Notes under the pieces: generated by a model
What the model was told of the DNA's origin: nothing
Seen by the model: only the letters and a program-made list of their open reading frames with translations
The model's database searches: none
Origin: Empedobacter stercoris
GTDB taxonomy: Bacteria; Bacteroidota; Bacteroidia; Flavobacteriales; Weeksellaceae
Assembly (NCBI RefSeq): GCF_025244765.1
Contig: NZ_CP104209.1
Span: forward strand, 1,866,501-1,930,500
Direction of reading: 5' to 3'
Length of the DNA stretch: 64,000 nucleotides
Shown here: piece by piece, positions 1 through 64,000 of the stretch
How the letters are laid out: every line of letters starts with the position of its first letter
Numbering within the stretch: the first letter of the stretch is position 1
Position numbers and translations under genes: made by a program

Positions 1-87
1 TCCTGCTAAATCACCTTGTCCGTAGACTGCTGTTGAAGCCCCTATCGTAAAGACTACTGCTGATAATTGAAATAAATTGAGTTTCAT
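1..87 (-). CDS. Secreted protein, N-terminus only (cut by window edge)
   Basis: Reading leftward from an ATG at 87, the first 29 codons encode a basic start (MKLN), a hydrophobic core and a likely signal peptidase I site at VYG|QGDLAG. The product is therefore probably exported to the periplasm or outer membrane. The rest lies outside the window, so the family cannot be named. The region upstream on the minus strand has a TAATTTTG box (complement of about 106-113) that fits a Bacteroidota -7 element, but no good -33 element was found. Confidence 0.6.
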   Translation of the reverse strand, partial: MKLNLFQLSAVVFTIGASTAVYGQGDLAG

Positions 88-233
88 GTATGTTTATTTG
101 AAGCCCAAAATTATTGTACACTAAACAATAAGAGGTTAACTAAAATTTAAGAGATCTTTAACAAATCTTATTATTAAGGTTAATTCAATCTTTCTTTTTC
201 ATTTTTTATTCATCGCTTATCTATTTTAATTAT

Positions 234-258
234 CGGTATTCATATGCCCTTCGGGGAA
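234..258 (+). repeat. UUCG-hairpin 25-mer, first of 13 identical copies
   Basis: All copies contain CATATGCCCTTCGGGGAA and are identical over 25 bp. They lie at 234-258, 582-606, 1054-1078, 1633-1657, 1766-1790, 1964-1988, 2374-2398, 2946-2970, 3144-3168, 3554-3578, 3965-3989, 8363-8387 and 8838-8862, all in the same orientation. The core CCC-TTCG-GGG would fold in RNA into a hairpin with a C(UUCG)G tetraloop. A T-rich lead-in of about 30 bp (TTTTTATTCATTAC-like) precedes most copies but is less well conserved than the 25-mer. Confidence 0.9.
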
Positions 259-309
259 GAGCGCAAAAAAGTAATCAATGCTTCGAAAGGCTCAGCCCAA
301 GCAACTCTT

Positions 310-430
310 GGCCGTAAACCTCTCTACTAAAAATGTTCTCATTCCACTAAAGATTTTAAAAACCCTACGGGCTAAAACCTTTTAAACGCTCCATTCAAAC
401 ATTTTCTTAACGTGAGAGTTTTAATGCCGG
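310..430. repeat. 121-bp repeat module, first of 4 copies
   Basis: Four copies of equal length lie at 310-430, 1357-1477, 2673-2793 and 4262-4382, running from GGCCGTAAACC to TTTTAATGCCGG. Each contains CCCTACGGG, a small CCC/GGG hairpin. The last three are preceded by a dyad with arms CTTGACT and AGTCAAG. Read on the minus strand the module gives an apparent short peptide, which is a by-product of the repeat. Confidence 0.8.
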
Positions 431-639
431 TTTCTCATCCTTTTTCAATATTCAAATTCATTTTTAAAAACAGATTTTGTCATTCTGGGCTTGTATCAGA
501 ATCTCATCTTGTTGGTATTCTTAGCTTGTCGAAAAAGCTCTTCCTTTCATTTTTTATTCATTACTTATGTATTTTTATTGTCGGTATTCATATGCCCTTC
601 GGGGAAGCTCATCCAAAAAACATTTGAGATTAAAAGGAG

Positions 640-656
640 GAGTCACGGTGTGGCTC
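640..656 (+). repeat. 17-bp hairpin element, variant copy with a compensated stem
   Basis: Five other copies read GAGCCAT-GGT-ATGGCTC, a perfect 7-bp stem with a 3-nt loop, at 1113-1129, 1692-1708, 2433-2449, 4023-4039 and 8421-8437. This copy reads GAGTCAC-GGT-GTGGCTC. Its closing T-A pair has become C-G on both sides and one C-G pair has become T-G, so the stem is kept. The element follows a UUCG-hairpin copy by about 35 bp in every case. Confidence 0.8.
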
Positions 657-682
657 AGGTATTTTAAATAAATTATTTCCAT

Positions 683-725
683 AAAGTTGGCAACTCGCTC
701 CACTCAAACACTCCAACTTTTTTTA
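683..725 (+). terminator. Terminator-like repeat element, first of 5 copies
   Basis: AAAGTTGG and CCAACTTT arms, 22 bp apart, are followed by a T-run. Copies lie at 683-725, 1160-1202, 2476-2518, 4066-4108 and 8468-8507, each about 30-40 bp after a 17-bp hairpin element. The stem plus T-tract looks like a rho-independent terminator on the plus strand, although the loop is large. Together with the two upstream hairpins it forms a repeated unit of about 170-180 bp. Confidence 0.5.
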
Positions 726-817
726 TTCCAATAATTTAGAGTTGAATTGCATTTCGATTCTAAATCGTCGGATTTTTTTAATTCCTATTTAAACATTCGA
801 ATTCGTTTATAACAACT

Positions 818-975
818 AATTTATAAACCGTCCTTGCTGAAGAGTCGAGCGTCAATTCGGCGTAAAGAGCGTTAAAAATGATTTACTTTTCGCATTTTAT
901 ATGCGAATGATTTAAAGCATTTAGCGAATAGCCAGTATTGACCGACTTGTAAGCATAGACTTGATTTTTTTGGTT
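818..975 (+). repeat. 158-bp direct repeat, copy 1
   Basis: It runs from AATTTATAAACCGTCC to a T-run followed by GGTT, and is nearly identical to 8601-8760. It contains TTCGCAT...ATGCGAA, a 7-bp stem. Each copy is followed within about 80 bp by a UUCG-hairpin element. The two copies are directly oriented and bracket the sigma factor/dCas12f operon at a distance of 7.8 kb. Confidence 0.8.
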
Positions 976-2034
976 CGTTTTTTCATCAAGGAAAAAATGA
1001 ATGTAAAATACTTTCTGTCACTTTTTTATTCATTATATATCTATTTTTATTGTCGGTATTCATATGCCCTTCGGGGAAGCTCATCTAAAAAAACATTTGA
1101 GATTAAGAGGAGGAGCCATGGTATGGCTCAGGTAATTCAACTAAATAAATTATTTCCATAAAGTTGGCAACTCGCTCCACTCAAACACTCCAACTTTTTT
1201 TATTCCAATAATTTAGAGTTGAATTGCATTTCGATTCTAAATCGTCGGATTTTTCTAATTCCTATTTAAACATTCAAATCCACGTTTTATAACATTTGAA
1301 ATTAAAAATTCTTTAATGTCACTTTTTACTTGACTAAAAAGTAACCAAAAAGTCAAGGCCGTAAACCTCTCTACTAAAAATGTTCTCATTCCACTAAAGA
1401 TTTTAAAAACCCTACGGGCTAAAACCTTTTAAACGCTCCATTCAACCATTTTCTTAACGTGAGAGTTTTAATGCCGGATTTTTCTAATTCTTTTTCAATA
1501 TTCAAATTCATTTTTAAAAACAGATTTTGTCATTCTGGGCTTGTATCAGAATCTCATCTTGTTGGTATTCTTAGCTTGTCGAAAAAGCTCTTCCTTTCAT
1601 TTTTTTATTCATTACTTATCTATTTTTATTGTCGGTATTCATATGCCCTTCGGGGAAACTCATCTAAAAAAACATTTGAAATTAAAAGGAGGAGCCATGG
1701 TATGGCTCAGGTATTCCTTTTCTTTATTTTCATTTTTTTATTCATTACTTATGTATTTTTATTGTCGGTATTCATATGCCCTTCGGGGAACAGTCAAAAA
1801 AACTAACGAAAAAAGACTTAATTGTAGAGTTGACATACGATTTGCAGACGAGCTTCAATCTATTAAAGTAAATGTAAAAAATCAGGAATGAAAATGAACA
1901 TTAAAATTTCTTGAAGAATCTTTCTGTCACTTTTTTTATTCATTACTTATCTATTTTTATTGTCGGTATTCATATGCCCTTCGGGGAACAGTCAAAAAAA
2001 CTAACGAAAAAAGACTTGTCTTTGATTTTCAACG

Positions 2035-2122
2035 GTCAAAATTAGTTTCAGTCATTCAATGTTTTAAATCATTTGCTACGCAAACAGTAAAACATTTTAA
2101 CCATGACTTTCAACTTTTTGAC
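2035..2122 (+). repeat. 88-bp nested hairpin repeat, copy 1 of 6
   Basis: Three nested stems can be drawn: GTCAAAA/TTTTGAC outside, AATGTTTTA/TAAAACATT in the middle and TTTGC-TAC-GCAAA at the tip. All six copies have exactly the same length and orientation. Confidence 0.8.
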
Positions 2123-3214
2123 ACTCGTCTCCAAATCATATGACATTTTCTTCAGCCTTTTTCAATACTTAAATTCGTTGTCACTCTTAGCTTGTCGAAG
2201 AATCTTAACCTCATCCACTTCTAACAACCAATTTTAGAGCCGACATACGATTTGCAGACGAGCTACAATCTATTGAAACGAACGTAAAAAAATCAGGAAT
2301 GAAGATGAACATTAATACTTCTTGAAGAATCTTTCTGTCACTTTTTTATTCATTATATATCTATTTTTATTGTCGGTATTCATATGCCCTTCGGGGAAAC
2401 TCATCTAAAAAAACATTTGAGATTAAGAGGAGGAGCCATGGTATGGCTCAGGTATTTTAAATAAATTATTTCCATAAAGTTGGCAACTCGCTCCACTTAA
2501 ACACTCCAACTTTTTTTATTCCAATAATTTAGAGTTAAATTGCATTTCGATTCTAAATCGTCGGATTTTTTTAATCCCTTTTTCAATATTCAAATCCACG
2601 TTTTATAACATTTGAAATTAAAAATTCTTTAATGTCACTTTTTACTTGACTAAAAAGTAACCAAAAAGTCAAGGCCGTAAACCTCTCTACTAAAAATGTT
2701 CTCATTTCACTAAACGTTTTACAAACCCTACGGGCTAAAACCTTTTTAACGCTCCATTCAACCATTTTCTTAACGTGAGAGTTTTAATGCCGGTTTTTCA
2801 TCCTTTTTCAATATTCAAATTCATTTTTAAAAACAGATTTTGTCATTCTGGGCTTGTATCAGAATCTCATCTTGTTGGTATTCTTAGCTTGTCGAAAAAG
2901 CTCTTCCTTTCATTTTTTTATTCATTACTTATGTATTTTTATTGTCGGTATTCATATGCCCTTCGGGGAACAGTCAAAAAAACTAACGAAAAAAGACTTA
3001 ATTGTAGAGTTGACATACGATTTGCAGACGAGCTTCAATCTATTAAAGTAAATGTAAAAAATCAGGAATGAAAATGAACATTAAAATTTCTTGAAGAATC
3101 TTTCTGTCACTTTTTTTATTCATTACTTATCTATTTTTATTGTCGGTATTCATATGCCCTTCGGGGAACAGTCAAAAAAACTAACGAAAAAAGACTTGTC
3201 TTTGATTTTCAACG

Positions 3215-3302
3215 GTCAAAATTAGTTTCAGTCATTCAATGTTTTAAATCATTTGCTACGCAAACAGTAAAACATTTTAACCATGACTTTCAACTTTTTG
3301 AC
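3215..3302 (+). repeat. 88-bp nested hairpin repeat, copy 2
   Basis: Middle stem AATGTTTTA/TAAAACATT, as in copy 1. The flanks also match copy 1 over several hundred bases, which indicates a recent segmental duplication. Confidence 0.8.
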
Positions 3303-3624
3303 ACTCGTCTCCAAATCATATGACATTTTCTTCAGCCTTTTTCAATACTTAAATTCGTTGTCACTCTTAGCTTGTCGAAGAATCTTAACCTCATCCACTT
3401 CTAACAACCAATTTTAGAGCCGACATACGATTTGCAGACGAGCTTCAATCTATTAAAGTAAATGTAAAAAATCAGGAATGAAAATGAACATTAAAATTTC
3501 TTGAAGAATCTTTCTGTCACTTTTTTTATTCATTACTTATCTATTTTTATTGTCGGTATTCATATGCCCTTCGGGGAACAGTCAAAAAAACTAACGAAAA
3601 AAGACTTGTCTTTGATTTTCAACG

Positions 3625-3712
3625 GTCAAAATTAGTTTCAGTCATTCAATGTTTTAAATCATTTGCTACGCAAACAGTAAAACATTTTAACCATGACTTT
3701 CAACTTTTTGAC
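3625..3712 (+). repeat. 88-bp nested hairpin repeat, copy 3
   Basis: Same stems as copies 1 and 2. It lies 410 bp after copy 2 as part of a tandem unit. Confidence 0.8.
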
Positions 3713-4508
3713 ACTCGTCTCCAAATCATATGACATTTTCTTCAGCCTTTTTCAATACTTAAATTCGTTGTCACTCTTAACTTGTCGAAGAATCTTAACC
3801 TCATCCACTTCTAACAACCAATTTTAGAGCCGACATACGATTTGCAGACGAGCTACAATCTATTGAAACGAACGTAAAAAAATCAGGAATGAAGATGAAC
3901 ATTAATACTTCTTGAAGAATCTTTCTGTCACTTTTTTTATTCATAGCATATCTATTTTAATTATCGGTATTCATATGCCCTTCGGGGAAGAGCATCCAAA
4001 AAACATTTGAGATTAAGAGGAGGAGCCATGGTATGGCTCAGGTATTTTAAATAAATTATTTCCATAAAGTTGGCAACTCGCTCCACTCAAACACTCCAAC
4101 TTTTTTTATTCCAATAATTTAGAGTTGAATTGCATTTCGATTCTAAATCGTCGGATTTTTCTAATTCTTTTTCAATATTCAAATTCCTTATTAATAACAT
4201 TTGAAATTAAAAATTCTTTAATGTCACTTTTTAATTGACTAAAAAGTAACCAAAAAGTCAAGGCCGTAAACCTCTCTACTAAAAATGTTCTCATTCCACT
4301 AAAGATTTTAAAAACCCTACGGGCTAAAACCTTTTAAACGCTCCATTCAACCATTTTCTTAACGTGAGAGTTTTAATGCCGGATTTTTCTAATTCTTTTT
4401 CAATATTCAAATTCCTTGTCATTCAGAACTTTCAAAGAATCTCATATCTAATTGTTCATAAAAACATTTTACATCGTAAATCCCATATCAAAAACCTTTT
4501 ACAAATAT

Positions 4509-4569
4509 TCTACTGCCACCCTACTGCCACTATGTTGCCTTTATCCTGCCTTTATCCTGCCTTTATCTT
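4509..4569. repeat. Short tandem repeats downstream of the dCas12f gene
   Basis: Two copies of CTACTGCCAC (4510-4519 and 4521-4530) are followed by three 11-bp units of GCCTTTATCCT type (4537-4569). They lie 120-180 bp past the stop codon of the dCas12f-like gene, read on its strand. Whether they belong to a guide-RNA locus or are simple slippage is unknown. Confidence 0.6.
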
Positions 4570-4579
4570 GGGACTATCT

Positions 4580-4692
4580 AAGGAGTTTCAATAAAACCTA
4601 AAAATCCCCCTTTGTATATGTTTTTCACATTTGATGAGCGTTTACAATCACCTCACCCTACGGGTGTACAAATCACCCTCCAAAATTATGGT
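4580..4692 (-). ncRNA. Candidate guide-RNA region 3' of dCas12f (hypothesis)
   Basis: TnpB-type and exapted TnpB-type proteins often have their guide RNA encoded at or just after the 3' end of the gene. On the minus strand, directly after the stop codon, the sequence can form CACCC-GTA-GGGTG, an alternative GGGTG...CACCC stem, and further on ATGT-GAAAA-ACAT. This stretch is unlike the repeats beyond it, apart from a shared CCCTACGGG. I cannot define a scaffold end, a guide or a target. No stretch of it found a clear match elsewhere in the window by eye. Confidence 0.3.
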
Positions 4693-5790
4693 TTAAGCTG
4701 TTATAAGCTCAATACCTGCTTTATCAGCTTTGTATTTTATTTTATGTATGAGCTCATAATAGCTCCAGTTTCTTAAGACAAATCTTTCTTCTTTGGCAAT
4801 TTGTATTTTTTCTTCTTGATCTACAATAACTATCGTTCCTGCTTTTTTTTCCACACAAAAATCAATTAACATTCTACTGTAGACATGTAGCCGATGATGA
4901 ATATATTTACTCTCTGTATTTTTTAATTTTTTTGCTATTTTTAATTTTCTTGCTTTTCCTTTCCCTCCTTTGCAAAAGGGCACTCCTTCTAGTATTCTTT
5001 TACGAGAAGCTTGTATGGCTAATCTTCTATATAGAAATTCTTCTTTGCTACCAATGGTTAGCTGAGATCTACCTATTTTTACAACCAACGGATATTCTAA
5101 TGACAAAGAAACTTCTGCAATAATATCGGATTGTAATTGATTTTTTTCTTTTTCAATTTCTACCGTGAATACCCAAAATATTTTATTTTTTTCTAATTTA
5201 ATATGTGATCTACAAATTCTAATTTCGTTATTTACTATTTGCTCCAATAGCTTATAATTATCAATATAGTCTCTTCCAAGATATGTTTTAAAAGGAATTT
5301 TATAAAGTTTAAAATAAATGTATTTTTTATCTGTATCATACGAGAATTTACTTATTCTCGCTATGTTAAAAGGAATTGCTATATCCCGTTTAAAAATTTT
5401 TAATGAAAGTTCCCCTTTCCAATACCTGACACAATCTTTCTTGAAAGATAGGTATAAGGTATTCATCAAACTAGACAATACATACATCGGAACTTCGTCC
5501 TTAAAACGTTTTGAGAGCACACGATAAATGGTATTCATACGAGAACATTCTAGTATTCCATCTTCATCTTTATTTTCATCTACTAATTTATATTTGATTC
5601 CTTCAGAGAAATAAAAAAAATCTTTCACCATTTCTTGCACATACAAATGAGAAACAATCAAATTAGCCGCTATAAAACATCTATTTTGCCATTTATAAAG
5701 CGTACTCAAAACTTCTTTTCGTTCTTCTTGGGTCGGTAAATCAGCAATTAACTGTATTTTACGTGTTAAAAAGATTGTAGAATTTTTCAT
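4693..5790 (-). CDS. Nuclease-dead TnpB/Cas12f-like protein (dCas12f), sigma-factor partner
   Basis: The 365-residue protein has the C-terminal layout of TnpB/Cas12f proteins: a RuvC-I-like strand at 223-240, a basic helical stretch (about 254-310), the strand GTIVIVDQE at 318-326, and RNWSYYELIHKIKYKAD...GIEL at 340-362, which matches the TnpB block before the zinc finger. The catalytic signature is gone. The RuvC-I Asp position is Ser228 (AEVSLS in place of a D-L-G motif), the RuvC-II Glu position is Val323, and the protein stops at residue 365 before any zinc finger or third RuvC Asp. It should bind RNA-guided DNA without cutting. It starts 2 nt after the sigma factor stop codon, so the two are co-transcribed. 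Known biology: nuclease-dead Cas12f homologues that act with sigma-E factors have recently been reported in Bacteroidota. That this pair works the same way is inference. Confidence 0.8.
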   Translation of the reverse strand: MKNSTIFLTRKIQLIADLPTQEERKEVLSTLYKWQNRCFIAANLIVSHLYVQEMVKDFFYFSEGIKYKLVDENKDEDGILECSRMNTIYRVLSKRFKDEVPMYVLSSLMNTLYLSFKKDCVRYWKGELSLKIFKRDIAIPFNIARISKFSYDTDKKYIYFKLYKIPFKTYLGRDYIDNYKLLEQIVNNEIRICRSHIKLEKNKIFWVFTVEIEKEKNQLQSDIIAEVSLSLEYPLVVKIGRSQLTIGSKEEFLYRRLAIQASRKRILEGVPFCKGGKGKARKLKIAKKLKNTESKYIHHRLHVYSRMLIDFCVEKKAGTIVIVDQEEKIQIAKEERFVLRNWSYYELIHKIKYKADKAGIELITA

Positions 5791-5792
5791 AT

Positions 5793-6575
5793 TTAGATAT
5801 TTAGTGGTTTAAACTTGTTTTGTTGAGTCAATTTATAAGCGACTACAAATTCATTGTGCACTTCTTTCTGAGAAATTTCTAATGTCTTGGCAATTGTTGT
5901 AAACGATTGTTTCTTCTCGAATCGAAGCTTTAAAATCAACGATTGCTTTTCGGTCATTTGATCTTGTTCCTTTACCTCAGAAACAATTTCCTTTTTAGAC
6001 ATTAATATATCATGACTATTAATCAGGCTCTTAACATCCTCTATTGCACTTTTAATCTCCTTACTCGTTTCTGAAACTCTTTTTCCCATTGCATTGGCAA
6101 TTGCTTTATATCTAAATCCATATTTCAAGCAGAGTTCAATCAAATGTTTTCTTTCAGCGCTTAATAGGGGTAATATTTTTCTAATTTCTTCATAATGTTC
6201 GTCATGTATTACTTTATCCCTTATGTTTTCTGCAACTTCTAACGGATCGTATCCAGTCAAATAGATATCATAATTCTCGTAACTCTCTAATGAATGCACT
6301 GACCTAAAAAATTTGTTTTTAGAACTTCTATAATGCGAATAACAACTTTGTTTCAAAACAAGTCGCGTGAAATAAAAGATATGTTCAGGTCTTTCTATGT
6401 TATCTCGATATTCCCATAATCTAAGGAAAGCATCTTGTACCAAACATTCTACAACAAATTCATCTGTAATTATTTGTTTACCAATCCAAAAAAGTAACCT
6501 TTTATGTCGTACATAAATTTTTTCTAAGGCTTTGGGATCGCCTTTTTTCAGTAATTCATATTCTTTTTCTAGCAT
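5793..6575 (-). CDS. ECF-like sigma-70 factor paired with dCas12f
   Basis: Residues 12-85 match sigma region 2 (VECLVQDAFLRLWEYRDNI, then FYFTRLVLKQSCYSHYR), which binds core RNA polymerase and melts the -10 region. Residues 132-186 look like a region 4 helix-turn-helix (LPLLSAERKHLIEL...YKAIANAMGKRVSE). A second, similar module follows at 205-252 (QMTEKQSLILKLRF...FTTIAKTLEISQKEV). At 260 residues it is longer than usual Bacteroidota ECF factors of about 160-200, because of this second HTH. No anti-sigma gene is adjacent, so control is more likely through the downstream dCas12f-like partner. The pair probably forms a guide-directed initiation complex (inference). Upstream DNA has low-complexity ACGTAAAAC-like words and no clear TAnnTTTG box. 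Confidence 0.85.
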   Translation of the reverse strand: MLEKEYELLKKGDPKALEKIYVRHKRLLFWIGKQIITDEFVVECLVQDAFLRLWEYRDNIERPEHIFYFTRLVLKQSCYSHYRSSKNKFFRSVHSLESYENYDIYLTGYDPLEVAENIRDKVIHDEHYEEIRKILPLLSAERKHLIELCLKYGFRYKAIANAMGKRVSETSKEIKSAIEDVKSLINSHDILMSKKEIVSEVKEQDQMTEKQSLILKLRFEKKQSFTTIAKTLEISQKEVHNEFVVAYKLTQQNKFKPLNI

Positions 6576-6642
6576 AATAAAGGTGGTTTTTTATTAAGTT
6601 TTACGTTCTACGGTTAACGTTTTACGTTTTTACATAGTTTTA

Positions 6643-6710
6643 AATTCAACATTAGGTTTAAAAGCCACTCCTTATCCTGTACATCGCGCCAACTTTGTTT
6701 TGGGGAAAGG
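6643..6710. repeat. Paired repeat containing ACATCGCGCCAACTTTG, copy 1
   Basis: About 68 bp, from AATTCAACATT through AAAGCCACTCCTT and ACATCGCGCCAACTTTG to a short purine run. The second copy is at 7579-7645 with the same polarity. This copy begins about 70 bp upstream of the sigma-factor start codon. Function unknown. Confidence 0.75.
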
Positions 6711-6920
6711 GGTTTTTATTTTTACGTTTGACGTGATACGCTTAACGTTTTACATTTTTTTTCTTATTAATATTCAAATTCATTTTTATCAACAAATTTT
6801 GTCATTCTGAGCTTGTCTCAGAATCGCATCCAATATGTCATTTCGAGGTATCGAGAAATCTTTTTTCATTTTTTGAGCGCAAAAAACGAAACAAAAAACG
6901 CTTGTCTTTGATTTTCGACG

Positions 6921-7008
6921 GTCAAAATAAGTTTCAGCCATTCAATATTTTAAATCATTTGCTGCGCAAACAGTAAAATATTTTAACCATTTACTTCAAC
7001 TTTTTGAC
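6921..7008 (+). repeat. 88-bp nested hairpin repeat, copy 4 (compensated variant)
   Basis: The middle stem reads AATATTTTA/TAAAATATT instead of AATGTTTTA/TAAAACATT: a G-C pair is replaced by A-T on both sides. The tip reads TTTGC-TGC-GCAAA, a loop change only. Confidence 0.85.
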
Positions 7009-8023
7009 ACTCGCCTCCAAATCATATGACATTTTTTTAATCCTTTTTTCTAAGTTCAAATTCGTTATCATTTCGATTCTAAATCGTCGGATTTTTAATT
7101 CTTATTTAAATATTCAAATTCGTTGTCATTATTAATATGGTCAATAAACCTCGGTTACTGAAATTGTCGAAGCATCTAAGTGTCTTTTACTTATTAAATA
7201 AGACATCTTACATCTCGAATCTAATATCTAATCTGTACTTTGTCTATAACACAATTCTCTCAACCCACAAATTCCCCTTGGACAGTTTTAAAAAATACAT
7301 TAATAAATGAAATAAAATTTAACACTAATACATTCTATGAAGATCATTAACACTCTTTTAGATTGTCTTTGGGGAATAAAATGTGAGTCATAATTGTTTA
7401 CAAATTTTGCACTCCCACTTGTTTATTCAACAGTAAGGATCGAAATTTTTGTACCATGTGAGTCATGGTTTTTCTTTGTGTATACCAAAGGGATAGCACA
7501 AAATAGTTCTTGAAGCGCAACACAAGATTGCCTACTAATTTTAAAGTAAAATATTCACATAATTTTACATCGTTTTTTAATTCAACATTTTTTTTTAAAG
7601 CCACTCCTTTTCCTGTACATCGCGCCAACTTTGTTTTTGGAAAGGTTTTTTTTTTTTTTTACGTTCTACGTTATTTTTTAACCACAATAGAAACATAGTT
7701 TTTTATTAAGTTTTACTTTCTACATTTTACAGTTTTTGTCATTCAGAGCCTGTCGAAGAATCTATCAGTCACTTTTTTTAGAGATTGTATAGTTCAGTAA
7801 ACTGAAACATAGTGATCTCCTAACTATGTTTAATAGATTTATCTTCTTTATTGCTCTTTTATTTTTTACATCCAGTTCTATGTACCTATGTGGTGAATAT
7901 TATTTTCTACCATTCTAAACATGGGCACTGAGGCACTCGAAGTGCAGAATCTTTCTATTTTTTTTCTTCTAACTTTTACCTTAATGCAAAAGTTACAAAA
8001 CATCAAGTCTTTGATTTTCGACG

Positions 8024-8111
8024 GTCAAAATAAGTTTCAGCCATTCAATGTTTTAAATCATTTGCTACGCAAACAGTAAAACATTTTAACCATTCTCATC
8101 AACTTTTTGAC
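8024..8111 (+). repeat. 88-bp nested hairpin repeat, copy 5
   Basis: Middle stem AATGTTTTA/TAAAACATT. The outer stem and total length are as in the other copies. Confidence 0.8.
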
Positions 8112-8600
8112 ACTCGCCTCCAAATCATATGACATTTTATGATCCTTTTTCAATACTTAAATTCGTTGTCACTCTTAGCTTGTCGAAGAATCTTAACCTC
8201 ATCCACTTTTAACAACCAATTTTAGAGCCGACATACGATTTGCAGACGAGCTACAATCTATTGAAACGAACGTAAAAAAATCAGGAATGAAGATGAACAT
8301 TAATACTTCTTGAAGAATCTTTCTGTCACTTTTTTTATTCATTACATATCTATTTTTATTGTCGGTATTCATATGCCCTTCGGGGAAGCTCATCCAAAAA
8401 ACATTTGAGATTAAGAGGAGGAGCCATGGTATGGCTCAGGTAATTCAACTAAATAAATTATTTCCATAAAGTTGGCAACTCGCTTCTCTCAAACACTCCA
8501 ACTTTTTAATTTCAATAATTTAGAGTTGAATTACATTTCGATTCTAAATCGTCAGATTTTTTTATTCCTATTTAAACATTTAACTCCTTTTTTAATAATG

Positions 8601-8760
8601 AATTTATAAACCGTCCTTGCTGAAGAGTCGAGCGTCAATTCGGCGTAAAGAGCGTTAAAAATGATTTACTTTTCGCATTTTATATGCGAATGATTTAAAG
8701 CATTTAGCGAATAGACGTTATTGACCGACTTGTAAGCACAGACTTGATTTTTTTTGGTTC
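8601..8760 (+). repeat. 158-bp direct repeat, copy 2
   Basis: Nearly identical to 818-975, including the TTCGCAT/ATGCGAA stem and the T-run before GGTT. It is followed by a UUCG element at 8838-8862, as copy 1 is by the element at 1054. Confidence 0.8.
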
Positions 8761-8908
8761 TTTTTTTTATCAAGAAAAAAATGAACATAAAGTACTTTCT
8801 ATCACTTTTTTATTCATTACATATCTATTTTTATTGTCGGTATTCATATGCCCTTCGGGGAAGAGAGCAAAAAAGTAATCAAAAAACTCTTGTCTTTGAT
8901 TTTCGACG

Positions 8909-8996
8909 GTCAAAATAAGTTTCAGCCATTCAATATTTTAAATCATTTGCTGCGCAAACAGTAAAATATTTTAACCATTTACTTCAACTTTTTGAC
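8909..8996 (+). repeat. 88-bp nested hairpin repeat, copy 6 (compensated variant)
   Basis: Carries the same paired change as copy 4 (AATATTTTA/TAAAATATT) while keeping the 88-bp length and the outer GTCAAAA/TTTTGAC stem. Confidence 0.85.
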
Positions 8997-9271
8997 ACTC
9001 GCCTCCAAATCATATGACATTTTATGATCCTTTTTCAAATACATAATACATTGTACTTTTTACATTTTACTTAATACTTAAAAAACATCTTACAATTCTA
9101 ACTGAATCGAATAACCATCTGTGCATTTCTATTATAAGAAATACATATTTAGAGAGAGTACTTTACTTGATTTGTAGAGGAATTAAACCAAGCATATTAT
9201 ATGAAGTTCGATGCGGATGTGATGGAAGAAAACGACCAAAAACAAGAAAGGCATGGAACTCATCTTAATGC

Positions 9272-9382
9272 ATTAGAGGTACTGGCATACCCAAAGGAAC
9301 AATAAGAGAGCCCACGCCTAGGTCGTGAGCAAAACTACTTATTTTTCTTGTTCCTTTTTATGAAAAGTGCCAGTTTTCTAAT
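9272..9382 (+). ncRNA. Candidate rod-shaped structured RNA
   Basis: Five nested stems are visible: ATTAGA (9272-9277) with TCTAAT (9377-9382); ACTGGCA (9281-9287) with TGCCAGT (9368-9374); AAAGGAACAA (9293-9302) with TTGTTCCTTT (9348-9357); TAAG (9303-9306) with CTTA (9338-9341); and GCCCACG (9310-9316) with CGTGAGC (9324-9330, one mismatch) around a CCTAGGT loop. A terminator-like hairpin follows at once, which favours a plus-strand transcript. The long rod with internal bulges is reminiscent of 6S RNA, but I cannot identify the family. The strand is inferred from the terminator. Confidence 0.5.
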
Positions 9383-9391
9383 ACAAGAGAA

Positions 9392-9414
9392 AAAGTAATA
9401 ATTACTTTATTTTT
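9392..9414 (+). terminator. Terminator after the structured RNA candidate
   Basis: AAAGTAAT (9392-9399), one-base loop, ATTACTTT (9401-9408), then ATTTTT. The stem is AT-rich, so it would be a weak terminator. Confidence 0.45.
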
Positions 9415-9513
9415 AAATAATTGATATTCTTTTATTTATTCAAATGTATAAACAAAAAAAATGTAAACCAAATAGTTTACAACAAATTTTTAATAAACTC
9501 TTAAAATTGTCTT

Positions 9514-9774
9514 ATGCCTAAGTTAAGTAATGAAGATAAAGAGTTAAGAGATACTATTAAAAAAAGGTTTTTAACAATTTTAGAAGAAAAGAAAATGTCA
9601 AAATCAGATTTAGCAAACTTATCTGATAAAGATCGTCAAGCTATAAATAAATGGACAAACTTGAATAATGAAGATGGATTAACAATTTACACAATTAAAA
9701 ACCTATGTCGAATTCTTAATATAAGTTTGACAGCATTTTTTAATGATAAATCATTTAATAATTATACAAAATAA
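9514..9774 (+). CDS. Small XRE/Cro-like helix-turn-helix protein
   Basis: The 86-residue protein is charged at its N-terminus and has a helix-turn-helix-like middle: MSKSDLANLSDKDRQAINKW (about 28-47), then LTIYTIKNLCRILNISLTAF (about 56-75), the usual spacing of XRE-type DNA-binding folds. It is a probable transcriptional regulator of unknown target. It stands alone on the plus strand between the repeat island and the capsule operon, with AT-rich DNA upstream and a strong terminator just after the stop codon. Confidence 0.7.
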   Translation: MPKLSNEDKELRDTIKKRFLTILEEKKMSKSDLANLSDKDRQAINKWTNLNNEDGLTIYTIKNLCRILNISLTAFFNDKSFNNYTK

Positions 9775-9775
9775 C

Positions 9776-9797
9776 AAAGGCTCCTAATGGAGCCTTT
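9776..9797. terminator. Bidirectional terminator between HTH gene and capsule operon
   Basis: AAAGGCTCC-TAAT-GGAGCCTTT is a perfect 9-bp stem. It is followed by TATTATTTTG on the plus strand and, read on the minus strand, by GTTATTTTG. It can end both the HTH gene and the long minus-strand polysaccharide operon. Confidence 0.9.
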
Positions 9798-9816
9798 ATT
9801 ATTTTGTACGTATAGA

Positions 9817-10827
9817 TTAATTTACTTTTAATAAGCGATCGCATTTTGAGAACATTATTCCTTCTTTATAATTCGAATGTTGAGTGATATCATTATTCCC
9901 TTTTAACCATTCGATATAAATAGCTGCGGTATTGTTTCCTGCTTCATGCGAAAATGGATATCCGCCACCGAAGCGTGGATTTAATTCTAACACATACAAT
10001 TCTCCATCATGTTCGAAAACATCACAATCTAAATTACCAATATGTTTAAGATTTTCTCCAATCGCTTTTCCTATCTGCTCAAAACGACTATCAATAACGG
10101 AAATTGCTTTATCAGTTTCACCAGAACGCATTTGTAATTTTTGGCGAACAAACGTACCTACATAATTTCCTTCAAAATCATTCAACACATCCATACCATA
10201 TTCTTTTCCAGGAATTTTTTCTTGAATTAATATGGCATGATCTATATCCTCTTTACTCGCTTCAGCCAGTATCGTACGTTTTAAACGAATCGTTTGCAAT
10301 TTATAAGCTAATTCTAATTCTTCCATCGTTTCTGGAAAGTCAATACCGATCGATGCACTACCCCAACGTGGTTTTATAACCAAAGGGAATTTTAATTCAC
10401 CCGATGCAATTGCCTTTTTAGCTTCCTCAAAATCAATATATGTTTTGGGTGATTTCAAATCGTTTGCTTCCAAAAATTTTACGGTTTCCCATTTATCAAA
10501 AGCTACTTTTATGGCTTGTTCATCCGACACAATAACTTTTGCACCCAAAGTTTCTATTTGCGCTTTGGCTTCACTTAAAATCGGAAGTTCTAAATCGTTA
10601 AGTGAAATCACACAATTAATGTTATTGTCTGAAACGATTTTCAATAAAGAAGGAATATATTCTTGGCTATAAATAGCAGGTACCTGTATGGCTATATCGG
10701 CATCTACCAATGCAGGGGCCGTTAATTGCATATCAGTAGCAAAGACTTTTCCTTCCCCTTTTAATGCTTCTTTAAAATAATTGATTAAATAATTGCGACG
10801 TCCTGCGCAGGTAAATAGTATGTTCAT
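9817..10827 (-). CDS. ATP-grasp family ligase (CarB/PylC-like)
   Basis: The 336-residue protein starts with a Rossmann-like pre-ATP-grasp fold (MNILFTCAGRRNYLI). The ATP-grasp core follows: PLVIKPRWGSASIGI supplies the ATP-binding lysine, and ELNPRFGGGYP near the C-terminus is the metal-binding strand. Such enzymes join a carboxylate to an amine through an acyl-phosphate. It is the last gene of the capsule operon, 4 nt after a PLP-enzyme gene, so it may attach an amino acid to a sugar or build an unusual precursor (inference). The substrate cannot be read from the sequence. Confidence 0.8.
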   Translation of the reverse strand: MNILFTCAGRRNYLINYFKEALKGEGKVFATDMQLTAPALVDADIAIQVPAIYSQEYIPSLLKIVSDNNINCVISLNDLELPILSEAKAQIETLGAKVIVSDEQAIKVAFDKWETVKFLEANDLKSPKTYIDFEEAKKAIASGELKFPLVIKPRWGSASIGIDFPETMEELELAYKLQTIRLKRTILAEASKEDIDHAILIQEKIPGKEYGMDVLNDFEGNYVGTFVRQKLQMRSGETDKAISVIDSRFEQIGKAIGENLKHIGNLDCDVFEHDGELYVLELNPRFGGGYPFSHEAGNNTAAIYIEWLKGNNDITQHSNYKEGIMFSKCDRLLKVN

Positions 10828-10831
10828 AATG

Positions 10832-11743
10832 TTATTCTTCAGCTAAAAAATTAAATATTCCTCCTGTGTGCCAGAACAAAATGTTTTTATCCTCTAATTT
10901 ATTGTTTTTTATGTAGTCCACCATTCCGTAAAACGCTTTCCCCGAATAACAAGTATCTAAGATAAAACCATATTCTTTTATAGAATTTAAGCACAATTCT
11001 TTTAATTCATTATTGTATTGTCCGTAACCACCCATCAAGTAATTGTCTAAAACAATAGATTCTTTGTTTGAACAATTGATATTATAATGGTGACATAACT
11101 CTTTGTAAAACTCATCAACAATTTTGGTTGCTGGCTCAGATTTCCGTCCTACAGAAATACCGATAACTTGTGTGTTTTCAAATCCATATTTATCCAAACC
11201 TGCTAATATACCCGACTGTGTGGAACCAGTGCCTGATGCGTGAAAAATAAAATCCGGTTCCCAGTTAGTATTATCACAATATGCTTTTAGTTCTTGAACT
11301 GCGGCAATGTATGCCAATCCTCCTTCCAAAGTATGACCACCGCCCCAAATATAATAAGGTTTCAATCCGTTTCTTTGATAAATAGCCATAGCGTCATCCA
11401 TCGCTTGTCCGATTTGGTTAGCCTCATCAACAAATACAATGTTTGCTCCCGAAAGACGCATGATTTTTGCATTGCCCGATTGCTTTTCAAAGTCCGCTTT
11501 TGAACCATGTAGAACAAGTGTACAATCCATTTTATGTTGCGCTGCATATACCGCCACTGCCCTACAATGATTGGATTGAAAACCACCTGTTGTCACTAAG
11601 GCATTAGCTTTCTCTTGAATGATAGCTTTAGCAATATAATCCATTTTTCGACCTTTATTTCCTCCTCCTAAGGAAGAATAAAGGTCGTCACGGAAAATTT
11701 TTAACGGTTTTGAGATACTTTCTATTTTACTAAATGTCATCAT
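10832..11743 (-). CDS. PLP-dependent ACC deaminase/D-cysteine desulfhydrase-like enzyme
   Basis: Of 303 residues, GGGNKGRKMDYI (about 26-37) carries the PLP lysine (Lys30) and GGFQSNHCRAVA the phosphate/substrate loop, both typical of the ACC deaminase/DcyD branch of fold-type II enzymes. It shares 14 bp with the upstream acetyltransferase gene, so translation is probably coupled. In a capsule operon it more likely makes or changes an amino acid for glycan decoration than degrades ACC (inference). The exact reaction is not predictable. Confidence 0.8.
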   Translation of the reverse strand: MMTFSKIESISKPLKIFRDDLYSSLGGGNKGRKMDYIAKAIIQEKANALVTTGGFQSNHCRAVAVYAAQHKMDCTLVLHGSKADFEKQSGNAKIMRLSGANIVFVDEANQIGQAMDDAMAIYQRNGLKPYYIWGGGHTLEGGLAYIAAVQELKAYCDNTNWEPDFIFHASGTGSTQSGILAGLDKYGFENTQVIGISVGRKSEPATKIVDEFYKELCHHYNINCSNKESIVLDNYLMGGYGQYNNELKELCLNSIKEYGFILDTCYSGKAFYGMVDYIKNNKLEDKNILFWHTGGIFNFLAEE

Positions 11744-12269
11744 CGATTATTTGTTTCCATTCAATTCTATCCCACTCTTCTTTTAACAAACCATAAAATC
11801 TTCTATTTTGATATTTGCCATTTTTCCATTTATGCTCTCGTAATAGCCCCTCTAATTTGAAACCTGCTTTTTCATAAATAGAATAGGCTGAAACATTATC
11901 ATCATTAGTATATAAGTATATCTTATGCAAATTTAACTTGGAAAAAGCGTAATTATACATCCAAATAGAAACTTTTTTTCCAATACCTTGTCCTTGCATT
12001 TCAGGATTTACCATAACATAGAACTCTGCATTATTGTGTTGTGTATGAATACCAGTAAATCCCCCCATAGCAATTAACTCATCATTTTCGTTTTTAAAAG
12101 AAAAATCAATTCTGTTTTGATTGCCTATGTTTTGATTAAACCATTTTTCTGTATCTCCAATTGTTGCAGGTAAATTAAAAAACATTGTACCGTTAATTTT
12201 TGGATTATTTATCCAATTCACTCTCGTTGTTATATCGTTATTTTTAAATTTAGCGGGATATATTTTCAT
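11730..12269 (-). CDS. GNAT N-acetyltransferase (RimJ/PseH-like)
   Basis: The 179-residue single GNAT domain carries the acetyl-CoA loop GQGIGKKVSIW, then YTNDDNVSAYSIYEKAGF, the classic motif B of RimJ/RimL/PseH proteins. In polysaccharide loci these enzymes acylate amino sugars on the nucleotide- or lipid-linked form. It overlaps the upstream phosphoglycosyltransferase gene by 20 bp, as acetyltransferase and PglC-type genes often do. It probably N-acylates the first sugar (inference). Confidence 0.82.
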   Translation of the reverse strand: MKIYPAKFKNNDITTRVNWINNPKINGTMFFNLPATIGDTEKWFNQNIGNQNRIDFSFKNENDELIAMGGFTGIHTQHNNAEFYVMVNPEMQGQGIGKKVSIWMYNYAFSKLNLHKIYLYTNDDNVSAYSIYEKAGFKLEGLLREHKWKNGKYQNRRFYGLLKEEWDRIEWKQIIDDDI

Positions 12270-12876
12270 TTTTTCGGTGTTTATCTAATGTTGTATATAG
12301 ATTTCCAGGAATTATTACAATGTCTTTTCTATTGATAACGTTTTGAATTGTTTGAATAAGAATTTTTACATCATTTAAAAATGATAAGTTTTCAACATAT
12401 TGTGCATCCATCTCCAAACGTTCATCCCAATTCACGGTGTTTCTTCCATTAACTTGTGCATATCCTGTAATTCCAGGTCTTACAGTATGTCTCAGCTTTT
12501 CTCTTTTTGTATAGTATGGTAAATAATGCACTAATAATGGTCGAGGACCAATTAAACTCATATCACCTTTTAACACATTGATTAATTGTGGAATTTCGTC
12601 TAATGAGGTTTTGCGCACAAAGCACCCAGCCTTGGTTAAACGTTCTGCATCAGGCAATAAATTTCCTTGTGCATCTTTTTTATCGTTCATAGATTTGAAC
12701 TTGATGATGTTGAAAATACGTTCGTCTTTCCCCGGGCGTGCTTGAAAGAAAAACGGTTTACCTTGATTTGCAAAATACAAGGCGATTGTTACTACGATGA
12801 ATATTGGGGACAAAATTAACAATCCGAAAAAGGCTGCCAGAAAATCGAATACTCTTTTAATTATTTTTTTGTACAT
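12250..12876 (-). CDS. Small initiating phosphoglycosyltransferase (PglC-like sugar transferase)
   Basis: The 208-residue protein has one N-terminal re-entrant membrane helix (about 10-35) and the full bacterial sugar transferase core: FKSMNDKKD, the catalytic Asp-Glu pair in KTSLDEIPQL, and SLIGPRPLLVHYLPYY with RPGITGYAQVNGRN. It moves a sugar-1-phosphate from a UDP-sugar to undecaprenyl phosphate, the first step of repeat-unit assembly at the inner membrane. The size fits the minimal PglC class rather than the WbaP class encoded at 56974-58362, so the window carries two different initiators. Confidence 0.92.
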   Translation of the reverse strand: MYKKIIKRVFDFLAAFFGLLILSPIFIVVTIALYFANQGKPFFFQARPGKDERIFNIIKFKSMNDKKDAQGNLLPDAERLTKAGCFVRKTSLDEIPQLINVLKGDMSLIGPRPLLVHYLPYYTKREKLRHTVRPGITGYAQVNGRNTVNWDERLEMDAQYVENLSFLNDVKILIQTIQNVINRKDIVIIPGNLYTTLDKHRKNENISR

Positions 12877-12880
12877 CTTA

Positions 12881-14167
12881 TTATGAAATTAGTGATTTGA
12901 TATATTTTCTTTTACCACTTTTTTCTAAAGGAATACTATCCACAATATGAATTTCAACTGTATTTTTAAAAATATTATAAAGTTCATTTTGTATGTTTTT
13001 TTCTAATACAGAAATCTCAGTATCTTTTTCGACTATAGAGATGTAAAAATCTACTTTTTCTAATGAATGCTGAATGAGCTGAAATTCCTTAACTTCTGGA
13101 AATTTCCACATTAGATTAGTAATAATATGTGGCGAAATCTTCTCGTTTAGATTATTTCTTAACATATCTATCTTACGCCCCTCAATAGAGGTAATAACTT
13201 TTCTTCCATTAATATAGGTAAACTTGGCTAAATCTCCTGTATCATACCTAATAATTGGAACAGCTTTATTAAAAAAATCGGTAATAACAATTCGGGCAAT
13301 TTCATCTTCTTGAGCAGGTTCATCTGAATTTACTTTTAAAAACTCAAAATAATAACTACCTTCATTTATTTCAAAATAATCTTCTCCTGTTATCGGTTGC
13401 TGAGCTAAAATTCCATTTTCTTGATTAGAGTAACGTGACATAACTGGGCATCTAAATACTTTAAGCATTTTTTCTTTTACCATTAATGGTAATTCTTCAG
13501 CTCCAGTTATAATAGATTTTATATTCCATTTAATATTTGAATTAGCATCATAATGATTCATTAAAGCTGTAAATGAAGAAGCATATCCTAAAATTACTTT
13601 GCTGTTATTGTCTTTTAACATAACATTTTTCAATCTCTCTGCTCCATTATAACTTAAATCTGATGTATCGAACATTTTAAAATTTTCCTTAAATGACGAA
13701 AAGAAGTTTTTTTTGTTTATAGAATTCCATATCCGAATAAAATACATTCTGTCACCAATGTTATAATTTCCAATTTTGTAAAAGAATAATAAATCTGCTT
13801 GATTTCTTTCTACTTTTTCTTTATTTTGATGTATTCTGAAAGGTGTGCCACTAGAACCACTTGTGGACATTACTCTAAGAGTATCTTTTATTTCAAAATA
13901 TTCTTTAGAAAAAATTTCCTCATAGTTTTGAATAATGATATTTTTATCAATAATAGGAAAATCTTTTAAGGAACTCCCTGTTATATTTTTATAAAATTCA
14001 GAATTATTTTTAGCATACGATAAAATATTAATTAAATTTTGATTATGGCTGTTTTTATTATACTCAAGATTTTCAAAACTGTTTTTAATTTCTATAAAAT
14101 GTTTTTTTATTTTTCCTCCTTTTATTAAGTCAAAAAGCCAAAAAATGTAGTACCTAAAGTTTTTCAT
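12881..14167 (-). CDS. CapK/PaaK-like AMP-binding protein
   Basis: The 428-residue protein resembles phenylacetate-CoA ligase and the CapK proteins of capsule loci. STSGSSGTPF (about 103-112) is the nucleotide-binding P-loop of the ANL superfamily and RYDTGDLAKF the later core motif. ANL enzymes activate carboxylates as adenylates. The substrate in polysaccharide loci is unknown. It lies 4 nt upstream of the PglC-like gene and is followed by an acetyltransferase, a PLP enzyme and an ATP-grasp ligase, together suggesting an acyl or amino-acyl modification (inference). Confidence 0.8.
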   Translation of the reverse strand: MKNFRYYIFWLFDLIKGGKIKKHFIEIKNSFENLEYNKNSHNQNLINILSYAKNNSEFYKNITGSSLKDFPIIDKNIIIQNYEEIFSKEYFEIKDTLRVMSTSGSSGTPFRIHQNKEKVERNQADLLFFYKIGNYNIGDRMYFIRIWNSINKKNFFSSFKENFKMFDTSDLSYNGAERLKNVMLKDNNSKVILGYASSFTALMNHYDANSNIKWNIKSIITGAEELPLMVKEKMLKVFRCPVMSRYSNQENGILAQQPITGEDYFEINEGSYYFEFLKVNSDEPAQEDEIARIVITDFFNKAVPIIRYDTGDLAKFTYINGRKVITSIEGRKIDMLRNNLNEKISPHIITNLMWKFPEVKEFQLIQHSLEKVDFYISIVEKDTEISVLEKNIQNELYNIFKNTVEIHIVDSIPLEKSGKRKYIKSLIS

Positions 14168-14175
14168 TTTAATTA

Positions 14176-14298
14176 CTATTTTATTAATAATGTATTATAT
14201 TCATTTAAAATTGATTCCCAAATAACTTTTTGTTCATAACGATTACAGATTAATTGACGACTATTTAATTTCAATTCATTATAATAATTTTTATACAT
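14176..14298 (-). pseudogene. Remnant: C-terminal end of a glycosyltransferase
   Basis: An open stretch of 40 codons encodes SRQLICNRYEQKVIWESI followed by LNEYNTLL, which is the usual tail of GT4-family glycosyltransferases in Bacteroidota capsule loci. The catalytic part is missing, and the glycosyltransferase gene upstream (14310-15515) has its own complete C-terminus. This is most simply the leftover of a replaced gene. It fills most of the 142-bp gap between the two flanking genes. Confidence 0.65.
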
Positions 14299-14309
14299 AC
14301 AAATCTAAA

Positions 14310-15515
14310 TTAGGAAAGATGATTAAAATGACTAATAATAATTTGATAAGACCTCTCTACGAGATATTCATTATTCAAAAGATTTATACAATTTTGTTCA
14401 TATTTTTTTAAATCTTCTTCTAATAATTCATTTATTACATTCAACATTTGTTCAATATCTCCCGCAATAACTTTTTTTCCACAATTATTTTGTTCTATAA
14501 TATCTCCAATATCAGTATTTGAATCAGTTGCAGCAATAATTGGTTTTTTCATTTCCAGATAAGATAATAATCTTGAAGGGAAATTAGGAATTAAAAAATC
14601 TTTATGTAAAAAAATCAAACCAATATCGCAAGCAGCCAACATCTTGACATAATCTTCTTTTGGTAAACGTTGTAACAATTTAGCATTGTTTGGTTTGTTT
14701 ACATCAAACCATTCTTTCAATTTAGGAAATTCAGTTCCATCACCCACAATTAGAAAGTATGCATTTGAATTTTTACAAGCTTTGATTGTTTCGATCAAGA
14801 AATCTAAACCTTGGGGTTTACCTAAATTACCCCCATATACTAAAATCTTTTTATCTAGAGGTAAGTCGTATTTGCTACGAACTTCAATTTTTTCTTCCAC
14901 CGTATACTTAATTTCAATAGGATCAATTGAATTAGGATTAACCTCAACCTTTTCTGGATTTATTTCAGGATTATGTTTTACAATAAAATCTACATTTGCA
15001 GGAGACATACAACCTATCTTATCAGAAACTTTATATAGTTCCTTTTCCTTTTTCACAAAATAACGATGTAGAAAACCATCGGGTTTCATCATCTTCATAT
15101 CTATGGCGTTTTGTGGGAAAATATCTTTTAACAATAAATAAGAATAGGCATTATCTCGCTTCTTGATGAATTCTATCACCTTTACTAAGGTAATAGGTGG
15201 TGTAGAATATAAAATTAAATCAAACTTAATATTTTTTAGATATTTTTTTACAGCTTGTAAATATTGGTACTCTATTGCTAAAGTACCAATACCTTTTTCT
15301 ATTACATTTTTTTTAGTTATATTAAATGTTTTAACCTGTAAAATATTAATACCTTCTTTACTCGAAAAATTTGTTGGAATTCGTTTTCTTCTCTCTACTG
15401 GGGTAACAATAGTAAGTTGATGACCTTCATTTCGAAACTTGCGTAATAGATCTTGGTAAATACCTCGATCTTCAATCGAGTTTATCCCAACCAATGTTAA
15501 AAAGAGTATATTCAT
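14310..15515 (-). CDS. Glycosyltransferase family 4, WbuB-like
   Basis: This is a 401-residue GT-B fold protein. The N-terminal acceptor domain starts MNILFLTLVGINSIEDRG. The C-terminal donor domain has KILVYGGNLGKPQGLDFLIE, then GDGTEFPKLK and the E-rich nucleotide-sugar site near PSRLLSYLEMKKPIIA. It directly follows the CapG homologue. WbuB-type L-FucNAc transferases are typically encoded next to the UDP-FucNAc genes, so this enzyme may transfer L-FucNAc (inference from context). It acts on the cytoplasmic face of the inner membrane. Confidence 0.85.
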   Translation of the reverse strand: MNILFLTLVGINSIEDRGIYQDLLRKFRNEGHQLTIVTPVERRKRIPTNFSSKEGINILQVKTFNITKKNVIEKGIGTLAIEYQYLQAVKKYLKNIKFDLILYSTPPITLVKVIEFIKKRDNAYSYLLLKDIFPQNAIDMKMMKPDGFLHRYFVKKEKELYKVSDKIGCMSPANVDFIVKHNPEINPEKVEVNPNSIDPIEIKYTVEEKIEVRSKYDLPLDKKILVYGGNLGKPQGLDFLIETIKACKNSNAYFLIVGDGTEFPKLKEWFDVNKPNNAKLLQRLPKEDYVKMLAACDIGLIFLHKDFLIPNFPSRLLSYLEMKKPIIAATDSNTDIGDIIEQNNCGKKVIAGDIEQMLNVINELLEEDLKKYEQNCINLLNNEYLVERSYQIIISHFNHLS

Positions 15516-15517
15516 AG

Positions 15518-16687
15518 TTAAATATCTTCAGACCAAACGGTTCTTTTGATGTAATCTGTATATGAGATAATAATACGTACTACTTTTTCAGATACATTCG
15601 GCATTGAATAATCGGCTACAGGACGGAAGTTTGGTAATTGGTTATTAGTGATTTGTAATTGGTTTCTGTCGCCAACAACTTGAGTTTGTAATTGCACCAA
15701 ACCTTGCATGATGCGTTCTGGTGACAAACCTACCATCATTACAGATGCTTCTTCCATTGCTTCCGGACGTTCGTGCGCTTGACGAATATTCAACGCACGG
15801 AAATTTAAAATAGACGATTCTTCCGAAATAGTTCCCGAATCAGATAAAACTGCATAAGCTCTCTTTTGTAATGCGTTATAATCATGGAACCCTAAAGGTT
15901 TTAAGAATTGTACCTCAGGACGCATTTCGATTTGCATCTTATCAATCATATTTTGTGTACGAGGGTGCGTAGAAACAATGATTGGATAATTATATCTTTC
16001 TGCAATAGCATTCAAAGAAGTCATTAATCCACGGAAGTTTTTCTCTGAATTAATGTTTTCTTCACGGTGTGATGATACAACAAAGAATTTACCTTCTTCT
16101 AGTCCTAATTTTTCTAATACATTAGACGCTTCGATTTGTGGTAAATAATGATTCAAAACTTCAAACATTGGCGAACCTGTTTTGATGATACGATCTGCAG
16201 GTAATCCTTCTCTTAATAAATATTCTCTTGCAATATCAGAATATGTTAAATTGATATCCGCTGTATGATCTACAATTTTACGATTTGTTTCTTCTGGTAC
16301 ACGTTGATCAAAACATCTATTTCCAGCTTCCATGTGGAAGATTGGTATGTGACGTTTTTTAGCAGGAATTGCACATAAACAAGAATTGGTATCTCCTAAC
16401 ACTAAAAATGCATCAGGTTTTAATTCCTCCAACAAAGGATCAATTTTAATTAAAATATTACCTACCGTTTCAGTCGCCGTTTTACCTGCAGCTTCTAAGA
16501 AATAATCTGGCTTACGTAACCCTAAATCTTCGAAGAAAATTTGATTTAATTCGTAATCGTAATTCTGTCCAGTATGAACGATTGTATGTTCTACTGCTTC
16601 TGATGCATCTAAAGCAGCTAATACTCTCGATAATCGTATGATTTCTGGTCGTGTTCCCACCACCGTCATTACTTTTAGTTTTTTCAT
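15518..16687 (-). CDS. capG: UDP-GlcNAc 2-epimerase family, CapG/WbjD/FnlC-like
   Basis: The 389-residue non-hydrolysing epimerase carries GTRPEIIRLSRV (11-22), HTGQNYDYELNQIFFEDLG, HMEAGNRCFDQRVPEETNR and the SHREEN and SGTISEESS motifs. In the CapE-CapF-CapG route it performs the last step to UDP-N-acetyl-L-fucosamine. CapE and CapF homologues lie upstream in the same operon, supporting this over WecB. Residues about 341-353 (NQLQITNNQLPN) are translated from a simple repeat (15631-15665) found between other genes here, inserted in frame before the conserved VADYSMPNVSEKV tail. Confidence 0.88.
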   Translation of the reverse strand: MKKLKVMTVVGTRPEIIRLSRVLAALDASEAVEHTIVHTGQNYDYELNQIFFEDLGLRKPDYFLEAAGKTATETVGNILIKIDPLLEELKPDAFLVLGDTNSCLCAIPAKKRHIPIFHMEAGNRCFDQRVPEETNRKIVDHTADINLTYSDIAREYLLREGLPADRIIKTGSPMFEVLNHYLPQIEASNVLEKLGLEEGKFFVVSSHREENINSEKNFRGLMTSLNAIAERYNYPIIVSTHPRTQNMIDKMQIEMRPEVQFLKPLGFHDYNALQKRAYAVLSDSGTISEESSILNFRALNIRQAHERPEAMEEASVMMVGLSPERIMQGLVQLQTQVVGDRNQLQITNNQLPNFRPVADYSMPNVSEKVVRIIISYTDYIKRTVWSEDI

Positions 16688-16738
16688 ATCTATTAAGTTA
16701 AAAGGAAAAGGGAAAAAGGAAAAATTAAATTGTTGCCA

Positions 16739-17083
16739 TTAATTATTTCTTGCATTTTTCACAATCGCTCCTAATATATTTTTAATTTCTTTTGATTCAT
16801 TTATTATAACAGTTAGTTCGAATGATTCTTTTTCTAATTCTTCAATTAGTCTTAACCAATAATTAGCTTCTCTTGCTTCTTTAAGCGAGATGTTTACTTT
16901 ATTTATAAAATCTGCTTTAGAAGAACCTGCTTGTGCTTCTTCATAATTTGCACCAATAGATGTAGCCGCTTTGACTAATTGATATTTTATTATCTTCAAA
17001 TCACTAGTATCAGGCAAAGTTCTTAAAAATTTAATAACTGCTACACCAAACAAAAAAGTTCTATTCAACAAGTCATTTTCCAT
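16739..17083 (-). CDS. Four-helix-bundle protein (S23/IVP family), copy 1
   Basis: The 114-residue helical protein has SIGANYEEAQAGSS and the EAREANYWLRLIEE block of the four-helix-bundle family named after the 23S rRNA intervening-sequence protein and related to the Avd accessory protein. Function is unknown. It separates the CapF and CapG homologue genes and is flanked by low-complexity DNA: purine-rich AAAGGAAAAGGG words at 16695-16725 and TTTACACTTCTTACTTCC words at 17097-17130. It belongs to a different subgroup from the two copies at 18800 and 27434. Confidence 0.8.
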   Translation of the reverse strand: MENDLLNRTFLFGVAVIKFLRTLPDTSDLKIIKYQLVKAATSIGANYEEAQAGSSKADFINKVNISLKEAREANYWLRLIEELEKESFELTVIINESKEIKNILGAIVKNARNN

Positions 17084-17130
17084 TAATAAAATACTTTTAC
17101 CTTTTTACTTTACACTTCTTACTTCCCTAC

Positions 17131-18285
17131 TTACACTTCTAAAAAATAAGTATCTGCATCTTCAGGATTGAAAGGCTCATCGATCCAAAAAATTGTGTAC
17201 AAATCTTCAGTACCAATATTTTTGATGTTGTGGGTGTACCAAATGGGCATATCCACATAAGCAGGTTCTGTTCCGTCTAAATAGAAATCCAAAACCTCAT
17301 CGGTATCTATTTTTCTTAACTGAATTAAAGCTTTTCCTTTAATCACAGCGAAACGTTCAATTTTGCGAGTATGGTAATGGTTTCCTCTTGTAATTCCTGG
17401 TACGGTTGTTGAAAAAGAACATTGACCACCAATTCCTAAACGAATCACTTCTACAAACGCACCTCTTGGATCGGTATGCTGGGTAAATTTTACTGGAAAA
17501 TGCGTTTTATAATCGATGTACGATCGATAGGTATTGAATAAGTTATGTTCAAATTTATCATTCAAAACGGGGATTTCGCCAGCACCAAAATATTTTGCCT
17601 TATAGTCATTTAATAATGCTAAAACTTCCGAAACTTTTTTGGTGGCTGTCGGTTCGATGAATAATTCAGGCGTTGATTTTTCTGAACGAATTTCATCGAT
17701 GATCACTTGAACTAACTCTTGCACATAAATCAAATTGACTTCTCCATCATTAGCTATCGTAGGCGTTTCGCCATGCGTTAATTGGTGACAAAATGTAGCC
17801 ACAAAAGAATTATAGAATGGTTTACCAAAGGCCCCAAATACATTTGGAATGATTAACCCAGTAACTTTTCCTCCATTTTCATTTGCCCAATTCACGATCG
17901 CTTCACGACCTTCTCGCTTTGATTTTCCGTATAAATTATCTCGTTCTTCTTGCGTTGAAGAGGAAATTAATACATGTGCTTTTGAGTTTGTACGTTTTAA
18001 TGATGCGACTAATTGATTCGCCAAAGCAACATTGGTTTCGTAAATAAATTGTTCACTTTCGTGACGATTCATAGCTGCTAAATGAACGATTACGTCACAA
18101 TCAGCCACAAATGCATCTAATTGAGTTTCATCTTCAAAAAAATCTTTTTGAAAATCAACGCGATTAAATTCTTCTGGTACTAGACCTAAAGTATTGTATA
18201 AATGTTTTCCAACGAAACCATTTTGTCCTGTAATCCCAACCTTTAATGGGGATTGGGTATTAAGGATTGGAGATTGGGTGTTCAT
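17131..18285 (-). CDS. capF: CapF/WbjC/FnlB-like bifunctional reductase/epimerase
   Basis: The 384-residue protein has an N-terminal short-chain dehydrogenase domain (VGITGQNGFVGKHLYNT) and a C-terminal cupin (GNHYHTRKIERFAVIKGKA, DMPIWYTHNIKNIG). This is the two-domain arrangement of CapF, which epimerises and reduces the CapE product on the way to UDP-L-FucNAc. The first 14 residues (MNTQSPILNTQSPL) come from a tandem repeat at 18244-18285 and lie outside the fold. The true start could be later, but no good internal Met is present before LKVGITG. Confidence 0.9.
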   Translation of the reverse strand: MNTQSPILNTQSPLKVGITGQNGFVGKHLYNTLGLVPEEFNRVDFQKDFFEDETQLDAFVADCDVIVHLAAMNRHESEQFIYETNVALANQLVASLKRTNSKAHVLISSSTQEERDNLYGKSKREGREAIVNWANENGGKVTGLIIPNVFGAFGKPFYNSFVATFCHQLTHGETPTIANDGEVNLIYVQELVQVIIDEIRSEKSTPELFIEPTATKKVSEVLALLNDYKAKYFGAGEIPVLNDKFEHNLFNTYRSYIDYKTHFPVKFTQHTDPRGAFVEVIRLGIGGQCSFSTTVPGITRGNHYHTRKIERFAVIKGKALIQLRKIDTDEVLDFYLDGTEPAYVDMPIWYTHNIKNIGTEDLYTIFWIDEPFNPEDADTYFLEV

Positions 18286-18364
18286 ATTTCTTTATTTTTT
18301 TTAAGGATTTGTAACTAAGAACTCGAAACTTGAAAGATTAATTTTGATTGAATTTTCCTAATTC

Positions 18365-18796
18365 CTAGTTTCTAGTTCCAAAATAATCTATTGGAAATCT
18401 ATATTCGTCTTTTACTTCGCCTAAAGAATAATCGGATAGCACTAACAATTTACTATCTTTTTCTTTAGCTTGAATGGCTGTAATGCATCCAGCAGGAATT
18501 TGCAAATACGTAAGCTTTTCATCCGTTAAGTTAAAAGTTTGTATGGGTAAATAAGGAGATGGATTTTCAAAATCATCCACTTGTATTACCGCAATTTCAA
18601 AAGCACCTTTCATCGCTGCAAACCAACGTTGTTCAATTTGATGTCCTTGCCAACCACGAATAAAAGTTGTTGAATGATTCTCAATCGTATAGATACGCTT
18701 GATGTTGGATGCATCAAAATCATTATTATAGGTGATGATTCCTCTTTCGTCTTCGTGCCGGTTCCCGACAGTAATTGGTAATTGGTTATTTGTCAT
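18365..18796 (-). CDS. WxcM/FdtA-like cupin sugar isomerase
   Basis: The 143-residue single cupin carries NRHEDERGIITYNND, RGWQGHQIEQRWFAAMKG and IPAGCITAIQAKE, matching the WxcM/FdtA domain that isomerises dTDP- or UDP-4-keto-6-deoxy sugars. It sits between the CapE and CapF homologues, so it may act on a keto sugar of the FucNAc branch (inference). Its first residues (TNNQLPIT) are encoded by the repeat AATAACCAATTACC, which also appears in the neighbouring gap and inside the CapG gene. Confidence 0.8.
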   Translation of the reverse strand: MTNNQLPITVGNRHEDERGIITYNNDFDASNIKRIYTIENHSTTFIRGWQGHQIEQRWFAAMKGAFEIAVIQVDDFENPSPYLPIQTFNLTDEKLTYLQIPAGCITAIQAKEKDSKLLVLSDYSLGEVKDEYRFPIDYFGTRN

Positions 18797-18799
18797 TGG

Positions 18800-19162
18800 T
18801 TAATTCAGTTTTTCTTTAACAGATTTTATTAAACCCGACAACATTTTAGAGATTTGATCTAATTTGATGAGTAAAATTTCATATTCTGATTTTGTCAAAT
18901 AGTTTAAATTCAAAGAAATTAATATTTGCGTATCAATCTCTTGAACACTGCCTAAAGAAATATATAAAAATTGTAAAAACTCTTTATCAGATTTTCTTCC
19001 AGCACCTTCAGCAATGTTACTTGGTACAGAAACTGCAGCTCTCCTAATTTGATTCGTTAAACCAAATTGCTCTTCTTTAGGAAAACCTTTAGTTATAGTA
19101 AAAATTACAGTCACAAAATCTATACTTAACTTCCAAACATCTAAATCTTTATGCGTCCTCAT
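18800..19162 (-). CDS. Four-helix-bundle protein (S23/IVP family), copy 2
   Basis: The 120-residue protein carries the family signature KGFPKEEQFGLTNQIRRAAV followed by SVPSNIAEGAGRKSDKEF. It is clearly related to copy 3 (27434-27796). It is bracketed on both sides by AACCAATTACC/ATTACAAACC-type words (about 18755-18800 and 19165-19200) and interrupts the otherwise continuous CapE-WxcM-CapF order. The role is unknown. The family forms pentameric helical bundles and includes proteins encoded inside 23S rRNA intervening sequences. Confidence 0.85.
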   Translation of the reverse strand: MRTHKDLDVWKLSIDFVTVIFTITKGFPKEEQFGLTNQIRRAAVSVPSNIAEGAGRKSDKEFLQFLYISLGSVQEIDTQILISLNLNYLTKSEYEILLIKLDQISKMLSGLIKSVKEKLN

Positions 19163-19198
19163 ACTAATAACAAATTACAAACCACCAATAACCATTAA

Positions 19199-20236
19199 TT
19201 AATGCGCATACTGCATCACATCCTCTCCAAATACTTCTTTACGAATCAATGGTAATTTTGAAATCAGATTTTTTAACCCTTCAACTCCTTGCTGTTCTGT
19301 ATTATGAGAATGATAATCTTCGATTTTAGAAACATCTTCTTCACCTTCTGAGAAATATTTGGCATAATTCAAATCACGATTATCGGCAGGAACTCTGTAG
19401 AAATCGCCCATATCTTCGGCTTTCATCATTTCTTCACGGGTACAAAGAGTTTCGTACAATTTTTCTCCATGACGCGTTCCGATAACTTTAACTGGAACTT
19501 CTTTTCCTGTTAATTCGATTAATGCTTTTGCTAAATCTCCAATACTTCCTGCAGGTGCTTTGTTCACGAATAAATCTCCTGGATTTCCATTTTCGAATGC
19601 GAATAATACTAAATCTACAGCATCTTCTAATGACATAAAGAATCGTGACATATTCGGATCTGTAATCGTAATTGGTTCACCTTTCTGAATTTGATTCAAA
19701 AACAAAGGAATAACCGATCCACGAGAAGCCATTACATTTCCGTAACGTGTTAAACAAACCACCGTTTCTGTAAGATTACGAGCCTCTGCAACGGCAACTT
19801 TTTCCATCATGGCCTTCGAAATACCCATCGCGTTAATTGGATAAGCTGCTTTGTCTGTTGAAAGACAAATGACTTTTTTTACCCCGTTTGATGCCGCTGC
19901 ACGAATCACATTTTGTGTTCCTTCCACATTGGTTTTTACGGCTTGCATTGGGAAAAATTCGCATGAAGGAACTTGTTTCAAAGCTGCAGCATGGAAAATA
20001 TAATCGACACCACGAGTTGCTGGTTCTATTGAAGAATAATCGCGTACATCACCTATATAATATTTGATTTTATCATTTTTATAAAGGTTACGCATATCAT
20101 CTTGCTTCTTCTCATCTCGAGAAAAAATACGGATTTCTTTGAAATGATCTGTTTCTAAAAAACGGTGCAATACAGCGGTACCAAATGAACCTGTACCTCC
20201 TGTAATTAATAGGGTTTTATTTTTTATTGTTTGCAT
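19199..20236 (-). CDS. capE: CapE/WbjB/FnlA-like UDP-GlcNAc 4,6-dehydratase/epimerase
   Basis: The 345-residue extended SDR has TGGTGSFGTAVLHRF (NAD-binding, 12-26) and STDKAAYPINAMGISKAMME. The usual active-site Tyr-x3-Lys is Met-x3-Lys, as in the CapE/FlaA1 group. It starts the path from UDP-GlcNAc to UDP-L-FucNAc, continued by CapF and CapG encoded downstream. Its start codon overlaps the stop of the upstream glycosyltransferase gene by one base. Confidence 0.92.
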   Translation of the reverse strand: MQTIKNKTLLITGGTGSFGTAVLHRFLETDHFKEIRIFSRDEKKQDDMRNLYKNDKIKYYIGDVRDYSSIEPATRGVDYIFHAAALKQVPSCEFFPMQAVKTNVEGTQNVIRAAASNGVKKVICLSTDKAAYPINAMGISKAMMEKVAVAEARNLTETVVCLTRYGNVMASRGSVIPLFLNQIQKGEPITITDPNMSRFFMSLEDAVDLVLFAFENGNPGDLFVNKAPAGSIGDLAKALIELTGKEVPVKVIGTRHGEKLYETLCTREEMMKAEDMGDFYRVPADNRDLNYAKYFSEGEEDVSKIEDYHSHNTEQQGVEGLKNLISKLPLIRKEVFGEDVMQYAH

Positions 20237-21246
20237 TAGTTACTTTGTAATAATTGTATTATTTCTTTAATATAATTTTTAGTTTTTAAACCCGTCGGAT
20301 TTGACTCTTGTGTTAATGCCTCATAAATGGCCTCTTCTATTGTTTCGATTTGCCTAGGGTCGAACGCGATCGAAGGGTTACATATCGTGTGCATATAAGG
20401 TAAATCTGAACCTATAATTTTACAACCTCCTTCTATTGCTTCCAAAATCCCTAAACCAAAACTCTCTGATAAAGATGGATAGATACAAAATTCAGTTTTT
20501 GCATAAATTGAAGCTAAATTTTCTTTTGGAATAAATCCTAAATTAACAATAGGAATTCCTTCCTCATTATATTTATTTATTAGACCAATTAACTCTGGAA
20601 AATCGTCTGTAATGGTTAAGGTTAATTTTCCTCTCCTTGTTCTTTTGTACATGTTGGCAAAAGCATGAATCAAATTAGCTTGGTTTTTATGCTTAGTCCC
20701 GCTACTTACATAAACAAAACTATCCTTCTCTTTTTCTGTAGTTGGATAAGACATCGGCTCATAAAATGGCAATACCACTACCTTATCCTTTTTATAAAAA
20801 GTATATTTTCGTATAAATTCTTGCCTGATACTTTCTGTTTGTAAAAGTACTAAATCTGTGTGGGATAATAATTTCTCAAATACATAAGATTTAATCTTAA
20901 ACATGATTTGATTTTTGAAATTTAACGATTTAGGTACATCTAGATATAATCGTTGATGAAAATAGACATAGACAGGAACATTTAATTTTAGAGTAGGACC
21001 TAAATTCCCGAAACAAAAAACTTTACTGAATTTATTCTTCTTGCGTTTATAAAATTGATATCTATTAAACATTGAAGCTTTTAAAACCGTTTTTCTTTCG
21101 GTTGGGATATAATCAAAGTCGCTTGCACATCTTGCATCAAACAAATAATACACCTCGAGTTGTTCTGCCTCTAATGATTTTACTAGATAATCTAATAAAA
21201 TTTTACCCCCACCATTATTAATGTATAAACTATCGAGAAGTATCAT
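20236..21246 (-). CDS. Glycosyltransferase family 4
   Basis: The 336-residue GT-B enzyme is recognised by the N-terminal glycine-rich loop NNGGGKILLDYL, and by FVYVSSGTKHKNQANLIHAF and ESFGLGILEAIEGGCKIIGS (donor-binding E-x7-E) in the second half. It adds one sugar to the lipid-linked repeat unit; donor and linkage are not predictable. Its start overlaps the Wzy gene by 17 bp. Confidence 0.85.
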   Translation of the reverse strand: MILLDSLYINNGGGKILLDYLVKSLEAEQLEVYYLFDARCASDFDYIPTERKTVLKASMFNRYQFYKRKKNKFSKVFCFGNLGPTLKLNVPVYVYFHQRLYLDVPKSLNFKNQIMFKIKSYVFEKLLSHTDLVLLQTESIRQEFIRKYTFYKKDKVVVLPFYEPMSYPTTEKEKDSFVYVSSGTKHKNQANLIHAFANMYKRTRRGKLTLTITDDFPELIGLINKYNEEGIPIVNLGFIPKENLASIYAKTEFCIYPSLSESFGLGILEAIEGGCKIIGSDLPYMHTICNPSIAFDPRQIETIEEAIYEALTQESNPTGLKTKNYIKEIIQLLQSN

Positions 21247-22393
21247 TGTTAATTAAATTATAATTAATAAAACCATAAATAAATAAAACATATATGTACG
21301 CCGAGTTACCAATACCAACCATAAAATCTTCTCCAAAATTAATTAGTAAATAAGAAAACATAAATCCTAAAAGTAGATAGCTTAATACATTCCTTTTTTC
21401 TAAAATATTAAAAATTGATAAAAACAACTGAAATAGAGAAAGTAATGTAAACATCAACCCCATGTTCAATAAAAAACGTATGTATACATTGTGCATATTA
21501 CCAGTATTTATTAATCTTATATTACCATCCATCCCATTACCCCAAAATAAATTTTCTTTAATATGGAAAAACGCTTTATTCCAAAATATAGTTCTTCCTG
21601 AATCGGAAATAGAATTCTCTATATTTAAAAGCCTATTAGTAACAAATGACAGATCTATATAGTTATTAAGAATCATAAATACAATTGCTCCTAAAATTAT
21701 CGCAACTAAAAATTGTTTAATAAAATTTCTGAAATAGAAAAGATTTAAAACAACATAACCGATCATTGCATTTCTTGACCCAGATAAAAGAATTACAATA
21801 CTTAACAATAAAAAATTAATCCAACTTAGTTTTTTATCACTATTTGAAGAAGAAAGATTTACTAATACAATTAATAACCAAAATATTGCGGTAAAACCAA
21901 AAAGATTCGAATTATTTGAGAAACCTATGAATCGCTGTCCTGCTAAAACTAAATGCCCATTTAATACTAAACCAAGGATTATAAAGCCAAAAATTAGTAT
22001 ATTAAAAATTCTTAATAAACTATTTTTATATTTTACAAAACATAAACTTAAATAAAAAGGAAAAAGAAAAGAGGTGATAGTGAGTAAAAAAAAACGATCA
22101 ACTTCTAAACCATCAACAATTGCATATAATAATTGAACAAAATAAAACAATGAAAAAAAGATTAATGATTTTGTTACATTCTTTGTGTTCCTAGCTAAGG
22201 AAAGTAAAGAAATCATGCATCCTAAAATCACAACACCCCATCTAATTGCATTAGCAATTGTATTCGTTATTGGTGGTAACGTTTTTACATTGAAAAATTC
22301 TGCTTTATCTAAATCACTATACACTTGTACAAAAGGAGTAACTAAGAAAAGTAGAATAGGTAATACAAAATAAATTAACTTCTCTTTTTTCAT
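21230..22393 (-). CDS. wzy: O-antigen polymerase/ligase family (Wzy)
   Basis: The 387-residue protein has about ten hydrophobic segments and the O-antigen ligase domain features: SGSRNAMIGYVVL and a large periplasmic loop with GNGMDGNIRLINTGNMHNVYI. Next to the Wzx flippase and glycosyltransferases it is the likely Wzy polymerase that joins repeat units in the periplasm. A ligase (WaaL-like) role cannot be excluded from sequence alone. Confidence 0.8.
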   Translation of the reverse strand: MKKEKLIYFVLPILLFLVTPFVQVYSDLDKAEFFNVKTLPPITNTIANAIRWGVVILGCMISLLSLARNTKNVTKSLIFFSLFYFVQLLYAIVDGLEVDRFFLLTITSFLFPFYLSLCFVKYKNSLLRIFNILIFGFIILGLVLNGHLVLAGQRFIGFSNNSNLFGFTAIFWLLIVLVNLSSSNSDKKLSWINFLLLSIVILLSGSRNAMIGYVVLNLFYFRNFIKQFLVAIILGAIVFMILNNYIDLSFVTNRLLNIENSISDSGRTIFWNKAFFHIKENLFWGNGMDGNIRLINTGNMHNVYIRFLLNMGLMFTLLSLFQLFLSIFNILEKRNVLSYLLLGFMFSYLLINFGEDFMVGIGNSAYIYVLFIYGFINYNLINNDTSR

Positions 22394-22400
22394 TTTATAA

Positions 22401-23432
22401 TTAATTAATTACCAATAAAGAAGCTACTGTAATGTCTGGGCTAATCCGGTTGGATAAGACCCTACTCTTAGTCGACATCTCGATCAATTCTTTATCCGTA
22501 TGGTTCATCAACAAGACTATTTTATTTGCTAAATCTTGACTATCTCCTTTATTAACTTGAAACCCATTAAATTTATCAATCACAAAATGTGGTGCTGCCC
22601 CGCAAACCTCCGTACATATTATTGGTAGACCTGCGCAAGCCGCTTCATGGATTACTAAAGCCCACGGTTCGTGCAAAGAAGGCAAAACAAAACAACCTGC
22701 ATTTTGCATTTCCATTAATAATTCGTCATGTGCCATATAGTCCTTAATCTTAATATCCTCTCTGTGTATAAACTCATTTTTCAATGGTCCATCCCCTATT
22801 AATGTCAACGTCCACCCTTGTTTATCTTGTATTTTCTCCCATGCTTCTAACAAAATATTCAGCCCCTTTTCCGGTGCAAAACGACCAACATAAAGAAAAT
22901 TTTTAGGATAGTTTGTTTTTTTCCGCTCTATTTCTACATGATGAAATAATTTATTATCGGCAGATAGTGAATTAAAAATAATTTGATTGTTTGCAAAACC
23001 CAACTTGCGAGCATAATCATATTGTCTAAATCCTGCTACCCATAAATAATCAAAAGCTTTTTTGAGATGCAAAGGACTTATCCATGCATTAATTTTTTGT
23101 TTTAATGTTCCATACCATGGGGTGTCCGACATGGCTACAACCTTTATTTTCGTGTTTTTTTTAATTTGTTTAGCAATCCATACATAATCTTTAATCATCC
23201 AGCCTGCAACAACTAAAACAGAGGGGTTAAACTTGAGAATATCTTGATAAACTTGTTTTTTGGGTTGATCTTTAAAAAGTATGGGTTGAAAGTTTTCTTT
23301 CTTTTCTGGTACATATTTGAATTTTTCACTAATTGAATAGGATAAAATATTCACTTTATACTCCTCTACCAAAGTATTCATTGACGTTAATTGGTGAGGA
23401 ACATAATTAGCTATTAAGAACACTGCTTTCAT
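22401..23432 (-). CDS. Glycosyltransferase family 4
   Basis: The 343-residue GT-B enzyme shows FLYVGRFAPEKGLNILLEAW and GDGPLKNEFIHRED for nucleotide-sugar binding, and SLHEPWALVIHEAACAGLPI with the E-x7-E motif. It overlaps the upstream acyltransferase gene by 4 bp. It is one of three GT4 genes in this operon, so a repeat unit of about four sugars is expected when the initiator is counted (inference). Confidence 0.87.
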   Translation of the reverse strand: MKAVFLIANYVPHQLTSMNTLVEEYKVNILSYSISEKFKYVPEKKENFQPILFKDQPKKQVYQDILKFNPSVLVVAGWMIKDYVWIAKQIKKNTKIKVVAMSDTPWYGTLKQKINAWISPLHLKKAFDYLWVAGFRQYDYARKLGFANNQIIFNSLSADNKLFHHVEIERKKTNYPKNFLYVGRFAPEKGLNILLEAWEKIQDKQGWTLTLIGDGPLKNEFIHREDIKIKDYMAHDELLMEMQNAGCFVLPSLHEPWALVIHEAACAGLPIICTEVCGAAPHFVIDKFNGFQVNKGDSQDLANKIVLLMNHTDKELIEMSTKSRVLSNRISPDITVASLLVIN

Positions 23433-24157
23433 AATTTATTTGCTATTTTTTGCTTTATCTCTCTTTCCTCGTTGTACATAGCTCTATAGTATCCTTTTTT
23501 TATAATTTTAGCTGGTATTCCTGCATACATAGAGTATTTATCTAATTCCATATTTTTATTCACCAATGAATAACTACAAACAATTGCAAAATCTTCTAAG
23601 ATTACTCCCTTACTAATTGTTGATCTATAACCAATGAATACATTTTTACCAATTACAATAGGTTGAGTTAACTTAGTAACAGATTTATCATTAAGATCTA
23701 CTATGTAATGAAAATTAGTATCAATTATTTGACATTCCCAAGTGATACTTGTATCTTCACCAATCGTAATTAATTCTGAACAGATAATTTTGCTTTTATT
23801 ACCAATTGATACATTTTTTTCTAAACTTAATTTTGCATTTTTATCAACTCTAATTATTACACCATTTGCAAATCTATTTTTAGATGATAACTCAAATGTT
23901 CCTTGGATATTTAATAAAGTTTTTTCTGAATTCCAATACATATTGTCTTCGCCTAAAAAACCAAAACGAACCATTGCAGGTTTCACTTTTCCTTTCAAAA
24001 TTACATTTCCTGACAAACTATAAAATCTTACATTTCTTGTTAATATAATGGGAATTTTTATAGCCTGATTGAAAGGTAACATATAAAAGTTAAAAAATAG
24101 AGTTCGCCAGATACTTACTCTACAAATTCTTCTAAAAGAATTCAACTTATTCCACAT
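23429..24157 (-). CDS. Hexapeptide-repeat acyltransferase (LbH fold)
   Basis: The 242-residue protein has an N-terminal stretch of about 70 residues followed by irregular hexapeptide repeats (VSIGNKSKIICSELITIGED, PIVIGKNVFIGYRSTISKGV) forming a left-handed beta helix, and the usual tail YAGIPAKIIKKG. It probably transfers an acetyl group to a sugar hydroxyl of the glycan. It overlaps the next acyltransferase gene upstream by 11 bp. Confidence 0.78.
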   Translation of the reverse strand: MWNKLNSFRRICRVSIWRTLFFNFYMLPFNQAIKIPIILTRNVRFYSLSGNVILKGKVKPAMVRFGFLGEDNMYWNSEKTLLNIQGTFELSSKNRFANGVIIRVDKNAKLSLEKNVSIGNKSKIICSELITIGEDTSITWECQIIDTNFHYIVDLNDKSVTKLTQPIVIGKNVFIGYRSTISKGVILEDFAIVCSYSLVNKNMELDKYSMYAGIPAKIIKKGYYRAMYNEEREIKQKIANKL

Positions 24158-24614
24158 GCTTTTTTTCTTCTCTTAAATTTTTAATCACTTTTGCAGGTAC
24201 TCCTGCCACTCTATGATATGGAGGAACATCTTTAGTTACAATACTTCCAGCTGCAACATGTGCCATTTCTCCAACTATTTTTCCTGGTAAAATAATAGAT
24301 GTTGTAGATATTGCACATCCCTTTTTTAAAACTATTTTACTTGATGTTCCCTTACCTTCTATTGAATCTCCATTTGGAGTAATTTCATGAAAACCAGTTA
24401 CTACAATGGTTCTCATACCTAATTTACAATAATCTTCTATAACAACCTCACTTCCAGGACTGGATGAAATAATAGCTTCTGGACCAATCCATACATTTTT
24501 TCCAATAATAATTTTCCCATTTTTGAAAATTCTTGCTGAGGAACAAATTTGTGTATGCTCTCCAATCTCGCAACCAATGGATTGATATAAGAATCTTTTA
24601 ATTGATTCTAACAT
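24147..24614 (-). CDS. Hexapeptide-repeat O-acetyltransferase
   Basis: The 155-residue compact LbH protein has repeats from ARIFKNGKIIIGKNVWIGPE through GCAISTTSIILPGKIVGE and ends with RVAGVPAKVIKNL, the CysE/NodL/WcaF pattern. A putative catalytic His lies in TGFHEITPNG. It is encoded between the Wzx gene and a second acetyltransferase, so the glycan is probably O-acetylated at more than one position (inference). Confidence 0.8.
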   Translation of the reverse strand: MLESIKRFLYQSIGCEIGEHTQICSSARIFKNGKIIIGKNVWIGPEAIISSSPGSEVVIEDYCKLGMRTIVVTGFHEITPNGDSIEGKGTSSKIVLKKGCAISTTSIILPGKIVGEMAHVAAGSIVTKDVPPYHRVAGVPAKVIKNLREEKKHVE

Positions 24615-25911
24615 TTCTATTTTTTTTATATATTACTACCATTATTCCTAAAAATAAACCGCTCAATACTATGTTACTATATACTAAAGCCCATGCTCCG
24701 TTTAGTTTAAATCGTTCTATCAGAATCACTAAAGCAATAATTGACAAAAAGTCTCTAAAAAGTCGAATCGCAAACATTAACCAGTTTTTCCCTAAAGAAG
24801 TAAAGGCTTGGGCATAGACATTACTAACGCTAGTAAATATTGTAGAAAATACCGCAACCGCAATTAATCCTGCTAACCCATCAAATGTTTCTCCATAGCT
24901 TTTTGCTATCAATGAAGAAAACAATACAACGACTATACAGGGAATTAGGGTTGCTACAAAATTAATTTGAATCGTACGATTTAAAATTAAAGTATGTTGA
25001 GATGCATTATTTACATTTGATGATAAATGACTTAAAACTACATTGCGTAAAATACCTGGGATAAAAAGAATAATTGCATTCCATTGCATGGCAGCAGAAT
25101 ACATACCTAAATCGCCTACTGTTGCCAACCTCACTAAAAGTACACTTGATAACCATGATGCTACCGCATAAGTGCATTCTTGCAGGGCTATTGGAAAGGA
25201 AAAACTAAGGGTTTTATGAAACAATTGTTTATCTGTAGTTTCGTAGTGTATATTTTTAGGAATTGCTTTTTTAACCACTGAATAATTGAGAATACAATTG
25301 AGAATTTGCACAATAATTAGTGCCATCAAAGCCCCTTCGAACTTATACAAATAAGTAAGGCCTACTGTAAAAACAAAGGTTAATATCCCTATAATAGAAT
25401 TGATTTTAGCTAACTCTTTAAATTTACCAAAGCCAGCCATCATTCCTATTTGTGTAGTTGTTATTGCATTAAATACAATTAAAATAGCCAATAAACGCAA
25501 AGCATAGCCTAAGTCTTGAATTTTTAGGACATCTATAGCTACCTTGTCTGCAAATAAAAATAAAAAAATAGCCATAAAACCACTAAAAACCAATGTAATT
25601 TGATTTGCATATTTTATGAATATTTTTATTTTTTCTGGTTTATGATTTTTAAATTCAGCTATAAATTTCGTTGCGGTATATCCTAAACCAAACGTAGAAA
25701 AAATACCAATGGTTAGTATGGTATTTCGAATAATTCCATATTCTCCATACACATCCTTCCCTAGAATTCTGGCTACTAAGATACCAGCTAATAAAGCTAA
25801 CCCTTTACCTACTAAATTACCTGCTAAAGACCAAGCAGAGTCTTTTATTAATTTATTATTTTTTAATCTATTGTATATAGAAATAATTTTCATTTTTATT
25901 GTACTAAACAT
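24598..25911 (-). CDS. wzx: Wzx-type polysaccharide flippase (MATE/PST superfamily)
   Basis: The 437-residue protein has about twelve transmembrane helices and the N-terminal SAWSLAGNLVGKGLALLAGI and ILVARILGKDVYGEYGIIRN signature of oligosaccharide flippases. It moves the undecaprenyl-linked repeat unit to the outer face of the inner membrane for polymerisation. It overlaps the following acetyltransferase gene by 17 bp. The 357-bp gap upstream holds a gene remnant. Confidence 0.9.
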   Translation of the reverse strand: MFSTIKMKIISIYNRLKNNKLIKDSAWSLAGNLVGKGLALLAGILVARILGKDVYGEYGIIRNTILTIGIFSTFGLGYTATKFIAEFKNHKPEKIKIFIKYANQITLVFSGFMAIFLFLFADKVAIDVLKIQDLGYALRLLAILIVFNAITTTQIGMMAGFGKFKELAKINSIIGILTFVFTVGLTYLYKFEGALMALIIVQILNCILNYSVVKKAIPKNIHYETTDKQLFHKTLSFSFPIALQECTYAVASWLSSVLLVRLATVGDLGMYSAAMQWNAIILFIPGILRNVVLSHLSSNVNNASQHTLILNRTIQINFVATLIPCIVVVLFSSLIAKSYGETFDGLAGLIAVAVFSTIFTSVSNVYAQAFTSLGKNWLMFAIRLFRDFLSIIALVILIERFKLNGAWALVYSNIVLSGLFLGIMVVIYKKNRNVRIN

Positions 25912-26130
25912 TCTCTAATAAATAGCGAGTATATACTTTAAGGTTAACGTCTGATAATTCTTTTGTTTAACTTTTCGATATATTTAAATCATTGTTGGAT
26001 TGAATTTTATAAAACTTTTAAAACATTCATAACAGAAAATTTCTTTTATAAAATAGGTTTGTATTTAACGAATTTATAACCTTACCAAAGATAAATTTCT
26101 TTAATTTCATTTCTTCGAAATCAAGAAATC

Positions 26131-26241
26131 TTAACTTATGCTTATCCTAACAATTTCTAGATCAAAAACTTCTTTATGCTGTGCCAATAACATGGCATTA
26201 GACAAAACTACATATCCTGTTCCTACAACCGTTATTTTCAT
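26131..26241 (-). pseudogene. Remnant: N-terminus of UDP-glucose 6-dehydrogenase (Ugd)
   Basis: Thirty-six codons from an ATG encode MKITVVGTGYVVLSNAMLLA followed by QHKEVFDLEIV. This is the start of Ugd (usually MKITVVGTGYVGLSNAMLLA) with the second Gly of the dinucleotide motif changed to Val. It then runs into a stop codon, and nothing further of Ugd is visible. It lies between rmlA and wzx. A different full-length nucleotide-sugar dehydrogenase is present at 28619-29941. Confidence 0.8.
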
Positions 26242-26268
26242 TATTTACTTATTTTCAATAACATTAAT

Positions 26269-27129
26269 TTATTTTATAATTTTCATCAAATATTCGCCAT
26301 ACCCACTTTTTTTCAGTGGTTCTGCAATATTCATTAATTCTTCTTTTGTAATGTATCCCATACGATACGCCACTTCTTCTATGGCACCAATTTTCATTCC
26401 TTGACGCTCTTCGATCACTTGAACAAATTGACCAGCTTGCATCAATGAATTGATTGTTCCAGTATCCAACCAAGCTGTACCACGATTGAAAACACCAACT
26501 TTCAACTTTCCTCTTTTCAAGTATTCGGCATTGATATCTGTGATCTCTAATTCGCCACGTGGAGAAGGTTTGATATTTTTTGCAATTTCTACCACATCAT
26601 TGTCATAGAAATACAAACCTGGTACCGCATAATTTGACTTGGGTTCAGTTGGTTTTTCTTCAATTGAAACAACTTCATTTTGCTCGTTAAATTCAACTAC
26701 TCCGTATCGTTCGGGATCGCTCACCTGATAAGCAAAAACCAAGCCACCATCTGGATCTGCTGAATCTTGTAATAATTTAGACATTCCAGAAGCGTAAAAT
26801 ATATTGTCACCCAAGATTAAGGCTACTTTATCATTTCCAATAAATTCTTCTCCCAAAATAAAGGCTTGTGCCAATCCATCTGGACTTGGTTGTTCTTTAT
26901 AAGAAAATTTACATCCTATTTGAGAACCATCGCCTAATAATTTTTCGAAATGAGGTAAATCGTGAGGCGTAGAAATAATTAAAATTTCGTTAATCCCTGC
27001 CAACATCAACGTTGACAAAGGGTAATAAATCATTGGTTTATCATATACCGGCATCAATTGTTTACTTACCGCTAATGTTAAAGGGTGTAAACGCGTCCCT
27101 GATCCTCCTGCTAATATAATTCCTTTCAT
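26269..27129 (-). CDS. rmlA: Glucose-1-phosphate thymidylyltransferase RmlA
   Basis: The 286-residue protein carries [20 protein letters not shown] (8-27), [14 protein letters not shown], then [14 protein letters not shown] and [20 protein letters not shown], all highly typical of RmlA. It makes dTDP-glucose, the entry to dTDP-rhamnose and related deoxy sugars. RmlC is encoded upstream in the same operon, but no RmlB or RmlD lies in the window. Confidence 0.95.
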
Positions 27130-27149
27130 TTTATTTATTTTATGGTTAG

Positions 27150-27433
27150 ATGGTTAAAGGGTGAACGTGTGAACTTGTGAACTTGTGAACTTGTGAACTT
27201 GTAAACTTGTGATCATGTGAACTTGTGAACTTGTGAACTTGTAAACTTGTGATCATGTGAACTTGTGAACTTGTAAACTTGTAAACGTGTGAACTTGTAA
27301 ACGTGTCAAATTGTAAACGGGTGAACTTGTAAACGGGTGAACGTGTAAACTTGTGAACGTGTGAACTTGTTAACTTCTTCACTTCTTCACTTGTTAACTT
27401 CTTCACTTGTTCACTTGTTAACTTCTTCACTTG
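27150..27433. repeat. Nonamer tandem array between rmlA and an S23-family gene
   Basis: About 22 head-to-tail 9-bp units of GTGAACTTG type (variants GTAAACTTG, GTGATCATG, GTGAACGTG, GTAAACGGG) are followed by CTTCTTCACTTGTTAA-type units. The second part has reverse-complement words of the first (GTTCAC against GTGAAC), so arm pairing is possible. Because the unit is 9 bp, translation on the minus strand gives a monotonous KFTSSQVH peptide, not a real protein. Confidence 0.9.
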
Positions 27434-27796
27434 TTAACCTTCTTCAATATCCCTTTTCAATGATTCTATTAATTTTAAGAGCATTCTTTTGATGTGTAAA
27501 AATTGTGTATCAAAATCATCTAAATTACTTATATAATTTAATCTTTTAGATATTTCTAATTGTGTTTCAATTTCATTCAATGAGCCTAAAGCGATGTACA
27601 AAAAATGAATAAATTCTTTTTTACTTTTTCTTCCAGCTCCTTCCGCAATATTAGAAGGGACAGATACTGATGCTCTTCTTAATTGGTTTGTCAAACCAAA
27701 TTGCTCTTCTTTTGGGAAGCAATCTGTAATAGAATAAATATTTGTGACCAGATCTAATGATTTCTGATATACTAATAAATCCTTATGGCTCTTCAT
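27434..27796 (-). CDS. Four-helix-bundle protein (S23/IVP family), copy 3
   Basis: The 120-residue protein has DCFPKEEQFGLTNQLRRASV followed by SVPSNIAEGAGRKSKKEF, closely similar to copy 2 at 18800. It lies between two arrays of the same nonamer repeat (27150-27433 and 27806-28080), in the middle of the rml genes. Its last codons (EEG, stop) run into the repeat. The function is unknown; by family it is a pentameric helical bundle. Confidence 0.85.
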   Translation of the reverse strand: MKSHKDLLVYQKSLDLVTNIYSITDCFPKEEQFGLTNQLRRASVSVPSNIAEGAGRKSKKEFIHFLYIALGSLNEIETQLEISKRLNYISNLDDFDTQFLHIKRMLLKLIESLKRDIEEG

Positions 27797-27805
27797 CTAT
27801 TGTAT

Positions 27806-28080
27806 TTTATGTGAAACTTGTAAACTTGTGAACTTGTGATCATGTGAACGTGTGAACTTGTGAACTTGTGAACTTGTGATCATGTGAACTTGTAAACGTG
27901 TGAACTTGTCAAATTGTGAACGTGTGAACTTGTGAACGTGTGAACTTGTAACTTCTTCACTTCTTCACTCCTTCACTCCTTCACTCCTTCACTTATTCAC
28001 TTGTAAACGTGTAAACTTGTAACTTCTTCACCTCTTCACTTGTTCACTTGTTAACTCCTTCACTTCTTCACTTTTTCACC
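27806..28080. repeat. Nonamer tandem array between an S23-family gene and rmlC
   Basis: Built like 27150-27433: first GTGAACTTG-type 9-mers, then ACTTCTTCACTCCTTCAC-type units. It reaches into the 3' end of rmlC, where the last codons (KVKK, stop) are formed by the array. The two arrays are direct copies in layout and bracket the four-helix-bundle gene. Confidence 0.9.
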
Positions 28081-28619
28081 TTAAACTCTCCAAACGACTG
28101 TGCTTCTTGATCCTTTTCAGAAATTATCATTTTATCTGTTGGAATTTGCCAATCTATATTCAGTTCGATGTCTAAAGGATTCACTCCATCTTCAGACGCT
28201 TTGTTGTACCCATTATCGCATTTATAGAAAAATGTTGCTGTTTCTGAAATCACCGAAAAACCATGTAAAAAGCCTCTCGGAATAAACAATTGTTTTTTAT
28301 TTTCTGCTGATAATTCTACAGCTACTGATTGACCATAGGTTTCAGAATCTGGACGAACATCAACTGCAACATCTATTACTGCGCCTTCTACAACTCGTAC
28401 TAACTTAGCTTGTGAATGCTCACCTGCTTGCATATGTAATCCACGCACAACGCCATAAGAAGAATTTGATTGATTATCTTGAACAAAAGTTGGTTTATAT
28501 CCTAAAATTTCTTCCAACTTTCCTTCGTTATACGATTCGAAGAAATACCCTCTCGAATCTTCAAAAACAGTTGGTTCTAAAATAAAACAACCTTTTAATT
28601 TTGTCTCTGTTGCTTTCAT
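28068..28619 (-). CDS. rmlC: dTDP-4-dehydrorhamnose 3,5-epimerase RmlC
   Basis: The 183-residue cupin has GYFFESYNEGKLEEILG, DNQSNSSYGVVRGLHMQAGE with the catalytic His, KLVRVVEGAVIDVAVDVR and IPRGFLHGFSVISETATFFY. All are typical of RmlC, which epimerises dTDP-4-keto-6-deoxyglucose. It overlaps the upstream dehydrogenase gene by one base. The 3' end lies inside a nonamer repeat array. Confidence 0.92.
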   Translation of the reverse strand: MKATETKLKGCFILEPTVFEDSRGYFFESYNEGKLEEILGYKPTFVQDNQSNSSYGVVRGLHMQAGEHSQAKLVRVVEGAVIDVAVDVRPDSETYGQSVAVELSAENKKQLFIPRGFLHGFSVISETATFFYKCDNGYNKASEDGVNPLDIELNIDWQIPTDKMIISEKDQEAQSFGEFKVKK

Positions 28620-29941
28620 TACAGTCTTTTATTTACTTTTTCTTTAGGTAAAGCCCCTTTTACATCATAAATCACTCCGTTTTCTTTTAAATAATCAGTT
28701 AACTGAAGATTTAAAAATTCGTCGTGTGAAACAGTCAAGATAATGGCGTCGAATTGGTGAACTGGTGAACTGGTGAACTGGAAAACCTGATCCAATGTAT
28801 TACAAAAAGTTATTCCGTATTCATGGTTTACCTCATCCGGGTTAGCCCAAGGGTCTAACGTTGTCACCTCTATTCCATATTCTTCTAAAGCATGAATCAC
28901 ATCAATTGCTTTTGAATTACGAATATCAGGGCAATTTTCTTTAAAGGTAATTCCTAAATTTAGAATTTTTGCGCCTTTTACTTTGATATCGTTGTTAATT
29001 AACAATTTAACAACCTGAGAAGCTACAAAGGCTCCCATAGAATCATTTAATCGTCTTGCTGCTAATATCAATTCAGAATAATAACCAATTTCTTGTGCTT
29101 TTTGAGCCAAATAAAATGGATCAACACCAATACAATGTCCTCCAACCAAACCTGGTTTGAATGGTAAAAAATTCCATTTTGTTCCAGCAGCTTCTAATAC
29201 GTCATTGGTATCAATATCCATTAGCGAAAAAATCTTCGATAATTCGTTAATAAACGCAATATTGATATCACGTTGCGAATTTTCGATCACTTTCGATGCT
29301 TCTGCAACTTTAATTGTAGGTGCTAAATGAGTCCCTGCAACAATTACTGATTGATATAAATCATCAACTATTTTTCCAATTTCTGGAGTTGAACCTGATG
29401 TAACCTTCAAGATCTTTTCAACCGTATGCTTTTTGTCTCCTGGATTGATCCGTTCTGGTGAATAGCCTGCAAAGAAATCTGTATTAAATTTCAATCCTGA
29501 AACTTCTTCCAAAACAGGAATACACTCCTCCTCTGTTACGCCAGGATAAACAGTTGATTCGTAAATCACAATATCTCCTTTTGACAATACTTTCCCTACC
29601 GTTTCCGATGCTTTTTTAAGAGGCGTTAAATCTGGTCGATTATTTTTGTCCACTGGCGTAGGAACGGTTACCACATAAATTGTAGCATCTTTAATATCCG
29701 CTATATCTGATGAACAAAACAATCCATTTTCTACTTGAATAAAAGGATTTTGTTTAACTAAAACATTTTGTAGAACATTATTTTCAACTTCTAAAGTTGA
29801 ATCTACTCCATTATTTAATTCAGCAATACGTTGCTCATTAATATCAAACCCGACAACAGGGTATTTTGTTGCAAATAATCGAGCCAACGGTAAACCTACG
29901 TAACCTAAACCAATTACTGCTATTTTATGTTGTTGATTCAT
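28619..29941 (-). CDS. Nucleotide-sugar dehydrogenase (TviB/WbpO-like)
   Basis: The 440-residue enzyme shows IGLGYVGLPLARLFATKYPV (NAD site), EASKVIENSQRDINIAFINE and GLVGGHCIGVDPFYL with the catalytic Cys. This pattern belongs to the UDP-GlcNAc/UDP-GalNAc 6-dehydrogenase (WbpO/TviB) branch rather than Ugd. It makes a UDP-uronic acid amino sugar, with the downstream-acting 4-epimerase encoded next door. Residues about 386-398 (FQFTSSPVHQF) are a translated nonamer repeat (28748-28785) inserted in frame in the C-terminal domain. Confidence 0.87.
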   Translation of the reverse strand: MNQQHKIAVIGLGYVGLPLARLFATKYPVVGFDINEQRIAELNNGVDSTLEVENNVLQNVLVKQNPFIQVENGLFCSSDIADIKDATIYVVTVPTPVDKNNRPDLTPLKKASETVGKVLSKGDIVIYESTVYPGVTEEECIPVLEEVSGLKFNTDFFAGYSPERINPGDKKHTVEKILKVTSGSTPEIGKIVDDLYQSVIVAGTHLAPTIKVAEASKVIENSQRDINIAFINELSKIFSLMDIDTNDVLEAAGTKWNFLPFKPGLVGGHCIGVDPFYLAQKAQEIGYYSELILAARRLNDSMGAFVASQVVKLLINNDIKVKGAKILNLGITFKENCPDIRNSKAIDVIHALEEYGIEVTTLDPWANPDEVNHEYGITFCNTLDQVFQFTSSPVHQFDAIILTVSHDEFLNLQLTDYLKENGVIYDVKGALPKEKVNKRL

Positions 29942-30954
29942 TTATTATAATATTTTCTGTACCATTGTACAAAGTTAGACACGCCTTTGTCCACTGGATA
30001 AGATGGATTGTAACCAAATTTATCTTTCAACTCTTGGACATCCGCCCATGTTTGATTGACATCTCCCGCTTGCATAGGGTACATTTCTAAAATAGCTTGT
30101 TCTCCTGTTGATTTCTCTACTTCTTTGATAAAATCCATCAACTGAACAGGTTTGCTATTTCCTATATTGTATAACTGGTAGGTTTCGTTTGTTTGTTTGT
30201 CTTCAAGTATTTTCGTTATTCCTTGAATAATATCATCGATATAGGTGAAATCTCGTGATAAATCGCCGTGATTAAACACTTTCACAGGTTGATGATTTAA
30301 GATGGCTTTTGTAAATAAAAACATCGCCATATCTGGTCTTCCCCATGGGCCATAAACGGTAAAAAAACGTAAGCCTATCGTTTGAATATTGTACAAATGA
30401 CTGTAAGCATGCGCCATTAATTCGTTTGCTTTTTTCGTTGCTGCGTATAAACTAATGGGATGATCGACAGCTTGCTCTGTAGTAAAAGGAACATCAGACG
30501 AATTTCCATAAATGCTTGAACTACTTGCATAAAGCAATTTCTTCACCTGATGATGACGACAACATTCTAATATATTCAAGAAACCAACCAAATTGCTTTG
30601 TCCGTAAGCATCTGGATTTTCGATACTGTAACGTACTCCTGCTTGGGCTGCCATATTAACAACCGCATCAAACGAATATGTTTTAAAAAGTTGAGCCAAT
30701 GACTCTTTATCTTCTAAATTCATTCGATAGAAAATCATGTTCTCTTCATGCTTAGAAGAGGTGACCTTTTGATTAAAATGTGATGCAAATTCTTGAGAAA
30801 TTCCTAATTCGTGTAATCGATCATATTTTAACTGAACGTCATAATAATCGTTGATATTATCAATTCCAACAACTTGAATATCTTTTTCGATTAGTTTTTC
30901 AGCTAAATGATAACCTATGAAACCAGCTACACCAGTTATGAATACTGTTTTCAT
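29938..30954 (-). CDS. NAD-dependent nucleotide-sugar 4-epimerase (UDP-glucuronate/GlcNAcA type)
   Basis: The 338-residue extended SDR has TGVAGFIGYHLAEKLIEKDI, DNINDYYDVQLKYDRL (typical of UDP-glucuronate 4-epimerases such as CapI/LspL), the active site SLYAATKKANELMAHAY and YGPWGRPDMAMFLFTKAI. It overlaps the dehydrogenase gene by 4 bp (ATGA). It probably converts the uronic acid made by that enzyme to the galacto form. Amino-sugar versus glucuronate preference is not certain. Confidence 0.87.
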   Translation of the reverse strand: MKTVFITGVAGFIGYHLAEKLIEKDIQVVGIDNINDYYDVQLKYDRLHELGISQEFASHFNQKVTSSKHEENMIFYRMNLEDKESLAQLFKTYSFDAVVNMAAQAGVRYSIENPDAYGQSNLVGFLNILECCRHHQVKKLLYASSSSIYGNSSDVPFTTEQAVDHPISLYAATKKANELMAHAYSHLYNIQTIGLRFFTVYGPWGRPDMAMFLFTKAILNHQPVKVFNHGDLSRDFTYIDDIIQGITKILEDKQTNETYQLYNIGNSKPVQLMDFIKEVEKSTGEQAILEMYPMQAGDVNQTWADVQELKDKFGYNPSYPVDKGVSNFVQWYRKYYNK

Positions 30955-31373
30955 TATTTCTCTTTTTCGGAGGTTGCGACCACTTTTCTTAATCCTGAAC
31001 TTGAGAAACGATGCGTACGCTTATTGTAGTAAATCTGAATATTATTATCTAAACAATATTGTTTTCCTGTAAAGTCAATATTTCGGTATTCTTCGCCTAT
31101 AATTCTAACATTTACGGGCAAAGCACTTAACATGTCAAACAAATCTTGTTCTGTTTCGTATGGAATAATTTCGTCCACATAACGACATCCTTCTAACTGT
31201 ATATAGCGTTCTACGATAGATTGTGTTGGACTATTTTTGGAAGGGTCTACTGCTGCAGGATCTGTATTAAGACCTACAATCAAATAATCGCATTGTCGTT
31301 TGGCTTCTTCGAGCATCATCACATGTCCTGCATGAAGTAAGTCAAATATTCCGAAAGTAATTCCAGTTGTCAT
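30954..31373 (-). CDS. Cytidylyltransferase-like nucleotidyltransferase (TagD/RfaE2 type)
   Basis: The 139-residue protein has GIFDLLHAGHVMMLEEAK (the HxGH nucleotide-binding signature) and RTHRFSSSGLR, the position of the second signature of the cytidylyltransferase family. It would activate a phosphorylated polyol or heptose with CTP or ATP. It is the first gene of the polysaccharide operon. The substrate (glycerol-3-phosphate or other) is not resolved. Confidence 0.82.
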   Translation of the reverse strand: MTTGITFGIFDLLHAGHVMMLEEAKRQCDYLIVGLNTDPAAVDPSKNSPTQSIVERYIQLEGCRYVDEIIPYETEQDLFDMLSALPVNVRIIGEEYRNIDFTGKQYCLDNNIQIYYNKRTHRFSSSGLRKVVATSEKEK

Positions 31374-31396
31374 TTATAATACTATTGTTGGAAAGA

Positions 31397-31404
31397 CAAA
31401 TTTA
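31397..31404 (-). promoter_or_regulatory. Possible -7 element of the capsule operon
   Basis: TAAATTTG on the minus strand matches the Bacteroidota TAnnTTTG box and lies about 25 bp before the first gene, just after the manC terminator. A matching -33 TTTG is not evident, so this is tentative. Confidence 0.35.
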
Positions 31405-31446
31405 GGTAATATTTTGAATTATTGTTAAAGAATTGTACAATAAAAA

Positions 31447-31470
31447 AAGTCTCTCAAATTTGAGAGACTT
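31447..31470 (-). terminator. Terminator after the mannose-1-phosphate guanylyltransferase gene
   Basis: Arms AAGTCTCTCAAA and TTTGAGAGACTT form a perfect 12-bp palindrome. On the minus strand it is followed by TTTTTATTG. It separates the manC-like gene from the capsule operon. Confidence 0.9.
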
Positions 31471-31474
31471 ACAC

Positions 31475-32467
31475 TTATATCAATTCTGAATTTCTTTTTT
31501 CTAAATGGGTGTAAACATTTTTCACTTCTTGCGAATATTCTTTTTGTAAAATTAAATTTGCTGTTGGAGTATGGACAAAAATGCAATTTTGCAACCCCAC
31601 AAAAGAGGTGTACACTTCTGTTCCGATAATCATGTTTCCATTTCGATCTACAGTATGTCCGTTCATGATAAAATAATCATACAACGATTCGAAAGACCCC
31701 AAATCGTTCCAAATAAATTTTGCAGGAACAACTTTTATTTTCTTGCTTCGTTCCATTACGGCATAGTCGATGCTATTTGATGGAATTTTCATTGAAAGCT
31801 CTTCACTTAATTCTCCATTTACATTTTCGTTCCAAGCCTCGACAGAAGTTTCATAAATTTCTTTTTCAAACTTCTTCAACTCTTTTAGCAACACTTTTGC
31901 TTTGAAACAAAACATTCCACTGTTCCACAAAAAATTACCTTGCTCGATAAAATCTTGCGCCGTAATATGATTTGGTTTTTCACGAAACGATAACACAGTG
32001 TCTTCTTTGTGCTCAATATAGCCATACCCTGTTTCTGGACGTGTTGGATGCACACCAAATGTGACGATATAGTCATTTTGTGCTAATTCGATTGCTCTAT
32101 TCATCGCTTCTTGATAGGCTTCCATATCTTCAATCAAATGATCAGATGGTGTCACAATTAGAATATCATCATCCTCAACTGCTAAAGCTGCAAATGCAAT
32201 TGCCGCTGCAGTATTACGTGGAACAGCCTCTACAATTTTTGTGTATTCAACATTCATTTTATCAAGTACTTCTTGACTCAAATGATCGTTATCCTTGTTT
32301 CCTATGACCATCAACTTATCTGCAATAGGAAGATTGCGCTGAATCGTTAACTCAAATAAAGATTGCTCATTAAACAGAGGTAAATATTGTTTTGGATGAC
32401 TTTTTCGTGAAAGTGGCCAAAGTCTACTCCCAACACCACCAGATAAGATCACATTATAAATACACAT
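31475..32467 (-). CDS. manC: Mannose-1-phosphate guanylyltransferase
   Basis: The 330-residue protein has SGGVGSRLWPLSRKSHPKQY (9-28), TPSDHLIEDMEAYQEAM, FREKPNHITAQDFIEQGNFL and DLGSFESLYDYF, the core of GDP-mannose pyrophosphorylases. It lacks the C-terminal phosphomannose isomerase domain of long ManC proteins. It forms GDP-mannose for glycans. The gene is a single transcription unit between two terminators. Confidence 0.92.
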   Translation of the reverse strand: MCIYNVILSGGVGSRLWPLSRKSHPKQYLPLFNEQSLFELTIQRNLPIADKLMVIGNKDNDHLSQEVLDKMNVEYTKIVEAVPRNTAAAIAFAALAVEDDDILIVTPSDHLIEDMEAYQEAMNRAIELAQNDYIVTFGVHPTRPETGYGYIEHKEDTVLSFREKPNHITAQDFIEQGNFLWNSGMFCFKAKVLLKELKKFEKEIYETSVEAWNENVNGELSEELSMKIPSNSIDYAVMERSKKIKVVPAKFIWNDLGSFESLYDYFIMNGHTVDRNGNMIIGTEVYTSFVGLQNCIFVHTPTANLILQKEYSQEVKNVYTHLEKRNSELI

Positions 32468-32574
32468 AAATTCTTCTAATTCGAACTTGTAAAGATATTA
32501 AATCAAATCATTATAGAAAATTATTGAAATTAAATTTAATGTAAATTTAATAGGAAACTGATCTAATAAAAGAA

Positions 32575-32604
32575 AAAAATCCTGCTCAATTGAGCAGGAT
32601 TTTT
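32575..32604 (-). terminator. Terminator of the acpP-fabF-rnc-pyk cluster
   Basis: AAAAATCCTGCTCAA and TTGAGCAGGATTTTT form a perfect hairpin followed on the minus strand by further T residues, just past the pyk stop codon. Confidence 0.92.
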
Positions 32605-32625
32605 ATATTAAATTCATTTTGAATC

Positions 32626-34068
32626 TTAAATCATTGAAATACGTAGTGTATTGGTAATTCCTTTTTCAAACGCTGGCATAGCATTCAAATTGATGATGTA
32701 ATCACCATATTCTACATAACCTGCATTCTTCGCTAAGATATTTACCTCTGTTACCGTTTGATCCGTAGATGTATCGCGAGGATCGTAATTAATCGATTTT
32801 ACACCCCATAACAAATTCAACATACGGTTGATTCGTTTACTTGGATTAAACACCAAAATAAATGAATTTGGACGATGAGAAGAAATTTGAAAAGCTGTAT
32901 AACCAGAATACGTCAACGTTGCAATTGCTTTTGCTCCTGTATCTTCTGCCATTTTAGCTGCATTGTAACAAACCATATCTGTTACAAAACGTTCGTTTTT
33001 AACTTTTGGTTTGTGTTCTGGTACATGTACGTGCTCATCATCTTCAACAGTTTGAAGAATTTTCGTCATTTTCTCAATCACTTGAACAGGGTATTGACCA
33101 ACAGATGTTTCACCTGATAACATAACCGCATCTGCTCCATCAAAAACGGCATTTGCAACGTCAGAAACTTCGGCACGAGTTGGTGTTAAACTCGAAATCA
33201 TGGTTTCCATCATTTGAGTTGCAACAATAACTGGTTTACGCGCTAATTTTGCTTTGTCAATTAATTGTTTTTGTGCCTTTGGAACAATTTCAAACGGAAC
33301 CTCAACTCCTAAATCCCCGCGAGCAACCATTAATCCATCCGAAAACTCTAAAATATCTTTAATATTTTCTAAAGCCTCAGGCTTTTCAATTTTAGAAATA
33401 ATTGGAATTTTAAGTGTGCCATGTTCTTTGATAAAATCAGATAAATCTTTTACATCTTGTCCCGAACGAACAAAAGATAAGGCAAACCAATCGACACGAT
33501 TTTCGATTGCGAACTTTGCATCTTCTTTATCTTTTTCCGTTAAAGCTGGTAAAGAAATATTTGTATTTGGTAAATTAACTCCTTTTTTAGAACGCAATGG
33601 CCCGCCTTGTATTGTTTCAGCTTTTACAGTATCTGTACCATTAGTCTCGATCACTTTGAAGATTAATTTTCCGTCATCAATCAAGATGTTTTCACCCACT
33701 TGCACGTCTTGTGCAAACTTTTGGTACGTCATAAAAACTTTCTCTTTTGTTCCTACAACATCTTCATTGGTGAAAGTTAAAATTTCTCCTGGATTGATGA
33801 CAAAATCTTCGTGTTCCATTTTACCAATACGCAATTTTGGACCTTGCAAATCCGCTAATACTGCTGTATTGTATCCGTGATCGTTATTTAATTGATGAAT
33901 CATTTCTATCTTACGTTTCACATCCGCATAATCGGCGTGCGAAAAGTTGATACGGAACACATCTGTTCCTTTTTTCATCATTTCTAGTATAATTTCTGGA
34001 CTATCAGTTGCTGGACCTAATGTTGCAACAATTTTCGTCTTTTTAAGAAATTGTTTATCGTAAATCAT
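32626..34068 (-). CDS. pyk: Pyruvate kinase
   Basis: The 480-residue enzyme has TKIVATLGPATDSPEIILEM (11-30), DLQGPKLRIG, ISKIEKPEALENIKDI with the catalytic Lys, VARGDLGVEVP and MLSGETSVGQYPV. It converts phosphoenolpyruvate and ADP to pyruvate and ATP. It is the last gene of a cluster with rnc and fatty-acid genes, an order typical of Flavobacteriia. Confidence 0.97.
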   Translation of the reverse strand: MIYDKQFLKKTKIVATLGPATDSPEIILEMMKKGTDVFRINFSHADYADVKRKIEMIHQLNNDHGYNTAVLADLQGPKLRIGKMEHEDFVINPGEILTFTNEDVVGTKEKVFMTYQKFAQDVQVGENILIDDGKLIFKVIETNGTDTVKAETIQGGPLRSKKGVNLPNTNISLPALTEKDKEDAKFAIENRVDWFALSFVRSGQDVKDLSDFIKEHGTLKIPIISKIEKPEALENIKDILEFSDGLMVARGDLGVEVPFEIVPKAQKQLIDKAKLARKPVIVATQMMETMISSLTPTRAEVSDVANAVFDGADAVMLSGETSVGQYPVQVIEKMTKILQTVEDDEHVHVPEHKPKVKNERFVTDMVCYNAAKMAEDTGAKAIATLTYSGYTAFQISSHRPNSFILVFNPSKRINRMLNLLWGVKSINYDPRDTSTDQTVTEVNILAKNAGYVEYGDYIINLNAMPAFEKGITNTLRISMI

Positions 34069-34100
34069 ATTTTTCCCTTTTTTTTATGCACAATATTTTG

Positions 34101-34559
34101 TTAGAAAACCAATCTATCAGCTGTACTGATTAAATCGACATCTATTTTTTTAATTAATTTAATAAAATCTTTTTCTACAAATGGAAGTGGAAGATTCTCT
34201 ATATCATCTTCCCAGCCAGAAACTTTGACAATATAGTTGCAATCCTTGTAATTAGGCACAAGTATAATGCTCTCTTTGAAAAGATTTGATAAATCTACTT
34301 CAATTTTTTTAGAATCGGATTGATTTGGGATATTTTTAATGATATGATAATCTATCTTATTGGTTTCATCTATCCATTCGTATGTTTCGAAAAAATAGGT
34401 ATGATCATCTAACCAAATATCCAAATCATTGATACGTTGAAAACGCGTATCATAAGTAGAATTGAGATGGAAAATAAATTGTGTCGAAGTATTAAAGCTT
34501 GAATTTACGCCTATTAGATGGAAATCTATCCACTCATCATATAAGAGTAACTCTGCCAT
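34101..34559 (-). CDS. IPExxxVDY family protein
   Basis: The 152-residue Bacteroidota-specific protein is always found next to rnc and pyk. The name-giving motif is present as LVPNYKDCNYIVKVSG (about 108-123), with VPN-Y-CNY in place of IPExxxVDY. The function is unknown. It lies 4 nt downstream of rnc and 32 nt before pyk in the same transcription direction. Confidence 0.8.
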   Translation of the reverse strand: MAELLLYDEWIDFHLIGVNSSFNTSTQFIFHLNSTYDTRFQRINDLDIWLDDHTYFFETYEWIDETNKIDYHIIKNIPNQSDSKKIEVDLSNLFKESIILVPNYKDCNYIVKVSGWEDDIENLPLPFVEKDFIKLIKKIDVDLISTADRLVF

Positions 34560-34563
34560 TCTT

Positions 34564-35316
34564 CTATACTTTTTCTATTTTCTTTTGTAGTGAATAATAC
34601 GCGCGTTTTGCGGCACTTTCTTCTGCTTTTTTCTTTGAAGTTCCTCTCCCTTTTGAGATAACCTTATCGTTAAGACGGATAACGGATACAAAGACCTGAA
34701 GATCTTCTGCATTTTGCTCCTCAAATGTATTGAATCTTATTGTATTTCTCGTTTTTTGACTCCATTCTAAGATCAACGATTTGTGACTTGTTATGGTATG
34801 TTCCAAACGATCTAAATCCGCATAAGGGTCAATAATTTTGATTTGAATAAATTTTTGGACTGCATCTATTCCTCCATCTACATAAATTGCACCGACTAAA
34901 GCTTCTAACATATCACCATTGACGTCTTCCCCCAAATTGTTGTGATTGTTCATAGGATCTAAATAATCCAACAGACCAAGTTGTTTTGACACAGCGTTTA
35001 ATTGCTTGCGTGAAACTATTTTAGAACGCATTTTTGTCAAATACCCTTCTTGTTGATCTGGTGCTTTATAGTACAAATGTACTGCGGTAGAAGCACCAAG
35101 TAATGCATCTCCTAAAAACTCTAATCTTTCAAAATTGATACTGTTTCCATTTTCATCTTTTTTTTGCGCTGATCTGTGGGTAAATGCTTCTTTAAACACC
35201 TCAATATTTTGAGGGGTATACCCCAGGATCTCGTTCAAAAATTTCAAAAAAGGATCAGATGAATTTGAATCATCACGATGATTTTTAAAAGAAAATAATT
35301 TTTTTAAGAAAGACAT
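34564..35316 (-). CDS. rnc: Ribonuclease III
   Basis: The 250-residue enzyme carries the RNase III signature ERLEFLGDALLGAS and the second catalytic block GDMLEALVGAIYVDGG, followed by a C-terminal double-stranded RNA-binding domain (RGTSKKKAEESAAKRAYYSL). It cuts structured RNAs such as rRNA precursors. Its first codon overlaps the fabF stop codon. Confidence 0.96.
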   Translation of the reverse strand: MSFLKKLFSFKNHRDDSNSSDPFLKFLNEILGYTPQNIEVFKEAFTHRSAQKKDENGNSINFERLEFLGDALLGASTAVHLYYKAPDQQEGYLTKMRSKIVSRKQLNAVSKQLGLLDYLDPMNNHNNLGEDVNGDMLEALVGAIYVDGGIDAVQKFIQIKIIDPYADLDRLEHTITSHKSLILEWSQKTRNTIRFNTFEEQNAEDLQVFVSVIRLNDKVISKGRGTSKKKAEESAAKRAYYSLQKKIEKV

Positions 35317-36569
35317 TACTTATACTTCTTAAATATCACACACGCATTGTGACCACCAAAACCAAAAGTATTACTCAATGCATAATCCACATTTTTCTCT
35401 TTTGCTTTGTTAAATGTATAATCAATTTTAGGATCAAGATTTTCATCATCCGTAAAATGATTAATTGTTGGTGGAACAATACTGTTATTGATAGCTCCAA
35501 TAGCCGAAATCGCTTCAATAATTCCAGCACCACCTAATAAGTGACCTGTCATTGATTTAGTTGAATTGATTTGAATATTGTACGCATGTTCTCCAAATAA
35601 TTTTTGAATCGCTTTAGATTCTGCAATATCTCCTAATGGTGTAGATGTTCCGTGCATGTTGATATGATCCACGTCTTCTACGTTTATATTTGCGTCTAAT
35701 AAAGCTTCTTTCATCACATTTAAAGCGCCAATTCCTTCTGGATGTGGTGCTGTAATATGATGAGCATCTGCTGTCATCCCTGTTCCTACTAATTCAGCAT
35801 AAATTGTAGCTCCACGTGCAATTGCATGTTCGTACTCTTCTAAAACAATACATCCAGCGCCTTCACCCATTACAAAACCATCGCGGTCTTTGTCAAATGG
35901 TCTTGAAGCCGTTTGTGGATCATCGTTTCGTGTAGATAACGCATGTAATGCATTGAAACCTCCAATGCTTGATGCTGTAATCGCAGCTTCTGACCCTCCT
36001 GTTACTATTGCTTCTGCTTTTCCAAGTCTTAATAACATGAATGCATCAATAATTGCATTTGTTGAAGAGGCACATGCCGAAACAGTTGTATAATTAGGTC
36101 CCATAAGACCAAATTCCATTGAAATATGACCAGGTGTGATATCTGCAATCATCTTAGGGATAAAGAAAGGATTGAAACGTGGTGTTCCATTTCCTGTTGC
36201 GTAATTCGAAACTTCTTCTTCAAAAGTTTTAATTCCACCAATACCAGATCCCCATATAACACCGATACGCTCTTTGTTTACGTTAGTAGCATCTAAGATC
36301 CCACTGTGTTTGATAGCTTCTCTTGCAGCCACAATCCCCAATTGGGCACAACGATCAATCTTGCGCGCTTCTTTTCGATCAAAATGATCTTCAATGTTGA
36401 AGTTTTTGATCTCACAAGCAAATTGTGTCTTAAAAAGAGTTGCATCAAAAAGCGTAATAGGCGCGGCGCCACTTACACCATTCACTAATCCTTTCCAGTA
36501 TTCTTGGTAAGTATTTCCGATTGGTGTTAGCGCGCCTAAACCTGTTACTACTACTCTTTTTAATTCCAT
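35316..36569 (-). CDS. fabF: 3-oxoacyl-ACP synthase II
   Basis: The 417-residue thiolase-fold condensing enzyme shows the Cys-His-His triad: SACASSTNAI, HGTSTPLGD and STKSMTGHLLGGAG, plus the C-terminal TFGFGGHNA. It elongates acyl-ACP in fatty-acid synthesis with malonyl-ACP. It lies 16 bp downstream of the acyl carrier protein gene. Confidence 0.97.
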   Translation of the reverse strand: MELKRVVVTGLGALTPIGNTYQEYWKGLVNGVSGAAPITLFDATLFKTQFACEIKNFNIEDHFDRKEARKIDRCAQLGIVAAREAIKHSGILDATNVNKERIGVIWGSGIGGIKTFEEEVSNYATGNGTPRFNPFFIPKMIADITPGHISMEFGLMGPNYTTVSACASSTNAIIDAFMLLRLGKAEAIVTGGSEAAITASSIGGFNALHALSTRNDDPQTASRPFDKDRDGFVMGEGAGCIVLEEYEHAIARGATIYAELVGTGMTADAHHITAPHPEGIGALNVMKEALLDANINVEDVDHINMHGTSTPLGDIAESKAIQKLFGEHAYNIQINSTKSMTGHLLGGAGIIEAISAIGAINNSIVPPTINHFTDDENLDPKIDYTFNKAKEKNVDYALSNTFGFGGHNACVIFKKYK

Positions 36570-36585
36570 AAAAATTAAGGAACTA

Positions 36586-36822
36586 TTACTTGTTTAAGTC
36601 TTCGATGTATGTCACAGCTTGACCTACTGTAGAAATTTTCTCTGCTTGATCGTCTGGAATTTGAATATCAAATTCTTTTTCGAATTCCATAATTAACTCT
36701 ACTGTGTCTAATGAATCAGCTCCTAAATCGTTAGTGAAACTTGCTTCAAGCGTTACTTCGCTTTCGTCAACTCCTAATTTATCCACGATAATTGCTTTCA
36801 CTCTTGATGTAATGTCAGACAT
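36586..36822 (-). CDS. acpP: Acyl carrier protein
   Basis: The 78-residue acidic helical protein has the phosphopantetheine site [17 protein letters not shown]. It carries the growing acyl chain for FabF and other fatty-acid enzymes. It is the first gene of the cluster, with a good promoter 30-60 bp upstream. Confidence 0.97.
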
Positions 36823-36854
36823 AATTTTCTAATTTTAATTGTTGTAAACTACTG

Positions 36855-36884
36855 CAAAAATATAAAACTTATATTAAATACAAG
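36855..36884 (-). promoter_or_regulatory. Promoter of acpP-fabF-rnc-pyk
   Basis: On the minus strand CTTG, 18 bp, then TATTTTTG, close to the Bacteroidota consensus TTTG-N19-TAnnTTTG. The -7 box lies about 33 bp before the acpP start codon. Confidence 0.6.
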
Positions 36885-36993
36885 CTTTTTTTTATATGCA
36901 TGCATAAGAACTTGCAAATATAGGGTGAATAATTATTCACGAAAACGTTTAAGTGAATGACATAAGTCAAATTTTTCACGCTTTTTTTTATTG

Positions 36994-37001
36994 TAACTTT
37001 G
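36994..37001 (+). promoter_or_regulatory. -7 element of the pckA promoter
   Basis: TAACTTTG matches TAnnTTTG exactly, about 50 bp before the pckA ATG. The expected -33 position is T-rich but not a perfect TTTG. Confidence 0.5.
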
Positions 37002-37050
37002 TGCAAAGTTTTTACCTTTAATATTTTAAAAATACTATAAAATCACAAAA

Positions 37051-38622
37051 ATGAGCATAGAATTGGCATCTTACGGAATAAAAAATTCCAAAATTAACTA
37101 TCAATTATCTCCTGAAGAACTTACCAAGAAAATGGTAGAATTAGGACAGGGAGAAATCACATCTTCTGGCGCTATTAATATGCTAACAGGAGAATTTACA
37201 GGGCGTTCACCAAAAGACCGTTTCATTGTAAAAGATGATATTACGGCTGATAACGTTTGGTGGGATGGAAATACAAATATTCCTTTTGATTCTGATAAGT
37301 TTGACGCTTTATATGATAAAGTAGTTGAGCACTTAAGCAACCGCGAAATTTATGTACGCGATGCTTTTGCTTGTGCAGATGACGCCTACAAAACTAAAAT
37401 TAGAGCAATTACAGAAACACCTGCTGCTAATTTATTTATCTACAACATGTTTATTCGTCCAACAGAAGAAGAATTAAACAACTTCGGAGATTCTGAATGG
37501 ACAATTATAAATGCGCCAACTTTTGTTGCTGATGCAGACCAAGATGGTACAAGACAACACAATTTCTCTATCTTAAACTTCAAACGTAAAATCGTTTTGA
37601 ATGGTGGAACTGGTTACACAGGAGAAATGAAAAAAGGAATTTTCTCTGCTTTAAACTTTATCTTACCGGTATTTAGAAACACATTACCAATGCATTGTTC
37701 TGCGAACTCTGGTGAAAACGGAGATACTGCCATGTTCTTTGGGTTATCTGGTACAGGAAAAACAACCTTATCTGCTGATAAAAACAGACGTTTAATTGGT
37801 GATGATGAACATGGTTGGACTGAAGACAATACTGTATTCAATTTTGAAGGTGGTTGTTATGCTAAAGTAATTAACTTATCTGCAGAAGGAGAACCAGAAA
37901 TTTTTGCTGCAATTAAAGAAGGTGCGTTATTAGAAAACTGTAAGTTAGTTCCAGGGACAAACGAAGTTGACTTTACGGATACCTCAATTACAGAAAACAC
38001 ACGTGTTTCTTATCCGATTGATTACATCGAGAATATTGCAGTTCCATCTGTAGGAAAAAATCCTAAAAATATTTTCTTCTTATCATTTGATGCTTTTGGT
38101 GTTTTTCCTCCAATCGCTAAATTAAACCCAGATCAAGCAGCTTATTTATTTATCTCAGGATATACTTCAAAAGTGGCTGGTACAGAAGCTGGTGTTACAG
38201 AACCACAAACGACATTCTCTACATGTTTTGGTGCGCCATTTATGCCGTTGCACCCAACAAAATATGCTGAAATGTTAAGCGACAAAGTAGAAAAAACTGG
38301 CGTTAATGTTTGGTTAATTAACACAGGTTGGAATGGTAAGAAAGAACGTATGTCTTTAAAAGATACTCGTGCAGTGATCAATGCAGCATTAAATGGAGAT
38401 TTGGATAACGCAGCGTTTAAAAAGGATCCATACTTCGGATTTGAAGTTCCAGTTGCAATAGATGGTGTTTCATCAGAAAAATTAAATCCTGCAACTTCAT
38501 TTGCAACAGAAGAAGCGTATGAAGAAAATGCGAAAGTATTGGCAGCTAAATTCAAAGAAAACTTCAAAAAGTTCGAAGAATTTGCGAATGCTGATTTATT
38601 AGCTGGAGGACCAACAATTTAA
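37051..38622 (+). CDS. pckA: Phosphoenolpyruvate carboxykinase (ATP)
   Basis: The 523-residue enzyme of the ATP-dependent class has MHCSANSGENGDTAMFFGLS running into the P-loop GLSGTGKTTLSAD, and GDDEHGWTEDNTVFNFEGGC for metal binding. It interconverts oxaloacetate and phosphoenolpyruvate in gluconeogenesis. It is transcribed alone, divergent from acpP, with a terminator after it. Confidence 0.97.
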   Translation: MSIELASYGIKNSKINYQLSPEELTKKMVELGQGEITSSGAINMLTGEFTGRSPKDRFIVKDDITADNVWWDGNTNIPFDSDKFDALYDKVVEHLSNREIYVRDAFACADDAYKTKIRAITETPAANLFIYNMFIRPTEEELNNFGDSEWTIINAPTFVADADQDGTRQHNFSILNFKRKIVLNGGTGYTGEMKKGIFSALNFILPVFRNTLPMHCSANSGENGDTAMFFGLSGTGKTTLSADKNRRLIGDDEHGWTEDNTVFNFEGGCYAKVINLSAEGEPEIFAAIKEGALLENCKLVPGTNEVDFTDTSITENTRVSYPIDYIENIAVPSVGKNPKNIFFLSFDAFGVFPPIAKLNPDQAAYLFISGYTSKVAGTEAGVTEPQTTFSTCFGAPFMPLHPTKYAEMLSDKVEKTGVNVWLINTGWNGKKERMSLKDTRAVINAALNGDLDNAAFKKDPYFGFEVPVAIDGVSSEKLNPATSFATEEAYEENAKVLAAKFKENFKKFEEFANADLLAGGPTI

Positions 38623-38629
38623 GGTTGAA

Positions 38630-38660
38630 ATTAAGATTGAGATTAAGATTGAGATTAAGA
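38630..38660. repeat. Short 12-bp tandem repeat after pckA
   Basis: Two and a half units of ATTAAGATTGAG lie between the pckA stop codon and its terminator. Probably slippage. Confidence 0.7.
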
Positions 38661-38700
38661 CAAAGTTTTAGCTCATTTTGAAAATCAGAAATAAATACAA

Positions 38701-38728
38701 AACCGAGCAAATTGCTCGGTTTTTTTAT
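38701..38728 (+). terminator. pckA terminator
   Basis: AACCGAGCAA/TTGCTCGGTT stem followed by a run of seven T residues. Confidence 0.9.
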
Positions 38729-38844
38729 GTTTTAAATTTTTTAAAAAGATATAATTCATCTTAATTCTAGATACACTTTTTATAAATTTCATTTCTAAAA
38801 TCACTCAAATTGACAAATTTTCATTCAGATTTACAATAGAAAAA

Positions 38845-39552
38845 TTACATTTTCAAATAAAATTCTTTTGTTAAATTAATGTAATCTTCGGTATATTGAT
38901 GACGTTCGACTTCGATGATTAACTCATTTTCAAGGCATTTCTTGTCATGAAAACTAAATTCTAATAAAACACGTTTGGTTGCAGTAGTTGCATTTCCTTT
39001 TACATAGACTGTTTTTGATCGTTTTAAGTTGTTTTGCGAAGCAATTTTACAAAAAGCACCCATTTGATCGTAAGGTATAATAAAACTCGCTAAACCGTCT
39101 TGTTGAAGCAATTCAGTCGTTTTTTTGATTAGCTCTTCAAATGTTAAGGTTTCTTGTTGTCGCGCTTGTTTTCGCGCATCAAAATCAACCGTGTCATTTA
39201 CTATGAAAAATGGTGGATTGCTTACGATCAAGTCATATTTTTGATCTGTAGAATACGCTTGAAGTGATGCATTAAAAACCGTTAATCGCTCAGAAAAAGT
39301 TGCAAGTTCAAAATTTTCTTTTGCTTGTATAAAAGCATTTATATCAATTTCGATAGCATCAATTGTTGCATGTGGAAAACGTTGGGCTAACATCAAGGAA
39401 ATTAATCCTGTTCCAGTGCCAATATCTAATATATTTTCGCCCGTTTCTAAAGTTGACCAAGCGCCAAGCAAAACACCATCTGTGCCAACTTTCATTGCCG
39501 TTTTATCTTGAAAAATATCGAATTGTTTAAAACGAAAAGGTTTTCTATTCAT
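38845..39552 (-). CDS. trmN6: tRNA1(Val) A37 N6-methyltransferase
   Basis: The 235-residue SAM-dependent methyltransferase has ILDIGTGTGLISLMLAQRFP (SAM-binding, about 40-59), AIEIDINAFIQAKENF and the DLIVSNPPFF catalytic motif of adenine N6-methyltransferases. The N-terminal FRFKQFDIFQDKTAMKVGTD block is characteristic of the TrmN6/YfiC family. It overlaps the sensor kinase gene by 8 bp. Confidence 0.9.
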   Translation of the reverse strand: MNRKPFRFKQFDIFQDKTAMKVGTDGVLLGAWSTLETGENILDIGTGTGLISLMLAQRFPHATIDAIEIDINAFIQAKENFELATFSERLTVFNASLQAYSTDQKYDLIVSNPPFFIVNDTVDFDARKQARQQETLTFEELIKKTTELLQQDGLASFIIPYDQMGAFCKIASQNNLKRSKTVYVKGNATTATKRVLLEFSFHDKKCLENELIIEVERHQYTEDYINLTKEFYLKM

Positions 39553-40993
39553 TATATGGAATCAATATGTAGAATGTTGTGCCAACAGAAATTTCGGTTT
39601 CGAAACGAATGGTTCCATCGTAATCGTCAATAATTTTTTTCACCATTGGCAAACCTATTCCCATTCCACTGTTTTTTGTTGTAAATTTTGGAACAAATAT
39701 AGAATCTTGTGATTCTACTGGAATTCCATTTCCATTATCTTGTATGGTAATATGAAGAAAATCTTTTACAAAAGCGACATCCACTTTCACTTTTGCAGTA
39801 CGAGATTGTGGAATAGATTGAAATGCATTCTTTGTAATATTGGTAATAATTCTGTTCAAATATTGTTTATCAAAACGCATCATGATGATATTTGGAGAAT
39901 AATTAAACTCGATAAACTCCATTGGAAATACATAAAGTGTATTTTTTATGACTTCTACAACATCAATTTTTTCATCTTTACGCGATGGCATTTTTGCAAA
40001 ATCTGAAAAAGCCTCTGCAATACCAGAAATTGTATCAATTTGTTGCAATAAAATATTCCCTGTGCGCATTGTTTTCTCTTCGAGATCAGGATCATTGATA
40101 TCAAATCTTCTCATGTGATTTTGAATCATTAATCGCATTGGAGTTAATGGATTTTTGACCTCATGAGCTACTTGTCTGGCAAAATCTCTCCACGCTTCTT
40201 CACGTTCTTGTTTGGCCAATAAATCGGATTGTTCTTTTAATCGAAATAGCATATCGTTATAGGAATCGACCAAGACTTTGATCTCGTCATTTCCATCGTA
40301 ACGAATCGGCATATTGTTGACAATTACTTCTGTTTCTCGAATACGATCTGCAAACGACCAAAGTTTATTCAATGTACGTTTAGTTACAAAATAGACGGCT
40401 AAAGTTCCGAATAAAAGAATTACACCAAAAGCTAATCCATAACTACCAATTAAGGTAAACATGTCTTGCTGTAAAAAATCTTGGTTGGATTGGTAAGGTA
40501 AACAAAGAATGGCAATGTTTTCGTTGTAATAATTCTTGATATTACTATACGACGAATAGATATCACTCTCGTCATGAGAATCTTTATTCGTTACAATAAA
40601 ATCATTTGAATCTTTGAGTTTATCGAGTATCTTTTGTGGTAAAACATCATAAGTTGTCGATACAGGTTGAGTTGTAAGGATTTTATTTCCACGCAAATCG
40701 TAAACCACAATATCTGTTTTGTTGATATCTCCAATGCGAAGAAAACCATCTTCTAATAGGTTATGAATATTATCCTTGGTTGCAATTCCAGGGTAATTAT
40801 CCATCTCATAATCTATCGCAGCTTCTACTGCTCTTACCTTTCTTTTAAGAATATCTTCGTGATATTGTTTGGTTTGATCATTGAAATGATTAGCAGTAAT
40901 CAATAAAATTGCGCCTGCTGTAAATAACAAAATCGTTACCATGTAAATGATAATACGAATAGGTAGCGATAAGTTATTTTTTCTTCTAATCAT
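39545..40993 (-). CDS. Orphan membrane sensor histidine kinase
   Basis: The 482-residue kinase has two transmembrane helices (about 12-32 and 173-195) around a periplasmic sensor, then a HAMP linker, the phospho-acceptor box ARQVAHEVKNPLTPMRLMIQ, and an ATPase domain with NAFQSIPQS, DNGNGIP and GMGIGLPMVKKIIDDYDG. The layout resembles NtrY-like kinases. No response regulator gene is adjacent, so its partner is elsewhere. It lies between trmN6 and ribE. Confidence 0.9.
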   Translation of the reverse strand: MIRRKNNLSLPIRIIIYMVTILLFTAGAILLITANHFNDQTKQYHEDILKRKVRAVEAAIDYEMDNYPGIATKDNIHNLLEDGFLRIGDINKTDIVVYDLRGNKILTTQPVSTTYDVLPQKILDKLKDSNDFIVTNKDSHDESDIYSSYSNIKNYYNENIAILCLPYQSNQDFLQQDMFTLIGSYGLAFGVILLFGTLAVYFVTKRTLNKLWSFADRIRETEVIVNNMPIRYDGNDEIKVLVDSYNDMLFRLKEQSDLLAKQEREEAWRDFARQVAHEVKNPLTPMRLMIQNHMRRFDINDPDLEEKTMRTGNILLQQIDTISGIAEAFSDFAKMPSRKDEKIDVVEVIKNTLYVFPMEFIEFNYSPNIIMMRFDKQYLNRIITNITKNAFQSIPQSRTAKVKVDVAFVKDFLHITIQDNGNGIPVESQDSIFVPKFTTKNSGMGIGLPMVKKIIDDYDGTIRFETEISVGTTFYILIPYNE

Positions 40994-40995
40994 TT

Positions 40996-41583
40996 TTATT
41001 TTTGAAATAATCTTTTGACGTATTTTCCTAAGATATCAAATTCTAAATTTAAGGTATCTCCAACTTTCACTTGATTGAGATTTGTAAATTCCCAAGTGTA
41101 CGGAATAATTGCTACCGAAAATTGACCAACTTTACTATCTACAACGGTTAAACTAATTCCATTTAGACAGATCGAACCTTTTTCTACAGTTACATTTCCA
41201 GACGATGCTTCGTCATAGGCTACGGTAACAAAAAAACTTCCGTTTTGGTTTTCAATAGAAACTACATTTCCTGTTTGATCTACATGTCCTTGAACAATAT
41301 GACCGTCTATGCGACCATTGAATTGCAAACATCGTTCTAAATTGATAAAATCGCCTTCTTTTAAGGTGTTAAAGTTTGTTTTTTGTAGTGTTTCCTCTAT
41401 AGCTGTGACTTTGTAAAGACCATCTTTAAAATCAACAACTGTTAAACAAACTCCATTGTGTGCTACACTTTGATCTATTTTTAGTTCATCACAAAAATCA
41501 GCTTCAATCCATAAATGTAAATTAGATTGATCTTTCTCTGCTTTTACAAGCTTTCCAACTCCTTCAACGATTCCTGTAAACAT
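40996..41583 (-). CDS. ribE: Riboflavin synthase alpha subunit
   Basis: The 195-residue protein starts MFTGIVEGVGKL and has two homologous lumazine-binding repeats (about 1-96 and 97-190; each has a GVCLTVVD or GISLTVVD motif). It dismutates 6,7-dimethyl-8-ribityllumazine to riboflavin. No FMN riboswitch was seen upstream. Confidence 0.96.
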   Translation of the reverse strand: MFTGIVEGVGKLVKAEKDQSNLHLWIEADFCDELKIDQSVAHNGVCLTVVDFKDGLYKVTAIEETLQKTNFNTLKEGDFINLERCLQFNGRIDGHIVQGHVDQTGNVVSIENQNGSFFVTVAYDEASSGNVTVEKGSICLNGISLTVVDSKVGQFSVAIIPYTWEFTNLNQVKVGDTLNLEFDILGKYVKRLFQK

Positions 41584-41631
41584 GATGTTATTTTTGGTGA
41601 AAGTAATAATTAATTCTAAAATTATAAAATG

Positions 41632-41663
41632 AAAAAGGGATGATTTTAAAACATCACCCCTTT
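41632..41663 (-). terminator. glmS terminator
   Basis: On the minus strand AAAGGGGTGATGTTTT pairs, with a bulge, with AAAATCATCCCTTT and is followed by TTCATTTT. It lies just after the glmS stop codon. Confidence 0.8.
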
Positions 41664-41686
41664 AATTATTGATCTAAATATTTATT

Positions 41687-43534
41687 TTACTCAACTGTAA
41701 CTGATTTTGCCAAGTTACGAGGCTGATCTACATTTTTACCTAATTTTACAGCAATCCAATAAGATAATAATTGTAATGGAATAGCTGTTAAAATTGGAGA
41801 AAACTCTTCTGCCGTTTCTGGGATTACAACATAATCATCTGCCATTGCAGTAACTTGTTCATCGCCTTCGTTTACAATCGCAATTACTTTTGCACTACGA
41901 GATTTAATTTCTTGAATGTTAGAAACTACTTTTTCGTAATATCCTTTTTTCGTTGCAATAACAATAACTGGCATATTTTCATCCAACAATGCGATTGGTC
42001 CGTGCTTCATTTCTGCTGCAGGATACCCTTCTGCGTGGATGTAAGAAATTTCTTTTAATTTTAATGCACCTTCTAAGGCTGATGGGAAGTTATACCCACG
42101 ACCTAAATAAATTGCATTTCTATTGTCTTTATATTTTTCGGCAATTTTATCGATAACGCCTTCGCAATTATCTAAAATTTGTTGCACTAATTCTGGAATA
42201 CGCTCTAATTCGCGTGTTAACAAGTTGAATTTCTCTGCTGATAATTCACCATTGTGTTTTCCTAATTTTAATGCAATCAATGCTAAAACTGTTAACTGAG
42301 CTGTAAAAGCTTTTGTTGAAGCAACACCAATCTCAGGACCTGCGTGTGTATAAGCCCCAGCATCTGTAATACGAGCGATAGATGAACCTACAACATTGTT
42401 AATTCCGAAGATAAAGGCACCATTTTCTTTTGCTAATTTAAGCGCTGCTAATGTATCTGCCGTTTCTCCTGATTGAGAGATTGCAATTACCACATCATGT
42501 TTGTTGATGATTGGATTACGGTAACGGAATTCTGATGCATATTCTACTTCTACAGGAATGCGAGCGAAATCTTCGATCATGTATTCTGCTACTAATCCTG
42601 CATGGTAAGACGTTCCACAAGCTACAATAATGATACGTTTGGCATTTAAGAATTTCTCTTGATGATCCCAAATACCTGCCATTTTGATGACACCTTCGTC
42701 AACCAATAAACGTCCACGCATTGTATCACGAATAGAACGAGGTTGTTCGTTGATTTCTTTTAACATGAAATGTTCGTACCCTCCTTTTTCGATTGCTTCG
42801 ATATTTAATTTTAATTCTTGAACATCTAAAGATACCGCTTCATTATTTTTGATTGTACGTACATCAACTGCTTTGTCTAAAGTAATTGTTGCCATGTCTC
42901 CGTCTTCTAAATAAACAGCATCTTTCGTAAATTCGATAAACGGAGAAGCGTCAGAAGCTACAAAGAATTCGTTTTCACCAATTCCGATTGCTAATGGAGA
43001 TCCTAAACGTCCAACAACAATTGTATTTGGTTCTTCTTTGTCTAAAACTGCTATAGCATAAGCTCCAATCACTTCATTAAGCGCTAAACGAACAGCATCT
43101 GTTAAATTTAGATTTTGTTCTTCTTGAAATAATTGAATAAAGTTTACTAAAACTTCTGTATCTGTATCACTGTGAAAAACATAACCTTTTTCGATTAACA
43201 ATTTTTTGATTGATTCATAGTTTTCAATAATTCCATTATGAACTAAAACCAAACGTCCACTGTTTGACATATGCGGATGCGAGTTTACATCGTTTGGAAC
43301 ACCATGTGTAGCCCAACGTGTATGACCAATTCCTAAATGAGGTGTTTTATCTAAATTTGATGATTTTTCTTCTAAATCAGAAACTTTTCCTTTTGTTTTT
43401 ACTAATTCAAAATCAGTACCAGTAGAAAGGACTAAGCCAGCACTATCGTAACCACGATACTCTAATCTTCTCAATCCATTTATAATAATTGGATACGCTT
43501 CGCGATGACCAATATATCCTACAATTCCACACAT
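41687..43534 (-). CDS. glmS: Glutamine-fructose-6-phosphate aminotransferase
   Basis: The 615-residue protein begins MCGIVGYIG with the N-terminal Cys2 nucleophile of the glutaminase domain, then HTRWATHGVPNDVNSHPH. Two SIS domains follow (CGTSYHAG, SQSGETADTLAAL) and the C-terminal LAKSVTVE. It makes glucosamine-6-phosphate, the start of UDP-GlcNAc for peptidoglycan and for the capsule sugars encoded in the window. No glmS ribozyme is visible in the 29-bp gap upstream. Confidence 0.98.
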   Translation of the reverse strand: MCGIVGYIGHREAYPIIINGLRRLEYRGYDSAGLVLSTGTDFELVKTKGKVSDLEEKSSNLDKTPHLGIGHTRWATHGVPNDVNSHPHMSNSGRLVLVHNGIIENYESIKKLLIEKGYVFHSDTDTEVLVNFIQLFQEEQNLNLTDAVRLALNEVIGAYAIAVLDKEEPNTIVVGRLGSPLAIGIGENEFFVASDASPFIEFTKDAVYLEDGDMATITLDKAVDVRTIKNNEAVSLDVQELKLNIEAIEKGGYEHFMLKEINEQPRSIRDTMRGRLLVDEGVIKMAGIWDHQEKFLNAKRIIIVACGTSYHAGLVAEYMIEDFARIPVEVEYASEFRYRNPIINKHDVVIAISQSGETADTLAALKLAKENGAFIFGINNVVGSSIARITDAGAYTHAGPEIGVASTKAFTAQLTVLALIALKLGKHNGELSAEKFNLLTRELERIPELVQQILDNCEGVIDKIAEKYKDNRNAIYLGRGYNFPSALEGALKLKEISYIHAEGYPAAEMKHGPIALLDENMPVIVIATKKGYYEKVVSNIQEIKSRSAKVIAIVNEGDEQVTAMADDYVVIPETAEEFSPILTAIPLQLLSYWIAVKLGKNVDQPRNLAKSVTVE

Positions 43535-43563
43535 AATGTTATATAGTATTTTAAGTTAAATTG

Positions 43564-45183
43564 TTATTTTTTTGAATAATATACTAATAGTTTTAATTTT
43601 TTAGCATCATTTTCTGTGTTATTCCCGTGCAATACAATTCTATACGGATTGTATGCTCTATTATTTTGGAATGGGTTTGTACTATTGATAGTTGTCGCAT
43701 CAGAAACAGAAGTGATAAAATTACCCAATGTAATGTACATTGTTTGGTCTTTAAATTCATTTCCTTTTTCTAACATACTTTTCAGATGTTTTGTGATATC
43801 AATTGTATAAAACTCTGTTTCTCCTTTTACTTGAGGATTAAAGTGTACAGAAAGTGGATACGAATTATAAAATTCTAAAACATCTGCATACAATTCATTA
43901 ACAATTTTGTCCTCTTTTTTGTAGTTATTCCAAGCAGTTATATACGGTGGTTTTGGAAAACCATATGATTCATCTATATAAAATTTCAATTTGGCACCAA
44001 GAATAGCAATATCACTTTTCGACATTTCTGTCTTCAATTCATCTAACTGTTGGGTGTTGAATTTTAATTTCGCATAGTTACCACTCATTCCACTCAAAAA
44101 CAATCTTGCATCACCCTTTATAGAGTCTGGTTGAACTGTTGAATACGTAGAACCTGCTATATTATTTACAATTTGAGAAGCAATTACATTTGAGTTATTC
44201 GCTGTACCTGAATTCCACTGATTAGAGAAATCAAAATCATAGGTTGCGTCCAAACGTTCTTTGTATTCTTTATCTGTATCTTTTTTAGGTGTTGGATTTT
44301 TGTATGAATAATACATTTTTAAATCCATTTTATTTGGATTAAAATTGATGATAAATCCATCCGTTTCTTCAACAGAAAATTCTAAACCTTTGATGTTTTC
44401 ACGAATAAATGTTGCATAATCAGAAAGCAATCCTGTTTTAGCATTCTTGATGATTTTTTCGTCAAAATAATCTTTATCTAAAGAGACTTTGTAACCTACT
44501 GCTTCTTCCGAAATATTAGTTGTTCCCGTTTTTTGTTTTACAACTTTACTCACCACTGTTTTTCCAATTTTAGCAGTCCCAATTACTCTCGAATTGGCAT
44601 CTATTGGCGATTCTGAACCATCTAATTTAGAAAAATACTTTGAGTCTCGATATAAAACCGTATTAATGTCTTTAATTTTCAACGTCATCTCCAAATCCTT
44701 TTTTCCATACAAGGAATCAACAGCGTATTTTGTTGTAATTTGGATTGTATCTGTATCTTCTGGTTTCTCTCCTGGTTTAGACAAGTTGATTGTGTCCTTA
44801 GAAATAGGATCTTTTGTAGAATTGTAATAAACAGGGATGATAAGATTGACAGAATCTACTTTTGGCTCTGTACCAAAATCTTGGTCTCCAATAGAAGTAG
44901 GTCTAAATTGCGTATAAAACTTTGATGCAGTCGAGCCAAAAATTGGTTCATTGTACACACCAAAAGCCCCATTTTGCAATACAAATCTATCAGATCGAAT
45001 CGTATCAAAACTTGCATTAAATGCTAATACATCTAACGATTTCACATTCCCATCAGCTTCTCCTCCAATAACATTGTTATCTAATTCTAATGTTTCGTTT
45101 TCACAAGAAACCATTGTTCCCATTCCAATCATCATTGCAACAGATACAGAAAGGACATTCAAAAATTTTTTCATTAATCTCAA
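43564..45183 (-). CDS. DUF4270 family lipoprotein
   Basis: The 539-residue protein has an N-terminal signal with a lipobox (MGTMVSC, Cys about 27) and the DUF4270 opening SFDTIRSDRFVLQNGAFGVY. It is a Bacteroidota family of unknown function that is regularly found near glmS. The start could be the second Met at residue 4. It is in line with glmS downstream (29 bp) and a GT5 gene upstream (6 bp), so the three probably form one operon. Confidence 0.85.
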   Translation of the reverse strand: MRLMKKFLNVLSVSVAMMIGMGTMVSCENETLELDNNVIGGEADGNVKSLDVLAFNASFDTIRSDRFVLQNGAFGVYNEPIFGSTASKFYTQFRPTSIGDQDFGTEPKVDSVNLIIPVYYNSTKDPISKDTINLSKPGEKPEDTDTIQITTKYAVDSLYGKKDLEMTLKIKDINTVLYRDSKYFSKLDGSESPIDANSRVIGTAKIGKTVVSKVVKQKTGTTNISEEAVGYKVSLDKDYFDEKIIKNAKTGLLSDYATFIRENIKGLEFSVEETDGFIINFNPNKMDLKMYYSYKNPTPKKDTDKEYKERLDATYDFDFSNQWNSGTANNSNVIASQIVNNIAGSTYSTVQPDSIKGDARLFLSGMSGNYAKLKFNTQQLDELKTEMSKSDIAILGAKLKFYIDESYGFPKPPYITAWNNYKKEDKIVNELYADVLEFYNSYPLSVHFNPQVKGETEFYTIDITKHLKSMLEKGNEFKDQTMYITLGNFITSVSDATTINSTNPFQNNRAYNPYRIVLHGNNTENDAKKLKLLVYYSKK

Positions 45184-45189
45184 CGGATT

Positions 45190-46002
45190 TTAATTAGAGT
45201 TCATTACTTCCTCAAGATAAAAGTTGTTGTACACTTCTTTTGCTTGCTCTTTTGAGCAATAATCTAATAGAGGAATATTTTGTTGGTTGATATAGTTTTT
45301 GACATCTTCTGGAATTATCTCTTCTCCTCTCGCTACCGCATCTGCGTATTCTAAAGAAGCTTGAATCATTCCTAAATGAGTCGGTTTTTCTAAGTATTGT
45401 TTTACTTCCCCTTCTACTTTATCGAAGGCTAATTTATTGATTAATCCATTATCCAATTCTCCATCAAATGCATTGTCAAATAGTGAAACTACTACTTTCG
45501 CATCTTGAAAAAATGGATCATCCGAATAATATTTCTTTAGGTACAATGGTACTAAACTTGACATCCATCCCATAACGTGAACTACGTCTGGTTTCCAGTT
45601 TAATTTTTTTACTGTCTCTAAAACTCCTTTTGCGAAGAAAATCGAACGCTCATCATTATCAGAAAACAAATCATTTCCTTCTCCATAAACTTCTTTACGT
45701 TTAAAATATTCTTCGTTATCTATAAAATACACTTGTAGTCGCTCTCCTGGTACAGATGCTACTTTAATGATTAAGGGTTGATCCAAGTCATTAATAATCA
45801 TGTTCATACCTGAAAGTCGTATTACTTCATGTAATTGGTGTCTTCTTTCATTAATTGCTCCAAATCTTGGCATAAAGATTCTTACATCTGCGCCATTACT
45901 TTGCATGATTTTTGGCAAATCTAATGCTTGAGAAGACATCGGATTTTCAGGAAAATAAGGTACCATTTCTGTTGTTACATACAATATGCGCTTTCCTTCC
46001 AT
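45190..46002 (-). CDS. Glycogen/starch synthase catalytic-domain protein (GT5, N-domain only)
   Basis: The 270-residue protein matches the N-terminal half of glycogen synthase: ILYVTTEMVPYFPENPMSSQ, DVRIFMPRFGAINERRHQLH, and KPDVVHVMGWMSSLVPLYLK. The ADP-glucose-binding C-terminal GT-B domain is missing, so it is about half the usual length of around 480. This short form is common in Flavobacteriia next to panC, so it is a family trait, not a truncation. Enzymatic activity is doubtful. Confidence 0.85.
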   Translation of the reverse strand: MEGKRILYVTTEMVPYFPENPMSSQALDLPKIMQSNGADVRIFMPRFGAINERRHQLHEVIRLSGMNMIINDLDQPLIIKVASVPGERLQVYFIDNEEYFKRKEVYGEGNDLFSDNDERSIFFAKGVLETVKKLNWKPDVVHVMGWMSSLVPLYLKKYYSDDPFFQDAKVVVSLFDNAFDGELDNGLINKLAFDKVEGEVKQYLEKPTHLGMIQASLEYADAVARGEEIIPEDVKNYINQQNIPLLDYCSKEQAKEVYNNFYLEEVMNSN

Positions 46003-46055
46003 AATTTCTACTCTCTTTTCCTAATGAATAATAAGGCACAAATTTACAAAAAAAT

Positions 46056-46086
46056 GTTGATATATTATTTGCTTATAGTAGCTTTG
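46056..46086 (+). promoter_or_regulatory. panC promoter
   Basis: GTTG, exactly 19 bp, then TAGCTTTG, an almost perfect match to TTTG-N19-TAnnTTTG, about 34 bp before the panC ATG. Confidence 0.65.
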
Positions 46087-46120
46087 CCGGATATTAGTTT
46101 TTTTTTAACAAATCAGTGGA

Positions 46121-46963
46121 ATGGTTGTATTTAACGAAAAGGAAAAATTAACTCCCGTAATCGTCGAGTTAAAAAACCAAAACAAAACCATCGGGTTTAT
46201 CCCTACAATGGGCGCTTTGCACGAAGGGCACATGTCTTTAGTAAAAGCTTCTAAGGCTCAAAATGACTACACAATTGTAAGTATTTTTGTCAATCCAACA
46301 CAATTTAATAATCCAGAAGATTTAGCAAAATATCCTCGAACTGAGGAAAGTGACAAGGAATTGTTAATGAAAAATGGTTGTGATTTTGTCTATATGCCAA
46401 CAGTAGAGGATTTATACGAGTCAAATGAAGGTGCAAAACATTACGATTTCGGAACGATTGACAAAGTCATGGAAGGTTCTTCTCGTCCAGGACATTTTGA
46501 TGGTGTTGCAACAATTGTTTGCAAATTATTCAAAGCCGTTCAACCAACAAGAGCATATTTTGGAGAAAAAGATTTTCAACAAATTCGTATCATTCAAGAA
46601 ATGGTAAAACAAGAGAATTTGGATGTCGAAATTGTTCCAATGCCTATTCATCGTGCAGATTCTGGCTTAGCTTTTAGTTCGAGAAATGCTCGTTTATCAA
46701 CACAACAAACAACAGATGCACCACAAATTTTTTCGATTTTATCTAAAGCTGTTCAACTTAAAAACAACGGAAAAGATGTAGCTGAAGTGAAAGAATTTGT
46801 TAAAAATGAATTTGAAAACTCTCCTTTCGAATTAGAATATTTCGAAATCACAGACGAAGAAACATTGTTGTCTATCAACCATTTTTCTGAAGCAAAACAT
46901 ATTCGAGGGTTTGTTGTTGCCTATGCAGGCGATGTTCGTTTAATTGATAATATTCAATTCTAA
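46121..46963 (+). CDS. panC: Pantothenate synthetase
   Basis: The 280-residue enzyme has GFIPTMGALHEGHMSLVKAS (HxGH, about 27-46), VSIFVNPTQFNNPEDLAKYP, FGEKDFQQ and FSSRNARLS. It joins pantoate and beta-alanine with ATP to form pantothenate. panD, which makes beta-alanine, follows 87 bp downstream. Confidence 0.97.
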   Translation: MVVFNEKEKLTPVIVELKNQNKTIGFIPTMGALHEGHMSLVKASKAQNDYTIVSIFVNPTQFNNPEDLAKYPRTEESDKELLMKNGCDFVYMPTVEDLYESNEGAKHYDFGTIDKVMEGSSRPGHFDGVATIVCKLFKAVQPTRAYFGEKDFQQIRIIQEMVKQENLDVEIVPMPIHRADSGLAFSSRNARLSTQQTTDAPQIFSILSKAVQLKNNGKDVAEVKEFVKNEFENSPFELEYFEITDEETLLSINHFSEAKHIRGFVVAYAGDVRLIDNIQF

Positions 46964-47013
46964 AAAAAACTAAAATATTTGTTCCAAATCCATTGAAAAA
47001 TATTGGAATAGGT

Positions 47014-47043
47014 TTTGAAATTTATAAGTTCAATGTAACTTTG
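47014..47043 (+). promoter_or_regulatory. panD promoter, very close to the start codon
   Basis: TTTG, 18 bp, TAACTTTG. The -7 box ends only 7 bp before the first ATG (47051), so the transcript would be leaderless or nearly so, or start at the second ATG (47054). Confidence 0.55.
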
Positions 47044-47050
47044 CAAAATT

Positions 47051-47398
47051 ATGATGGTAGAAGTTTTTCACTCTAAAATACATAGAGTTAAGGTAACAGA
47101 CGCAAAACTAAATTATATCGGAAGTATCACAATCGATGAAGATTTGATTGATGCTGCAAATATGGTAGTGGGTCAAAAAGTACAAATCGTTGTTCAAGAA
47201 AACGGTGAACGATTTGAAACTTATATTATAAAAGGGAAACGTGGAAGTGGCGAAATTTGTTTGAATGGACCTGCTGCGCGCAAAGTACAAGTTGGTGATA
47301 CGGTAATCATTATTACCTACGCAATGATGGATTTTGAGGAAGCCAAAACATACGAACCAACAATTGTTTTCCCTAACGACAATAATCGTTTAGATTAA
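47051..47398 (+). CDS. panD: Aspartate 1-decarboxylase proenzyme
   Basis: The 115-residue pyruvoyl enzyme has the self-cleavage site [11 protein letters not shown] (Gly-Ser, with Ser26 becoming the pyruvoyl group) and [17 protein letters not shown]. It makes beta-alanine for PanC. Two Met codons start the frame; the second gives the usual 114 residues. Confidence 0.96.
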
Positions 47399-47421
47399 GA
47401 AATTAATTTTCAAACATTTAT

Positions 47422-48441
47422 ATGAAGAGTAAGATGAAACAATCACTCTTCTTAATCATTGCTTCATTGTTAGCACTCTTTTTTGTGGTAATAACAGTGA
47501 GGCAAATTGATTTCGAACGAGTTGCAAACGTTTTAAAAGAGACCAATTACTTTTGGATTTTTGCATCAATGGCTATTAGTATCCTCACCTATTGGATACG
47601 TGCCGCTCGTTGGAAACTTCTTCTCAAACCAATGGGGTACAATACCCAAACTTCATCTGGTTTTTGGGCAATTGCCTTTGCTTATTTTATGAATTTAACC
47701 ATTCCGAGAAGTGGCGAAGTTGCACGAGCAACAAGTTTTTATAAAATGGAAAATGTCCCTTTCGAAAAATCATTTGGTACAGTTGTTTTAGAACGCGTTA
47801 TTGACCTCTTATTTTTAGGCTTATTTTTCGGATTAACACTTATTTTTAACTACGAGACCTTTATGCGTTTTGTAGAATTAGGAAACAAAGAAAAAGCACA
47901 TCAACCAACAACAGAACCTTCTTTCTTAAAGTATTACATCGCGATTGGAATTGTTCTTTTTGGAATGATGTTAGTTGCCATTTTCTGGAAAAAAATTATC
48001 CAATTGAAGTTTTTCGAGAAAATTAAAACATTTCTTTTAGGACTTTGGGAAGGAATCAAATCAATCTCAAAATTAGAAAGAAGAAGTCTATTTATCTTTT
48101 ATTCTTTTGCTCTTTGGATTTGTTATTTTTTGATGACCTATTTAGTTTTCTTCGCGTTTCCAGATACAGAAAACTTTGGAATTGCAGAAGGTTTATTTCT
48201 TTTAATTGCAGGTTCTTTTGGAATGATTTTGCCCGTTTCTGGCGGATTAGCTTATCCTTACGTCATGTCGATCGCATTTTCAGCAGTGTATCTTGCTAAA
48301 GGCGGCGATCAGCACGAAGGACGAGCTATTGGCGACTATTTTGGGTTAATACTTTATATAGCTCAAGTTATTTCGATGATTAGTTTTGGATTAATCGCGA
48401 TTTATAAAATTGCAAAAATTCGTCGAGATTCTACTGTTTAA
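47422..48441 (+). CDS. Lysylphosphatidylglycerol synthase TM-domain (flippase-like) protein
   Basis: The 339-residue membrane protein with about eight helices belongs to the UPF0104/AglD-MprF-N family: WIRAARWKLLLKPMGYN, FAYFMNLTIPRSGEVARATS and GTVVLERVIDLLFLGLFFG are its hallmarks. Only the flippase-like half is present, without an aminoacyl-transferase domain. A role in lipid transport is likely but unproven. It lies 23 bp after panD and overlaps the convergent gene at 48431 by 11 bp. Confidence 0.85.
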   Translation: MKSKMKQSLFLIIASLLALFFVVITVRQIDFERVANVLKETNYFWIFASMAISILTYWIRAARWKLLLKPMGYNTQTSSGFWAIAFAYFMNLTIPRSGEVARATSFYKMENVPFEKSFGTVVLERVIDLLFLGLFFGLTLIFNYETFMRFVELGNKEKAHQPTTEPSFLKYYIAIGIVLFGMMLVAIFWKKIIQLKFFEKIKTFLLGLWEGIKSISKLERRSLFIFYSFALWICYFLMTYLVFFAFPDTENFGIAEGLFLLIAGSFGMILPVSGGLAYPYVMSIAFSAVYLAKGGDQHEGRAIGDYFGLILYIAQVISMISFGLIAIYKIAKIRRDSTV

Positions 48442-49207
48442 TCATCTCCAAATATTTGGACGCTTGATCTTCTAATATTTCAGTTATTTTATCGTATTTA
48501 TTTTCTTTTACTAATTTCTCTAACCCGAAATTGTGATAACAATACGTTACATAATCACTGACTTTATTTTCAGGAATATTCAAACTTTCGACAAAATAAG
48601 TCTTCGTAAAATAATTTTCTAACTCTTTTATTTTATCTATTCTTTTAAAATATTGATCTTGTTTTTTATCTTTTTTCTTTTGTCCAGAAATTGTTGCTAT
48701 CCAATTAGATGGGTCTAACAATCCATTGTTATTCAACATTGAAGAGGCATACGGATCGATCTTCCTGAAACGTAAATTGGGATCAATTCCAAGATTCAAT
48801 CCTTTATACAAATCATCTACTTTATCGTGTTTGAGCTTAATATTATTCTTAAAGTTTTTGTCTAATGTATTAATCCGAGCCTCAGCTAATTCTATTGTTT
48901 CAATATTTAAATGAATGGTTAACATTCCTTTTGCTAAAATATCAGCTGTAATTTTGATTGAACGCTTTTTGTAAAAATCGTGCGTAAAAATCAATTCATC
49001 TCCAACAGAAGCTTTGATCGAAAACATTCCCTTCGAGTTTGTAAATGCTTTAGCATTAGTCGTTTCGTTGGTAATCAAAATATTCTCAACAATATCTTGT
49101 CCCACAATACCATCGTCAATCACCACTTTTCCAGTAATCAAATTGGATTGTGCAAGCGAAAAAATACTGATCAAACTAAAAAATAAGATGTATAAAAATT
49201 TATTCAT
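48431..49207 (-). CDS. Secreted CarboxypepD_reg-like domain protein, paralog A
   Basis: The 258-residue protein has a signal peptide (about 1-19, ending SLAQ) and an N-terminal carboxypeptidase-regulatory-like beta domain (NLITGKVVIDDG...TTNAKAFTNSKGMFSIKASV). Its C-terminal helical half has no recognised domain. It is paralogous to the next gene and they overlap by 8 bp. Periplasmic or outer-membrane location is expected; function unknown. Confidence 0.75.
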   Translation of the reverse strand: MNKFLYILFFSLISIFSLAQSNLITGKVVIDDGIVGQDIVENILITNETTNAKAFTNSKGMFSIKASVGDELIFTHDFYKKRSIKITADILAKGMLTIHLNIETIELAEARINTLDKNFKNNIKLKHDKVDDLYKGLNLGIDPNLRFRKIDPYASSMLNNNGLLDPSNWIATISGQKKKDKKQDQYFKRIDKIKELENYFTKTYFVESLNIPENKVSDYVTYCYHNFGLEKLVKENKYDKITEILEDQASKYLEMIKQ

Positions 49208-49997
49208 TCTTCGATATTTTTGCTAAATAAATTGGTGATTGTTCTTCTATGACAAAAAGTATTTCATCAAAATTATTATCCCTTAACAACGTTGGAAAAT
49301 CAAAATTTGAATAACAATAATCTAAAAACTCATTGATTTTTCCTTCTGGAATCTTCAAATCATTAACAAAATAATAAGTCGTATAAAACCTACGAAGCGC
49401 AAGCAATTGATCTTCTTTCACTATTTTTAGTGGAACTGGATTTTTAACACGCTTTTTGGGATTTTTGAAAAGATTCATTATTCCCAATAAATTAACTCCT
49501 CCAACCTGTTTGATTGTTCGATTGACTATTTCTTCATCATGTTTTAGATTCAATTTAGCTTTAAAATCAAGTGAATTAATTCCCATTTCATCTCCTAATT
49601 TTTCTTGAAACGATTTCTCTTTTCCCATATTCCTAAACGCATCTTTATTCAGTTTCTGAATATTCGTTTCAGCCAATTCAATCACTTCTACATTCATGTG
49701 AATACTTACAAATCCTTTCGTCATCATAGCTTCAGTAACTTTCAAACTTCGATCTTGAATCCCCAAATGCTTAATGTATAATTCATCATTCAAATTAACA
49801 TTTATCGAAAATAATCCTTCCGAATTGGCTTTTGCTTTGGCTTTTGTCATTAAATTTTCAACCGTTGCTCCACTCAGATCCATCACTTCATCAGCATCGT
49901 CAACCATAATTTTTCCTGTGATTAAGGTTGATTGCGCATAAAGTAAACTACATAAAATGAAAAATAGGTTAAAAAGTAAAGTTCTCATCATTGGCAT
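49200..49997 (-). CDS. Secreted CarboxypepD_reg-like domain protein, paralog B
   Basis: The 265-residue protein has a signal peptide (ending LLYAQ) and the same layout as paralog A: TLITGKIMVDDADEV, SEGLFSINVNLNDELYI, and a shared MxTKGFVSIHMNVEVIELAE block. A C-terminal stretch FYTTYYFVNDLKIPEGKINE parallels FTKTYFVESLNIPENKVSDY in paralog A. The two arose by tandem duplication. Function unknown. Confidence 0.75.
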   Translation of the reverse strand: MPMMRTLLFNLFFILCSLLYAQSTLITGKIMVDDADEVMDLSGATVENLMTKAKAKANSEGLFSINVNLNDELYIKHLGIQDRSLKVTEAMMTKGFVSIHMNVEVIELAETNIQKLNKDAFRNMGKEKSFQEKLGDEMGINSLDFKAKLNLKHDEEIVNRTIKQVGGVNLLGIMNLFKNPKKRVKNPVPLKIVKEDQLLALRRFYTTYYFVNDLKIPEGKINEFLDYCYSNFDFPTLLRDNNFDEILFVIEEQSPIYLAKISKNE

Positions 49998-50175
49998 TCA
50001 ATTTTCTCTTAAAAATAATCGAGAAAATGATTGTATATCAATATTTAACTCAACTTTATCTAAAATCTGAAATTTGTTAAAAAAGTGAATTATCATTAAC
50101 GTTATTTACTTATTGTATTAAAAAAATTCACAAATAGAACTCCATATCTTGTCGCGATAAACCATTATTTTTGTG

Positions 50176-50183
50176 TAAATTTG
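50176..50183 (+). promoter_or_regulatory. -7 element of the radA promoter, decides the start codon
   Basis: TAAATTTG lies 5 bp before the ATG at 50189. A start at the in-frame ATG at 50171 would lie upstream of this box, which favours 50189. Confidence 0.45.
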
Positions 50184-50188
50184 AAACT

Positions 50189-51553
50189 ATGGCTAAAACA
50201 AAAACTACCTATTTCTGTCAAAACTGTGGCACGCAAACCTCACAATGGATGGGACAATGCAAAAGTTGTGGTGAATGGAATACCATTGTTGAAGAAATTG
50301 TTGACAAAGGCGAAGAAAAAAAATCGTGGAAAGATAAATCGGATAAAAAAGAGAAAACTTTTGCACTAAATATTCGAGAAATTAATCCGTTGGGAGAAAT
50401 CCGTATTTCGACTAAAAACCAAGAATTAGACCGAGTTTTAGGAGGCGGAATTGTACCAGGATCTGTGATTTTGGTTGGTGGAGAACCTGGTGTAGGAAAA
50501 TCGACCTTAATGTTGCAAGTTGCCTTAAAGTTAGATACAATTAAAATTTTATATGTTTCTGGTGAGGAATCTGTTTCTCAGGTTAAGCTACGTGCCGAAC
50601 GAATTGGAATAGAATCCGATCAATGTTTTATTTTACCCGAAACAAATACGCAAAAAATATTTGCTCACGCCAAAGAAATTCAACCTCAATTAATTGTTGT
50701 CGATTCAGTTCAAACATTACAAACACCTCATGTAGAATCATCTCCAGGAAGTATTTCGCAAATTCGAGAAACCACTTTTGAGCTCATCCAATATGCGAAA
50801 GAGACCAACACGCCGATTATTTTGATTGGTCATATCACCAAAGAAGGCGTAATTGCTGGACCAAAAATTTTAGAACACATGGTTGATGTTGTTCTTCAAT
50901 TTGAAGGCGATCGTAATCATATTTATAGAATTCTTAGAGCAAATAAAAATCGTTTTGGTTCGACTGCAGAAATCGGAATTTACGAGATGCAAGGTGCCGG
51001 TTTGCGCGAAGTCACAAATCCATCTGAAGTGTTGATTACAAAAAAAGATGAATTACTTAGTGGTAATGCAATTGCAGCAACTTTAGAAGGCGTTCGTCCT
51101 ATGTTAATCGAAATTCAAGCATTGGTTTCGACAGCTGTTTATGGAACGCCACAACGGACTGCTACTGGTTTTGACGCGAAGCGATTGAACATGTTGTTGG
51201 CTGTTTTGGAAAAGCGCGCTGGTTTTCGATTGAATATGAAAGATGTTTTCTTGAATATTACAGGAGGAATTCGTGTAGACGACCCTGCAATTGACTTGGC
51301 TGTTATCGCTGCAATTCTTTCTTCGAGCGAAGATTCTGCCGTTCCTGATAACTGTTGTTTTGCTGGCGAAGTTGGTTTGAGCGGCGAAATAAGGGCTGTA
51401 AATCGTGTAGAACAGCGTATTACGGAAGCGGAAAAATTAGGATTTGATGTTATATTTGTTTCAAAGTACAACAAAATAAAAGATACAGATTTTGGAATCA
51501 GAATTGTCCGAATTTCAAAAGTCGAAGATCTTTACCGTATGTTGTTTCAATAA
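50189..51553 (+). CDS. radA: DNA repair protein RadA
   Basis: The enzyme has an N-terminal C4 zinc finger (CQNCGTQTSQWMGQCKSCGE), a RecA-type ATPase with Walker A GGEPGVGKSTLM, the RadA-specific KNRFG motif and a C-terminal Lon-like domain. It drives branch migration in recombination. An in-frame ATG at 50171 exists, but the start here (MAKTKTTYFCQNCG) matches RadA homologues and leaves the -7 box outside the coding region. Length is 454 residues from this start. Confidence 0.96.
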   Translation: MAKTKTTYFCQNCGTQTSQWMGQCKSCGEWNTIVEEIVDKGEEKKSWKDKSDKKEKTFALNIREINPLGEIRISTKNQELDRVLGGGIVPGSVILVGGEPGVGKSTLMLQVALKLDTIKILYVSGEESVSQVKLRAERIGIESDQCFILPETNTQKIFAHAKEIQPQLIVVDSVQTLQTPHVESSPGSISQIRETTFELIQYAKETNTPIILIGHITKEGVIAGPKILEHMVDVVLQFEGDRNHIYRILRANKNRFGSTAEIGIYEMQGAGLREVTNPSEVLITKKDELLSGNAIAATLEGVRPMLIEIQALVSTAVYGTPQRTATGFDAKRLNMLLAVLEKRAGFRLNMKDVFLNITGGIRVDDPAIDLAVIAAILSSSEDSAVPDNCCFAGEVGLSGEIRAVNRVEQRITEAEKLGFDVIFVSKYNKIKDTDFGIRIVRISKVEDLYRMLFQ

Positions 51554-51616
51554 ATTAAAAGTCATCAAATAATTGGATTTACATATATCTTATAGTTTTG
51601 TTTCAAACGAAATAAT

Positions 51617-52027
51617 ATGAAAAAGCGGATTTTAGTTTATGGATTAGCAACCGTATTGCCAATTTTGGGAATCGCTTATTTTTACGGTTATTACAACAAC
51701 CAAAGTCCGTTTACGATAAAATGTATGTTTCATGCAATAACTGGCTTATGGTGTCCTGGTTGTGGTGGTCAACGCGCTTTTTATTTATTAACACACGGCC
51801 ATATTTTACAATCGTTGCGATATAATTTGCTACTCCCCTTTGCGCTATATATTTGCATACGTTTTTATTATTCTATTATCGGAACTATATTTTTAGCGGA
51901 ACCTTTATCGAGTAAGTTTCATTTTTCAACAAGTTTCGCGCGAAACTTTCTACTCTTTTTATTAATTTATTCGATTTTAAGAAATATTCCTCTTTCACCG
52001 TTTATCTATTTAGCACCAGAAGGTTAA
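51617..52027 (+). CDS. DUF2752 membrane protein
   Basis: The 136-residue protein has three hydrophobic segments and the DUF2752 core CMFHAITGLWCPGCGGQRAF followed by YLLTHGHILQSLRYN. Function unknown. It stands alone, 63 bp after radA, with a TAGTTTTG box (51593-51600) just upstream. Confidence 0.85.
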   Translation: MKKRILVYGLATVLPILGIAYFYGYYNNQSPFTIKCMFHAITGLWCPGCGGQRAFYLLTHGHILQSLRYNLLLPFALYICIRFYYSIIGTIFLAEPLSSKFHFSTSFARNFLLFLLIYSILRNIPLSPFIYLAPEG

Positions 52028-52043
52028 ATCAAAAAAAATGGAA

Positions 52044-53801
52044 TTATTCCTCTAATTTTTTTTGATCTGATTGTGTAGCGCTACGCTCCTCACCTTCTTT
52101 TAACTCTCCTCGACGTATTCTATTTTTATCCGAATCTACCTCATCATTTGGTAACGAAACAGCTTGGTTCACTTCTCCTAAAACCCAAGTTTCAGTAGCC
52201 TCCCACATTGCTCGTACTTTAATTGGTTCTGGATACAAATAAATTGGTTCAGGTTGTTTACCTGATAAATAATCACCTGTATCCCATTTTCCATTTGCAT
52301 TTTCATCTACCAACAATCGGAACAAATATTCGCCTGGTTCTATAAAATTAAACTCAAAATAATTTTTATTCGCTGGATTATAAATCTCTTCTAAAACTGT
52401 AAAGTTTTGATCTGCTTTCAGGAATTGCAAAATAAATGGTTTTGAAGGCGTATTCTGAAGCGTTAATTTCAAATGCCCAAAATCACCACGCGTTCCCATT
52501 TTTATTGGATATGCCAATGTATCATTCTTTTCTCCTAAAACATCCGTTAACGCATTGGGATAGATATTTACCTCAAACTTTTCATCTAAATTTTTATCAA
52601 AAACAAAGTTTAAATTTTGTGCATTAATCGTATCAATCGAAACGTTGAATGGTATTGAAACTGTATCCTTGAATACGTGAATTTTAGTTAAATCTAACGA
52701 TTTAATAGGTGCATTAGCTTGGATTTTAAACGTTTTATTCGGTGCTAATTTTTGATCATTTAACGCTTTAAACTCTAATTTACGTTCAACATTCGATTTT
52801 GAATACAATGCACTAATCGAATCAATTTGATCCTTATGTTGCACATTAAATTTTAATTTTGCGCTTCGCCCTGATATGGTGTCCACCTTTGGATTAAACC
52901 AAAAGTTAATCGAATCTTGCTTTGGAAATTTCTCAATGTAAGCCGATTTAAATTCTTTCCCTACAGGTGTAATCGTTACATCTTCTGTTGCTCCAGTTGT
53001 TTTAAACACAATCAAACCTTCTTGTTTGAAACTTGCTTCTGGCTTACGATATGCTGGTTTTTGATTGAATAAATTCAAGTTTATTGCCTGATTCGAATTC
53101 AATTCTATCGCTTCATTATGAAAAGCTAAACGTTCTTTACCATAATCATACATTACATTTTCTACTTTATCTTCGAATGCAATCAGTTTATATTTCCCTG
53201 AAGCCAAATAATTTAACTGATATGCACCTTTATCATTTGCTCTTGCAATATAATATGGTTTCTTTTGCAACACCACACTATCGGTATATGCACTGTCTAC
53301 TTTATATAGCCCGACCAATATCTTCTCTGGTAATTTAAAATCATAAGACGAATTTACATGTCCCGTTACTTTTAACGAATCGATAAAACTACCTGTCGAA
53401 AAAACATATTGAAAATTTGACAACTTATTGTTCTCATTAAAATCTTGAACTGCATCACCAAAATTGAAACTATAGGTTGTATTTGGCAAAAGTGGTTCTT
53501 GAAATTTTATTGAAATATTTTTCTTTGCTAATGCTTGAGGCGTTACAATTGGCGGTATCTGAAACGAAGGAGAAATTACCACATTTTTGCTGTATTCCTT
53601 CAAGATAATATACTCATCAAAGTTGATTGTTGCTTCTTGCAAATTGACATCTACATTCGTTGCCAACGTGTCTGGAGCAGCTTTTAGGAAAACTGGTGGT
53701 GTTTCATCTTTAGGTCCACCAGTTGGCGAACCCTGTCTTGCACAAGAAATAACCGTCAAAATAGTTAACATCAAAAGCGAAAAACGTGTCGTCTTATTCA
53801 T
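52044..53801 (-). CDS. Ig-like (Big_5/SbsA-type) domain lipoprotein
   Basis: The 585-residue protein has a lipobox (LTVISC, Cys20) followed by RQGSPTGGPKDETPPVFLKA, the standard opening of a Bacteroidota lipoprotein with SbsA-type Ig-like domains. The first Ig-like domain covers about 30-130 (TINFDEYIILKEYSKNVVIS, LPNTTYSFNFGDAV). A late DENANGKWDTGDYLSGKQPE stretch resembles a calcium-binding loop. Function unknown; probably anchored in the outer membrane. Confidence 0.85.
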   Translation of the reverse strand: MNKTTRFSLLMLTILTVISCARQGSPTGGPKDETPPVFLKAAPDTLATNVDVNLQEATINFDEYIILKEYSKNVVISPSFQIPPIVTPQALAKKNISIKFQEPLLPNTTYSFNFGDAVQDFNENNKLSNFQYVFSTGSFIDSLKVTGHVNSSYDFKLPEKILVGLYKVDSAYTDSVVLQKKPYYIARANDKGAYQLNYLASGKYKLIAFEDKVENVMYDYGKERLAFHNEAIELNSNQAINLNLFNQKPAYRKPEASFKQEGLIVFKTTGATEDVTITPVGKEFKSAYIEKFPKQDSINFWFNPKVDTISGRSAKLKFNVQHKDQIDSISALYSKSNVERKLEFKALNDQKLAPNKTFKIQANAPIKSLDLTKIHVFKDTVSIPFNVSIDTINAQNLNFVFDKNLDEKFEVNIYPNALTDVLGEKNDTLAYPIKMGTRGDFGHLKLTLQNTPSKPFILQFLKADQNFTVLEEIYNPANKNYFEFNFIEPGEYLFRLLVDENANGKWDTGDYLSGKQPEPIYLYPEPIKVRAMWEATETWVLGEVNQAVSLPNDEVDSDKNRIRRGELKEGEERSATQSDQKKLEE

Positions 53802-53828
53802 GGGCGCAAGTTAAGAAAAAGCTTGTTA

Positions 53829-54494
53829 TTATGCACAAGCAATGGTGATTACACTTATCTTAAAATTTTCTGAAAAATTAAACTGTTTAACTGCCGAGGC
53901 AATAGTAGCACCTGTTGTTAGTACATCATCAATCAAAATATAATGTCCAGGTTTTAGATTTGGATTAATTTCAAACGCATTTTTCAAGTTATTTAACCGA
54001 TGTTGTTTATCTTCATTTACTTGAGATGAATGATATTTAACTCGAATTAATCCATCCGAAAAGTAATTGATTTGATTATTTTCAGCCAATGTTCGTGCAA
54101 AATATTCAACTTGGTTATACCCTCTTTTTTTCAATCGTTTTGGATGTAATGGAATCGGAATAATTCCGTCATAATCACTCAAATCAAATTTGATTAACTG
54201 TGCTAAATCAATTCCTATTTGTGGACGATTTCTATATTTCATTTCATGCAAAATTGTTTGCGTTGTATTGTGATGTTTAAATTCTAACAAAGCAACAACA
54301 TTTTCTACCTCGCATATATTTCGTAATTTAGAATAAGCTATATTGTTTTGATCAAATTGCCAATGGGTAAATGCGAGATTGGTTGAGCATGAAACGCACA
54401 GAAACTGCGAAGGTTGAATCACCTCTTGACAATCCAAACAACGCATCGGAAAAAATAAATCAACCAAAGAATTTACGATTGTTTTGATTTCCAT
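53829..54494 (-). CDS. ComF family phosphoribosyltransferase-like protein
   Basis: The 221-residue protein has an N-terminal zinc-binding motif (CLDCQEVIQPSQFLCVSC), the IPLHPKRLKKRGYNQVEYFA block and the PRPP-binding loop YILIDDVLTTGAT. ComF-type proteins aid DNA uptake or recombination in some bacteria; the role here is not known. It is divergent from queD, 34 bp away. Confidence 0.9.
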   Translation of the reverse strand: MEIKTIVNSLVDLFFPMRCLDCQEVIQPSQFLCVSCSTNLAFTHWQFDQNNIAYSKLRNICEVENVVALLEFKHHNTTQTILHEMKYRNRPQIGIDLAQLIKFDLSDYDGIIPIPLHPKRLKKRGYNQVEYFARTLAENNQINYFSDGLIRVKYHSSQVNEDKQHRLNNLKNAFEINPNLKPGHYILIDDVLTTGATIASAVKQFNFSENFKISVITIACA

Positions 54495-54528
54495 TACCTT
54501 TGCAAATTAAAGTTTAGTACTAAATTTA

Positions 54529-54981
54529 ATGAAAATCATTCGACTTACAAAAGCTTTTACGTTCGAAACTGCACATGCATTGCATGGTTATGACGGAAAG
54601 TGTAAAAATATACATGGACATTCGTACAAATTATTTGTTACTGTAAAAGGTGTTCCTTCTGAGGATATCAACGATGTGAAACTTGGAATGGTGATGGATT
54701 TTGGAGATTTGAAGAAAATTGTCAACAAAGAAATTGTTGATCTTTTTGATCATGTTATTCTATTGAACGAAAATTCTCCTCACAAATCTTTGGGTGAAAA
54801 ATTATTAGCCGAAGGGCATAATGTTGTATTTACAAATTATCAACCATCTGCAGAAAATATGATTTTGTGGATTGTGGATAGAATAAAGCCTCTTTTACCA
54901 AATAATATTGATTTGGTTGCGCTAAAATTACATGAAACAGATAATTCTTATGCAGAATGGTTAGCGGAGGACAACCAATAA
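54529..54981 (+). CDS. queD: 6-carboxytetrahydropterin synthase
   Basis: The 150-residue enzyme has FETAHALHGYDGKCKNIHGH with the zinc His residues and catalytic Cys, VMDFGDLKKIV, and a C-terminal LKLHETDNSYAEW. It makes the second intermediate of queuosine biosynthesis. A TACCTTTG box (54495-54502) lies inside the first codons of the divergent comF-family gene. Confidence 0.95.
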   Translation: MKIIRLTKAFTFETAHALHGYDGKCKNIHGHSYKLFVTVKGVPSEDINDVKLGMVMDFGDLKKIVNKEIVDLFDHVILLNENSPHKSLGEKLLAEGHNVVFTNYQPSAENMILWIVDRIKPLLPNNIDLVALKLHETDNSYAEWLAEDNQ

Positions 54982-55784
54982 ACATTCAATTAGAAGCTGG
55001 TAAAAAGGCCTATTTTTCTTCGGATCATCATTTTGGTGCTCCGAATGAAAAAGATAGTTTGGTACGCGAAAAATTGTTTGTAAAATGGCTTGATGAAATA
55101 AAAGACGATTGTGGTGTTTTATTTTTGATTGGTGATTTATTTGATTTTTGGTTCGAATATAAACATGTTGTTCCGAAAGGATTTGTTCGTGTTTTAGGAA
55201 AATTAGCCGAACTATCTGATCGTGGAATTCCAATTTATTTTTTTGTTGGTAATCATGATTTATGGATGAAAGATTATCTGCAAGAACAAATCAATGCAAT
55301 CGTTTTTCGAGATAAACAAGATTTTATCATCAACAACAAAGAGTTTTTTATTGTTCATGGCGATGGAAAAGGTCCTGGAGATAAAGGTTACAAACGCATG
55401 AAAAAAGTGTTTACCAACAAAGTTTGTCAATTTCTTTTTTACTTACTTCATCCCGATTTAGCTATGTGGTTAGGAATTACAGCTTCGCGAAAAAACAAAA
55501 TGATTTCGGGCGATGAAGATGTCAATTTTCTTGGTATTGATAACGAATGGTTGATCTTATACAGTCGCAAACAATTGCATCGAAAATACTACGATTACCT
55601 TGTCTATGGACATCGACATTTACCAATGGAAATTGCGATAGGTAAAGCACGTCACATCAATCTTGGAGATTGGATTAACTATTTTACCTATGGTGTTTTT
55701 GATGGAAATGAATTCGAATTAAAAACTTACTTCCGTAATCAAGGAGAAGAATCTCGGGATTCGATCATAAAAATTATAGATTAA
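54957..55784 (+). CDS. lpxH: UDP-2,3-diacylglucosamine diphosphatase
   Basis: The 275-residue calcineurin-like phosphoesterase carries the full metal set: SSDHHFG, GDLFDFWFE, FVGNHDLWMKD, VHGDG and YGHRHLP. It removes UMP from UDP-diacylglucosamine in lipid A synthesis. It overlaps queD by 25 bp. Homologues usually begin near INIQLEAGKK, so the first seven residues may be untranslated, but no better start codon is seen. Its 3' end overlaps the convergent DUF6427 gene by 66 bp. Confidence 0.92.
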   Translation: MVSGGQPINIQLEAGKKAYFSSDHHFGAPNEKDSLVREKLFVKWLDEIKDDCGVLFLIGDLFDFWFEYKHVVPKGFVRVLGKLAELSDRGIPIYFFVGNHDLWMKDYLQEQINAIVFRDKQDFIINNKEFFIVHGDGKGPGDKGYKRMKKVFTNKVCQFLFYLLHPDLAMWLGITASRKNKMISGDEDVNFLGIDNEWLILYSRKQLHRKYYDYLVYGHRHLPMEIAIGKARHINLGDWINYFTYGVFDGNEFELKTYFRNQGEESRDSIIKIID

Positions 55785-56663
55785 CAAGCAAATCATAAAA
55801 ATCCATAGATAAGCTTCTTTTAGCCACTCTATTTTCGGTTTGCTTTCGGTAAAATATCTGGTCAACATTAGCATAATACTAAATCCTAAAAAAGCAAGAT
55901 AAGTATCATTATTTCCTCCGTAAAGAATATAAGTGATAAAAATGACGAGAAACATAAAGTGGATCAACAAAAAGATTCTTTTCTTTTGAGCTGTCAGCTT
56001 ATTAATATTCTTGAAATGATTAACAATAGAGTAAATTAAGACAATTGCAACTGGAATTAAAAACAATTGTTTCAATTCGAAATGTACCATTGTAAACATT
56101 AATTGTTCTTTATAAAAATCGTACATAAAGTAATAATCTAAAAGAAAACTTACTTGTGCTACAATTAATACTGGAAGAATAAATCCTAAAAATCCAAGAA
56201 TAGGAATCTTAGGTTCTACCACTCTTAGCGTCAAGAAATAAGCGAAAATAGCTATTCCTAAAAATATAAGTGGAGGATTGAGTAAAATTGCAAAGCTCAT
56301 AAACACACCTATATCAAACGTATTATATGTATCATTTTTTTCGGATTCGAAGTACAACAATTGTACTGTAATATAGGTAACAAGCAATAAACTTCCTGCA
56401 ATACGATAGTCTGACAATCCGCCTATAAAAGGCATTAGCCATAAAATATAAATAAACGTTGGATATGATGACGTACTAATTAAATCGTTTGTATTATCGG
56501 TATAACCTACAAAAGCAATTGTTAAAATCGTTAGAAATACGCCCAATTTTTCTAAATTACTCAGATCAATACTGTTAAAATTCGCTGCTCCAAGCAATGT
56601 AAACAGTACAATGATAAAAATCTGTATAAAAAAATTCCTTTTGTCAAGTAGATTAACCAACAT
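55719..56663 (-). CDS. DUF6427 family membrane protein
   Basis: The 314-residue integral membrane protein has about nine to ten hydrophobic segments, starting MLVNLLDKRNFFIQIFIIVL. It matches the Bacteroidota family DUF6427, of unknown function. The last 22 codons lie antisense to the end of lpxH. It is divergent from the small membrane protein gene at 56703. Confidence 0.7.
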   Translation of the reverse strand: MLVNLLDKRNFFIQIFIIVLFTLLGAANFNSIDLSNLEKLGVFLTILTIAFVGYTDNTNDLISTSSYPTFIYILWLMPFIGGLSDYRIAGSLLLVTYITVQLLYFESEKNDTYNTFDIGVFMSFAILLNPPLIFLGIAIFAYFLTLRVVEPKIPILGFLGFILPVLIVAQVSFLLDYYFMYDFYKEQLMFTMVHFELKQLFLIPVAIVLIYSIVNHFKNINKLTAQKKRIFLLIHFMFLVIFITYILYGGNNDTYLAFLGFSIMLMLTRYFTESKPKIEWLKEAYLWIFMICLLIYNFYDRIPRFFSLITEVSF

Positions 56664-56702
56664 TTTATTAACTTTGATGCAAATTAAGCAATAAACTAGA
56701 AT

Positions 56703-56891
56703 ATGGGAGTTATAACTGATTTATTTTTTGCGATTGGTGATATTTTCAAATGGACTTTTGAAAATTTATTATCTCCAGTTGGCGTTATCTTTGGATGGTT
56801 ATTTACATTCATCGGATGCGCATTGATGGGATGGTGGTTATTTAAAATCGCTAGCTTTGGAACCGAAAATGAAAAAAAATACGAAAGATAA
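56703..56891 (+). CDS. Small membrane protein (DUF6341-like, tentative)
   Basis: The 62-residue protein has an amphipathic N-terminal half (FFAIGDIFKWTFENLLSP), one strong transmembrane helix (VIFGWLFTFIGCALMGWWLF) and a charged tail. It begins 39 bp from the start of the divergent DUF6427 gene and ends before a strong terminator. The family assignment rests on recall of similar small Flavobacteriia proteins and is uncertain. Confidence 0.65.
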   Translation: MGVITDLFFAIGDIFKWTFENLLSPVGVIFGWLFTFIGCALMGWWLFKIASFGTENEKKYER

Positions 56892-56935
56892 TCCATCTTT
56901 ATTTGTATAAAAATATATTTTCGAATTAATTCGAG

Positions 56936-56965
56936 AAACCCTTTACAATAACTGTAAAGGGTTTT
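56936..56965. terminator. Bidirectional terminator
   Basis: AAACCCTTTACA and TGTAAAGGGTTT form a long stem followed by a T-run on the plus strand. It serves the small membrane protein gene and could also stop the minus-strand polysaccharide gene that ends at 56974. Confidence 0.88.
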
Positions 56966-56973
56966 TTTGTGAA

Positions 56974-58362
56974 TTATATTGCGTTTTCGTCACCTTTGAA
57001 AACAAGTACTACTGTTTGGTAAATGATTTGAATATCTAATAATAAAGACCAATTTCGTACATAAAAAATATCTGTTCGAATACGATCTTCCATATCCTTA
57101 TCACAATCTATAGCTCCTCTAAACCCTTTTACTTGAGATAAACCCGTAATTCCAGGTTTCACATAATTTCTAAGATTATATTTTCTTATTATTTCACTAT
57201 AATATATGTCCTGTGATATCATATGAGGTCTAGGCCCAACTATAGACATATCTCCTTTGAGAACATTTATAAATTGAGGAAATTCATCAAGACTTGTTTT
57301 TCTTAGAAAATGACCTATTCTAGTAATTCTATTATCATTAACAACAGTAGCTTTAATAGAATTTGTTCCATCATTACGCATTGTTCTAAACTTATAACAA
57401 TCAAATTCTTTACCATTAAGCCCTCTTCTTTTCTGCTTGAAAATGACAGATCCTTTAGAATCTAGTTTAATTAATAAAGCTATAATTGGAAACAACCAAC
57501 TTAATATAAATACACAAACTAAAGATGAAAAAATAATATCAAATAATGATTTTAGTATTTGACTATTTGTTTGCTCTAATGGGTATTTTTTTAATTTGAA
57601 AATAGGTAATGTATCAATGTAATTAACCTCTAAACTTATTAAATCATTGTTTAAAGAATTTGGTACATAACTTACTTCAATATGGTTATTTTCACAATAG
57701 GCTAGTATTTTATTTTCAAAATGATAATCTTGAATGCCTGATTGGGAAATAAAAACTTCTTTTATATCATATTGATTTATCAGTTTTATTATTTCTTTTA
57801 AATCTAATCCATTACTTTCAATAGCATTTAATCCAAAATGTTTTCTATCATCTAAAATATTTTTTAAACGCATCGAATTTAAGTTTTCTCCGACAATCAA
57901 AATATTTTTTAAATCTTCACCCTTTTCATATTTTTTTCTGAATAGATAAAACATTAAAATACGAGTTATGAGTAGATAAAATAGAATTATAAAAGTAAGA
58001 AGTATTACCAATTTATTAGATAATAGACTTTCGGTCTTTAATCCAGAAATGGTAAAAACAATAACAAAAAAAAGAAAACTTTGAGAAATAACTTTTTTTA
58101 TTAATTCTCTTAAATAATTTACTCTCTTTATCGAATATAGTTTAACATAATCAGCAATAATAAACCAAGAAACAATTGTAAGTGTGTATGCTTTATAATG
58201 GGCATCAACAATTGCATAAAAGTTAGGTAAATGAACTAAATCTATCGTGTAAAAATAATCATATTGTAATCTAATGAAATTATAAAATAAAAATGATAAT
58301 ATAAAAAAATCAAATAAATATAAAAAAACCTTTCTTCCAAAGAACTTATTTTTGTAAAACAT
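56974..58362 (-). CDS. Polyprenyl glycosylphosphotransferase (WbaP/WcaJ-type)
   Basis: The 462-residue protein has four to five N-terminal transmembrane helices, a CoA-binding-like Rossmann region (NILIVGENLNSMRLKNIL) and a C-terminal phosphoglycosyltransferase domain with FDCYKFRTMRNDG, KTSLDEFPQFINVLKGDM and VGPRPHMISQDIYY. It loads the first sugar phosphate on undecaprenyl phosphate. As a second initiator in the window it marks a separate glycan pathway from the PglC-like gene at 12250. Confidence 0.92.
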   Translation of the reverse strand: MFYKNKFFGRKVFLYLFDFFILSFLFYNFIRLQYDYFYTIDLVHLPNFYAIVDAHYKAYTLTIVSWFIIADYVKLYSIKRVNYLRELIKKVISQSFLFFVIVFTISGLKTESLLSNKLVILLTFIILFYLLITRILMFYLFRKKYEKGEDLKNILIVGENLNSMRLKNILDDRKHFGLNAIESNGLDLKEIIKLINQYDIKEVFISQSGIQDYHFENKILAYCENNHIEVSYVPNSLNNDLISLEVNYIDTLPIFKLKKYPLEQTNSQILKSLFDIIFSSLVCVFILSWLFPIIALLIKLDSKGSVIFKQKRRGLNGKEFDCYKFRTMRNDGTNSIKATVVNDNRITRIGHFLRKTSLDEFPQFINVLKGDMSIVGPRPHMISQDIYYSEIIRKYNLRNYVKPGITGLSQVKGFRGAIDCDKDMEDRIRTDIFYVRNWSLLLDIQIIYQTVVLVFKGDENAI

Positions 58363-58452
58363 TTTATTACTTTTGCCAAATATATAAAGAATTCTATTGA
58401 AATCTTTTTAAATTGTTGAGATTACTATTTTTTATTTTTAGCATTACAAATT

Positions 58453-59529
58453 TTGAAAATCTTACATATCATAGAAGCCTTAGGTGGTGGAGTTCATACC
58501 TATTTTAAAGATCTTAGTTATTTTTTTAGTCAAAAAGAAGTATTAAACGATTATGAAACTATTATTGTTTATAATGACAAACGAGATGAAATTGTACCAG
58601 AAAAAATTAAGGAGGATTTTGGAGATAAGGTTAAATTAATAAAAGTGGACATGGTTAAAAACCTAAATCCTATAAAAGATCTTATTTCAACTTATGAATT
58701 AGCCAAAGTTATACGAAAAGTTAATCCTGATGTCATCCATTTACACTCTTCTAAAGCAAGTGTAATAGGTCGTTGGGCAAGTTTTGTTTCTTTCAAAAAA
58801 CATAAGCTATTCTACACTCCTCATGGTTATTCTTTCCTACGTAAAGATATTTCTTCTTCCAAACAAAATTTATATCGAATAATTGAAAAATATACACAAT
58901 CTATTTTTGGAGGAACTACAATTGCTTGCGGCGACACAGAATATGAAATAGCTAAAAAATTGGGAAAAGCGACTTTAGTTCGTAATGGGATAAATTTGAA
59001 AAAAGTTGAGCGTAATTACATCGCTATTAATAATAGCCAACTTACATTAGGATTAGTTGGACGTATATCTGAACAAAAAAACCCAAAACTATTTAATCAA
59101 ATAGCTTTTCATTTTCCACAATACAAATTTATTTGGATTGGAGATGGAGAATTAAGACATGAAATTACTGCACCAAATATTGAGGTCACAGGATGGTTTT
59201 TTAATTCGATTGAGGTGTATAAACACCTCAATCGAATTGATGTAATATTACAAACTTCTCTTTGGGAAGGTTTACCAATTGCTTTATTAGAAGGACTCGC
59301 ATTCCACAAACCTATTGTAGCTACCGATGTGATAGGAAACAAAGATATTGTAGATCATCGGATTAATGGTTATTTATTCACAAAAATAGAGGAACTAGAT
59401 GAATATTTCACTCTCTTAGAGCAAGCTGAAGCAAGGGAAAAAATGGGAAAAAATGCATACCTAAGTTGTAAAAATAAGTTTGACAGTCAAAAAAATTTCT
59501 ACGATTTAATTAATATTTATGAAAATTAG
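58453..59529 (+). CDS. Glycosyltransferase family 4, TTG start
   Basis: The 358-residue GT-B enzyme starts MKILHIIEALGGGVHTYFKD, which fits family N-termini but uses TTG as start codon; no in-frame ATG gives a better start. The donor domain has LGLVGRISEQKNPKLFNQIA and SLWEGLPIALLEGLAFHKPI (E-x7-E). It is divergent from the WbaP-type gene and overlaps the downstream lipoprotein gene by 11 bp. Confidence 0.85.
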   Translation: MKILHIIEALGGGVHTYFKDLSYFFSQKEVLNDYETIIVYNDKRDEIVPEKIKEDFGDKVKLIKVDMVKNLNPIKDLISTYELAKVIRKVNPDVIHLHSSKASVIGRWASFVSFKKHKLFYTPHGYSFLRKDISSSKQNLYRIIEKYTQSIFGGTTIACGDTEYEIAKKLGKATLVRNGINLKKVERNYIAINNSQLTLGLVGRISEQKNPKLFNQIAFHFPQYKFIWIGDGELRHEITAPNIEVTGWFFNSIEVYKHLNRIDVILQTSLWEGLPIALLEGLAFHKPIVATDVIGNKDIVDHRINGYLFTKIEELDEYFTLLEQAEAREKMGKNAYLSCKNKFDSQKNFYDLINIYEN

Positions 59530-60544
59530 ATTATTCATTGTTGCCTTATTTTTGCTTATATTCTTTAATTGTAAAAGTTATAATTATCAAGTTTATACTG
59601 AAAATAAAAAATACGGTATTTCCAACAGTTTACTTTGGAATCCTAAAATAACTAAAAAATCTTGGGTATTTTATAATCAGGATAGCGCAATGTTTAGAAA
59701 TTATTATTCTAATTTAACAGAAGGGCATTTATTAGGATCACCATCTAATCAATGGGATTCATCTTATCTTGATCCTATTTCTAATCAAACTATTCATACA
59801 TCTAATCTTTCAAACTATTCACTAATGTGGGTGACTTTGGGCTATGACTATAATCAAAAAAAATCCAATCCCGGTTTTGATTTTTTAACTTTAAATGATA
59901 ATAGGATTTCAAATAATGAGCCTTTAGAATTTAGAATCATCAACAACGCTAAATTTTTAAATAATGATAAATTAAGAGAAGTTGGTTTTATATTTAACAA
60001 TTGGCCACAATACTGGCCTGTAGACAATGTTTGGAGCGGAGGTAATCACTCATTCAAAGCCAATTATAATATTAATGATTTTAATACTCTTAAAGTCACA
60101 TTCAATGCAAAACTAAACGATTATAAACCTCCTTTAAACAATACTGTTTGGTCGGGAGCCTATATTACTTGTGATTTTAGATTTAGTGTTTACAATGATA
60201 ATGGTTCTATCTTTAAATCGTATTTGATTGGTGTAATTTTTTCTAATCCTTCGAATAAAGATTACAATGGAAATCCTAATGATGATATTTTTTTTCAGGA
60301 AACTATTCTTAACCAAGGGGTAACAATCGAAAGAACCTTATTACATGGAAATAAAGTTGGAATAGATAATATTGATTCTTCATATAAAAATATTACTATT
60401 GATTTCAAACCTCTAATCCTAAAATATTTTAATGATATTGATTTCAATAAAACAAATTTTATAACAGGATTAGATATATACTCTGCAACAAGAAGTGCTG
60501 ATATAACCTATGATATCAAAGAAATTGATTTTGAAGGAAATTAG
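59519..60544 (+). CDS. Unrecognised lipoprotein in a polysaccharide cluster
   Basis: The 341-residue protein has a signal with lipobox LIFFNC (Cys18), and then no domain I recognise. The sequence is rich in Asn, Asp, Tyr and Trp (SLMWVTLGYDYN, FIFNNWPQYWPVDNVWSGGN) with an alternating beta-strand look, which suggests a carbohydrate-binding or glycan-active beta-sandwich exposed on the membrane. Translation is probably coupled to the glycosyltransferase upstream (11-bp overlap). Confidence 0.65.
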   Translation: MKIRLFIVALFLLIFFNCKSYNYQVYTENKKYGISNSLLWNPKITKKSWVFYNQDSAMFRNYYSNLTEGHLLGSPSNQWDSSYLDPISNQTIHTSNLSNYSLMWVTLGYDYNQKKSNPGFDFLTLNDNRISNNEPLEFRIINNAKFLNNDKLREVGFIFNNWPQYWPVDNVWSGGNHSFKANYNINDFNTLKVTFNAKLNDYKPPLNNTVWSGAYITCDFRFSVYNDNGSIFKSYLIGVIFSNPSNKDYNGNPNDDIFFQETILNQGVTIERTLLHGNKVGIDNIDSSYKNITIDFKPLILKYFNDIDFNKTNFITGLDIYSATRSADITYDIKEIDFEGN

Positions 60545-60596
60545 TATTTCTGTTATTGAGTCTATTTATTTGTAAGTCGTTTTTTAACACATATTC

Positions 60597-60631
60597 AAAA
60601 ATAATTAAGTCTCTTATTTTTAATTATTTTA
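60597..60631. terminator. AT-rich terminator between convergent genes
   Basis: AAAATAATTAA (60598-60608) and TTAATTATTTT (60620-60630) form a perfect 11-bp stem between the convergent lipoprotein and O-antigen ligase genes. Confidence 0.6.
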
Positions 60632-60635
60632 CTTT

Positions 60636-61907
60636 TTATTTGACCTCATCTTGGATTCTATCTAGATAAAAAACGACAATCAAACTAAACCATATCGCAC
60701 TGAATAATATTCCATCGAAACGAATTAAAAAATCATCAAATAAATTCGATAAAAAAAAGTTTAGTACAAAACTAATTCCTATAATATTTTTAGATGCTAA
60801 AGAAAGTTTTAACATATAACCAAAATAAAAAATTAAAGATATAAACCCTATAATCCCAAATCGAAGAAAATAATCTAAAAATTGATTATGAACTGGAAAT
60901 TCATATTTAGATAAAAACTTTTGGTTAGTTAGTTCAAAATAATTAAAAAGCGCTTGTTTTGCATTAGCAGAACCTACTCCTGTAAAAAACGAATTATTGC
61001 CTAATTCTATCGTAGACTTCCATATACTTACTCTTGTCACTAAAGCATTGTGTAAAACTCCGTCTGGATTTTCAACCTCATCTAACTTTCCAATTTTATC
61101 CATGTTAGCAAAAGTTACTTTAGAATATTTCTCTTTCATATATGGATTTGAAATAAAGGCGATTACCAAAATAAGACTTGTTACAATTGTAAAAACACCT
61201 ATAAAGTAAATACTTCTTATTTTATACTTTCTATATGCGAACCAAATTACTACTATTAAACAGCATAATATACAACTACCCAATGAAAGTCTAGTATTGA
61301 TAATGAATAACGAAATAATACTTGCCATCAACAAAACTAAATTATACACTTTCGTTTTCGGATAATTTTTTAACATAAAAAATAAGTTGAGTACTACAAC
61401 AAAAGCAATATTCATATTCACTGCAGGAGCATGATTTCCAAAACTATTGGCAAAGACATACCCCATTTCCCATAAATGAATTCCATTTATATACTTATTC
61501 ACATATTCAGGAGAAATAATACAGAAACGTATCATCAATATAACAATCAAAAATGTTGACACCTTTCTATACCAATCTGCAATATAATAATATTTATACC
61601 CCTTATAATTTAATGTAATAAATAATGGAAATATTAAAAAAGAAAGAACTTTTTCTAGAGGTTTAAATATTTTTGGAGAATCTAAATTATTCCATAAAAA
61701 AACTATCTCTAACAGAAAAGGAACTGCTAAAACTAAAAAAAATGGAATAATTTTTTTATTAAAAGTTAAATATTTATAATGTAATATATTAAAAATTCCA
61801 AAAACAAAAATTAAAATTGTAGAAAACGCTCTAAAAAAAATAGTTGATAGAATTAATATCAATAACCAATTATTAATAAGGTTAAATTTTTCTTTTGAAA
61901 TCATCAT
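60636..61907 (-). CDS. O-antigen ligase/polymerase family membrane protein
   Basis: The 423-residue protein has about eleven hydrophobic segments. Features of the Wzy/WaaL family are NTRLSLGSCILCCL and a long periplasmic loop with FFTGVGSANAKQALFNYFEL and FPVHNQFLDYFLRFGIIGF. It either polymerises repeat units or ligates the glycan to lipid A core. It overlaps the upstream membrane-protein gene by 26 bp. Confidence 0.8.
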   Translation of the reverse strand: MMISKEKFNLINNWLLILILSTIFFRAFSTILIFVFGIFNILHYKYLTFNKKIIPFFLVLAVPFLLEIVFLWNNLDSPKIFKPLEKVLSFLIFPLFITLNYKGYKYYYIADWYRKVSTFLIVILMIRFCIISPEYVNKYINGIHLWEMGYVFANSFGNHAPAVNMNIAFVVVLNLFFMLKNYPKTKVYNLVLLMASIISLFIINTRLSLGSCILCCLIVVIWFAYRKYKIRSIYFIGVFTIVTSLILVIAFISNPYMKEKYSKVTFANMDKIGKLDEVENPDGVLHNALVTRVSIWKSTIELGNNSFFTGVGSANAKQALFNYFELTNQKFLSKYEFPVHNQFLDYFLRFGIIGFISLIFYFGYMLKLSLASKNIIGISFVLNFFLSNLFDDFLIRFDGILFSAIWFSLIVVFYLDRIQDEVK

Positions 61908-62940
61908 AATAAAATAAGTAATAAATTAAAGGTAATATCCCTATTTTATGACGTACTGCTGATCCTAAATCTGGTTCAAAAATTCCTTGTACAACAAAGT
62001 AAGATAATAATAGACACATTAACCATAGATCTTTCTTTCTATTGGGGTATTCTTTTAGCAAATAACCAAAGCGAACAATAACAATCCATGTCAGTAATAT
62101 TTGCCAAATAACAAAAGCAAATACTTGTGGTTTATAAAAAAAACGTAAAGCATTTATAGGAAAATTAACGGTTAAAAAACCATATAAAGTTGCAAATGCC
62201 TCTGTAAATATATTTGTCACTGGAATAGGAGATACAATCATTGTATCTGCATTTTCATCACCCGAATTTAATCTTATTTCATTTATAGTTTCTCTCGACA
62301 TTTCAGAGAAAAATTCTCCTTTTCCAAGTTGATACAAAAAAGATAAAAGAATTAGTACTGAAAAACCTAAAAACAATGATAGTATCCAACGGTTTGTAAA
62401 TCTAATTCTCGTAATAAAATAGATAGCGCATGCTATAAATGGCATAAATGCAAAATATGGACGAAAAACACCTCCAAAAATTATAAAAAAGAGCGTAGAT
62501 AGAAGTATTGAAATCCCTAATGAAAAATAGTTGTATTTAAATATATAGACAATAATTGCTGCAAAAATAAATGTTATAAACTCTTTTGATGGTTGACCAA
62601 TAAATATAACTAACATCAAAAAAGATAAATATATTAAACTATTCTTTATATTTAATGTTGAAAAATTATTTGGAATACCTATAAACCAAATTAATAATAA
62701 TAATATAGGTATTTGTATGATAGCCAAAAGGCTAAATGGCAACTTTCCTAAGCCTGTTATCCAATAAAAAAGCATTGTAAATGGATAACTACCTATTACC
62801 CCTTTTTCATTTCCTAAATCTGACACAATTATATTAGCATCAAAATAAAAATTTTCTGGAAGAATGAGCGGAAATATTAATCCTAATAAAATCATCAAAA
62901 ATGATAATACAATAAAAAATGATCTTTTTTCAATTTTCAT
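61882..62940 (-). CDS. Multi-spanning membrane protein, probable second polymerase
   Basis: The 352-residue protein has about nine hydrophobic segments and a periplasmic region rich in charged residues (GEFFSEMSRETINEIRLNSG). The C-terminal block FEPDLGSAVRHKIGILPLIY recalls the conserved end of some Wzy/EpsG-like proteins in glycan loci. No family is assigned with confidence. It lies between a glycosyltransferase and an O-antigen ligase gene. Confidence 0.6.
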   Translation of the reverse strand: MKIEKRSFFIVLSFLMILLGLIFPLILPENFYFDANIIVSDLGNEKGVIGSYPFTMLFYWITGLGKLPFSLLAIIQIPILLLLIWFIGIPNNFSTLNIKNSLIYLSFLMLVIFIGQPSKEFITFIFAAIIVYIFKYNYFSLGISILLSTLFFIIFGGVFRPYFAFMPFIACAIYFITRIRFTNRWILSLFLGFSVLILLSFLYQLGKGEFFSEMSRETINEIRLNSGDENADTMIVSPIPVTNIFTEAFATLYGFLTVNFPINALRFFYKPQVFAFVIWQILLTWIVIVRFGYLLKEYPNRKKDLWLMCLLLSYFVVQGIFEPDLGSAVRHKIGILPLIYYLFYYDDFKRKI

Positions 62941-63953
62941 TAATCAATACTATTTATAGTTTTTCGAATTACTGTGATATACTTGCTAATGTTGTAATAA
63001 TCATTAAAAATAGTATTAGTTTCTGTAAATTGATCCGTGATTTGTATATCTTTTTGATTAAACGTTCTTATCTTTTCTGACCATACTTTTATATCTTCTT
63101 TATAATCCAATAAAACTTGATAATTATAGTTTTTAAGATTTTGATTAAAATCTTCTATTACATCTGTATAGATAGGAATTAAACCAACTGATAAATACGT
63201 ACTCATTTTAGTTGGTGTAGAAACATTGTTTATTAAAATATTATCTCTTATAATAAATCCATATTTATATTTTGACAACTCTTGGTCTAAGTCCTCTAAA
63301 GGAACGAACTTAACAAAATAATTTTTTATCCCTAAAGATTCAATTTGTATTTTAGCTTTCTCCATCTCATTTGTTAGTATAGTTAAAGATGCTTCTGGTA
63401 TTTGTTGTTGAATCTCTTTGAATAATGCTATTGTTTTATCAAAGCATTGCCAAGCAAATAATGATCCTGCATAAACAAATGAAGATTCATTTTTAGAATA
63501 GAAAAACATCTTCTCGTTCATCTGTTTATTAAAACAAGGCATTATAATATCATTTTTAATTTTATAACTATGTTTTATTTCAAAATGTTCTTTCATCCGA
63601 TTTGATACAAAGAATGTATATTTTGCTTTTTTAAGCACCCATCTTTCTAATAGGTCTAAACCAAATTTTATTAACTTTGCTTTTATTGAAAAGTTATTAA
63701 GCATTAAATATTCTTCAGGCTGAATACCTTGAAACCAATAAATAGTATTTTGTGTTTTATATTTTAAATACGATATTAGAAAATCTCTTAATCGTATCGT
63801 TAAAATATAATCATCTTTTTCTAATTCAAAATCTAATGTCTCTGTAAAAATTACTTTATTTTTTTTAAACTCTAAAGCTTCTTTGACAATATTTACATAA
63901 AATATTGTCGCTTCGTTTATTGCTTTTTTAGGAAGATAGAAATAATAAGTCAT
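62940..63953 (-). CDS. Glycosyltransferase (GT4-like)
   Basis: The 337-residue protein has a GT-B-like layout: a divergent N-terminal domain and a second domain with SSFVYAGSLFAWQCFDKTIA, PLEDLDQELSKYKYGFII and NVSTPTKMSTYLSVGLIPIY, the usual acceptor/donor block of GT1/GT4 enzymes that ends with the nucleotide-sugar site. It overlaps the membrane-protein gene by one base. The cluster continues beyond the right edge. Confidence 0.75.
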   Translation of the reverse strand: MTYYFYLPKKAINEATIFYVNIVKEALEFKKNKVIFTETLDFELEKDDYILTIRLRDFLISYLKYKTQNTIYWFQGIQPEEYLMLNNFSIKAKLIKFGLDLLERWVLKKAKYTFFVSNRMKEHFEIKHSYKIKNDIIMPCFNKQMNEKMFFYSKNESSFVYAGSLFAWQCFDKTIALFKEIQQQIPEASLTILTNEMEKAKIQIESLGIKNYFVKFVPLEDLDQELSKYKYGFIIRDNILINNVSTPTKMSTYLSVGLIPIYTDVIEDFNQNLKNYNYQVLLDYKEDIKVWSEKIRTFNQKDIQITDQFTETNTIFNDYYNISKYITVIRKTINSID

Positions 63954-64000
63954 AGCTTTAGATAAAATATATTGATAATTTGTATTTTCTTTTTACATAA

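What the first reader, a model, noticed from the sequence alone, without database searches (positions are those of the whole stretch)
4693..6575. Two-gene operon of a sigma factor and a nuclease-dead Cas12f/TnpB homologue: a candidate RNA-guided transcription system
A 260-aa ECF-like sigma factor is followed after 2 nt by a 365-aa protein with TnpB/Cas12f C-terminal blocks but no catalytic residues: Ser at the RuvC-I Asp position, Val at the RuvC-II Glu position, and an end before the zinc finger and third Asp. A DNA-binding, non-cutting guide protein fused by operon to a sigma factor suggests that a guide RNA, not a promoter sequence, selects where RNA polymerase starts. I recall recent reports of dCas12f/sigma-E pairs in Bacteroidota; whether this subfamily has been tested is unknown to me. 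No transposase, inverted ends or CRISPR array is visible nearby, so it looks domesticated.
Basis: partly seen in the sequence, partly recalled or inferred. Interest (0 to 1): 0.93.

Follow-up and report, generated by a model that had tools for sequence, protein, structure and literature searches.

The report
Sigma-factor / dead-Cas12f RNA-guided transcription operon
This Empedobacter locus encodes a nuclease-dead Cas12f, its partner sigma factor and a guide RNA, a member of an already known kind of RNA-guided gene switch; in related bacteria the guide matches a conserved folded RNA leader in front of the operon itself and in front of nutrient-receptor (SusC) genes, which suggests what these switches control.

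Summary
The two genes are real and as described: a 260-aa ECF-type sigma factor (5793-6575, -) and, 2 nt later, a 365-aa Cas12f/TnpB homologue (4693-5790, -) lacking the RuvC acidic residues and the zinc-finger end. The system is not new in kind. The protein is 61% identical over its length to the solved 'Nuclease-deactivated Cas12f' (PDB 9n9c); the sigma factor's only PDB hit is 'RpoE' of 9n9q, which also holds that dCas12f. What I add: (1) a guide-RNA scaffold directly after the dCas12f stop (4612-4692, -), conserved in relatives; (2) in most relatives outside Empedobacter a guide (GGCGTGGGYT) matches the apical stem of a covarying structured RNA leader, absent from Rfam, lying between a divergent XRE-type gene and either the sigma-dCas12f operon itself or, in trans, SusC receptor genes: probable autoregulation plus a SusC regulon; (3) the window has that leader (9245-9400, -) and an XRE gene (9514-9774, +), but its own guide (GGGGGATTTTTAGG) does not match it, and no convincing target was found in the genome. 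The leader also occurs in many genomes without dCas12f, so it is an independent device. Function is inferred; nothing was tested experimentally.

The parts
5793..6575 (-). ECF-type sigma factor (RpoE-like), 260 aa, first gene of the operon
   Evidence: PDB 9n9q_C RpoE 1.4e-81
4693..5790 (-). nuclease-dead Cas12f (dCas12f), 365 aa, RuvC-I Asp to Ser228, RuvC-II Glu to Val323, no zinc finger or third Asp
   Evidence: PDB 9n9c_A 2.6e-148, 61% identity
4612..4692 (-). guide-RNA scaffold, three hairpins, directly after the dCas12f stop codon
   Evidence: conserved in relatives, covariance-model match 78.4 bits, pair counts
4590..4611 (-). guide region, (A)GGGGGATTTTTAGGTTTTA; exact first base and length not known
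   Evidence: position after the scaffold end ATATACAA; 11-mer GGGGGATTTTT at 4600-4610
9245..9400 (-). structured RNA leader element upstream of the sigma-dCas12f operon (2.7 kb from the sigma start)
   Evidence: covariance-model match 137.3 bits, E 5.2e-34; covariation of the family
9308..9318 (-). segment GGCGTGGGCTC of the leader that the guides of relatives match; the window's own guide does not match it
9514..9774 (+). divergent XRE (Cro/C1-type HTH) gene, 86 aa
   Evidence: PF13443 1e-06, PF01381 4e-06; a varied small gene, mostly XRE-like, holds this place in relatives

Best explanation
The locus is a dCas12f-sigma-E RNA-guided transcription system. Steps and their basis: (a) dCas12f cannot cut (shown: catalytic positions lost in all 38 full-length relatives checked). 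(b) It binds the RNA encoded right after its gene (inferred from the conserved, partly covarying hairpins and from homology to the solved dCas12f). (c) The guide forms an R-loop next to a short motif, and the bound sigma factor brings RNA polymerase there, so that transcription starts at a set distance downstream (inferred from the homologous pair solved together; mechanism from my memory of published work). (d) In most relatives outside Empedobacter the site is the apical stem of a conserved structured leader in front of the sigma-dCas12f operon and of SusC genes, so the system would activate itself and outer-membrane receptor operons (inferred here from sequence matches). For this window (a) is shown and (b)-(c) are inferred; its guide has diverged and its target is not known.
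For: PDB homologues of both proteins, together in 9n9q; loss of both checked catalytic residues in all relatives; pair kept in many genomes, two copies here; gRNA scaffold with covariation after the stop codon; guides of relatives match the leader upstream of sigma and in trans upstream of SusC; among gRNA stretches the guide matches the cis leader best, 8.27 of 10 against 6.54 for shuffled guides.
Against: No experiment on this pair. The window's guide matches neither leader of the genome nor a plausible promoter. The leader is also common in genomes without dCas12f (82 of 153), so its conservation does not depend on dCas12f. The matched stretch in relatives is only about 10-11 nt.
Confidence: 0.88

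Rival explanations
1. This particular copy is a drifting, possibly inactive member: proteins intact, but the guide has decayed or been retargeted after its SusC target was lost.
For: Guide does not match the local leader; the genome has no leader before SusC, only the window's and a plasmid-type one. Broken dCas12f copies exist in congeners.
Against: Both ORFs and the scaffold are intact; the guide core GGGGGATTTTT is shared by five Empedobacter copies in four genomes.
Confidence: 0.3
2. The gRNA guide acts on the leader's RNA rather than its DNA: it pairs with the 3' strand CCACGCC and prevents a terminator from forming (anti-termination in trans).
For: The guide-matching strand has two alternative partners in the leader, the second followed by a T-rich stretch, with joint changes (7 of 2000 shuffles reach the observed pairing).
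Against: The homologous protein belongs to a DNA-binding effector family solved with a sigma factor; guides in a second register (GCTCACTTATCG) would not pair with CCACGCC.
Confidence: 0.12
3. An ordinary ECF sigma factor next to an unrelated decayed TnpB, without joint function.
For: No experiment on this pair; TnpB score below NCBIfam's cut-off.
Against: Full-length conserved protein in many genomes, both proteins together in 9n9q, conserved RNA scaffold.
Confidence: 0.02

Closest known systems
dCas12f-RpoE (sigma-E) complex, PDB 9n9c / 9n9m / 9n9o / 9n9q
   Same: 365-aa dCas12f, 61% identical; 260/261-aa sigma factor matched over 1-254; same lack of RuvC acids; both chains in one entry
   Different: Another species and another guide; the guide of this copy has no identified target; activity not tested
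CRISPR-Cas12f nucleases (e.g. PDB 9nzo, 9nzr)
   Same: Homologous over the RuvC region (1e-33)
   Different: No catalytic Asp/Glu, no zinc-finger end, no CRISPR array seen, sigma partner
IS200/IS605 TnpB with omega RNA
   Same: Guide RNA overlapping or following the 3' end of the gene; homologous C-terminal blocks
   Different: No nuclease residues; no TNB domain; no transposase seen; sigma partner
TldR, nuclease-dead TnpB repressors (Wiegand 2024, cited in PMC13418256)
   Same: Nuclease-dead TnpB relative acting as an RNA-guided transcription factor
   Different: TldR represses by occupancy; here a sigma factor is the partner and activation is expected

Membership tests
dCas12f-sigma-E RNA-guided transcription systems | ECF sigma gene directly linked to dCas12f | tested here: met
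   2-nt gap, both proteins homologous to chains of 9n9q
dCas12f-sigma-E RNA-guided transcription systems | nuclease-dead RuvC | tested here: met
   Ser228 and Val323, no third Asp
dCas12f-sigma-E RNA-guided transcription systems | adjacent gRNA scaffold | tested here: met
   4612-4692 (-), 78.4 bits, pair counts
dCas12f-sigma-E RNA-guided transcription systems | guide matching a site next to a 5'-G upstream of a gene | tested here: inconclusive
   seen in relatives; not found for the window's guide
dCas12f-sigma-E RNA-guided transcription systems | transcription started at a distance from the R-loop | not testable with these tools
   needs experiments
active TnpB or Cas12f nuclease | RuvC Asp-Glu-Asp | tested here: not met
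CRISPR-Cas12f (type V-F) | adjacent CRISPR array | tested here: not met
   only dispersed repeats in 3900-9900
TldR repressor | lone nuclease-dead TnpB that represses by promoter occupancy | tested here: not met
   linked sigma factor; closest solved protein is dCas12f

The most novel reading that the evidence does not exclude
In this family of Flavobacteriales, dCas12f-sigma-E systems are master regulators that read one conserved sequence, the switching strand of a widespread, undescribed structured leader RNA (XRE - leader - SusC, or XRE - leader - sigma-dCas12f), so that one short guide controls the operon itself and every leader-bearing receptor operon; the letters G and U used by some guides at the two variable positions would tolerate leader alleles through wobble pairs.
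Probability: 0.45. Interest if true: 0.82.

Novelty: new member of a known kind. Interest (0 to 1): 0.58.

Why it matters
RNA-guided transcription by dCas12f and a sigma factor is a recent and striking mechanism, and what such systems control in nature is the next question. The shared guide, the self-targeting site and the leader in front of SusC genes give a concrete, testable regulon, and the leader RNA appears to be an undescribed regulatory element found in most sampled genomes of the family. The window itself adds an ortholog with an unusual guide.

Tried and rejected
Guide of the window against its own leader: no match. Guide against the whole genome (18-mer with up to 3 mismatches; 11-mer exact) and against SusC regions: only coding hits, an intrinsic terminator (C1:1586797) and one intergenic site not followed by a gene read from it (C1:652833). 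Guide of the second copy: all near-matches lie in reading frames. Rfam: nothing for leader or scaffold. My first idea that the 1.4 kb after the trans leaders was a giant non-coding RNA was wrong: it contains the start of SusC genes that ran off the loci. The automatic RNAalifold structure of the leader was replaced by a hand-set one, supported by covariation. Leader in viral contigs: none with the exact 20-mer. Literature: no held paper describes dCas12f-sigma pairs.

Full report
Observation. The upstream gene is an ECF-type sigma factor with region 2 (21-86) and two region-4-like segments. The downstream gene is a Cas12f/TnpB homologue: NCBIfam guided_TnpB 9.1e-16, no Pfam hit; the whole genome has no match to the TNB domain PF07282.

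Known kind. A sequence search of the PDB settles the family: 9n9c_A, 'Nuclease-deactivated Cas12f', E 2.6e-148, 61% identical over 361 residues. The sigma factor's only hit is 9n9q_C, 'RpoE', E 1.4e-81, and 9n9q also holds the dCas12f. The RuvC-I aspartate position is Ser228 and the RuvC-II glutamate position Val323; neither acid occurs there in 38 full-length relatives. My memory of published work (Hoffmann, Sternberg and others, 2025: dCas12f-sigma-E complexes that start transcription at a set distance from an R-loop, with a 5'-G motif) fits, but no such paper is in the held library.

Spread. 44 of 197 sampled genomes of the family have a match to the protein; this genome has two copies (window; C1:1353924-1355018). 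The nearest named relatives are Empedobacter species.

Guide RNA. After the dCas12f stop codon the relatives have a conserved stretch of about 80 nt: GAGGGTG.TTGTACACCC, a second hairpin GTGAG...CTCAC, a third hairpin and ATATACAAC, after which the sequence varies. In 30 sequences 97.4% of cells in the three helices are standard pairs, with both-sided changes in helix 3. The window's copy is 4612-4692 (-), 78.4 bits; the genome holds only two such scaffolds, one per dCas12f. Some relatives carry two to four scaffolds with different guides.

Guides and a leader. In most relatives outside Empedobacter a guide is GGCGTGGGYTY followed by a T-rich stretch. The same sequence occurs about 990 bp upstream of dCas12f, about 200 bp before sigma, in many of them, and elsewhere in the genomes. 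It lies in a 150-nt element with five helices: 89.8% of cells paired, 55 cells with both-sided changes against 19.8 in shuffles, covariation score 0.217 against 0.093. Guides of some congeners fit the same stem in two registers (GCGTGGG.TCAC and GCTCACTTATCG), each preceded by G in the leader (my reading by eye). A window slid along the gRNA matches the cis leader best at the guide (8.27 of 10; shuffled guides 6.54, maximum 7.13 in 200 rounds).

What the leader precedes. In three trans copies a SusC/TonB-dependent receptor starts about 430-490 bp downstream; others precede receptor-type genes, genes of other kinds or a response-regulator-like gene. Divergently upstream there is usually a small gene, mostly XRE-like, of very varied sequence. 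The guide-matching strand can also pair with a 3' strand (CCACGCC) followed by T-rich sequence; the two sides change together in several copies (GGCATGA/TCATGCC, GCCGTGA/TCACGGT, GGTGCGG/TCGCACC), and 7 of 2000 shuffles reach the observed pairing. This looks like a terminator/anti-terminator switch (inference). The leader is found in 124 of 197 genomes: 42 of 44 with dCas12f and 82 of 153 without (Fisher p 4e-8, not corrected for kinship), and the matched strand is as well kept in genomes without dCas12f. So the leader is independent of dCas12f, and the guides appear to exploit its most constant part.

This window. The leader is at 9245-9400 (-), with an XRE gene at 9514-9774 (+), 2.7 kb before sigma; the space between holds dispersed repeats. 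The window's guide, (A)GGGGGATTTTTAGG, matches neither leader of the genome nor a plausible promoter region. Five Empedobacter copies share its core. In this genome no leader before a SusC gene was found, while congeners have them. Either the guide has another target or the copy is drifting.

Verdict. Observation confirmed; interpretation supported; the kind is known. The proposed wiring (self and SusC regulation through a structured leader) is new as far as I know, rests on sequence only, and holds for relatives rather than for this copy.

Noticed in passing
window 9245-9400 (-); e.g. L076:1427-1576, L063:1423-1576, L098:6990-7140: A covarying structured leader RNA, not in Rfam, in 124 of 197 sampled genomes of the family and on a Rhizosphaericola plasmid, usually beside a divergent XRE-type gene and often upstream of SusC genes; two of its strands could form alternative helices like an attenuator.
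   Followed up: partly
L097:1501-1663 (-) (G000:C1:1191624-1191786): A diverged copy of the leader next to a mobilisation (Mob-like) gene and small genes; similar copies in other Empedobacter genomes lie beside ParA-like or other genes, so a plasmid-type branch of the leader exists.
   Followed up: partly
L014 and L018 (823-1098), also L019, L033: Several gRNA scaffolds in tandem, each preceded by a partial copy of the dCas12f 3' end, as if gRNAs multiply by duplication of the gene's end.
   Followed up: partly
L034:3216-5098 (G000:C1:1353924-1355018): Second sigma-dCas12f-gRNA operon of the same genome, also with a divergent HTH gene upstream; its guide (CAAGGGCCAATTTTT) has no clear target and no leader was found before it.
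   Followed up: partly
window 3900-4600 and 6600-9040: Dispersed intergenic direct repeats of 25-173 nt around the operon, also present around the operon in other Empedobacter genomes; nature unknown.
   Followed up: no
window 9817-14167: On the far side of the XRE gene lie genes that look like surface polysaccharide biosynthesis (ATP-grasp, sugar transferase, acetyltransferase by eye).
   Followed up: no
L008 (G092:C14:4194-5288) and L041 (G104:C28:1963-3059): Broken dCas12f copies (internal stop or frame change) that still keep a gRNA scaffold.
   Followed up: no
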